DNA of 32,037 nt from Candidatus Liptonbacteria bacterium (GTDB lineage Bacteria; Patescibacteriota; Minisyncoccia; UBA6257; 2-01-FULL-56-20), in NCBI GenBank assembly GCA_016204385.1, contig JACQKW010000009.1:1-32037 (forward strand), in the 5' to 3' direction. Positions 1 through 32,037 of the stretch are shown one piece after another. Both the position numbers and the translations under genes were made by a program. Each line of letters begins with the position of its first letter. Position 1 is the stretch's first letter. The notes below the pieces were generated by a model, which did no database searches, was not told where the DNA came from, and worked only from the letters and a program-made list of their open reading frames with translations.

Positions 1-19
1 GAGAGATATTGTCTTTCTT

Positions 20-66
20 ACCCCTTCATCCGGTAGTAGAGCCGATGAAGGGGCGGATGAAGGGGT
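20..66. repeat. Mutually exclusive hairpins at the left edge
   Basis: A 14-bp perfect inverted repeat (TACCCCTTCATCCG at 20-33 and its complement at 53-66) encloses a third half-site, GATGAAGGGG, at 45-54, so the left arm can pair with either right arm. The rest of 1-116 shows no gene I can support. What lies further left is unknown. Confidence 0.6.
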
Positions 67-116
67 AATTAGGCCGAATTTTTGATAAAATAGGTTCGTA
101 CCGAGTTGTAGTCATT

Positions 117-228
117 CACCATAGATAGGACAAGGTCAGTTTCAGAAAAATTTTGATGGGCTTCCGCATAGGAAGCCCATTGATTTTGAGCCACGCCGCG
201 CGCTTCGCGCGATTTTAGTGTGAGGTTG
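117..228. repeat. Left copy of a 112-bp perfect inverted repeat bounding the element
   Basis: Read on the minus strand, these 112 bases are identical to 7779-7890 on the plus strand. Beyond 228 the similarity continues imperfectly to about 282, with roughly 10 extra bases in this copy. The outer edge (CACCA at 117-121) is the same pentanucleotide as the 3' end of the tRNA-Arg at the other end of the element. Sequence outside 117 shows no similarity to the tRNA. Confidence 0.95.
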
Positions 229-311
229 CGAAAAGACGAAGCCGAAGATTTTTTGGAAGAAGATTTTTTTGGAGGGGAGGTCGGTAACGCAAGATATAAC
301 CCTTGCCCCAC
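117..311 (-). pseudogene. Orphan C-terminal fragment of a serine recombinase
   Basis: The minus strand encodes the same tail as the intact recombinase at 6379-7974: NLTLKSREARGVAQNQ followed by WASYAEAHQNFSETDLVLSMV. Nothing of the resolvase, recombinase or zinc-ribbon domains lies upstream. The frame begins near 311 with unrelated residues and, beyond the repeat, runs into a different short tail than the intact gene. It is best read as a by-product of the inverted repeat, either a copied end or the alternative C-terminus used if the element inverts, and not as an expressed gene. Confidence 0.7.
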
Positions 312-332
312 CCTTCCCGTGCGCGGGTTATG

Positions 333-363
333 AAAACTTTGCCGATTTTCAGATCGGCAAGCT
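333..363 (-). terminator. Terminator of the leftward defence operon
   Basis: On the minus strand, TTGCCGAT and ATCGGCAA form an 8-bp stem around a CTGAAA loop, followed by a short T-rich stretch (AGTTTTC). It lies a few bases beyond the OLD-like gene stop at 368, where an operon terminator is expected. The T-run is weak. Confidence 0.6.
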
Positions 364-367
364 CCCC

Positions 368-2158
368 TTATTCAGAATCAATACTAATTTTTAGAGAATC
401 ACTAATCCATTTAATAAGACTATTCAAGGCATTAAAATCCTTCGCCTCTATTTTTGTGAGTTTGGAAAGTTCGTCTTCAAAATGCCGAGCTATATTTAAT
501 TTTGATATTTCTTCTATCCCCAAGCTATTGTCTTTTATATATTCTTCAAGTTTTTCCATCACGCCACTCTTTGCGGTTGAACTGAAGTCCTTGCTTGGCT
601 TACTACAAACCCCGTCATCTACAAGCTCCTGAATATATGCGTTTACGGCAAGATTAAAATATTTACGCGGGAGTAAATCTTCAATAGTTAATGCGTCACT
701 ATTAAAATCACTGACTTCTTTCACTTTGGCCGCTTCTGTAAATTTAACGATTCCGTTCTTTGCCCTCTTGCCGGATTTGTCCGAATCTACGAGGACAACA
801 TAAGGTCGTTCCTCCGACTTAACAATACGACACATTGAGGGAGTGTTCGGTGCTCCGCCGGAATCAATGATTGAGAGAATATTTAAATCGGCTTTGATAA
901 ATCTGTTTTCGTTAAATGTTTTCAGAAGTGTTAGAAGGTATAATCTATCGGATGGCCCTTCTACAACTAAGTTGTTATCCGCATAATAAAAACTATCGGC
1001 TAACATCATACCTAAGGAGGCACGCAAGGATTTCCAGTTGTGAATGTATGGCTTCACATCAACCTGTGTTCCTTTCTCTTTGTCTTTACTAACTACCCGC
1101 ACTCTAAAGTTATTTAGGCGATTTATCATAAAGGGCGAATGCGTCGTATAAATCATCTGGTTAAACTCGGAGAGATTTTCAAGGTATAATAGCAAATCCT
1201 TTTGACCTCGCGGATGAAGAAATATTCCCGGCTCGTCAATCAAGAAAATAAAATCTTTCAAGTCTCCATCGTGATACTCCTTAAATTTTAAGATAAAAGA
1301 TAAGAAGAATAGAAAACCCCTACTACGAGTAGAAACATCCCCGTATGTGTTGAAATCTTCAATGTCTATATTTAAAAAGTTTCCATCATTACTCAAACTC
1401 AACTTAATCTCAATGTCGTCCTCTTTACCCTGAATCCAAAGTTTCTTTAACTGTTTAGTAAGCTCCTTTGCTCCATTTAATCTAAGTTGGCGGGCAACTG
1501 CTGTGTCTTCAAATATAGCGGCCTCTTTTGTATTCAATCCTGCGAGCTTCATCAAGCCGTTAGTTACATCGTTTGTTTTACCTGTAATTTCGGCCTTTGG
1601 AATCCTATGATTTAAGCGGTCTTCAAAAGTATCAAAGTAAAAAATATTTTTTTCTAATTTCTCTTGAAGAAAATCAACGGCGGCTTGCTCTTGGTCATCG
1701 CCCAGTCCTTCGGGGCTAATAACTGTATAGTAATTTTCTTTTCCATCGTGATAACTTATCTCCAACTCAACCGTCTTCCCTATGCTTACCGGCTTTCGTT
1801 GTTCTGTCTTCTCTGCTGGAATTTCGTCAGCAGAAGCGACCTCCGTTTTTTGCGTTTGACTATCGTCTGTTTTTTCCGAAGCGGCCAACTTTTCATTTAA
1901 AGCCTTTATGTCTTCGTCGGTAAGTGTAAATTCGTAAATGACACTTGTCTCATCAACTTTGTCAGCAATAGGATTCTTAGAAATACGCTTATCCGATTCC
2001 AGTATGGGAGTGGTGAAATCTAATAATTGAATTGCTTTCAGTAAATTAGTTTTTCCGTGTTCGTTCGCTCCAACAACACTTGTGAGATTTTTATCCACAG
2101 GGAAATCTGCCTCCGCGACAGATTTGTAATTTTTGATTTTTACCCTGTTTAGCTTCAT
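368..2158 (-). CDS. OLD-family ATP-dependent nuclease (AAA ATPase + TOPRIM)
   Basis: A 596-aa SMC/ABC-like ATPase fused to a TOPRIM nuclease, the layout of OLD (overcoming lysogenization defect) proteins. Visible: Walker A GANEHGKT at residues 30-37; a long charged insert around 80-130; a signature-like STRSRGFLFFLSF at 276-288; Walker B FIFLIDEP at 303-310; an H-loop TTHSPFM at 338-344; then TOPRIM with VVEGPSD (acidic E400) and VDSD at 457-460. Known OLD proteins are nucleases, several acting against phages. It is the last gene of the leftward HTH-mod-res operon, 18 bases after res. Location next to a restriction system suggests antiviral defence; whether it works with Res/Mod or independently is unknown. 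The start ATG at 2158 gives the typical N-terminal MKLNRVKIKNYKS. Confidence 0.85.
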   Translation of the reverse strand: MKLNRVKIKNYKSVAEADFPVDKNLTSVVGANEHGKTNLLKAIQLLDFTTPILESDKRISKNPIADKVDETSVIYEFTLTDEDIKALNEKLAASEKTDDSQTQKTEVASADEIPAEKTEQRKPVSIGKTVELEISYHDGKENYYTVISPEGLGDDQEQAAVDFLQEKLEKNIFYFDTFEDRLNHRIPKAEITGKTNDVTNGLMKLAGLNTKEAAIFEDTAVARQLRLNGAKELTKQLKKLWIQGKEDDIEIKLSLSNDGNFLNIDIEDFNTYGDVSTRSRGFLFFLSFILKFKEYHDGDLKDFIFLIDEPGIFLHPRGQKDLLLYLENLSEFNQMIYTTHSPFMINRLNNFRVRVVSKDKEKGTQVDVKPYIHNWKSLRASLGMMLADSFYYADNNLVVEGPSDRLYLLTLLKTFNENRFIKADLNILSIIDSGGAPNTPSMCRIVKSEERPYVVLVDSDKSGKRAKNGIVKFTEAAKVKEVSDFNSDALTIEDLLPRKYFNLAVNAYIQELVDDGVCSKPSKDFSSTAKSGVMEKLEEYIKDNSLGIEEISKLNIARHFEDELSKLTKIEAKDFNALNSLIKWISDSLKISIDSE

Positions 2159-2176
2159 AAAGTCTTAATTGCTATA

Positions 2177-4450
2177 TCACAAAGCTCTTAGTTTCGTCAA
2201 AATTTCTTCCGTATTCCCTTTATGGACGAGGAAGAAGTGAGTTTTGCCTTTACCAAGCTCCTCCCATACTTTCCCAATCTCCACTTTGTAGGCGGTATCA
2301 TCGTTGCTTATCCGGTCTTCACCCTTCCATTCAAGGGCAACGATATTACCTTTTTTCGTCATAGCTACAAAGTCGGGATAGAACTTGCCGCGTCGCCAAC
2401 CTTGAATGTAGAACGGGTCTACCTTCTCGCGGTTTCGCACCCAAAAGTCTATGTTGTTCAACGCTCCGAGGTCAATTCGCTCTACAAAACCCCGTTCTTC
2501 GCCGTTTATCGCGTCCACCTTTTCGTAAAGGTTTTTGTTAAAGACTTTTGGCACGGGCGACTTTAAGGCGATAGTCGCCGGAAACGAATCAAACAGGCCG
2601 AGCTTAACTTCTCCATTCTTCAACAGGTCTTTGAAAACTTTTTGCGTATACGCTTCAAGTATTTCGTTGATGACGGCACTAAGGCGGTCGGCGAGTAAGT
2701 ATCTGTTCACCGACAGCTCGGCAAGTTTTCGTTTCTTTTTTATCTGCGTCTCAACGGCTTTTTGTATGAAGGCGGCCTTGTCGTCTTGATTAAGCATTGG
2801 GAAGCGGAGCTTTTTATCAAGCCACGACACCAACTCCTCTACGGAGTGATTGCCTTCAAGATATTGATACGGCAATGAAAGCTGTTTGCCTGTGAGCCAT
2901 TCGTCGTCTTCCGTTATGTCTATCGTTGCTTGCCCGTCAAAGTCGTAATGGATTTTGAAGTCAAAATCCGCGTTCTGCTTCACCAACTTGAAGTCCTCGC
3001 CCAAGAGGTCTTCAAACGATAGTTTATCTTTCCCGAACGCCATCATCGGCACTTTCAAATCTTTCTTGATTGCTTTCTTTGCTTCTAACGGGTCGGAGTA
3101 TCCGCTTTCTTCTGCGACGCTTACAAAGTCGCCCCTGCTGTATCCGTTGTCTTCAAGCCCCTTGATGACTTTGCTTGCCGCGTCGTTGAAATCCTCCGAA
3201 GAAGCAAACACATAACTGCGGTTCATCGCTTCGTCGTCCTTACGCTTCGCGTTCGGCATACGAAGCACGCGACCGATGATTTGCTCCACCGCAACTTTCG
3301 CTCCCAAGTTCGCTACGGAGATAAGCACATAAGCGAAGGCACAATCCCAACCTTCCGCCAGCGCGTTTACTGTGAGAATGTATCGCACTTCGCACTTCTT
3401 GGAGAACAAATCAATGCCTTCCAGTTCGTCCGCTTCGGAAGTCTTAATCTTGATTTGCTCCTCCGGTATCTTCGCTTCAAGAAGCATTTGTTTGAGTTGC
3501 TCTACTGTTATCGTCTGTTTAACTTTGCTTTTCGGTTGGGCTTGGAGCAGGGCGATGGGGCGGATGTATTCTCCCTTCAATTTTTTCGCCCGCTTTTCAA
3601 GCTCCTCTCGCTTTGTTATCCCGTCGGCGACTACCTGTTCCCATTGTCGGCGGTTCGCAAGAACAATCGGAATCTTTACCATTTCTTCAAGTTTCAATTC
3701 GGAAGCACTCGTATTTACGAGAACATTACTGCCGTCTCGCGGTGTAGCCGTAAACTCTATGATGAACGACGGCCGGAGGTCGGAGAGAAACTGAATGGAC
3801 AAGTCCGTTTGTGTATGATGGCCTTCGTCTATAACGATAAGCGGGTTATGCTTGCGAATGACATTCGCAAGAGAGTTTACGACCGTCTTTGCTTTATCCT
3901 TTTCAAGAGCCGAGTCGTCTTTCAGGTTTTGAAAATGCTCCATCAGCGACCCGTTCTCTTTGTAGACTTTGTATTTGTTTTGGATTTTTGCGTCCTTTCG
4001 GAAGGCGTCCAAACTCGCCACAATAATACAAAGGTTATTCCTTACATCTTCGGGCGTAATGGTAAGAGCTTCTTCATTTGAGAACACCTTGAACTTCGTA
4101 TCAAAAGAATCGTTCAGCATTTCGTAGTGAAAGTCCTTCAAGTCGCGAAACTTTTTGAGTGTTTGCGTCTTGATGGAATCGGACGGCACGAACCACATCA
4201 CAATACCCGTGTCCATTTTGTGTTGGAGAGCGGTAGACATTATCCGCTCAATCGCTTTACACCCTACAAGCGTCTTGCCGCCTCCGGTTGGTATGCGGAT
4301 ACACACAAAAGGCACATCGCCGAACCATTCAGCGTTATATTTTTCTTCGGCCAATTCATAAAACGCGAGTTTCGGCTTTTGCTTTTTGAGCAACGCCAAA
4401 AAATCGTCCAGTGTTTCTATCGCGTTTTCTTGGTATCGTTTCAGTTTCAT
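2177..4450 (-). CDS. res: Type III restriction enzyme Res subunit (SF2 helicase-nuclease)
   Basis: A 757-aa superfamily 2 helicase with a C-terminal nuclease. Motif I is PTGGGKT (54-60), motif II is DEGHH (208-212), motif III is FTATPR (233-238) and motif VI is QIIGRVLRMP (about 400). Near the C-terminus a PD-(D/E)xK-type site is visible: PDFVAM (from 692) with ALEWKG, i.e. D693, E707 and K709. Type III Res proteins work in complex with Mod, hydrolyse ATP and cut near unmodified recognition sites. At 757 residues it is shorter than EcoP15I-type Res. The start is one base after the mod stop, implying translational coupling. No frameshift or missing catalytic motif was seen. Confidence 0.9.
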   Translation of the reverse strand: MKLKRYQENAIETLDDFLALLKKQKPKLAFYELAEEKYNAEWFGDVPFVCIRIPTGGGKTLVGCKAIERIMSTALQHKMDTGIVMWFVPSDSIKTQTLKKFRDLKDFHYEMLNDSFDTKFKVFSNEEALTITPEDVRNNLCIIVASLDAFRKDAKIQNKYKVYKENGSLMEHFQNLKDDSALEKDKAKTVVNSLANVIRKHNPLIVIDEGHHTQTDLSIQFLSDLRPSFIIEFTATPRDGSNVLVNTSASELKLEEMVKIPIVLANRRQWEQVVADGITKREELEKRAKKLKGEYIRPIALLQAQPKSKVKQTITVEQLKQMLLEAKIPEEQIKIKTSEADELEGIDLFSKKCEVRYILTVNALAEGWDCAFAYVLISVANLGAKVAVEQIIGRVLRMPNAKRKDDEAMNRSYVFASSEDFNDAASKVIKGLEDNGYSRGDFVSVAEESGYSDPLEAKKAIKKDLKVPMMAFGKDKLSFEDLLGEDFKLVKQNADFDFKIHYDFDGQATIDITEDDEWLTGKQLSLPYQYLEGNHSVEELVSWLDKKLRFPMLNQDDKAAFIQKAVETQIKKKRKLAELSVNRYLLADRLSAVINEILEAYTQKVFKDLLKNGEVKLGLFDSFPATIALKSPVPKVFNKNLYEKVDAINGEERGFVERIDLGALNNIDFWVRNREKVDPFYIQGWRRGKFYPDFVAMTKKGNIVALEWKGEDRISNDDTAYKVEIGKVWEELGKGKTHFFLVHKGNTEEILTKLRAL

Positions 4451-4451
4451 A

Positions 4452-6092
4452 TTAGTAGACTTTTATTTCGTATGGAATTTGTTTGAAGACGACGCCCTTT
4501 TCTCTTAATTCGTCCTCATCTATCAAACAGCGATCCGCGTATACTACGGCGGGCTGTTTGATTTTCAGTTTAGTCAAAGCGGCACGGGTAAGGTCATTCT
4601 TTCCCTTGCCCTCGTAGAGCAGGTAGTATGCCGTGCCGCCGCTAACTCCCACAAGCGGTGATTTTATATTCTTCTTCTCCGCATTTGTTTGCGTTTCGGT
4701 GAAGTAAATATAAGTAGCGAGTTCCGTATACGAACATCGCTCGTTGATTTGTCCCTTCTCATTGAAAAGCGGCTTGGCGAGTTCGCAAAACTCAAAGCCA
4801 TCTTCATACCCATATTTCTTGATAGCTCTTTTTATGCGTTCAGCAGTGATATTCTTCGCAACTCTATCTTCCATCTCTACCATTATAAACTTCCTATTCC
4901 CTCCGTCTTTTTTATTTAAATCCAAAACCGCGTGTCCGGTTGTTCCCGACCCAGAAAAAGAATCAAGAATAATAGAGTTTCTTGTGTTGGATACAGCCCT
5001 TATCAAATACTGAATTAGCGAGATTGGTTTAGGGTAAGCGAACTCTGCTGACGCGCCAAATATACCTCTCAAATCTTTTTTAGCAACATCGTTTGAATAC
5101 TGGGAATCCGTTAAATCAAGCGTGCTTAGTTTCTTAGTGCGGCCAATAGGAATAATTTGGTATGAACCATTAACTTTCTCAATAACTACCTTATAGTAGG
5201 TTTTTGTGTAAATCCTCGGCTCGCCATTTTTACCTTTTTTAACAACAAGAAAGCCGTTCTTATGACCGAAGTTTACCAACTCCTTACTCCATCTCCACGC
5301 CCAATCAGAAGACCTGTGATTTCCAGCTTTTCGTGAGAGAAATTTATCTTTTCTACCTCCGGGGTAATATCGCTTTCCATCAAGCGTTAGTTCATAGTCT
5401 AAAGATTTGCTGTATGACAAGCTATCATAATCAAGAGTTTGTGATAACGCAAAAGAACCTCTTTCTTTGAAGAATTCGTCTTTGTATTTGTATGCCTTAT
5501 CATCAATCGCAAGCGAGGCAAAGACGACGGACTTCTTGTTTTTCGCGAAAACTAATACATAGTCGTTGTTTGCTGAAACAGCGTCAGTTGTCTTACCTGC
5601 TGACTTTGTTCTGCGAGGGAAACTAACAACGAAATTGCCAATTCCAAATATCTCATCCATCAAACTTCGCAAATTACAGTGTTCATTGTCGTCAATAGAA
5701 ATAAAGATTACTCCATTTTCTGTGAGCAAATCCCTTAGTAGTCTAAGTCGCGGATACATCATACAAAGCCACTTATCATGGCGAGTTAAATCTTCGCCTT
5801 CACGGCCAACAACTTTTTTAATCCATTCTTGAATTTTTGGAGAATTAACCTTGTCGTTGTAGACCCAACCTTCGTTGCCCGTGTTGTAGGGCGGGTCAAT
5901 ATAGATACATTTCACTTTGCCCTTATAGAACGGCATAAGTGCTTTGAGTGCTTCAAGATTGTCGCCGTGAATAACGAGGTTTTTTGATTCTTTGCCGACA
6001 GAAGCACTCGGCACTTTATGGAGCAATTTAAAAGGCACTTCTCTGTCGTGATTTACTACCGCGTCTTTTCCTATCCAATTAAGTGAAGCCAT
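4452..6092 (-). CDS. mod: Type III DNA methyltransferase Mod subunit (N6-adenine, beta class)
   Basis: A 546-aa DNA methyltransferase with the beta-class motif order: catalytic DPPYN at residues 66-70 comes first, and the AdoMet-binding FSGSGTT at 379-385 comes later. The order and the partner gene identify it as Mod of a type III system. The variable central region (about 170-345) would contain the target recognition domain, and no tract of short tandem repeats of the phase-variable type was seen there. It starts 2 bases after the stop of the small HTH gene and ends 1 base before res, so HTH, mod and res form one unit. Recognition sequence cannot be inferred. Confidence 0.9.
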   Translation of the reverse strand: MASLNWIGKDAVVNHDREVPFKLLHKVPSASVGKESKNLVIHGDNLEALKALMPFYKGKVKCIYIDPPYNTGNEGWVYNDKVNSPKIQEWIKKVVGREGEDLTRHDKWLCMMYPRLRLLRDLLTENGVIFISIDDNEHCNLRSLMDEIFGIGNFVVSFPRRTKSAGKTTDAVSANNDYVLVFAKNKKSVVFASLAIDDKAYKYKDEFFKERGSFALSQTLDYDSLSYSKSLDYELTLDGKRYYPGGRKDKFLSRKAGNHRSSDWAWRWSKELVNFGHKNGFLVVKKGKNGEPRIYTKTYYKVVIEKVNGSYQIIPIGRTKKLSTLDLTDSQYSNDVAKKDLRGIFGASAEFAYPKPISLIQYLIRAVSNTRNSIILDSFSGSGTTGHAVLDLNKKDGGNRKFIMVEMEDRVAKNITAERIKRAIKKYGYEDGFEFCELAKPLFNEKGQINERCSYTELATYIYFTETQTNAEKKNIKSPLVGVSGGTAYYLLYEGKGKNDLTRAALTKLKIKQPAVVYADRCLIDEDELREKGVVFKQIPYEIKVY

Positions 6093-6094
6093 AT

Positions 6095-6292
6095 TTATTT
6101 CGTTAAATCGTCAATGCTCACGCCCAACGCCTTTGCGATTTTTTGAGCCGTCTCAATAGTCGGGTTGGGGCTTTCGTCAGTTTCAATCTTGACGATAGTT
6201 TGAAGCGACAAATCGGCAAGTTTAGATAACTTGTCTTGAGAAATATCTTTCTCTTTGCGTAAGCGTTTTATGTTTTTGCCTATTGTGGACAT
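6095..6292 (-). CDS. Small XRE-family HTH regulator, controller (C) protein-like
   Basis: A 65-aa single-domain helix-turn-helix protein (MSTIGKNIKRLRKEKDISQ at the N-terminus; SLQTIVKIETDE around the recognition helix), nearly all HTH domain. Its size and position directly upstream of mod resemble C proteins that time restriction-modification gene expression. The start codon overlaps a perfect palindrome (6292-6306), and a -10-like TATATT lies just upstream on the same strand, so the transcript would have almost no leader. The protein probably represses or balances its own operon and perhaps the divergent recombinase. That role is inferred from layout; an antitoxin-like or generic XRE function cannot be excluded. 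Confidence 0.8.
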   Translation of the reverse strand: MSTIGKNIKRLRKEKDISQDKLSKLADLSLQTIVKIETDESPNPTIETAQKIAKALGVSIDDLTK

Positions 6293-6325
6293 ATTATACT
6301 ATAATATAAGTATTGTGCTATAATA
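6292..6325. promoter_or_regulatory. Divergent control region: palindromic operator and recombinase promoter
   Basis: TATTATA-C-TATAATA (6292-6306) is a perfect 7+1+7 palindrome touching the HTH start codon. Its right half, CTATAATA (6299-6306), recurs at 6318-6325, 19 bases away, about two helical turns. The second copy contains TATAAT (6319-6324) preceded by TG at 6316-6317, an extended -10 element for the rightward recombinase. Binding of the HTH protein at both boxes would affect both directions. No good -35 was seen on either side. Confidence 0.65.
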
Positions 6326-6378
6326 GCGTTATCACTTATACCGCAATATTAGCAAATAAAACGCCTTTCATCAATTCT

Positions 6379-7974
6379 ATGACTAACTATTTCCTTTACG
6401 CCCGCAAAAGCACCGATGTTGAAGACAAGCAAGTCCGGTCTATTGAGGACCAGCTTGCCGTCTTGCGGGCGTTAGCGAAAGAGCAGGGACTAAACATAGT
6501 TACGGAGTTTATTGAAAAGCAATCGGCAAAAATGCCCGGCCGCCCAATCTTCAACGAGATGATGGAACGGATACAGAAGGGTGAAGCGCAGGGCATTGTT
6601 TGTTGGAAACTTGACCGCTTGGCTCGCAATCCGGTGGACGGCGGGCAGATAAGTTGGCTCTTACAACGCGGCGGTATTTCGCATATCCAAACTCACGACC
6701 GGAGCTATAAGCCGACAGACAATATCTTGATGATGAGCGTGGAGTTCGGAATGGCTAACCAATACATTCTTGATTTAAGCGCGAATACCAAGCGCGGACT
6801 TCACGAAAAAGCGCGGCGCGGAGAGTTTCCAAGCGTCGCTCCAATCGGTTATCTCAATAACCCCCGAACCAAGAGAATTGATGTTGATAGAAAGAAAGCT
6901 CCGATTATACGGGCGGCGTATGAGCGATACGCCGAGAATAAATCTCGTTTGGAGGATATATCTATGTTTCTATACGAACGGGGCATACGGACTAAAAAAA
7001 TTAAGCGTTGGAATAGCAAAGGTGAGAAGCTAATCAAAAAAGATACGATAAAGGAAATTCTTACGAATACCTTTTACTACGGCGACTACCAATACGGCGG
7101 AGAAATATACCACGGCATACATACGCCGATTGTTTCAAAGCAGTTGTTTGACCGCGTTCAAGAAGTCATAAAACTACGCGGGAGAGGACAAAAAGCAATC
7201 AAAGACCCGCAAGTCCTTTGCGGACTTTTGAAATGCGGCGAGTGCGGTTGCGGTATTACCGCCGAAGCGATAACGAAACGGCAGAAAAACGGCAATGTCC
7301 ACCGCTATATTTATTATCGGTGTACCAAGAAGAAAGGGAGTTGCTCACAACCCTATATCCGAGAAGAAGAACTAAGCGGGCAGTTATCCAATCTGCTTGC
7401 CCGCTTTGTGCTTCCCAAAGAATACGCCAAAGCTATGTTGCTTATGGCCGACAAAGACGAGAAGGAAACCCAAAGCGTGGCGTCGGCGTCCGTCCAAGAA
7501 CTGCGGGCAAGGGTGGCCGAGATAGACGGCGGAGTGAGCCGTCTTACCGACCTCTATATTGAACAGGACATAGACCGCGACGCTTACCTTTTGAGGAAGC
7601 GTGCGCTTATGTCCGACCGGAAGACGACGGAAGAACAGGTTGCCCGTCTTGAACGGGACGCCACGAGTTGGCTCCAACCTATGAGAGAGTGGATAAACGA
7701 CGCCTCAATGCTTGAAGAAATACAAAAAAATTCCGACCTCCCCTCCAAAAAAATCTCCCTCCAAAAAATCTTCGGCTCCAACCTCACACTAAAATCGCGC
7801 GAAGCGCGCGGCGTGGCTCAAAATCAATGGGCTTCCTATGCGGAAGCCCATCAAAATTTTTCTGAAACTGACCTTGTCCTATCTATGGTGCCCCCGGAGG
7901 GATTCGAACCCCCAACGACTGCTTCGAAGGCAGTAGTGATATCCATTTCACCACGAGGGCGTCTCGATCGCTAA
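6379..7974 (+). CDS. Large serine recombinase (site-specific integrase)
   Basis: A 531-aa large serine recombinase. The catalytic serine is in YARKS (Ser11); GIVCWKLDRLARN is the classic resolvase-domain arginine motif. A recombinase domain follows, then a zinc ribbon (LKCGECGCG ... YYRCTKKKGSC), a coiled-coil segment, and a tail. It probably catalyses integration, excision or inversion of this element. ATG 6379 (MTNYFLYARKS) is preferred over the upstream in-frame 6313 because the resolvase fold starts there and the -10 element is at 6319. The last ~28 codons after LSMV read antisense into the tRNA-Arg gene (PPEGFEPPT), so the native C-terminus has been fused to the target site. The tail is duplicated in inverted orientation at 117-228. 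Confidence 0.92.
   Translation: MTNYFLYARKSTDVEDKQVRSIEDQLAVLRALAKEQGLNIVTEFIEKQSAKMPGRPIFNEMMERIQKGEAQGIVCWKLDRLARNPVDGGQISWLLQRGGISHIQTHDRSYKPTDNILMMSVEFGMANQYILDLSANTKRGLHEKARRGEFPSVAPIGYLNNPRTKRIDVDRKKAPIIRAAYERYAENKSRLEDISMFLYERGIRTKKIKRWNSKGEKLIKKDTIKEILTNTFYYGDYQYGGEIYHGIHTPIVSKQLFDRVQEVIKLRGRGQKAIKDPQVLCGLLKCGECGCGITAEAITKRQKNGNVHRYIYYRCTKKKGSCSQPYIREEELSGQLSNLLARFVLPKEYAKAMLLMADKDEKETQSVASASVQELRARVAEIDGGVSRLTDLYIEQDIDRDAYLLRKRALMSDRKTTEEQVARLERDATSWLQPMREWINDASMLEEIQKNSDLPSKKISLQKIFGSNLTLKSREARGVAQNQWASYAEAHQNFSETDLVLSMVPPEGFEPPTTASKAVVISISPRGRLDR
7779..7890. repeat. Right copy of the 112-bp perfect inverted repeat
   Basis: Identical, in reverse complement, to 117-228. It covers recombinase codons from NLTLKSREARG to LSMV and ends inside the tRNA 3' terminus (CCA complement at 7886-7888). 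Similarity extends imperfectly inward to about 7735. Lack of any difference over 112 bp implies recent duplication, gene conversion or active recombination. Confidence 0.95.
7889..7960 (-). tRNA. tRNA-Arg (anticodon TCG)
   Basis: A 72-nt cloverleaf on the minus strand. Acceptor GCCCTCG pairs with CGGGGGC (one G-U), D stem GTGA/TCAC, anticodon stem ACTGC/GCAGT with loop CTTCGAA giving anticodon TCG, a 4-nt variable loop, T arm GGGGG-TTCGAAT-CCCTC, discriminator A. CCA is encoded (7886-7888). It reads CGA codons. The 3' end is the edge of the integrated element, consistent with tRNA 3' ends serving as integration targets. The gene itself is intact. Confidence 0.95.
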
Positions 7975-8041
7975 GATTTTATCGCAACCCTCTTATTTGT
8001 CCAATGGAACGTGCCGCGCGAGTGTAGTAAAATGAATCGTG

Positions 8042-8683
8042 ATGAACGATGCAGTATTCCTTGTGTTCCAGCTCGCGGTGCTTCTTTTCTCCGTGATGAT
8101 CCACGAGATCTCGCACGGATATGTAGCGGAGAAGCTTGGCGACCCGACCGCGCGGCTTATGGGGCGGCTGACTTTGAATCCAATGAAGCACTTGGATCCC
8201 GTTGGCTCGATACTTGTTCCTATTTTTCTCTACCTCTCAACCCAAGGGACATTCGTGTTCGCATGGGCAAAACCGGTGCCGTACAACCCCTCGCGGCTCA
8301 AGGATCCGAGGAGCGCCGCGGGGAAGATCGCCTTCGCGGGGCCGCTCGCCAACCTGTTTCTTGCCGTCGTCTTCGGAGTTTTTTTGCGTATCGGAGACGT
8401 GTTCGGGTTTGCGTCGGCGCCGCTTCTCCCGCTTTTCTTCGGCACGATCGTATACCTGAACATTCTGCTTGCGGTGTTCAACTTAGTGCCCATCCCTCCG
8501 CTCGACGGCTCCAAGGTCCTTTTTGCCGCGCTCCCGCCCACCGAGTCTAATTTTAAGCTCATGAATTTCCTTGAGCGTTACGGGTTCTTCCTTGTTTTGT
8601 TTTTCATTTTTTTCGCGTTCGATCTCATCATCCCCATCATTCGCGCGCTCTTCATCCTCATCGCCGGCAAGCCGTTTTTTTAA
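8042..8683 (+). CDS. Site-2 protease family (M50) membrane metalloprotease
   Basis: A 213-aa polytopic membrane protein. The zinc-binding HEISH lies in the first transmembrane helix (VMIHEISHGYVAEKLGD), and NLVPIPPLDGSKVL supplies the conserved DG aspartate ligand of M50 proteases. There is no PDZ domain, so it belongs to the short M50 group and not to full RseP. Substrate unknown. A GTG at 8039 directly precedes ATG 8042; ATG was chosen. It is rightward, downstream of and divergent from the tRNA. No terminator with a T-run follows, but a hairpin cluster does. Confidence 0.88.
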   Translation: MNDAVFLVFQLAVLLFSVMIHEISHGYVAEKLGDPTARLMGRLTLNPMKHLDPVGSILVPIFLYLSTQGTFVFAWAKPVPYNPSRLKDPRSAAGKIAFAGPLANLFLAVVFGVFLRIGDVFGFASAPLLPLFFGTIVYLNILLAVFNLVPIPPLDGSKVLFAALPPTESNFKLMNFLERYGFFLVLFFIFFAFDLIIPIIRALFILIAGKPFF

Positions 8684-8688
8684 AATGG

Positions 8689-8821
8689 ATTGACGCGTCG
8701 TTCCGCATTGCGCGGAACTCCTTAAAACCCAGCGGTTTTAACCCGCTCATCCGCCGGTTGGCGGATTCGCTTTTCCGCCACGGGAAAACTCCCATTTTCC
8801 CGACCCCTTTCTCGCGTCAAT
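8689..8821. repeat. Cloverleaf-like hairpin cluster bounded by a 9-bp inverted repeat
   Basis: ATTGACGCG (8689-8697) and CGCGTCAAT (8813-8821) enclose four consecutive perfect stems: GTTCCGC/GCGGAAC (8700-8718), TTAAAACC/GGTTTTAA (8722-8741), ATCCGCC/GGCGGAT (8749-8766) and CGGGAAAA/TTTTCCCG (8781-8802). It lies between the M50 gene and the fusA 5'-end copy. It could be a mobile palindromic element, an RNA with a multi-branch fold, or a processing or termination region. No coding potential. Confidence 0.75.
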
Positions 8822-8850
8822 GTGCGCACTCTCAATCAATAATTAACGAT

Positions 8851-8991
8851 ATGCCACGCGAGTACCCACTGGAAAAAGTTGGTAACATAGGGATTATCGC
8901 TCATATTGACGCGTTCGCCGGCGCTCATGGATTCGATTCGGCTCACCATGACCCTGCGCAAGGTCGAATGGGTCAGTGCCAATCTCCTTGA
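8851..8991 (+). pseudogene. Partial copy of the fusA 5' end
   Basis: The first 21 codons match the start of fusA ([10 protein letters not shown] at the N-terminus): seven base differences from fusA, six of them synonymous and one changing Arg to Gly. After Ala21 the similarity stops and an unrelated frame runs to a stop at 8991 (46 codons in total). The P-loop that should follow is missing, so no GTPase function is possible. It sits before the rpsL promoter, so rpsL-rpsG are bracketed by direct repeats of the fusA start (8851 and 10139). Either a scar of recombination with a divergent relative or a translated leader. Confidence 0.8.
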
Positions 8992-8993
8992 GA

Positions 8994-9022
8994 TTGACAA
9001 CCCCCGCCGCCCCGGGTAGGAT
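8994..9022 (+). promoter_or_regulatory. Promoter of rpsL-rpsG-fusA
   Basis: TTGACA (8994-8999), 17-base spacer, TAGGAT (9017-9022): a near-consensus sigma70-type promoter giving a leader of about 24 bases before rpsL. No Shine-Dalgarno motif is visible in that leader. Confidence 0.8.
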
Positions 9023-9052
9023 GGCGTAAGGCGTGCGCGCGTTTTTTTATTC

Positions 9053-9469
9053 ATGCCCACCATACATCAGCTTATTAAGAGAGGCAGAAAGTCGGCGAAG
9101 GCAAAAACGAAATCGCCGGCACTGTCTTTTTATTTCAATACGCTCAAGAACAGGCCCATTGATTCAAGTTCGCCCTTTAAGCGCGGCGTGTGCCTTAAAG
9201 TGTTCACCACGACCCCGAAGAAGCCGAATTCCGCGCTCCGCAAAGTCGCGCGCGTACGGCTTACGAACGGGATGGAGGTAACCGCGTATATCCCCGGGGA
9301 GGGCCATAATTTGCAGGAACACTCGATCGTGGTGCTTCGCGGCGGCAGGGTAAAGGATTTGCCGGGCGTGCGCTACCACATTGTCCGCGGGGTGCTTGAT
9401 ACGACGGGGGTCGAAGGTCGCAAACAACAAAGATCGAAATATGGCGCAAAAAGACCAAAGAAGCAATAA
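9053..9469 (+). CDS. rpsL: 30S ribosomal protein S12
   Basis: A 138-aa S12, decoding-site protein of the small subunit. The conserved loop [13 protein letters not shown] (residues 52-64) contains the lysine linked to streptomycin resistance, followed by [17 protein letters not shown] and [10 protein letters not shown]. It is about 14 residues longer than E. coli S12, with extra residues near 20-40. The C-terminus here is KRPKKQ, while the diverged second copy downstream (9534-9572) ends KRPKA, the ending found in E. coli S12. First gene of the str cluster. Confidence 0.97.
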
Positions 9470-9480
9470 AACAACTCCGA

Positions 9481-9531
9481 CGCTCCACGCTGTGGAGGTC
9501 GGAGCCCCGACCTCGCTTTGGCGAGCGTCGG
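9481..9531. repeat. Hairpin pair between the two rpsL 3' ends (GGTCGGAG-type repeat)
   Basis: Two stem-loops fill the gap between the rpsL stop and the duplicated tail: a TCCGACGCTCC...GGAGGTCGGA-type stem and CCCCGACCTCGC...GCGAGCGTCGGGG. The core GAGGTCGGAGCCCCGACCTC is itself palindromic. A related palindrome, in the other orientation, is at about 28770-28795, so this is a dispersed repeat. Confidence 0.7.
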
Positions 9532-9533
9532 GG

Positions 9534-9572
9534 CAAAGATCGAAATACGGTGCGAAACGGCCGAAAGCATAA
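9534..9572 (+). pseudogene. Duplicated rpsL 3' end
   Basis: Codes [12 protein letters not shown] then stop. The ten residues [10 protein letters not shown] equal those at the end of rpsL, but six codons differ synonymously (TAC/TAT, GGT/GGC, GCG/GCA, CGG/AGA, CCG/CCA, AAA/AAG). It has no start of its own and no upstream S12 sequence; it looks like the displaced original end of rpsL or the end of a foreign copy. Confidence 0.8.
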
Positions 9573-9574
9573 CC

Positions 9575-9662
9575 CGACGCCACTATGCGAATGAATGCGA
9601 ATTACACTAATCGAAAGAAACACCATCCGCGTCATTCGCGTGCATTAGCGTATTAGGGTCGC
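9575..9662. repeat. Palindromic GCGAAT/ATTCGC intergenic repeat, copy 1
   Basis: Left arm contains ATGCGAATGAATGCGAATTACACTAAT-like pieces, right arm GTCATTCGCGTGCATTAGCG and TATTAGGGTCGC. Arms pair imperfectly. Two relatives occur at 20604-20697 and 22237-22337. All three lie directly upstream of ribosomal genes. Confidence 0.7.
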
Positions 9663-9668
9663 TGTTCA

Positions 9669-10136
9669 ATGAGAAAGAAACGGGTACACAAAAAATATCA
9701 CACGCAGGATATTCGCTACGACCGCGTTGACATCGGGAGATTTATCAATTATATGATGCGCGACGGAGAAAAAGCGCTTGCCGAAAAAGCGGTGTACGGA
9801 GCGTTCGAGAAATTAAAGAAAGACGCAACGCAGGACCCTGTGCATATTTTCGAAAAAGCGATCGAGAACGCGTCGCCGCAGATTGAAGTTCGTTCACGGC
9901 GGATCGGCGGCGCGAACTACCAAATACCGCAGGAGGTTCGGCCGGACAGGAAATTCATACTTGCGAGCCGATGGATCATCGCCGCGGCGCGCGCGCGCAG
10001 GGGCAAGCCCATTGCCGACAAGCTTGCGGCCGAACTCCTCGACGCGTCGAAGAACGAGGGCGCGGCGATAAAGAAAAAACAGGACACGCACCGAATGGCG
10101 GAGGCAAACCGGGCGTTCGCGCACTTTGCGCGATAG
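9669..10136 (+). CDS. rpsG: 30S ribosomal protein S7
   Basis: A 155-aa S7, the primary assembly protein of the 30S head, contacting the E and P sites. It begins [19 protein letters not shown] and contains [17 protein letters not shown] and the C-terminal [14 protein letters not shown] typical of the family. The usual length is about 156. It lies in the standard str order between rpsL and fusA, 2 bases before fusA. No clear Shine-Dalgarno motif precedes the ATG. Confidence 0.97.
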
Positions 10137-10138
10137 AT

Positions 10139-12244
10139 ATGCCACGCGAGTATCCGTTGGAAAAAGTTCGTAACATAGGGATTATCGCCCACATTGACGC
10201 CGGGAAAACCACGGTCTCCGAGCGCATCCTTTTCTATACCGGCATTTCGTACAAGATCGGCGAAGTGCACGAGGGCACCACGGTCATGGACTGGATGGAA
10301 CAGGAGCGGGAACGGGGAATTACGATCACGTCGGCGGCAACCACCGTATTCTGGATTCCCACCTATCGCGCCGGCAACAAGGAGTATCAGCACCAGTTCA
10401 ATCTCATTGATACGCCCGGCCACATTGATTTTACGGTCGAGGTGAAGCGCTCGCTCCGTGTCTTGGACGGGGCGGTGGTGGTATTCGACGGGGTGGCGGG
10501 CGTGGAACCGCAGTCGGAGACCAACTGGCATTATGCGGACGAATACCGTGTGCCGCGAATTTGCTTTATCAACAAACTTGACCGGATGGGAGCGAGTTTC
10601 GAGAAAAGTTTGGCGTCCATTTACGAGCGGCTCACGAAGCATGCGGTTGCGATGCAGATGCCCATCGGCGCCGAGGCGCATTTTAAAGGAGTGGTGAATC
10701 TTTTGGAGCACAAGGCGTACGAATTTGAGGGCGAACACGGGGAACGGGTGGTGGAAATTCCGATACCGGAGGGATTAAAGAAGGAGATGCAAGAACGCCG
10801 CCACCATCTCATAGAAAAGATCGTGGATAACGACGATGCGCTTCTGTCGTCATATCTTGAAGGAAAGGAAATTCCCGTCGAGGATCTTCGGCGCGTGCTC
10901 CGCAAAGCCGTGATCGCGAACAAGCTTGTCCCGGTGCTCTGCGGTTCTGCGCTCAAGAACAAAGGGGTGCAATTCGTGCTCGACGCGGTGGTTGACTATC
11001 TTCCCTCTCCGCCGGACCTCCCTCCGGTCAAGGGCACCGATCCGAAGTCCGACGCGGAGATCGTGCGCCGCGCGCGCGACGATGAGCCGTTCTCCGCGCT
11101 CGCGTTCAAAGTTGCCACGGATCCGTACGTCGGAAATCTTACGTATTTCCGCAACTACTCCGGCGTACTCACGCGCGGTTCGTACATTTTGAATGCCTCG
11201 AAGAATCGGCAGGAGCGGATAGGCCGCATCGTGCGGCTCCACGCGAACGAACGGAAGGAGGTGGAAGAGGTCTACGCCGGCGGCATCGCGGCGATCGTAG
11301 GGCTCAAAGACACGACGACCGGGGACACGCTCTGTGCGCCGGACGCCCCAATCGTTCTTGAGCAAATCATCTTCCCCGAGCCGGTGATCGGCGTGCGGAT
11401 CGAGCCAAAAACGAAAGCAGACCAGGAAAAAATGAGCACGGCGCTCCACCGGCTTGCAGAAGAAGACCCGACGTTCCGCGTGGCGGGCGACATCGAGACG
11501 GGCGAGACCATCATCTCCGGCATGGGAGAACTTCACCTCGAAATTATCGTTGATCGGATGAAACGCGAATTCGGCGTTCAGGCAAACGTCGGTCGTCCGC
11601 AGGTGGCGTATAAGGAGACTATAACCCAAGAGGCCGAGGCGGAGGGAAAATACATTCGGCAGTCGGGCGGCCGGGGACAGTACGGCCACGTTCGGCTCAC
11701 GGTAAAACCGCTTGCACGAGAGAAGGGGTTCGTATTCGTGGACGCCATTCGGGGGGGCGACATCCCGAGGGAATTCATCCCCGCCGTCGAGAAAGGGGTT
11801 CGCGAAGCGCTCGAGAAAGGAGTGCTCGCCCACTATCCGATGACGGACGTGGAAGTTACTCTCTACGACGGGTCGTTCCACGAGGTGGATTCCTCCGAGG
11901 CGGCGTTCAAGATCGCGGGTTCGATCGCGCTTCAGGAGGCGGCGCGCCGCGCGAAGCCCGCGGTGCTCGAGCCGATCATGAAGGTGCAGGTGATCGTCCC
12001 GCAGGAATTCCTGGGCGAGGTGACGGGGGATATAAATTCACGGCGCGGGAAGATAGAAGCGATGTCGGACCGCGCGAACGTGAAAGTGGTGGACGCCCAT
12101 GTGCCGCTCTCCGAGATGTTCGGCTATGCCACGGAACTCCGCTCGATGACGCAGGGGCGCGGTTCATTCACCATGGAGTTCAGCCATCGTGAGGAGGTAC
12201 CGGCAAATATTGCTCAATTGATTATTGAGGGCAAGAAGAAATAG
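10139..12244 (+). CDS. fusA: Elongation factor G
   Basis: A 701-aa translational GTPase that drives ribosomal translocation. G1 AHIDAGKTT follows the start [12 protein letters not shown]; switch [21 protein letters not shown] for guanine specificity, and domain IV/V signatures [12 protein letters not shown] and ESMFGYAT-like [18 protein letters not shown] are present. Full length. The start at 10139 is chosen because the long in-frame upstream extension lies within rpsG. The gene ends 4 bases before the stop of the convergent gene at 12249 with no terminator between. Confidence 0.97.
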
Positions 12245-12248
12245 CGCG

Positions 12249-13478
12249 TTAGCCCCCGGTTCCGGTATTCGAGGTTATCGTCCCTTGGAGAGGGAGATCT
12301 ACACAGGCGGGTGGAACAGGGAAAAGACATGCCAATGGGGCTGAATACGTGCCGAGTATCCAGACACTGGACTGAATTCCGGCGGTAAGCAACGGACTTG
12401 CTTCTGCGGCGAAAGGTACGAAGAGCCAAAGCGGAGTGACTCCGCCCTGGGCAAAGTCGCCGACAACCATAGCGTAACCCGTACCCGTACACCCGCATCC
12501 AAACGGGAACGGCGTTTCCTTTCCGGTTACGGCAATAATTCCTCCGAGAGGCGTTCCGGTGAGCTGCGCGCGGGCGATTTTGCCTACTCCGAGGGTGTCA
12601 AGGATTGCAAGAAGAGCGTTGCCTATTGAACGCGTTCCGGAGAAGCTTCTCGGCGAATCCTGGACTTGGCGGTTGTAGTGCAGGGCGGTTTTCCGGTATT
12701 TTTCGAAATACGCCGTGAGCTCGCTTTTTTGAATATTTCCCTGCGCTACCCCGATTGCCTTATCGAGCAAAGAGAGCGTGAGTCCGTCGAAGGCGACCAT
12801 TTTCCGGTGCGCATCAAGCATGGGTACGGCAACCCCCATGCCTTTCACGAATGTTATCCGCGCCCGCATATAATCTTTCAGCGTTTCGAAATAACTTTTC
12901 TTTTCCGCGAAATCGTTCTTCTTGAGCGTCACCGCTACGAATTCCAAGGGCATCATCACCGTGCCGCTCGGCCTGCGTTTTATGTCGAGGAACTTTTGGT
13001 AGTCGAAATTGAACTTCCCGGCGTTCGCCGCGATATACGAGGAGTATTCAGTAAGATTTGCAGGCCCGGCGGGGTCTATGCGAAGCTCGCGTACCGTAAC
13101 CGGCGGAAGTTCGAGGAGCTCGTCCGCGCGATACGGCACGATCCGTTCCGAGAATACCGACTCGCCGATTTTCCGGAGCGCTTCCGGCGAGAGCGCCGCG
13201 CTTCCGTTTTTCTTCGCGGCGGGAGGCGCCGCTTGTTCCAGGGCTTTGTCGAAATCGAAGAAATTCGCCCGAGGATCCCGTTCGGGAACCGGTTCCTGGA
13301 ATGCCTGGAACGATTCCGGCTTTTCGGATTGCGGGGCGCTGCCCTCCCGGCTTCCCCGAAGAGGAGAAGCATCCTCGATGGTCGTCGGTGTTCCTGCCGA
13401 ACGGGAAAAGAAGATCAAAATGAGAAACGCGGCAAACGCCCCCGCTGCCACGAGAAAACTTGCAAGTCTTGTGTTCAT
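12249..13478 (-). CDS. Membrane-anchored protein of unknown function with a cysteine-containing C-terminal domain
   Basis: A 409-aa protein (MNTRLASFLVAAG... start) with one N-terminal hydrophobic segment (about residues 5-25), probably an uncleaved anchor or signal peptide, then a low-complexity Pro/Glu/Ser stretch, an alpha-rich middle, and a C-terminal Gly/Thr/Cys-rich part: GGIIAVTGKETPFPFGCGC, VWILGTYSAPLACLF and PPACVDLP. From memory, a similar C-terminal pattern recurs in many Parcubacteria proteins of unknown role; this was not checked. Four cysteines could form disulfides outside the membrane. A GTG at 13481 precedes the ATG. Tandem TATACT boxes at 13486-13496 would start transcription almost at the start codon. 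Confidence 0.75.
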   Translation of the reverse strand: MNTRLASFLVAAGAFAAFLILIFFSRSAGTPTTIEDASPLRGSREGSAPQSEKPESFQAFQEPVPERDPRANFFDFDKALEQAAPPAAKKNGSAALSPEALRKIGESVFSERIVPYRADELLELPPVTVRELRIDPAGPANLTEYSSYIAANAGKFNFDYQKFLDIKRRPSGTVMMPLEFVAVTLKKNDFAEKKSYFETLKDYMRARITFVKGMGVAVPMLDAHRKMVAFDGLTLSLLDKAIGVAQGNIQKSELTAYFEKYRKTALHYNRQVQDSPRSFSGTRSIGNALLAILDTLGVGKIARAQLTGTPLGGIIAVTGKETPFPFGCGCTGTGYAMVVGDFAQGGVTPLWLFVPFAAEASPLLTAGIQSSVWILGTYSAPLACLFPVPPACVDLPLQGTITSNTGTGG

Positions 13479-13542
13479 CACCCTTAGTATAGTATACTTC
13501 CCGGGATACTTCGACGGCGCCTGTGCATTTTCGGGCGGGGTT

Positions 13543-13681
13543 GACCCCTACACCTAAGGAGGAAAAGGCCCTCCCGAAGCCGCCACCACCTCCGCTGTTT
13601 CGTGTTCCTGAAGATTCGCATATTTACCAGGAGACACATTGGGCATAACTTGCTTCGCGTTCCTCCTTAGGTGTGGGGGTT
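13543..13681. repeat. Inverted-repeat module abutting the tuf promoter
   Basis: CACCTAAGGAGGAA-type arm at 13543-13564 and TTCCTCCTTAGGTG-type arm at 13660-13681 match in 20 of 22 positions. The right arm runs straight into the -35 hexamer. The same module, also touching a -35, is at 29661-29803. The roughly 95-base interior shows no gene. With the promoter and tuf leader it accounts for the gap between 13482 and 13814. Confidence 0.75.
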
Positions 13682-13707
13682 GACAACCAACACGGTATTT
13701 ATATAAG
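13680..13707 (+). promoter_or_regulatory. tuf promoter
   Basis: TTGACA (13680-13685), 16-base spacer, TATAAG (13702-13707). The leader to the tuf ATG is about 100 bases and lacks a Shine-Dalgarno motif near the start. Confidence 0.8.
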
Positions 13708-13814
13708 ATAGATAGGTTGTTGCGCCGTCGGCGTAAGCGACAAGTCGAAATAAACAAAAACTTACTATACAAGGAAAAGGGCGATTTTTTTTCTCCCTAA
13801 TCCAAATACATACT

Positions 13815-15014
13815 ATGGCAGAGAAGGAAAAATTCAGTCGGAGCAAACCGCACGTGAACGTGGGGACCATCGGGCATGTTGACCACGGCAAGACCACACT
13901 TACCGCGGCGATTACGCATATTCTCCATATGAAAGGCCTCGCGAAGAAGGAGGAAACGGTTGATCAAATTGACAATGCACCCGAGGAAAAAGCGCGCGGC
14001 ATCACGATCGCGCTCCACCACTCGGAGTATGAATCCGAGAAACGGCATTACGCGCACATTGACGCCCCGGGTCATGCCGACTACATCAAGAACATGATCA
14101 CAGGCGCGGCCCAGATGGACGGTGCGGTGCTTGTGGTTGCGGCGACTGACGGCCCGATGCCGCAGACGCGAGAGCATATTCTTCTCGCGCGGCAGGTGGG
14201 CGTGCCGGCGCTTGTGGTGTTTTTGAACAAGGTTGACCAGGTGGATGACAAGGAACTCATTGACCTGGTTGAATCTGAAGTACGGGAACTTCTCAAAAAA
14301 TACGAATTTCCCGGCGACACGATTCCGGTAATCCGCGGCTCGGCCTTGAAGGCGCTCAATGCAAAGTCCGGCGATGACGCAGATGCGAAGCCGGTGCTCG
14401 ATCTCGTGAAGGCGCTCGACGAGCATATCCCGGACCCCGTGCGGGAACTCGATAAGCCGTTCCTTATGCCCATCGAGGACATTTTCTCGATTGAAGGAAG
14501 GGGCACGGTGGTAACCGGAAGAGTTGAGCGGGGCAAAGTGAAAGTGAATGAGGAAGTTGAGATCGTGGGCTTGCGTCCGACGCAGAAAACCGTGGTCACC
14601 GGCATCGAGATGTTCAACAAGCTTCTCGACGAGGGTCTTGCGGGAGACAATGTGGGCGCCCTCCTTCGGGGACTCAAAAAAGAGGACGTCGAGCGCGGCC
14701 AGGTGATTTCGAAGCCGGGCTCGGTCACTCCGCACACCGAATTCGATACGGAGGTATATATCTTGAGCAAGGACGAAGGCGGGCGGCACACTCCGTTCTT
14801 CAAGGGATACAAGCCGCAGTTCTACATCCGCACGACCGACGTGACGGGTGAGGTAACGCTTCCTGCGGGCATGGAAATGGTGATGCCGGGCGACACTGTG
14901 AAGCTCTCCGTGAAGCTCATCGCGCCGGTTGCGCTTGAAGAGAAGCAGAGGTTTGCGATCCGGGAAGGCGGAAAAACGGTTGGTGCCGGAGTGGTGACGA
15001 AGATATCAAAATAG
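13815..15014 (+). CDS. tuf: Elongation factor Tu
   Basis: A 399-aa EF-Tu that delivers aminoacyl-tRNA to the ribosome. Motifs: GHVDHGKTT (G1), [13 protein letters not shown] switch I, DAPGHADY (G3), NKVDQVDD (G4), and domain II/III signatures including [13 protein letters not shown] and [21 protein letters not shown] in two parts. Full length, with its own strong promoter, separated from fusA by the antisense-oriented gene at 12249-13478. Confidence 0.97.
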
Positions 15015-15060
15015 CAAAGCGCGAAGCGCTTATCGCAAATCGCAACAATTAGCGCTTTGC
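15014..15060. repeat. Hairpin after tuf
   Basis: GCAAAGCGC (15014-15022) and GCGCTTTGC (15052-15060) form a 9-bp perfect inverted repeat starting at the last base of the tuf stop codon, in the gap before rpsJ. There is no T-run, so it is a stability or processing hairpin and not a canonical terminator. Confidence 0.6.
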
Positions 15061-15081
15061 AATTGGCGATAGGCGATTACC

Positions 15082-15411
15082 ATGGCGAAGAAAGAAGTTG
15101 AAATTGCGCAGAAGATCCGCATTAAGATCAAGGCGTACGACCACAAGCTGATCGACGTGTGTGCGCGCCAAATCATTGAGACGGCGGAGCGCCACAACGG
15201 GAACGTGATCGGCCCCATTCCTCTCCCGACCGAGATTAAGCGCTATACGGTGAATCGCTCGACGTTCGTGCACAAAGATTCCCGCGAGCAGTTCGAAATG
15301 CGCATCCATCGGCGGCTTATCGACATCACCAATCCCAGCCAAAAGATCATTGAATCGCTCTCTGGCCTCAACCTGCCCGCAGGCGTTGATGTTGAAATCA
15401 AAATGGTTTGA
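15082..15411 (+). CDS. rpsJ: 30S ribosomal protein S10
   Basis: A 109-aa S10 (NusE), part of the 30S head and of transcription antitermination complexes. Visible: [45 protein letters not shown] and the C-terminal [12 protein letters not shown]. Slightly longer than usual (about 103). Its last codons and stop form one arm of a perfect 20-bp hairpin (15383-15426), and a third, diverged copy of the tail follows at 15530-15556. It is separated from rplC by nearly 300 bases, unlike the tight S10 operons of most bacteria. Confidence 0.97.
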
Positions 15412-15426
15412 TTTCAACATCAACGC
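15383..15426. repeat. Perfect 20-bp hairpin spanning the rpsJ stop codon
   Basis: 15383-15402 and 15407-15426 are exact reverse complements with a 4-base ATGG loop. The left arm is rpsJ coding sequence (GVDVEIK region); the right arm includes the TGA stop and is an inverted copy of the rpsJ tail. Confidence 0.92.
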
Positions 15427-15529
15427 GAAGGAGGGGTCGGGAGGAAAGTCAAAGGTTCCTCCCGCGTAGGAAGACCCCGCCCACGGCGGGGGAGTTAGAA
15501 ACCGCGGGTGTCTAAGGAGCAGAGCGACA

Positions 15530-15556
15530 GTGGCCGTTGAGATCAAGATGGTTTGA
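15530..15556 (+). pseudogene. Duplicated rpsJ 3' end
   Basis: Codes V-A-V-E-I-K-M-V then TGA, against V-D-V-E-I-K-M-V in rpsJ. GAG/GAA and AAG/AAA are synonymous changes. No start or further S10 sequence. Between rpsJ and this copy lie about 100 bases with GGAGG- and CCCCGCCC-type short hairpins and no gene. Confidence 0.7.
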
Positions 15557-15616
15557 GGCACGCACCGTGCCGCTACAGCGCTCTCGCGAGCGGCGTTTCC
15601 ATGTTATGCGGGCCGT

Positions 15617-15645
15617 TTGACTTCACCCCCCGGTTCAGATACAAT
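15617..15645 (+). promoter_or_regulatory. Promoter of the rplC operon
   Basis: TTGACT (15617-15622), 17-base spacer, TACAAT (15640-15645). It sets transcription start near 15652, so rplC and the following ribosomal genes can be transcribed independently of rpsJ, and it rules out the upstream in-frame start at 15617. Confidence 0.8.
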
Positions 15646-15673
15646 TTCACCCGAGGGAATTAACCGTCGATGC

Positions 15674-15706
15674 CTAAAAAAAGCCGGGGTTCCCGGTATT
15701 TTTTTC
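15674..15706 (+). terminator. Attenuator-like hairpin in the rplC leader
   Basis: An A-run, CCGGG, GTT loop, CCCGG and a run of seven T form a textbook intrinsic terminator (bidirectional by symmetry). It ends immediately before the rplC start codon and downstream of the rplC promoter, so it would terminate the leader unless prevented. It may be an attenuator; it could also stop read-through from rpsJ. Confidence 0.7.
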
Positions 15707-16285
15707 ATGAGTGCGATGAGTTTTATTTTGGGAAGAAAATTGAAAATGGGCCAGGTGTGGAAAAACGAGAAACAGGTTCCCATTACGTATGTGGAGGCGG
15801 TTCCGAATGCCGTGTCTATTCTCCGCACAAAACGCAAGGACGGATACGATGCCGTCCAGCTTCGCCTTCGGAAAAAGCGCCGTGAGTTTCGATTGGACAA
15901 GAGCCACCCACTTCCTCGCGAGGTAAAGGTTGGGGAAGAGTTAAACGTGAGCGTGTTTGAGGAGAACGATCTTGTGCGGGTGAGCGGGGTTTCAAAAGGA
16001 AAGGGGTTTCAAGGCGTGGTAAAACGGCATGGCTTCGGCGGCGGGCCGAAGACCCACGGGCAGAAGAACAGGTTTCGGGCTCCCGGTTCGATCGGCAATA
16101 CGGCGCCGCAGAGGGTGGTCCCGGGGCGAAGAATGGCGGGCAGGATGGGAGGAGAACGCGTGACGGTAAAGCACATGAAAGTCGTTGGCGTGGACGCCGA
16201 ACGAAACCTCATCCTCCTCAAAGGAGCGGTGCCGGGTGCGCGAGGCGGGCTTTTGGAAATTTCGAAAGTCCGGAAAATTTCATAA
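15707..16285 (+). CDS. rplC: 50S ribosomal protein L3
   Basis: A 192-aa L3 from ATG 15707 (MSAMSFILGRKLKMGQVW); ATG 15716 is an alternative. Signatures: KGFQGVVKRHGFGGG, KTHGQKNRFRAPGSIG and RMAGRMGGERVT near the peptidyl-transferase-facing loop. Slightly shorter than the usual ~209. The in-frame extension to 15617 is rejected because it covers the promoter. First gene of the long rplC-to-secY run. Confidence 0.96.
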   Translation: MSAMSFILGRKLKMGQVWKNEKQVPITYVEAVPNAVSILRTKRKDGYDAVQLRLRKKRREFRLDKSHPLPREVKVGEELNVSVFEENDLVRVSGVSKGKGFQGVVKRHGFGGGPKTHGQKNRFRAPGSIGNTAPQRVVPGRRMAGRMGGERVTVKHMKVVGVDAERNLILLKGAVPGARGGLLEISKVRKIS

Positions 16286-16290
16286 TTATT

Positions 16291-16968
16291 ATGCGCGCTG
16301 ACGTATACAATCAGGCAAACGATAAGGTGGGGACGGTTGAATTGCCCGACGGAGTATTCCGCGCGAAGTGGAACCCATCGCTCATACAACAGGTGCTTAT
16401 CGCGCAGAGAGCGAATGCGCGCCGCCCATGGGCGCATGCGAAAGATCGGAGCGAGGTGCGGGGCGGCGGGAGAAAACCGTGGAGGCAAAAAGGCACCGGC
16501 AGGGCGCGGCACGGCTCTATACGCTCTCCGCTGTGGCGGGGCGGCGGAAAATCGCACGGGCCTTTGCGAGAGCGCGATTATTCGCAGAAAGTGAACAAGA
16601 AAATGAGGCGTCAAGCGGTAAAAAGCGTACTTGCGAAGAAGCTTGGGGACCACGAGGTGAAATTTTTCGATTCAATACGCGCCGAAGAGCCAAAAACGAG
16701 GATGCTCGCGCGGGCGCTTCGGCCGCTCCTCGCGCTTCCTAAGAAAAAAAAGGAATTTGACGTCATTTTGGTCCCCGAAGCGAGCGAAAAAAATCTCACG
16801 CGCGCGGCATCCAATCTGCCGAAGACCAAGGTGTTATTCCCGCAGAATCTTAACGTGCTTGACCTTCTTTCGTATCGGCACGTGTTCATTGACGAGAGGG
16901 CGATTCCGGAAATCGATAAGGCGCTCAAGGTAAAACTGTCGAGCGGGGGCAAAAAAGGGCAAGAATAA
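16291..16968 (+). CDS. rplD: 50S ribosomal protein L4
   Basis: A 225-aa L4, lining the exit tunnel. The tunnel loop is evident: RSEVRGGGRKPWRQKGTGRA followed by RHGSIRSPLWRGGG; then VFIDERAIPEIDKAL near the C-terminus. In E. coli L4 represses its own operon through the S10 leader; the hairpin upstream of rplC would be a candidate site here, but that is only analogy. 5 bases after rplC. Confidence 0.96.
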   Translation: MRADVYNQANDKVGTVELPDGVFRAKWNPSLIQQVLIAQRANARRPWAHAKDRSEVRGGGRKPWRQKGTGRARHGSIRSPLWRGGGKSHGPLRERDYSQKVNKKMRRQAVKSVLAKKLGDHEVKFFDSIRAEEPKTRMLARALRPLLALPKKKKEFDVILVPEASEKNLTRAASNLPKTKVLFPQNLNVLDLLSYRHVFIDERAIPEIDKALKVKLSSGGKKGQE

Positions 16969-16976
16969 TTTTGTCT

Positions 16977-17252
16977 ATGGCGAAGCAGGATATTCTCAAA
17001 AAAATAGTTGTCACGGAGAAGGCGTCTCGCTTGAACCGCATGGGCCAGTATGTGTTTATGGTAGAACGGCACGCGACGAAGAACGAAGTAAAGAAGGCGG
17101 TAAAGTTTTCCTATAACGTTGATCCCGTATCCGTGAACATCGTCGTGAAACCCCCGAAGCGAAAAAAGCTCCGCGGGCTCAAAGGCACGCAGCGGGGATA
17201 TAAGAAAGCGATCGTGACTCTCAAAAAGGGGCACACGATAGACGTGGCATAA
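16977..17252 (+). CDS. rplW: 50S ribosomal protein L23
   Basis: A 91-aa L23, at the exit tunnel rim where trigger factor and SRP dock. Family features: VVTEKASRLNRMGQYVFMV, ATKNEVKKAV and a C-terminal GYKKAIVTLKKGHTIDV. ATG 16977 is preferred to the TTG at 16971. No Shine-Dalgarno motif seen. Confidence 0.95.
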   Translation: MAKQDILKKIVVTEKASRLNRMGQYVFMVERHATKNEVKKAVKFSYNVDPVSVNIVVKPPKRKKLRGLKGTQRGYKKAIVTLKKGHTIDVA

Positions 17253-17256
17253 GAAA

Positions 17257-18078
17257 ATGAAATCATACGCGCCTACCACTCCCTCTCGGCGGGGCATGAC
17301 AACGGTCTACGAGCGCCTCCTCTCGAAAAAGGAACCGAAGAAATCGCTTCTTCGGCGGCTCCCTACGCACGCGGGGAGGAACTCGAAAGGAAGGATTACG
17401 GTTCGCCATCAGGGAGGCGGCCACAAGAAGCTCTATCGGCTTGTGGATTTCGTGCAGGAAAAGCACGGGATTCCCGCGAAAGTTGAAACAATAGAATACG
17501 ATCCCTACCGCACCGCCTTCATCGCTCTTATTCAGTACTCCGACGGCGCCTACTCTTACATACTCGCCCCGCAGGGTCTTCGGCTCGGGAGCGAACTCAT
17601 CTTCGCCGAGCACGCGCCGCTCCATGTCGGCAACCGGATGCGCCTTAGGAATGTTCCGGTTGGGCATCAGGTGCACAACGTTGAGCTTAAACCCGGCGCG
17701 GGGGGAAAACTTGCCCGTTCCGCGGGAAGCGCAGCCGAAGTGCTTGCGAATGCGAATGGGTATACCGACATCAAATTAAATTCCGGCGAGGTTCGGAGGG
17801 TTCTTTGGGATTGTTTTGCGTCGCTGGGCCAGCTTTCAAACCCCGAACACAATCTTGTGACGATCGGGAAAGCCGGAAGGTCGCGGTGGCTCGGAATTCG
17901 TCCCACAGTGCGCGGTTCCGCGATGAACCCCGTGGATCATCCCTACGGGGGCGGCGAAGGGCAAACCCAGCGCGGCACAAGGAAACCGAAAACAAAATGG
18001 GGAAAGATCACCGGGGGAAGGAAAACGAGGAATAGGAAAAAATGGTCGAACGCCCTTATCGTGAAGCGGAGGAAATAA
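17257..18078 (+). CDS. rplB: 50S ribosomal protein L2
   Basis: A 273-aa L2, needed for subunit association and peptidyl transfer. Motifs: [35 protein letters not shown] and [15 protein letters not shown], which contains the conserved histidine near the active centre. Normal length. Its start lies 4 bases after rplW and it ends 2 bases before rpsS. Confidence 0.97.
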
Positions 18079-18080
18079 GC

Positions 18081-18410
18081 ATGTCACGCTCTCTTCGAAA
18101 AGGGCCGTTCGTCGACCCAAAGCTGCTCAAAAAAATTTCGCGAATGAAACCGGCGGATGCCGCGGTGATACGCACATGGGCGCGCGACTCCGAGATATCG
18201 CCCGAGATGGTTGGTTTCGTATTCGGCGTCCACAACGGGAAGACGTTTATTGAGGTGAGAGTGAGCGAAGAAATGATAGGCCATCGGCTCGGAGAATTTT
18301 CTCCGACCAGGAAATTTGTGCGCCACGGAGGGAAAATGCAGCGCGATTTAGAGCAGGGCGCCGCACCCGCCCCTGCCGCGAAGGAAAAAGAAACAAAAGA
18401 AACGAAGTAA
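18081..18410 (+). CDS. rpsS: 30S ribosomal protein S19
   Basis: A 109-aa S19 ([34 protein letters not shown]). ATG 18081 is used because a GGAGG lies 8 bases upstream, one of the few clear Shine-Dalgarno sites in the cluster, inside the end of rplB. The C-terminus carries a low-complexity tail ([15 protein letters not shown]) beyond the usual end. Binds the 30S head with S13. Confidence 0.96.
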
Positions 18411-18423
18411 GGAATTATTTGTC

Positions 18424-18948
18424 ATGGCAAAACAAGTTGCACAACTGAAATACCTGCGTATCGCGCCGAGAAAGGTGCGAGCGGTCGCCGGCCTCATGAA
18501 GGGGCTCTCGGCGCAGGAGGCGGAGGCCCAGCTTCTCCACGAGCGAAGGAGGCCGGCGAAAGCCCTCCTGAAGTTGCTTCGTTCTGCGATGGCGAACGCG
18601 AAACACACCAAAAACTTGAGCACGGAAAAACTCTACGTCGAGAGCATCCGGATTGATCAAGGGCCGATGCTCAAGCGTTCTCTTCCGCGCGCGAGAGGCA
18701 TGGCCACGCCGATTCAAAAAAAGATGAGCCATGTGATGCTCGTGCTCGACGAACGCGAAAACGCGACGCCGCCTCGTTTCACCATTCTCACTCCCAAGAA
18801 AACCAAGCTCCCGCCCGAGGAAAGGAAAAGGAAGCCAGCGTCCACGTTGACGGAGCGCGAGACAAGAGAGAGGGAATCCTCGGCCAAGAAAGAGAGGCCC
18901 GGATTCTTGAGAAGGGTATTTAGTCGAAAATCCACCGCAGGGACATAG
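18424..18948 (+). CDS. rplV: 50S ribosomal protein L22 with charged C-terminal extension
   Basis: A 174-aa L22. The core (KYLRIAPRKVRAVAGLMKG; YVESIRIDQGPMLKRSLPRA for the tunnel hairpin) matches the ~110-aa family. About 50 extra residues at the C-terminus (RKRKPASTLTERETRERESS onward) are basic/acidic low-complexity. A TAAGGA about 10 bases upstream may serve as ribosome binding site. Confidence 0.94.
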   Translation: MAKQVAQLKYLRIAPRKVRAVAGLMKGLSAQEAEAQLLHERRRPAKALLKLLRSAMANAKHTKNLSTEKLYVESIRIDQGPMLKRSLPRARGMATPIQKKMSHVMLVLDERENATPPRFTILTPKKTKLPPEERKRKPASTLTERETRERESSAKKERPGFLRRVFSRKSTAGT

Positions 18949-18977
18949 GAAAGATATTCATTCCACTTTATACCGCC

Positions 18978-19646
18978 ATGGGACAAAAAATACACCCGCA
19001 TTCGTTTAGAATAGGAGTGACGAAGCAATGGCCAGTTCGCTGGCTCTTGAAGGGCGGCTACAAAAAGTTCTTGGAGGAAGACGAACTCATACGATCGGTT
19101 ATCCGCGACAAAGTGGGGCTCTCGGGCATTGCCGCGATAGAGATCGAACGGACGTCGAATGGCCTTAAGGTGTATATTAAAGCTGCGCGGCCCGGCTTCA
19201 TTATTGGACGGGGTGGGAAAGGAATTGAGGAGTTGACGAAGGCAATCGAGAGAAACATTGAGAAGCTTCGGGGGAAGAAAAAAATAGAGCTTAGCCTTAC
19301 GGTTGAAGAGCTGAAACGCACGGAGATTTCCGCCGCGTACGTTGCGCAACAGATCGCATGGGACATTGAAAAGCGATTGCCGTTCAGGAGAACGATGCGC
19401 AGGCACCTCGACCAGGCGATGCAAAATAAAGAAGTGAAAGGAGCGAAAGTCATGCTCTCGGGAAGACTTGACGGCAAAGAGATCGCTCGGCGCGAGTGGC
19501 TTCGGAAAGGCGAAATGCCGCTCCAGACCCTTCGGGCGGATATTGACTACAGCCAGGCCACGGGGTTTACGACCTATGGGACGGTCGGAGTGAAAGTATG
19601 GATATACAAAGGAGAAGTGTTCGCGAAGGCCAAAAATAAAAAATAA
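18978..19646 (+). CDS. rpsC: 30S ribosomal protein S3
   Basis: A 222-aa S3 at the mRNA entry site. It begins MGQKIHPHSFRIGVTKQW, has a type-II KH domain with GFIIGRGGKGIEEL, and RREWLRKGEMPLQTLRADID in the C-terminal domain. Normal length. 29 bases after rplV. Confidence 0.97.
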   Translation: MGQKIHPHSFRIGVTKQWPVRWLLKGGYKKFLEEDELIRSVIRDKVGLSGIAAIEIERTSNGLKVYIKAARPGFIIGRGGKGIEELTKAIERNIEKLRGKKKIELSLTVEELKRTEISAAYVAQQIAWDIEKRLPFRRTMRRHLDQAMQNKEVKGAKVMLSGRLDGKEIARREWLRKGEMPLQTLRADIDYSQATGFTTYGTVGVKVWIYKGEVFAKAKNKK

Positions 19647-19662
19647 AAAATCAAGCATCACA

Positions 19663-19689
19663 ATGGCAGATAAGAAAAGAGAAATTTGA
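19663..19689 (+). other. Eight-codon mini-ORF before rplP
   Basis: ATG GCA GAT AAG AAA AGA GAA ATT TGA (MADKKREI) fills most of the 53-base rpsC-rplP gap and stops 10 bases before the rplP start. It resembles the start of a lost gene or a short leader frame. No ribosome binding site is evident. Confidence 0.35.
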
Positions 19690-19699
19690 TTTTTTCATC

Positions 19700-20116
19700 A
19701 TGCTTATTCCGAAGAAAGTAAAACACCGAAAGTGGCAAAAAGGGCGGTCGAGGATGCGCAAGACCGAAACGAGGGGCCTTCAGGTCTCCTACGGCCAGTT
19801 TGGGATAAAGGCGATGGGTTCGGCGTGGCTGAATTCCCGGCAAATTGAAGCGGGGAGAAAAACGATATCGAACTACCTTAAACGGAAAGGACGCGTGTGG
19901 ATCCGCGTATTTCCGGATAAACCCGTGACCAAGCGGCCGCCAGAGACGACGATGGGAGGAGGAAAAGGAAGCGTGGAATATTATGTGTTTCCGGTGCGTC
20001 CCGGGCGCGTGATATTCGAGGTGGACGGCGTCCCGCGGGACGACGCACGAGAAGCGCTCCGGCGTGCGGGGTTTAAGCTTCCGTTTAAGACAAAGGTAGT
20101 TGAACGCCACGAATAG
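19700..20116 (+). CDS. rplP: 50S ribosomal protein L16
   Basis: A 138-aa L16 (MLIPKKVKHRKWQKGR; GIKAMGSAWLNSRQIEAGRK; KPVTKRPPETTMGGGKGSVE), which helps position tRNA in the A site. Normal length. 3 bases before rpmC. Confidence 0.97.
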   Translation: MLIPKKVKHRKWQKGRSRMRKTETRGLQVSYGQFGIKAMGSAWLNSRQIEAGRKTISNYLKRKGRVWIRVFPDKPVTKRPPETTMGGGKGSVEYYVFPVRPGRVIFEVDGVPRDDAREALRRAGFKLPFKTKVVERHE

Positions 20117-20119
20117 ACA

Positions 20120-20329
20120 ATGAAAAGAAAGGAGATACAAGAACTCAAGGGGAAATCGCGCGAGGAGCTTTTGAAGCTGCTTGCGCTCTCCCGAGAACAG
20201 CTGCAAAAATTGCAGTTTGACGTGGTCGCGGGAAAAGTGAAGAATATCAGCACGCGAAGGATCTTGCGAAAAGACGTGGCGCGCATTCTCACGTTCCTGC
20301 GCACCTTAGACCATGAACAAAAAGGATAA
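20120..20329 (+). CDS. rpmC: 50S ribosomal protein L29
   Basis: A 69-aa L29 (MKRKEIQELKGKSREELLK; VKNISTRRILRKDVARILT). All-helical exit-rim protein. Overlaps the start of rpsQ by 17 bases. Confidence 0.94.
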   Translation: MKRKEIQELKGKSREELLKLLALSREQLQKLQFDVVAGKVKNISTRRILRKDVARILTFLRTLDHEQKG

Positions 20330-20570
20330 TACCCAGATCAAAAAACGGAGGCTTCAGGGGGTGGTTACGAGCGACAAAATGGCGAAAACGCGCGTGGTCG
20401 CGGTTTCGCGCCTGAAACGCCACCGGAAATACCAGAAATACTACCGCGTTACCACGAAATTCAAGGCGCACGACGAAGCGAATGAGTTTCATGCGGGCGA
20501 CACCGTGATCATCGAGGAGGGACGGCCGCGTTCAAAGGAAAAGCGGTGGGCCATTATTAAAAAAATATGA
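20313..20570 (+). CDS. rpsQ: 30S ribosomal protein S17
   Basis: An 85-aa S17 with the OB-fold signatures RRLQGVVTSDKMAKTRVV and KFKAHDEANEFHAGDTVII. The start ATG at 20313 lies inside rpmC; an internal start would cut into the conserved core. Confidence 0.94.
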   Translation: MNKKDNTQIKKRRLQGVVTSDKMAKTRVVAVSRLKRHRKYQKYYRVTTKFKAHDEANEFHAGDTVIIEEGRPRSKEKRWAIIKKI

Positions 20571-20603
20571 GCAAGGCGTGTCTATCTACGAATAGCGAAT
20601 CCT

Positions 20604-20697
20604 TAAATAAGCGACACCAATATGCGAATGCGCGCGAATGATGCTAATAAATTTTTATTCGCGTTATTCGTGTAAATTAGCGTATTAGCGTCGAGAC
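20604..20697. repeat. Palindromic GCGAAT/ATTCGC intergenic repeat, copy 2
   Basis: GCGACACCAATATGCGAATG ... ATGATGCTAAT on the left pairs with ATTCGCGTTATTCGTG ... ATTAGCGTATTAGCGTCG on the right around an AT-rich loop. Same family as 9575-9662 and 22237-22337. It fills the rpsQ-rplN gap. Confidence 0.75.
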
Positions 20698-20702
20698 ATA
20701 AC

Positions 20703-21071
20703 ATGATTCAAGAACGTTCCATACTTAAAGTAGCAGATAATTCCGGCGCGAAGATCGTGCGGTGCTTTCGGATTCTCGGGGGCACCCGCCGGCGGTATGC
20801 GCGCGTCGGTGATATTGCGGTTGCATCGGTGCAGGTTGCCGAGCCGAGAAAGACCGTGAAAAAGAAAGACATCGTAAAAGTAGTGGTGGTGCGCCAGCGG
20901 CAAGCCCTTCGGCGCGACGACGGCTCATTCGTCCGGTTCGACGAGAATGCGGTGGTGATCGTCGACAACAAGCGGGAGCCTATCGCCACCAGAATTTTCG
21001 GGCCGTTGCCGCGTGAACTCAAGGCCATGGGGTTCGAAAAGATAATGACGATGGCGGAAGAAATCGTATAA
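20703..21071 (+). CDS. rplN: 50S ribosomal protein L14
   Basis: A 122-aa L14 (MIQERSILKVADNSGAKIV; VVVVRQRQALRRDDGSFVRF; RIFGPLPRELKAMGFEKIM). Forms inter-subunit bridges. Exactly the usual length. No ribosome binding site; the start is directly after palindromic repeat copy 2. Confidence 0.97.
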   Translation: MIQERSILKVADNSGAKIVRCFRILGGTRRRYARVGDIAVASVQVAEPRKTVKKKDIVKVVVVRQRQALRRDDGSFVRFDENAVVIVDNKREPIATRIFGPLPRELKAMGFEKIMTMAEEIV

Positions 21072-21165
21072 GGGCTTGGTTGAAAAATTTAAGCAACATG
21101 CGTAGAATTTTTCACTACCAAACCTTACCCCGCACCTTTCGCGAAAGGTGCGGGGTGCGCAATGT
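21070..21165. repeat. Intergenic repeat TTGGTTGAAAAATTT...AATTTTTCA..ACCAAAC, copy 1, with a GC hairpin
   Basis: AAGGGCTTGGTTGAAAAATTT, split by a short unique stretch, then GTAGAATTTTTCACTACCAAAC. The same arms recur after rpsH (22726-22790). Immediately after comes a perfect hairpin CCCCGCACCTTTCGCGAAAGGTGCGGGG (two arms of 14 bases at 21129-21156), and GCAACATGCG/CGCAATGTTGC brackets the whole. Confidence 0.75.
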
Positions 21166-21193
21166 TGCAGCCGCTCGGGTTGCGTTATAGAAT
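21165..21193 (+). promoter_or_regulatory. Candidate promoter of rplX
   Basis: TTGCAG (21165-21170), 17-base spacer, TAGAAT (21188-21193), giving a leader of about 20 bases to the rplX ATG. Confidence 0.5.
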
Positions 21194-21219
21194 AACTTGC
21201 CCTCGCGGGTAACAGTGGC

Positions 21220-21525
21220 ATGCATATCAAGAAAGGAGACAAAGTGCAAATACGAAGCGGCCGCGACCGCGGGAAAATAGGGACCGTCATCGCCGTGCTT
21301 CCCCGCGAGGGGCTCGTTTCGGTTGAGGGGATAAATCTGCATAAGAAAAGAATGCGGCCGCGGCAGCAAGGAAAGAAGGGAGAAACGGTGCTTATCGCGC
21401 GCCCGCTTCATTCGTCGAATGTATCGCTCGTGTGCGGTTCCTGCAAAAAAGCGGCTCGGATTGGTTACCGTGTGAGTAACGGAGAAAAAGCGCGGATTTG
21501 CAAAAAGTGCGGGGCGGTCACATAG
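21220..21525 (+). CDS. rplX: 50S ribosomal protein L24
   Basis: A 101-aa L24 with an N-terminal KOW motif (KKGDKVQIRSGRDRGKIGTV) and a C-terminal zinc knuckle, CGSC ... CKKC, typical of the zinc-containing form. Initiates assembly of the large subunit. The GGAG seen just after the start codon is within the gene and cannot serve as its ribosome binding site. Confidence 0.95.
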   Translation: MHIKKGDKVQIRSGRDRGKIGTVIAVLPREGLVSVEGINLHKKRMRPRQQGKKGETVLIARPLHSSNVSLVCGSCKKAARIGYRVSNGEKARICKKCGAVT

Positions 21526-21545
21526 CGCCCCCCGTTTATAGTTTT

Positions 21546-22046
21546 ATGAAGGAGAACGCGGATTCAGCAAAACAATTTCTCGAAAAAATCGTGGTGAACG
21601 TTGGCGTGGGGCGCCGGAGCCAGGAGCAGAATTTTGAGGAGAAAGTGCTTCCTCAAATCAAGAAAGACCTGGCGTACATTGCAGGACAGGCGCCGCACGC
21701 GAGGCGCGCGCGGAAATCCATCGCGGGGTTCAAGATTCGGCAGGGCCAGATCATAGGGCTTCGCGCCACGCTTCGCGGGAAAAAAATGGTTGATTTTTTC
21801 CAAAAGCTCATTATGATGGTACTGCCTCGCGTACGCGATTTTCGAGGGCTGGATATCACTTCGGTTGACGGCGGAGGATCTCTGAATATCGGATTCAAGG
21901 AGCACATAGTGTTTCCCGAAATTCACCCCGAAGAATCGCTGCTTTCCTTTCCACTTCAGGTTACGCTTGTCCCGAAGCTCAAAAAGAGAGACCGCGCCCT
22001 GGAGAGGTACCGTCGATTTGGAATCCCGCTCAAGAAAGAAACATAG
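21546..22046 (+). CDS. rplE: 50S ribosomal protein L5
   Basis: A 166-aa L5 (EKIVVNVGVGRRSQ; RKSIAGFKIRQGQIIGLRAT; RVRDFRGL; NIGFKEHIVFPEI). Holds 5S rRNA and contacts P-site tRNA. ATG 21546 (MKENADSAKQF) is used; the in-frame extension upstream runs back into rplX. A little shorter than the usual ~179. Confidence 0.95.
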   Translation: MKENADSAKQFLEKIVVNVGVGRRSQEQNFEEKVLPQIKKDLAYIAGQAPHARRARKSIAGFKIRQGQIIGLRATLRGKKMVDFFQKLIMMVLPRVRDFRGLDITSVDGGGSLNIGFKEHIVFPEIHPEESLLSFPLQVTLVPKLKKRDRALERYRRFGIPLKKET

Positions 22047-22049
22047 CGT

Positions 22050-22235
22050 ATGGCAAAATCATCCGTCATTGCGAGGAGCCGGAAGGCTGCAAAATTCAGC
22101 ACGCGCACCGTGAAACGCTGTTTTCGCTGCGGGCGGAAGCGCGGTTATATGAGAACCTTTGGCCTGTGCCGCATTTGCTTCCGCGAAATGGCGACTCGCG
22201 GCGAAATTCCCGGGGTGAAAAAGAGTTCATGGTAG
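22050..22235 (+). CDS. rpsN: 30S ribosomal protein S14, zinc (type Z) form
   Basis: A 61-aa S14 with the [20 protein letters not shown] zinc-binding set (two CxxC pairs) and the C-terminal [18 protein letters not shown] of the short type. 3 bases after rplE. Confidence 0.97.
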
Positions 22236-22236
22236 A

Positions 22237-22337
22237 TTGCGATACTAATATACGAATACATGCGAATGATACTAATCATGTGAATTCTCGATTAGTATTA
22301 TTCGTATCATTCGTACCATTAGTATATTAGTATCAAT
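22237..22337. repeat. Palindromic repeat, copy 3 (AT-rich)
   Basis: GCGATACTAATATACGAATA and CATGCGAATGATACTAAT on the left pair with GATTAGTATTATTCGTATCA and TTCGTACCATTAGTATATT on the right. Same architecture as 9575-9662 and 20604-20697, but with the most perfect arms. It fills the rpsN-rpsH gap. Confidence 0.8.
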
Positions 22338-22345
22338 TCATCGGC

Positions 22346-22726
22346 ATGTACCACGACCTTATTGTAAGAATTAAAAATGCAGAGCGGGCCGAAAAACGAA
22401 GCGTGCGCGCTCCGTATTCGCACGCGGATTTTTCTATCGCCAAAATTCTTACGGACGCGGGATACCTGAAACAAATCAAGAAAAAAACGATCGAAAAAAG
22501 GAATTACATTGACATCGAATTGTTTGCAAAGGAGAGGCCGCACGCCATTCGCGGCGTGAAGTTTGTAAGCGCTCCCGGACGGCACGTCTATGCGGGCTAC
22601 CGCGATTTGAAGCCGGTGCGGCAGGGGTACGGCCTCGGGATACTTTCCACGTCTCATGGGATAATGACGAATGTCGAGGCGAGGAAACAAAGAGTCGGCG
22701 GAGAATATCTTTTCGAGATCTGGTAA
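22346..22726 (+). CDS. rpsH: 30S ribosomal protein S8
   Basis: A 126-aa S8 (MYHDLIVRIKNAERAEKRSV; GLGILSTSHGIMTNVEARKQ; VGGEYLFEIW). Binds the 16S central domain; in E. coli it regulates the spc operon. Normal length. Preceded by repeat copy 3, with no ribosome binding site. Confidence 0.96.
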   Translation: MYHDLIVRIKNAERAEKRSVRAPYSHADFSIAKILTDAGYLKQIKKKTIEKRNYIDIELFAKERPHAIRGVKFVSAPGRHVYAGYRDLKPVRQGYGLGILSTSHGIMTNVEARKQRVGGEYLFEIW

Positions 22727-22953
22727 GGGCTTGGTTGAAAAATTTGCAATCCGCCAGCTGGCGGAGTAGAATTTTTCATCACCAAACTTTCCCAAGCACA
22801 TACCCATGAATACCTTACGCGTATCACATCGAGAAATTGGGAACAAACGCAAGGGGCGTGTTGAGTTCCGTAGTATGTGCTCGACGTTCAATTGCATTCG
22901 TTGCCGAGACCGCGCTAATAAAACGAGCGTGTCCTCGCAAATAAAATTGGCAC
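22726..22953. repeat. Second TTGGTTGAAAAATTT hairpin repeat and the rplF upstream gap
   Basis: AAGGGCTTGGTTGAAAAATTT, an insert with CCGCCAGCTGGCGG, then GTAGAATTTTTCATCACCAAAC: same arms as 21070-21125, different loop. Downstream, AGCACATAC (22795-22803) and GTATGTGCT (22873-22881) form another inverted repeat. A weak TTGCAT-18-TAATAA promoter candidate lies about 50 bases before rplF. No gene seen in the gap. Confidence 0.65.
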
Positions 22954-23502
22954 ATGGGACGCCTAAGTAAAAAACCGATACCGATTCCCCAGGGAGTAAC
23001 GGTTCGCGAAGAAGCGAATTCGCTCGTGTTTGGAGGACCAAAGGGCGAGAAAAAGCTTATGCGAATGCCTCTTGCCGACGTGCAGGTGCAAAAAGATTCG
23101 ATTGTGATCCGCGCGCAAAGCGGTGAGCGGCAATCGAAAATGAACCAGGGTACGATGTGGGCGCACGTGAGGAATGCCATACAGGGGGTCGCGCACGGCT
23201 ATTCGAAGCAACTCGAGATTAACGGAATCGGTTACCGGGCAGTTATGGAGGGCGACACGCTTGTCCTTTCGCTTGGTTTTGTGCATCCGATCAAGTATAA
23301 AATTCGCCCCGACGTGCGCATCTCGGTGGAGAAGAATGTGATTACCGTCTCGGGAGCCGATAAGGAATCTGTGGGGAGCGCCGCCGCGCACATCAGGGAG
23401 TTTAAGAAAGCGGAGCCGTATAAAGGCAAGGGCATCCGTTACACGAACGAAGTCGTACGGCGGAAATCGGGCAAAAAAGCGCTTGCCGCAGGCGCAGGAT
23501 AG
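22954..23502 (+). CDS. rplF: 50S ribosomal protein L6
   Basis: A 182-aa L6 (MGRLSKKPIPIPQGVTVREE; MWAHVRNAIQGVAHGYSKQL; AAHIREFKKAEPYKGKGIRY), near the GTPase-associated centre. Two repeated L6 folds. Normal length. Confidence 0.97.
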   Translation: MGRLSKKPIPIPQGVTVREEANSLVFGGPKGEKKLMRMPLADVQVQKDSIVIRAQSGERQSKMNQGTMWAHVRNAIQGVAHGYSKQLEINGIGYRAVMEGDTLVLSLGFVHPIKYKIRPDVRISVEKNVITVSGADKESVGSAAAHIREFKKAEPYKGKGIRYTNEVVRRKSGKKALAAGAG

Positions 23503-23516
23503 AGCGTACCAATGCC

Positions 23517-23879
23517 ATGAGAGAAGAAGCGAAGAAAATGAAGAGAAAAGTGAAACGCGCACGCAGGGTTCGTGCGCGTATATTCGGCACATCCGCGCGT
23601 CCGCGCCTCGCCGTGTTCAGAAGCAACCGGACCCTTTCTGTGCAGCTTATTGACGACCATGGCGGGAGAACGCTTGCGGCCGCATCGAAGCTTGATATCG
23701 GCAAGGAAAATTATAAGAAGCCAAAAACGGAACAGGCGATGCTTGTGGGCGAAGCGCTCGCGAAAAAAGCGGCGAAGCTTGGCATTACGAGCGCCGTGTT
23801 CGACAGGCGGTCATACCAGTATCACGGTCGAGTGAAAGCGTGCGCGGACGCAGTGCGAAAACATGGAATCAAGATTTAG
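23517..23879 (+). CDS. rplR: 50S ribosomal protein L18
   Basis: A 120-aa L18 (KRKVKRARRVRARIFGTSAR; PRLAVFRSNRTLSVQLIDD; YHGRVKACADAVRKHGIKI), which binds 5S rRNA with L5. Overlaps rpsE by 17 bases. ATG 23538 (MKRKVKRARR) is a possible alternative start. Confidence 0.95.
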   Translation: MREEAKKMKRKVKRARRVRARIFGTSARPRLAVFRSNRTLSVQLIDDHGGRTLAAASKLDIGKENYKKPKTEQAMLVGEALAKKAAKLGITSAVFDRRSYQYHGRVKACADAVRKHGIKI

Positions 23880-24339
23880 GGACAGGCAAAAAACTCCGTG
23901 GGCTAAAGAGGAGTTTAAAGAGAAGGTGCTTGACGTGCGCCGCGTGACGCGCGTGGTTGCGGGAGGAAAACGATTTCGCTTTCGCGCGACGATAGTGATT
24001 GGCGACGAGAAGGGCCGCGTGGGAGTGGGAGTTGGCAAGGGTGCGGACGTCGCGGGCGCGGTGCAGAAGGCGAAGGCGCACGCGAAAAAGAGCGTGATGC
24101 ATGTGGCGCTTGCGCACGGAAGGACCATACCGCACGAGGTCGGCGCGAAATACAGCGCCGCACGCGTATTTTTGAAGCCCGCGGTATCCGGACATGGGCT
24201 CAAGGCCGGGGGCTCGGTTCGCTCGGTACTCGAACTTGCGGGCGTGAAGGATATTACCGCAAAGTGTCTTGGCAGAACGCACAATAAGCTTACCAACGCG
24301 CTCGCAACCATTGAAGCGTTGAAGGAGATAAAGACCTAA
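23863..24339 (+). CDS. rpsE: 30S ribosomal protein S5
   Basis: A 158-aa S5 (VTRVVAGGKRFRFRATIVIG; GRVGVGVGKGADVAGAVQKA; GGSVRSVLELAGVKDITAK), involved in accuracy and mRNA unwinding. Starts inside rplR. rpmD (L30), which normally follows, is absent: rplO starts 7 bases after the stop. Confidence 0.96.
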   Translation: MESRFRDRQKTPWAKEEFKEKVLDVRRVTRVVAGGKRFRFRATIVIGDEKGRVGVGVGKGADVAGAVQKAKAHAKKSVMHVALAHGRTIPHEVGAKYSAARVFLKPAVSGHGLKAGGSVRSVLELAGVKDITAKCLGRTHNKLTNALATIEALKEIKT

Positions 24340-24345
24340 CGAACC

Positions 24346-24759
24346 ATGCAGCTTCATGAATTTCGGGTAAAGGGGAAAAAACGCCGCAGGGTTGCCCGCG
24401 GGGGGAAGCGCGGCACCTATTCCGGTCGGGGCCAGAAGGGCCAAAAATCGCGGGCGGGGAGAAGAATGAGGCCCGCGTTTCGAGACCTTCTCATTCGGTT
24501 GCCGAAACGAAGGGGGTTTAAGAACAGGCCAAAGTCGCAAAAACCCGTCATAATGAATGTGGGCGATCTCGCGGAATTTGCCGGCGTCTTGGATCGCAAA
24601 AAGCTTGTTGCAATCGGCATAATTCCATCGCGATCAACGCGAAGCATAAAGCTATTGGCAGGGGGCGAGATTCGCCATGCAATTACGGTGAGGGGAATCG
24701 AAGTTTCGAACTCTGCGAAAATGAAAATCGAAAAGGCAGGAGGCACAGTAGAGGGATGA
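24346..24759 (+). CDS. rplO: 50S ribosomal protein L15
   Basis: A 137-aa L15. N-terminal basic, glycine-rich part RRVARGGKRGTYSGRGQKGQ and RPAFRDLL-type linker, then the globular VMNVGDLAEF-like IMNVGDLAEFAG and KIEKAGGTVE end. Slightly shorter than usual. The stop overlaps the secY start (ATGA). Confidence 0.95.
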   Translation: MQLHEFRVKGKKRRRVARGGKRGTYSGRGQKGQKSRAGRRMRPAFRDLLIRLPKRRGFKNRPKSQKPVIMNVGDLAEFAGVLDRKKLVAIGIIPSRSTRSIKLLAGGEIRHAITVRGIEVSNSAKMKIEKAGGTVEG

Positions 24760-26027
24760 ATAAATTCTTGCAAATGTTCCGGGTGAAGGATCTTCGGCAA
24801 AAGATCCTTATTGTCGTCGGTTTGCTCGTGGTATTCCGGCTCTTTACCGCGATTCCGATACCCGGGGTTGATGCGGCGCGCCTCCAGGCATTCTTCAGTT
24901 CGAATCAACTGTTCAGTTTCTTGAATCTGTTCTCCGGCGGGGGGCTCTCAAACCTTTCTGTGGCAACGTTGGGAGTGGGGCCCTACATTACCGCGACCAT
25001 TATCATGCAGCTCCTCATGATTGTATTCCCGAAATTCAAGAAGCTGTATTACGAAGAGGGCGCTCGCGGACAGGCGAAATTCAACCAATATGCGCGGTAT
25101 CTTACCGTGCCGCTCGCCGCGCTCCAGGCATACGGATTTCTCGTGCTGCTTATAACGCAAGGAGTGATCGATCGCCCGTCTACCGCAGGGCTCGTGAGCA
25201 ACGTTGTGGCGATTACTGCCGGGTCAATGATTGTCCTGTGGTTGGGCGAGCTTATAAGTGAGCAGAAGATCGGGAACGGGATTTCGCTCATTATTTTTGG
25301 CGGGATCGTAAGCGGGCTTCCCACGGTTGCGACGCAGGCGTGGTTTTCATTTACGCCGAGCGTGCTCCCCACATACCTCGGATTTCTCATCGTGGGAGTG
25401 CTCGTGGTTGCGGGCGTGGTGTACCTGAACGAAGGGGAGCGGAAGGTGCCGATTACCTATGCGCGGCGGGTGCGCGGCACTAAAATGTACGGCGGAGCGT
25501 CGAGCTACCTGCCGCTCAAGGTGAACCAAGCGGGGATGATACCCCTCATTTTCGCTGTCTCCGTGCTCCTCTTCCCGCAGTTTCTTGCACAGATTGCGAC
25601 TGCGATTGCCCCGGGGTTTGGGCTTGCGGTAAACGGCTTTGTCGCGCGCTTCGTGAACAATCAGGCGATATACGGCGTCGCATACTTCCTGCTCGTGTTC
25701 GCGTTCACCTACTTCTACACCTCCATCACATTTGATCCAAAGGAGATCGCGAAGAATCTTCAACGAAGCGGAGGGTTTGTTCCCGGCATCCGTCCCGGAG
25801 AGACGACGAGCGAATTTTTTTCGCACACCGTGCGCCGGCTTACGTTTTTCGGCGCGGTGTTTTTGGGGCTTATCGCGATCTTGCCGATCATCATCCAATA
25901 TATCACGGGTATCGCGGTGCTCACCATCAGCGGCACCGCGCTCCTTATCGTGGTGGCGGTGGCGCTCGAGACCATGCGGCAGATTGATTCACAGCTCACA
26001 GTCCGTGAATACGAGGGGCTCCGGTAG
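24756..26027 (+). CDS. secY: Preprotein translocase subunit SecY
   Basis: A 423-aa, ten-helix channel of the Sec translocase. Signatures: FRLFTAIPIPGVDAARL (helix 1 and plug side), NLFSGGGLSNLSVATLGVGP, ISEQKIGNGISLIIFGGIV, RRVRGTKMYGGASSYLPLKV and NQAGMIPLIFA, and DPKEIAKNLQRSGGFVPGIR in the cytosolic loop. Normal length. Its stop codon is within the left arm of a 19-bp inverted repeat. Confidence 0.97.
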   Translation: MNKFLQMFRVKDLRQKILIVVGLLVVFRLFTAIPIPGVDAARLQAFFSSNQLFSFLNLFSGGGLSNLSVATLGVGPYITATIIMQLLMIVFPKFKKLYYEEGARGQAKFNQYARYLTVPLAALQAYGFLVLLITQGVIDRPSTAGLVSNVVAITAGSMIVLWLGELISEQKIGNGISLIIFGGIVSGLPTVATQAWFSFTPSVLPTYLGFLIVGVLVVAGVVYLNEGERKVPITYARRVRGTKMYGGASSYLPLKVNQAGMIPLIFAVSVLLFPQFLAQIATAIAPGFGLAVNGFVARFVNNQAIYGVAYFLLVFAFTYFYTSITFDPKEIAKNLQRSGGFVPGIRPGETTSEFFSHTVRRLTFFGAVFLGLIAILPIIIQYITGIAVLTISGTALLIVVAVALETMRQIDSQLTVREYEGLR

Positions 26028-26184
26028 TTCTTTTTCTGAACCCGCTCCGGCTCGAAAAATGTAGCTTGCTCATCACGAGAAACTACCGCCCTGCACGGCT
26101 TCGCCTAGCGGGCGCCCGGCAGTTTCTCTACTCGCTCGCTCATTTTTTACTCGCCTCCACTTATGGTTCAGAAAAAGAACTACC
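26023..26184. repeat. Nested inverted repeat after secY, with 19-bp perfect outer arms
   Basis: GGTAGTTCTTTTTCTGAAC (26023-26041, including the secY TAG) and its exact complement at 26166-26184 enclose further arms such as GAGAAACTACCG/CGGCAGTTTCTC and GAAAAATGTAGC-like pieces, giving a long cruciform or RNA arm. A shorter echo (AGAACTACCTT/AAGGTAGTTCT) follows to 26213. No gene in 26028-26237. Confidence 0.85.
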
Positions 26185-26237
26185 TTCGCCTTTGGAGTTT
26201 AAGGTAGTTCTGCCTGCGGCGGGCACGATTTTTTATA

Positions 26238-26268
26238 GAAAAAACCGGCACAGCTAGAGCCATGCCGG
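26238..26268 (-). terminator. Terminator of the small leftward gene
   Basis: On the minus strand, CCGGCA (complement of 26263-26268) and TGCCGG (complement of 26245-26250) are followed by six T. It lies 2 bases after the stop codon of the gene at 26271-26558. Confidence 0.75.
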
Positions 26269-26270
26269 GA

Positions 26271-26558
26271 TCAGATAAGGAGCCAAGCGGGATCATCACT
26301 TACGAGCGCCGCCAGCAGTCGACACTCTTTGCACTCGAGAACCTCCTTCTTTTCAAACAGAGGTATCAGGAGTTCAAGTTCCCGATCGTTCTCGGCGCTA
26401 AAGATGGCCCCGAAGAGATCTTTGTGCTTCTCGCACGCGAATACAGAGTTACCCGGTCCATTTTTCTGAATGTAGTCGCGTAGAGCTTTGATTTTCGGAT
26501 TTAACCTTCCTGCTTGCCAAGCCTTAACGAGAGGCGTGGTTTTCTTATCCTCCTTCAT
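26271..26558 (-). CDS. Small protein of unknown function with Cys/His pairs
   Basis: A 95-aa protein (MKEDKKTTPLVKAWQAGRLN...), not recognised. It contains CEKH and, further on, CKEC, which could together bind zinc, in a mostly helical, charged sequence. ATG 26558 is chosen because GGAGG lies 7 bases upstream; a longer frame to 26618 runs through the -35 element. It is monocistronic: own promoter (26590-26618) and own terminator. It lies against the direction of secY and adk and interrupts what is usually a continuous secY-adk-map order. Confidence 0.75.
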   Translation of the reverse strand: MKEDKKTTPLVKAWQAGRLNPKIKALRDYIQKNGPGNSVFACEKHKDLFGAIFSAENDRELELLIPLFEKKEVLECKECRLLAALVSDDPAWLLI

Positions 26559-26589
26559 TATTAGCCTCCTTTCGATGCTGCTACGCAAT

Positions 26590-26618
26590 AGAATAGTTCT
26601 GAGAGTCATATCTGTCAA
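26590..26618 (-). promoter_or_regulatory. Promoter of the small leftward gene
   Basis: Minus strand TTGACA (26618-26613), 17-base spacer, TATTCT (26595-26590), upstream of the GGAGG/ATG at 26558. Confidence 0.7.
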
Positions 26619-26691
26619 TTATTTCTCACATGGTTAAGATTAAAATTGAGAAGCTCGCCTTCTCGCTGATTACTCGGTACAATATAACAGC

Positions 26692-27375
26692 ATGAAAAAA
26701 ATCGCGGTAATTATTTACGGACCGCCGGGCTCCGGAAAGGGCACGCAAGCAAATCTTCTCGCCCAAAGATTCAACCTCATCCATTTCGACACCGGAAAAT
26801 TTCTTGAGGCGGTCGTGCATGATCCGGCGCTCACTACATCGGGGAGGATTGGAAAAGAGAGGAAACTTTTTGATTCCGGGAAACTTATGACTCCGAGTTT
26901 CGTTTTAAGCGAAGTGAGCAAGAAGGTGAAGGAAATTCATCGCGCGGGCTGGGGCATCGTGTTTAGCGGCTCGCCGCGGACGGAATATGAGGCCCGCGGG
27001 CTCATGCCGGTTTTATCCAGGCTATATTCGAAGAAGCGCATATTTATATTCGCGCTTCGCGTGCCCCCCGGCGTTTCAATACAGAGAAACAGCAAAAGAA
27101 TCGTGTGTTCGGTCTGCGGCGCGCCGCTCCTCACCCGATACTATCCTTCGAAGCGCGCCTCGCATTGCCCCGTGTGCGCGGGGCCGTTCTACAAGCGCAC
27201 GCTCGATAATCCAAGGACGATCAAGGTGCGGCTTGGGGAGTACCGCGTCCGCACGGAGCCGATTTTTGATTTTATGAAGCGGCAAGGTTTCCATATAATG
27301 AGAATTGATGGTTCACGCCCTCCCTATAAAGTGTTCCGGGATATCGAAAAGCATTTGCGTGCCGCGAAGCGATAG
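26692..27375 (+). CDS. adk: Adenylate kinase, zinc-LID type
   Basis: A 227-aa nucleoside-phosphate kinase (ATP + AMP = 2 ADP). P-loop GPPGSGKGTQ at residues 10-19; FSGSPRTEYEA replaces the more usual DGFPRT; the LID domain holds CSVC ... CPVC, a structural zinc site. TACAAT/TATAAC boxes lie 10-25 bases upstream without a clear -35. It ends directly at the map start. Because the AMP-side motif differs from classical Adk, a related nucleotide specificity is conceivable. Confidence 0.88.
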   Translation: MKKIAVIIYGPPGSGKGTQANLLAQRFNLIHFDTGKFLEAVVHDPALTTSGRIGKERKLFDSGKLMTPSFVLSEVSKKVKEIHRAGWGIVFSGSPRTEYEARGLMPVLSRLYSKKRIFIFALRVPPGVSIQRNSKRIVCSVCGAPLLTRYYPSKRASHCPVCAGPFYKRTLDNPRTIKVRLGEYRVRTEPIFDFMKRQGFHIMRIDGSRPPYKVFRDIEKHLRAAKR

Positions 27376-28140
27376 ATGCCGCGCATAAAGTCGAAAGAAG
27401 AGATCGAAGTCATGGCGGTAGCCGGAGCGAAGCTCGCGCGCATAGTCGAACGTCTTCGAAAGGAAGTGAGCGCGGGCGTACGGGCCGGAGACCTTGATTC
27501 CTTGGCATTCAAGCTTATTTACGAGAGCGGGAGTGAGCCCGCGTTCTTGAATTATCATCCTCTTGGGTCAAAGCGGCCGTTTCCCGCAACGCTCTGCGTT
27601 TCTTTGAACGACGTCGTGGTGCACGGCGTGCCCTCGCGTTCGCGCGTTATTCGCCCGGGAGATCTGGTGAAACTCGATCTTGGTCTTGTGTACAAGGGTT
27701 TTTATTCGGATATGGCGCTCACGGTGGGCGTACCTCCCATTTCTTTCGAGATTGCCGAACTTATCGGGACAACAAGAGAAGCACTCGAAAAGGGCATTAC
27801 GGCCGCGAAGCCGGGCGCTACGCTTGGCGATGTAGGAGCCGCCATATCCGAGAAGGTCCGCAGGAAGGGATTCTCCGTGGTCGAAGCGCTCTGCGGGCAC
27901 GGGATAGGCCGCGCGCTCCACGAGGAACCCTCGGTCTTGAATTTCGGCATTCCTGGAAAAGGCGATACGCTCCGCGAGGGAATGGTGCTCGCAATCGAGC
28001 CCATGGTCGCGGCGGGGAGCGGAGCGGTTATTCTCTACGAGGACGACAGCTACAGGACAAAAGACGGGTCGCTTTCGGCGCATTTTGAGCATACGGTTGC
28101 GATTACCGCCCGCGGCGCAAGAATTCTCACGCAGGCATGA
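27376..28140 (+). CDS. map: Methionine aminopeptidase, type I
   Basis: A 254-aa dimetal enzyme removing N-terminal methionine. Metal ligands are visible in order: VKLDLGLVYKGFYSDMALT (two Asp), GHGIGRALHE (His), AIEPMV (Glu), FEHTVAIT (Glu); the substrate-side histidine is in VVHGVPS. Starts at the base after the adk stop, so co-transcribed. Normal length. Confidence 0.96.
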   Translation: MPRIKSKEEIEVMAVAGAKLARIVERLRKEVSAGVRAGDLDSLAFKLIYESGSEPAFLNYHPLGSKRPFPATLCVSLNDVVVHGVPSRSRVIRPGDLVKLDLGLVYKGFYSDMALTVGVPPISFEIAELIGTTREALEKGITAAKPGATLGDVGAAISEKVRRKGFSVVEALCGHGIGRALHEEPSVLNFGIPGKGDTLREGMVLAIEPMVAAGSGAVILYEDDSYRTKDGSLSAHFEHTVAITARGARILTQA

Positions 28141-28142
28141 GG

Positions 28143-28171
28143 TTGCGCTTTCGCGAGCGAACGTGTACTAT
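28143..28171 (+). promoter_or_regulatory. Promoter of greA
   Basis: TTGCGC (28143-28148), 17-base spacer, TACTAT (28166-28171), just after the map stop. It argues for the greA start at 28220 and against the in-frame extension to 28085. Confidence 0.6.
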
Positions 28172-28219
28172 GTGTTCCAAGAATTGAAGCGCCGGCGGAG
28201 CGTATTCCGTGAAGAACCT

Positions 28220-28678
28220 ATGTATACCTACTATCTCACGAAAGAGCGGCTTGAGGAATTGAAGGGCGAGCTTGAGGAGCTTAAAACCAAGAAGCGCCTT
28301 GAAGTCGCCGAGCGGCTCAAGGCCGCGAAAGAATATGGCGACCTTTCCGAAAACTCGGAATATACCGAGGCGCGGGAAGAACAAGCGCGCGCGGAACAAA
28401 GAATTCTTGAGCTTGAGGATCTTTTCAAAAAAGCGGTCGTCATCAAAAAGAAAGATGCCGACGACAAGGTTCGGATCGGCTCGACGATTGTGGTGAATAG
28501 GAGCGACAAGGTGTTTACCTATCAGATCGTCGGTTCGAATGAAACGAGGCCGGAAGAGGGGAAAATTTCGAATGCCTCTCCTCTCGGGAGGGCGTTCTTG
28601 GGGCATCGCGTGGGAGACAGCGTTACCATTCACGCCCCGAGCGGGCCGGTAATCTATAAAATCACCAAGATAGGATAA
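28220..28678 (+). CDS. greA: Transcription elongation factor GreA
   Basis: A 152-aa GreA that rescues backtracked RNA polymerase. The N-terminal coiled coil has the acidic tip GDLSENSEY; the C-terminal FKBP-like domain ends with SPLGRAFLGHRVGDSVTIHA. Starting at MYTYYLTKERL gives the usual length (~155). Followed by a strong terminator. Confidence 0.95.
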   Translation: MYTYYLTKERLEELKGELEELKTKKRLEVAERLKAAKEYGDLSENSEYTEAREEQARAEQRILELEDLFKKAVVIKKKDADDKVRIGSTIVVNRSDKVFTYQIVGSNETRPEEGKISNASPLGRAFLGHRVGDSVTIHAPSGPVIYKITKIG

Positions 28679-28684
28679 CAAAAC

Positions 28685-28716
28685 AGTGCCGGGAATCCAG
28701 GCACTGTTTTTATTTT
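28685..28716 (+). terminator. greA terminator
   Basis: ACAGTGCC and GGCACTGT form a stem around a GGGAATCCA loop, followed by TTTTATTTTTT. Confidence 0.88.
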
Positions 28717-28734
28717 TTCCCTTTTTTTATGCGC

Positions 28735-28797
28735 GTTTTCACGACGCTCCGATTGCTTCGATCGGGGCATCGGAGGTCGGGACTCCGACCGCCTTAG
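28735..28797. repeat. GGTCGGGACTCCGACC palindromic repeat
   Basis: CTCCGATTGCTTCGATCGGG and GAGGTCGGGACTCCGACCGC, related in inverse orientation to the hairpin between the rpsL tails (9481-9531). It lies at the 3' end of rpmE and may also act in its termination. Confidence 0.6.
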
Positions 28798-29045
28798 CGC
28801 GTCGGAGTTTTCTTCACTCTCGCCTTTTTTGATTTTGGTGCGACTGCTTTCGCGCGCCTCGCTGTAAAGCGTTCCACGCGCCCCGCGGTGTCAATCAGCT
28901 TTTCCTCGCCGGTGTAGAACGGATGGCACTTGGAGCAAATCTCCACTTGGATTTTTTCCCGGGTCGAGCCGACGGTGAATGTATTTCCGCACGCGCAGGT
29001 TACGCGGGCTTTATCGAAATATTTCGGGTGAATATCTTTCTTCAT
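28794..29045 (-). CDS. rpmE: 50S ribosomal protein L31 (zinc form)
   Basis: An 83-aa L31 ([40 protein letters not shown]) with CAC/CSKC zinc ligands and a lysine/alanine-rich C-terminal tail. ATG 29045 is chosen because TATAAT lies only 8 bases upstream, so the longer frame to 29141 cannot be transcribed from it. The predicted leader is nearly zero. Confidence 0.95.
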
Positions 29046-29052
29046 TCCCAAG

Positions 29053-29081
29053 ATTATATTCCGTGTTCGGCGATTTGACAA
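29053..29081 (-). promoter_or_regulatory. rpmE promoter, overlapping a divergent promoter
   Basis: Minus strand TTGTCA (29081-29076), 17-base spacer, TATAAT (29058-29053). The transcription start would fall at about the rpmE start codon. On the plus strand TTGACA (29075-29080) overlaps the same -35 bases and could serve the zinc-ribbon gene, with TATATG/TATGGT 15-17 bases later. Confidence 0.75.
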
Positions 29082-29141
29082 GCGCGAGAGCGGGGTATAT
29101 GGTCTTATCCAGCACACCTCATTTCTTAAGAGGAGACGCAC

Positions 29142-29360
29142 ATGTGTCTTCCGGATCTATCGGAGACGATTTCGTGCAAGGTATGCAAGTGGACTGGTTC
29201 TCTCGCAGAGTGTGTTTCCAGGGAAACGGGGAGCGCGCACGATCCCGAGACTTCATTTCAGTGCCCATCGTGCGGGGCGCCTCTCGTTTTAGAGGAGCCC
29301 GACAGTCTCTCGGAGGAGGAACTTCTCGAACTGTATTCTTCCTCCGGCGAGTGCGGGTAG
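29142..29360 (+). CDS. Small zinc-ribbon protein of unknown function
   Basis: A 72-aa protein with CKVC and CPSC pairs ([19 protein letters not shown]...; [14 protein letters not shown]) and an acidic C-terminal helix. GGAG lies 8 bases before the ATG. It has a promoter shared back-to-back with rpmE and a strong terminator, so it is monocistronic. Such small zinc ribbons can be nucleic-acid-binding or RNA-polymerase/ribosome-associated; no specific family recognised. Confidence 0.75.
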
Positions 29361-29367
29361 GCCTAGT

Positions 29368-29411
29368 TCCCGGCCAGGCCATTTTTTGAGGCTTCGGCCG
29401 GGCTTTTTTAT
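29368..29411 (+). terminator. Terminator of the zinc-ribbon gene
   Basis: CCCGGCC and GGCCGGG pair around a loop that includes a second AGGCC/GGCTT arm; CTTTTTTA follows. Confidence 0.85.
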
Positions 29412-29433
29412 TTGCGCGATTATTTGACAGCTT

Positions 29434-29652
29434 TGCTTCTAAATATAAGTATGTGTAATTGAGAAGAGAATGAGTCTGTGGGCCGGTACCGCCCGCGGTG
29501 TGGTCTAGCAAGTGACCCTCTCTCTTCTCGCCGCGAGACGCCTTTCCTGGGAAAATTGGTGAGCTCGGAGAAACGGCAAGAGCCCTAAGCTTAAGCTGGC
29601 GGGGCCGAATACCCCTGAAGGTAACCCAGGGCCTTCAGGGGCTTCTTTATTT
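29434..29652 (+). ncRNA. Candidate structured RNA of unknown class
   Basis: TTGACA (29434-29439) with a TAAGTAT-like -10 starts a transcript of about 190 nt. GAGAAGAGA (29461-29469) pairs exactly with TCTCTTCTC (29521-29529), several small stems follow (e.g. CTCG-CCG-CGAG), and it ends in an intrinsic terminator CCCCTGAAGG...CCTTCAGGGG (29612-29641) plus a T-rich run. A 12-codon frame (MSLWAGTARGVV) starts at 29470. I could not match it to tmRNA, RNase P, SRP, 6S or T-box. It could be a family member too diverged to see by eye. Confidence 0.5.
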
Positions 29653-29660
29653 GTTCATAC

Positions 29661-29832
29661 CCCCGCGCACCTAAGGAAGGCACAGAGTCCTCTGAATGAA
29701 GACGCGGCGTTTGGTTGATGTGCCAGATTTTCAAGAATTGATGAGGGTTTTTGAGAAAACTATGGGATGCTCTCGCTTCGCAATCCTCATTAGGTGGGGG
29801 GGTTGACGCCTTCCGCGTCGCCCTTATATACT
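29661..29832 (+). promoter_or_regulatory. Inverted-repeat module and promoter like that of tuf
   Basis: CACCTAAGGAAGG arm (29661-29680) and ATCCTCATTAGGTGGGGG arm (about 29783-29800) flank about 100 bases and run into TTGACG (29803-29808), with TATACT (29827-29832) 18 bases later. Same arrangement as 13543-13707. What it transcribes is unclear: 29840-29935 holds a GCCGATGG/CCATCGGC hairpin and only tiny frames (up to 25 codons from 29858). Confidence 0.6.
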
Positions 29833-29943
29833 AAGGGTATGAGATAGGTCCCTTGCATATGTCGAGCGGAGGATGCCGATGGGGGACCATCGGCGTTTCG
29901 TTTGAAAGGGGACCAGGAATAACGACTGCAGCTTGAAAAAATT

Positions 29944-29963
29944 CCAGCACATATTTTTGGAGT
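29944..29963. repeat. Cassette 1 left inverted repeat (CCAGCACATATTTTTGGAGT)
   Basis: Perfect 20-bp reverse complement of 30373-30392. Shares the core CAGCACATATTTTTG with 30765-30786 and 31115-31136. Confidence 0.9.
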
Positions 29964-30032
29964 ACACGGAGCGCACATGGATATTTTCGCCTTTTCACTT
30001 CTTAGTTGAATAAAAGGAAAAAGCGAGGGTGA

Positions 30033-30065
30033 AAATAAAAAGCGTACCCTTTCTCTGGGTACGCG
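30033..30065 (-). terminator. Terminator of the 59-aa membrane protein gene
   Basis: Minus strand GCGTACCC, loop AGAGA, GGGTACGC, then TTTTTATTTT. Confidence 0.88.
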
Positions 30066-30089
30066 GTCTTCGGCGGAGGAGCTCTTGCT

Positions 30090-30269
30090 TCACCTTCCCT
30101 TGGTCGCGGCCCAGATGATCGTGGCCGTAAACATCCACCCGAGGAAACCCGTCAGAAACTGGGTGGCGGAGCCGGACGAGGCGGCGATGACTCCGCCAAT
30201 GAGAATTGCGAGTACTACCATCCCGCCAAACCACAGCGCCGCGCGGACGCGAGAACCCTCGATTTCCAT
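30090..30269 (-). CDS. Small two-helix membrane protein (59 aa)
   Basis: MEIEGSRVRAALWFGGMVVL at the N-terminus; two hydrophobic segments, about 11-30 and 37-55, ending in a basic KGR. The ATG is 7 bases after AGGAGG. Promoter TTGACA-17-TATATT upstream and an intrinsic terminator downstream make it a complete single-gene unit, strong support despite the short length. Unknown family; size and layout resemble small stress or phage-shock-type membrane proteins, but nothing specific is recognised. It is enclosed by the 20-bp inverted repeat 29944-29963/30373-30392. Confidence 0.8.
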   Translation of the reverse strand: MEIEGSRVRAALWFGGMVVLAILIGGVIAASSGSATQFLTGFLGWMFTATIIWAATKGR

Positions 30270-30302
30270 AGTACCACCTCCTTTGCTAAGATTAAATATA
30301 GC

Positions 30303-30331
30303 ATGCCGCTGTTATATTGTCAAGGATTTTG
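30303..30331 (-). promoter_or_regulatory. Promoter of the 59-aa membrane protein gene
   Basis: Minus strand TTGACA, 17-base spacer, TATATT, followed by the AGGAGG site. A near-consensus promoter inside cassette 1. Confidence 0.8.
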
Positions 30332-30372
30332 CTTGACCCCGTCAATCCGCCCGCCGGCGGACACGAGGCAGG

Positions 30373-30392
30373 ACTCCAAAAATATGTGCTGG
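30373..30392. repeat. Cassette 1 right inverted repeat
   Basis: ACTCCAAAAATATGTGCTGG, the exact reverse complement of 29944-29963. Confidence 0.9.
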
Positions 30393-30406
30393 GAAATATG
30401 GAAAAA

Positions 30407-30486
30407 CTAGGTTGCTGGATTTCTGGGTGTCTGGGTAAAAGTTAATACCCAGATATCTAGATACCCAGAGACCCAGCAGACCTAGT
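30407..30486. repeat. Large imperfect hairpin (CTAGGTTGCTGG ... CCAGCAGACCTAG)
   Basis: Left CTAGGTTGCTGGATTTCTGG and GTGTCTGGGTA pair with right ATACCCAGATATCTAGATAC and CCAGAGACCCAGCAGACC over about 35 bp. It starts shortly after cassette 1. No T-run, no coding frame. Confidence 0.75.
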
Positions 30487-30570
30487 TGAAAGTTTTTTTG
30501 TTGTCCCAATACCAAATTTGCCCAAGAAATCGAGCCGCAAGGCGAAGGTTGATTGGCTGCAAATTTGAGT

Positions 30571-30719
30571 ACCCCGCACTAATTTTGCTTCCGAATTATT
30601 AAGCGGCGTGCGTGTGCGAATAGCACATCCCGTTATGGGCGAAGCGCGCCGCCGAGGTTTTTACTGAAGCTGTGAATTACGATACTGCAGGAACTTCGGG
30701 TGCAAAATTAGTGCGGGGT
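30571..30719. repeat. Hairpin cluster bounded by an 18-bp perfect inverted repeat
   Basis: ACCCCGCACTAATTTTGC (30571-30588) and its exact complement (30702-30719) enclose stems such as TGTGC-GAATA-GCACA and GGCG...CGCC. An AAATTTGCCC/GCAAATTT pair lies just outside to the left. The stretch 30270-30849 otherwise holds only the cassette repeats and the 30407-30486 hairpin; no gene. Confidence 0.75.
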
Positions 30720-30764
30720 TACAGAAAATTCATTTATCGGTTTGGAATTGAACTAAATCGAATA

Positions 30765-30786
30765 CCCAGCACATATTTTTGCGTTA
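30765..30786. repeat. Cassette 2 left inverted repeat
   Basis: CCCAGCACATATTTTTG followed by CGTTA; a perfect 22-bp reverse complement of 31115-31136. The outer 17 bases match the cassette 1 repeats and the inner bases differ from them. Confidence 0.9.
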
Positions 30787-30792
30787 TGACTT

Positions 30793-30822
30793 CAAAAGAA
30801 AACCAACCCCTGTGGGGTTGGT
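30793..30822 (-). terminator. Terminator of the 62-aa protein gene
   Basis: Minus strand ACCAACCCC, loop ACAG, GGGGTTGGT (one base shared), then TTTTCTTTT. Confidence 0.88.
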
Positions 30823-30849
30823 AGCAAACCGAGGAGAACCGAAAGAGTT

Positions 30850-31038
30850 CTAACGCGACCGCTCGTCGAAGACGAACATCACATCATGTACCGGTGGAGT
30901 GCTCTCGTGGTGAGTGCGAATTACCTGCACCGCGACCGCGGCTCTACCTTCCCCCTCCTTAAGCTCCTGGAGAGCGCCATTGATGGCCTCTTCGAGCCTG
31001 AGTCTTCCTTCGGACACCTTCCTGATTCTTACGTACAT
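30850..31038 (-). CDS. Small charged protein of unknown function (62 aa)
   Basis: MYVRIRKVSEGRLRLEEAIN at the N-terminus, a helical ELKEGEGRAAVAVQVIR middle and a DVMFVFDERSR end; a small alpha/beta soluble protein, not recognised. ATG 31038 is chosen because GGAGG lies 9 bases upstream; the longer frame to 31074 has no such site. Own promoter and terminator. Enclosed by the 22-bp inverted repeat 30765-30786/31115-31136. Confidence 0.72.
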   Translation of the reverse strand: MYVRIRKVSEGRLRLEEAINGALQELKEGEGRAAVAVQVIRTHHESTPPVHDVMFVFDERSR

Positions 31039-31075
31039 TGTTGTTGCCCTCCATTCAAGATTCTGAATGGACATT

Positions 31076-31104
31076 AATATACTTTGTTTTGGATGTCAAA
31101 TCAT
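31076..31104 (-). promoter_or_regulatory. Promoter of the 62-aa protein gene
   Basis: Minus strand TTGACA followed by several -10-like choices (TATATT at 12, TAATGT at 17 bases). The -35 is consensus, the -10 uncertain. Confidence 0.55.
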
Positions 31105-31114
31105 AATGTGTAAA

Positions 31115-31136
31115 TAACGCAAAAATATGTGCTGGG
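31115..31136. repeat. Cassette 2 right inverted repeat
   Basis: Exact reverse complement of 30765-30786. Confidence 0.9.
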
Positions 31137-31187
31137 CAAAATTACCCACGCCTACGTCCGCATCAGCGGACTTCGGCGGGGTTTAAG

Positions 31188-31237
31188 AAGCCGCGAAAAA
31201 TTTACTTGCGCAATGCTCGTAAATTTTGGCGGACTTC
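31188..31237. other. Stem just upstream of 16S rRNA
   Basis: AGAAGCCGC...AAATTTAC and GTAAATTTT.GCGGACTTCT pair around TTGCGCAATGCTC. It ends within a few bases of the 16S 5' end, so it may be a precursor-processing structure. No convincing rRNA promoter was identified between it and 31115. Confidence 0.5.
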
Positions 31238-31345
31238 TAAAAGAGGATTTGATCCTGGTCCAGGATGAACGCTGGCGGCGTGGATAAGGCATGCAAGTAG
31301 AACGGACGTAGCAGCCAGCTTCCAGCTACTAGCTTCCAGCCCGGA

Positions 31346-31354
31346 TGATATAAT
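31346..31354 (+). promoter_or_regulatory. Extended -10 promoter inside the intervening sequence
   Basis: TG at 31346-31347, one base, TATAAT at 31349-31354; no -35. Transcription would begin at about 31360, making ATG 31362 nearly leaderless and excluding ATG 31353, which overlaps the -10. Confidence 0.55.
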
Positions 31355-31361
31355 GGCAAGT

Positions 31362-31712
31362 ATGTCTTTCCGTTACAGAGATTTCCGTGTGTACAAAGAG
31401 GCGATTAGTTTTCATCGCTTGATAGTACAACTCACACGAAAATTTTCTAAAGAGTTTGAGTACTTACGGAATCAAATGAGACGAAGTTCTTTATCGGTAG
31501 TGTTAAATGTTGCTGAAGGGTCAGCGAAAAACTCTGATAAAGATTTCCGAAGATACCTGACAATATCATTAGGTTCGATCAACGAATCTATGGCTGGTTG
31601 TGAAGTAGCGTTAGCTGAGCATCTCATTGTACAAAGTGAGTTTCATCAGGCTGAGAAGGCTGCGGAGAACTTGGTAAAGCAACTCGGCAGTTTTGTTCAG
31701 AAATTGAAGTAG
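31362..31712 (+). CDS. Four-helix-bundle protein, S23/IVP family, encoded within 16S rRNA
   Basis: A 116-aa protein (MSFRYRDFRVYKEAISFHRL...). Family signatures: NQMRRSSLSVVLNVAEGSAK and DFRRYLTISLGSINESMAGC, the usual QxRRAxxSIxxNIAEG and GSxxE motifs of proteins found in rRNA intervening sequences and elsewhere. Helical, pentamer-forming in solved relatives; role unknown, possibly nucleic-acid binding. The start 31362 follows the internal -10; ATG 31353 is the alternative. The stop codon lies in the right arm of the closing stem. Base composition is AT-richer than the surrounding rRNA. Confidence 0.9.
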   Translation: MSFRYRDFRVYKEAISFHRLIVQLTRKFSKEFEYLRNQMRRSSLSVVLNVAEGSAKNSDKDFRRYLTISLGSINESMAGCEVALAEHLIVQSEFHQAEKAAENLVKQLGSFVQKLK

Positions 31713-31830
31713 CTGTTGGCTGGTGGCTGGCAGCTGGTTGCTATGTTAGTTGCGAACGAGTTAGTAACACCCTGGTACGTACCCCAGAGTCGGAGATAGC
31801 TCATAGAAAGGTGAGGTAATATCCGATGGT

Positions 31831-31919
31831 CCGTCCTTCGCTTTTTGCTCCGCAAAAAGCTTCGGAACGGCAGGCCCGCAAGAGCTTGCCAGTCCGTAGC
31901 TCTTTACGAAGTAAAGAGC
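31831..31919. other. V2-region expansion of 16S by tandem hairpins
   Basis: Three consecutive stems: GCTTTTTGC-TCC-GCAAAAAGC with flanking CCGT/ACGG (31831-31870), GGCAGGC...GCTTGCC (31869-31890) and GCTCTTTAC-GAA-GTAAAGAGC (31899-31919). They sit between TATCCGATGGT and TAAAGTCGCAAGACG, where E. coli has only a short helix 10. Confidence 0.7.
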
Positions 31920-32037
31920 GTAGGATGGTAAAGTCGCAAGACGCTCTGGGATCGGCCTAGGTCCGATCAGCTAGTTGGTAGGGTAATGGCCTACCAAGGC
32001 GATGACCGGTAGGGGAGGTGAGAGCCTGACCCCCAAC

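Follow-up and report, generated by a model that had tools for sequence, protein, structure and literature searches.

Why should two small leftward genes each lie precisely between inverted copies of the same 17-nucleotide sequence, and what kind of unit is formed in this way? The arrangement occurs in the stretch of 32,037 nucleotides analysed here (the window), which is the whole of contig C15 in the 605-kb genome G000 (80% complete and patescibacterial in appearance). The features considered are the following (position, strand, description, basis).

29803-29832, +, likely rRNA operon promoter TTGACG-18-TATACT (promoter scoring)
29944-29963, +, left arm of cassette 1, CCAGCACATATTTTTGGAGT (motif and inverted-repeat search)
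30042-30064, -, intrinsic terminator of gene 1 (terminator scoring)
30090-30269, -, gene 1, encoding a hydrophobic protein of 59 aa (max KD19 2.37), with GGAGG as Shine-Dalgarno (ORF call, codon use)
30295-30323, -, promoter of gene 1, TTGACA-17-TATATT, 11/12 (promoter scoring)
30373-30392, -, right arm of cassette 1 (motif and inverted-repeat search)
30488-30511, +, conserved rRNA leader box AAGTTTTTTTGTTGTCCCAATACC (comparison with relatives)
30571-30595, +, left arm of the third palindrome, ACCCCGCACTAATTTTGC..., no gene inside (inverted-repeat search)
30695-30719, -, right arm of the third palindrome (inverted-repeat search)
30728-30761, +, second conserved leader segment (next to the first box in G021 and G004, both relatives)
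30765-30787, +, left arm of cassette 2, CCCAGCACATATTTTTGCGTTAT (motif and inverted-repeat search)
30802-30822, -, intrinsic terminator of gene 2 (terminator scoring)
30850-31038, -, gene 2, encoding a soluble 62-aa protein, fold predicted as beta-alpha-beta-beta (ORF call, codon use)
31114-31136, -, right arm of cassette 2 (motif and inverted-repeat search)
31242-32037, +, 16S rRNA gene, 5' part, running to the contig end (start set by motif GAGGATTTGATCCTGG; Rfam RF00177 over 31692-32037)
31353-31712, +, S23-type 23S_rRNA_IVP ORF lying within 16S as an IVS insert of its own (PF05635, E 9.7e-24)

Palindromic units in the 16S rRNA leader

An Rfam search places the 5' part of a 16S rRNA gene at the right end of the window, and cassette 1, the third palindrome and cassette 2 all lie within its leader, directly upstream of the gene. 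Both this position and the third inverted pair had escaped the initial annotation. The arrangement of rpmE (bL31) followed by 16S recurs within the order, with a similar promoter 5' of the leader box in the relatives. The gap between the two genes amounts to 2194 bp in the window, the longest among 26 measurable loci.

The 17-mer is found at 29943(+), 30377(-), 30765(+) and 31120(-), and four matches occurred in 0 of 100 shuffles (shuffle mean 0.08). Three copies are exact and the one at 29943, reading TCCAGC..., has a single mismatch; their alternation as two inverted pairs was confirmed. The arms of cassette 1 (29944-30392) measure 20 nt at 100% identity and are 409 nt apart, those of cassette 2 (30765-31136) 23 nt at 100% identity and 326 nt apart, and the pair-specific inner bases described earlier were recovered (GGAGT and CGTTAT, respectively). 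Each pair encloses one small leftward gene and neither contains a transposase, as had been stated. The third palindrome (30571-30719), located between the cassettes, has ACCCCGCAC-type ends and arms that are 92% identical.

Codon use in both genes is coding-like: 0 of 2000 shuffles scored as high as gene 1 and 1 of 2000 as high as gene 2, with a ribosomal gene, the control, scoring above both. That each gene has its own promoter and terminator holds for both terminators and for the promoter of gene 1; the promoter of gene 2 is weaker, because TATATT follows TTGACA after only 12 nt, and the canonical promoter scan scored none there. Neither protein matched Pfam or NCBIfam, tblastn gave no match to either across the fetched loci, and PHROGs yielded no useful match (best E 0.047 for gene 1). 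The product of gene 2 (max KD19 0.27) was modelled from the single sequence with a pLDDT of 78.6. Its best PDB match was a dodecin, at a non-significant E of 0.27, and a dodecin-like assignment was rejected. No convincing relative of gene 2 appeared among 244 genomes, the single weak match falling in an 830-aa frame.

The two conserved leader segments are separated by ~216 bp in the window and adjoin each other in two relatives, G021 and G004. The third palindrome therefore lies in an inserted stretch, for which both relatives present the uninterrupted (empty) leader. The orthologous rpmE-16S regions are shorter than that of the window. At cassette 2 the junction is compatible with G021, over an alignment that is short, and for cassette 1 no precise empty site was found among the rpmE-16S regions of the relatives. 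The search for empty sites proposed earlier thus succeeded for the third palindrome and not for cassette 1, and the target duplications that were also to be sought were not visible in the flanks examined, in the window and at related loci. The term "inserted palindromic unit" can nevertheless be used firmly.

Two further structures were noted in this region. A long hairpin, ACTAGGTTGCTGG..CCAGCAGACCTAGT, lies at positions 30402-30486, after cassette 1 and before the leader box; a loose-threshold Rfam search of the leader returned chance-level matches only, those at 30402-30486 being due to this hairpin. At 31304-31735 the 16S gene contains an IVS-like insert with the S23-type protein in sense direction and, by eye, imperfect CCAGC-rich inverted arms. 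Group I or group II introns had no Rfam match; only rRNA and tRNA exceeded the gathering score.

Recurrence of the ends in other genomes

The initial annotation had named single, random copies of the 17-mer elsewhere as evidence against such units; within its own genome the sequence is confined to these four copies at one locus. Among 151 genomes (own and relatives) three match the 17-mer at up to 1 mismatch, the two others with single copies. A scan of 84,980 species found the exact 17-mer in 30 genome stretches, two of which hold exact inverted pairs: L038 (Sungiibacteriota) and L040, both within the 16S gene, after ..CCCGATAGT. L034 carries two gene-less 17-mer hairpins between 23S and 5S, and the other 27 stretches have no second copy at up to 3 mismatches in the fetched locus. 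Nine of 379 genomes across the phylum matched the 17-mer. Pairs were seen in two of them, the own genome and G319, the sequence of which resembles L034; another of the nine matches, L286, is a hairpin with a poorer partner. Viral contigs gave no match. L010 and the single 17-mers elsewhere were treated as chance, and L009, lying at a contig end with no clear right arm, was dropped as a 23S cassette. A family hairpin in L286 (G453, ~1438-1517) lies in frame within a protein-coding gene.

The pairs in L038 and L040 each enclose a different small ORF, antisense to 16S and followed by a terminator. In L038 this is a 36-aa ORF with a 12/12 promoter, for which codon use gives no support (395 of 2000 shuffles as high); in L040 it is a 39-aa ORF with some codon-usage support, and the promoter scan scored none in its direction. 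L038 and L040 have identical 20-nt arms and are 84% identical in their 16S parts; between the arms, an alignment of the two scores no higher than one of shuffled sequence. Of the four proteins encoded in 17-mer cassettes, three (gene 1, L038 and L040) are hydrophobic, with a max KD19 of 2.35-2.58. With gene cargo the 17-mer form is thus known in only three genomes. That each pair is a unit, as had been proposed, is borne out by the same ends around unrelated small genes elsewhere and by the absence of the elements from orthologous loci. Chance, or a lineage-specific duplication that copied one palindrome beside 16S next to unrelated genes, would fit the presence of the motif at one locus only in the own genome; given the exact pairs around genes in other genomes and the 0 of 100 shuffles, we regard it as very improbable.

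A strict scan combining inverted repeat, ribosome-binding site, promoter, terminator and ORF, applied to L060-L149 and to that end of the window which holds the 16S leader, returned two units only, cassette 1 and L109 (= L038), both with 17-mer arms; it overlooked gene 2, L040 and L128. The last of these (G072, 4363-4657, inside 16S) has different inverted arms around a hydrophobic ORF of 44 aa in antisense direction. Inspection by eye suggests promoter- and terminator-like signals for it, and its protein bears only a slight resemblance to that of L040.

The ends belong to a wider set of hairpins. A variant, CCCAGCACMATTTTTG, was matched at up to 1 mismatch in 20 of 243 genomes, with 60 matches against 15 for a reversed-pattern control (rows counted by hand), and forms inverted pairs in nine genomes. 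Family hairpins lie inside 16S in L120, L137 and L143, inside 23S in L197, and dispersed among genes outside rRNA, as short copies, in G235 and G084. In genes resembling those of type IV pilins (L198, L192 and L195, in G050 and G084), ACCCAGCACC hairpins stand at the GGGTTTACC codons, the G-F-T-L-I-E site, and may therefore be translated into the pilin leaders.

In rRNA-sense RNA both cassettes fold with their arms as the closing stem (z -9.5 and -5.8), and in L038, L040 and L256 the insertion occupies the loop of a 16S hairpin. Could the arms simply be rRNA processing or IVS stems under RNase III-type selection, with the genes as incidental passengers and nothing mobile? Such strong closing stems, the clustering of 17-mers in rRNA operons (in the genome of the window, L038, L040 and L034) and the placement of insertions in rRNA hairpin loops, as in published IVSs (PMC4990558, in the text available), would agree with this. 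It does not account for the hairpins dispersed outside rRNA in G235 and G084, for the leaders of relatives that are without the third palindrome, or for identical ends at non-homologous rRNA sites, and we consider it rather unlikely. The earlier idea that a ssDNA or RNA structure loops out each gene is compatible with insertion and is not a rival to it, since the arms close a pre-rRNA stem and the insertions of relatives lie in hairpin loops.

GIY-YIG genes between similar ends

In L104 (G004) an inverted-repeat insert in 16S encodes a GIY-YIG protein. Such genes were sampled at 68 loci in 26 genomes, a discovery set partly picked for carrying hairpins and forming part of 120-odd listed GIY-YIG matches (30 taken as given loci, the rest chosen from the short open frames at the top of the list). 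Of the 68, 17 were enclosed by an inverted repeat with a score of at least 15, or 16 of 67 after removal of one N-run artefact, against 0.45% in a mismatched-flank null. In other genomes belonging to the class, a further 29 GIY-YIG loci gave 3 at score 15 (null 1.15%) and 6 at score 12 (null 5.2%). Most of the GIY-YIG genes examined have no detectable inverted ends.

Low-complexity arms and both 17-mer arms were excluded from a comparison of arm starts: n(0-3)CC[CA] begins 15 of 20 arms around GIY-YIG genes and 3 of 62 belonging to the remaining inverted repeats at these loci. These figures are descriptive only, because the motif was chosen after inspection of the arms. The ends are similar, not identical, with a mean local score to the 17-mer of 5.9 for GIY-YIG arms versus 4.2. 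L256, a GIY-YIG element with CCCAGCTTCACTTTTG ends, lies at the same point of 16S as the cassettes of L038 and L040, a site which is not that of the window. In G235 the outer context of a GIY-YIG element is also that of hairpins with 22-nt loops, with one flank identical across the 60 bases compared, and the L120 hairpin and the broken GIY-YIG element of L132 have one common 16S site. A second end type, ATCCCGTTAGAGA, flanks GIY-YIG genes in L277, L272, L297, L303 and L312.

The window palindromes are likely akin to these GIY-YIG elements. Genes 1 and 2 encode no GIY-YIG nuclease by Pfam, and the likeness of the palindromic ends to those of the GIY-YIG rRNA insertions is one of similarity, not identity. 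The recurrence of palindromic ends around small genes or a GIY-YIG gene suggests an undescribed kind of mobile cassette. As for mobilisation in trans, the existence of units, their recurrence and a nuclease-bearing relative with similar ends speak for the earlier proposal; the lack of a target duplication and of such ends around any of the five single-domain GIY-YIG genes in the own genome (80% complete) speaks against it. No matching nuclease element was seen in this genome. Four of the single-domain genes of this genome (L214, L254, L279 and L282) directly adjoin tRNA-like sequences.

Our preferred reading, to which we assign a probability of about 0.58, is that the cassettes are IVS- or MITE-like insertion elements. 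Their family would include members with a gene for a GIY-YIG nuclease, presumed to be autonomous, and the copies in the window would bear other cargo. The third palindrome and both cassettes would then be insertions into the rRNA leader, their ends long and palindromic, and would belong to a broad patescibacterial family whose ends would start with (n)CC[CA] and often run CCCAGC..CA.TTTTTG. Its members would be of three types: presumably autonomous elements of ~280-320 bp with a single-domain GIY-YIG nuclease gene as the loop; gene-less, MITE-like hairpins; and cargo cassettes as in the window, with a small gene in the loop that has its own signals and runs antisense to rRNA. Elements would enter the loops of existing hairpins, or leader or spacer sequence, so that their arms would close a long stem in the RNA, which RNase III could cut; such cutting would make them tolerable in rRNA. 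We infer both the movement in trans by the nuclease and the removal by RNase III. The cargo is perhaps toxin-like, three of the four 17-mer cassette proteins being small and hydrophobic.

A more far-reaching version, tentative and in our view somewhat doubtful, is that of a new mobile-element class, in which palindrome-ended units enter hairpin loops, exchange their content (a GIY-YIG gene, nothing or cargo) and are moved in trans by GIY-YIG nucleases. If so, the antisense, mostly membrane-peptide cargo of the window might represent addiction-like genes, silenced as transcription of the rRNA passes through them.

Comparison with known systems

With MITEs and REP palindromes the family shares terminal inverted repeats without a transposase gene, as in the window cassettes, and dispersed copies in some genomes, of which G000, with its one locus, is not an example. 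It differs in that no target duplication was found, several carriers are without RAYT and gene cargo fills the loop. Ordinary MITE or REP elements moved by a known transposase (RAYT, or an IS with these ends) would explain short dispersed palindromes with no transposase inside. Matches to the Y1 transposase (PF01797) occur in only 7 of 15 carrier genomes, however, with none in G000 (80% complete), G235, G067, G142 and G071, and the GIY-YIG ORF is the sole nuclease between such ends in the loci examined. RAYT-driven REP elements were accordingly rejected, and movement by any known transposase of this kind is unlikely.

The rRNA intervening sequences of Coxiella, Leptospira and Salmonella 23S, as far as the accessible text of PMC4990558 describes them, resemble the family in that arms extend a stem, a hairpin loop is replaced and an ORF is possible; IVSs replace tetraloops and are cut by RNase III (PMC4990558). 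Inverted arms closing a stem are seen in the window cassettes, and insertion into an rRNA gene in place of a hairpin loop in L038, L040 and L256. Unlike IVSs, the window cassettes lie in the leader and not in mature rRNA, their cargo is antisense, has its own terminator (for gene 1 also a promoter) and is not S23p, and family ends occur outside rRNA as well.

A GIY-YIG gene is mentioned among transferred genes in the available part of PMC12455944. The literature search, which covered few subscription papers, found no report of inverted-repeat-ended GIY-YIG elements or of such cassettes. The closest parallel is provided by the non-intron insertion sequences with GIY-YIG genes in CPR rRNA genes, most CPR rRNA insertions lying at the top or base of stem-loops and spread by homing being doubted (Tsurumaki et al. 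2024, PMC11270868, in the portions available). Inverted-repeat ends are not described there (the main text has 0 occurrences of "inverted repeat"), and the same text, as available, describes neither hairpins that share such ends and have no gene, nor copies elsewhere than in rRNA, nor cassettes with antisense genes. CPR rRNA genes are rich in insertions, and the non-intron ones and their GIY-YIG genes lack an explanation, according to the same partial source (PMC11270868). The common palindromic ends would join nuclease elements, gene-less hairpins and gene cassettes as one family, in and outside rRNA, would offer a testable route by which IVS-like sequences enter rRNA, and would mean that such elements carry small genes on the strand opposite to the operon that the cell transcribes most.
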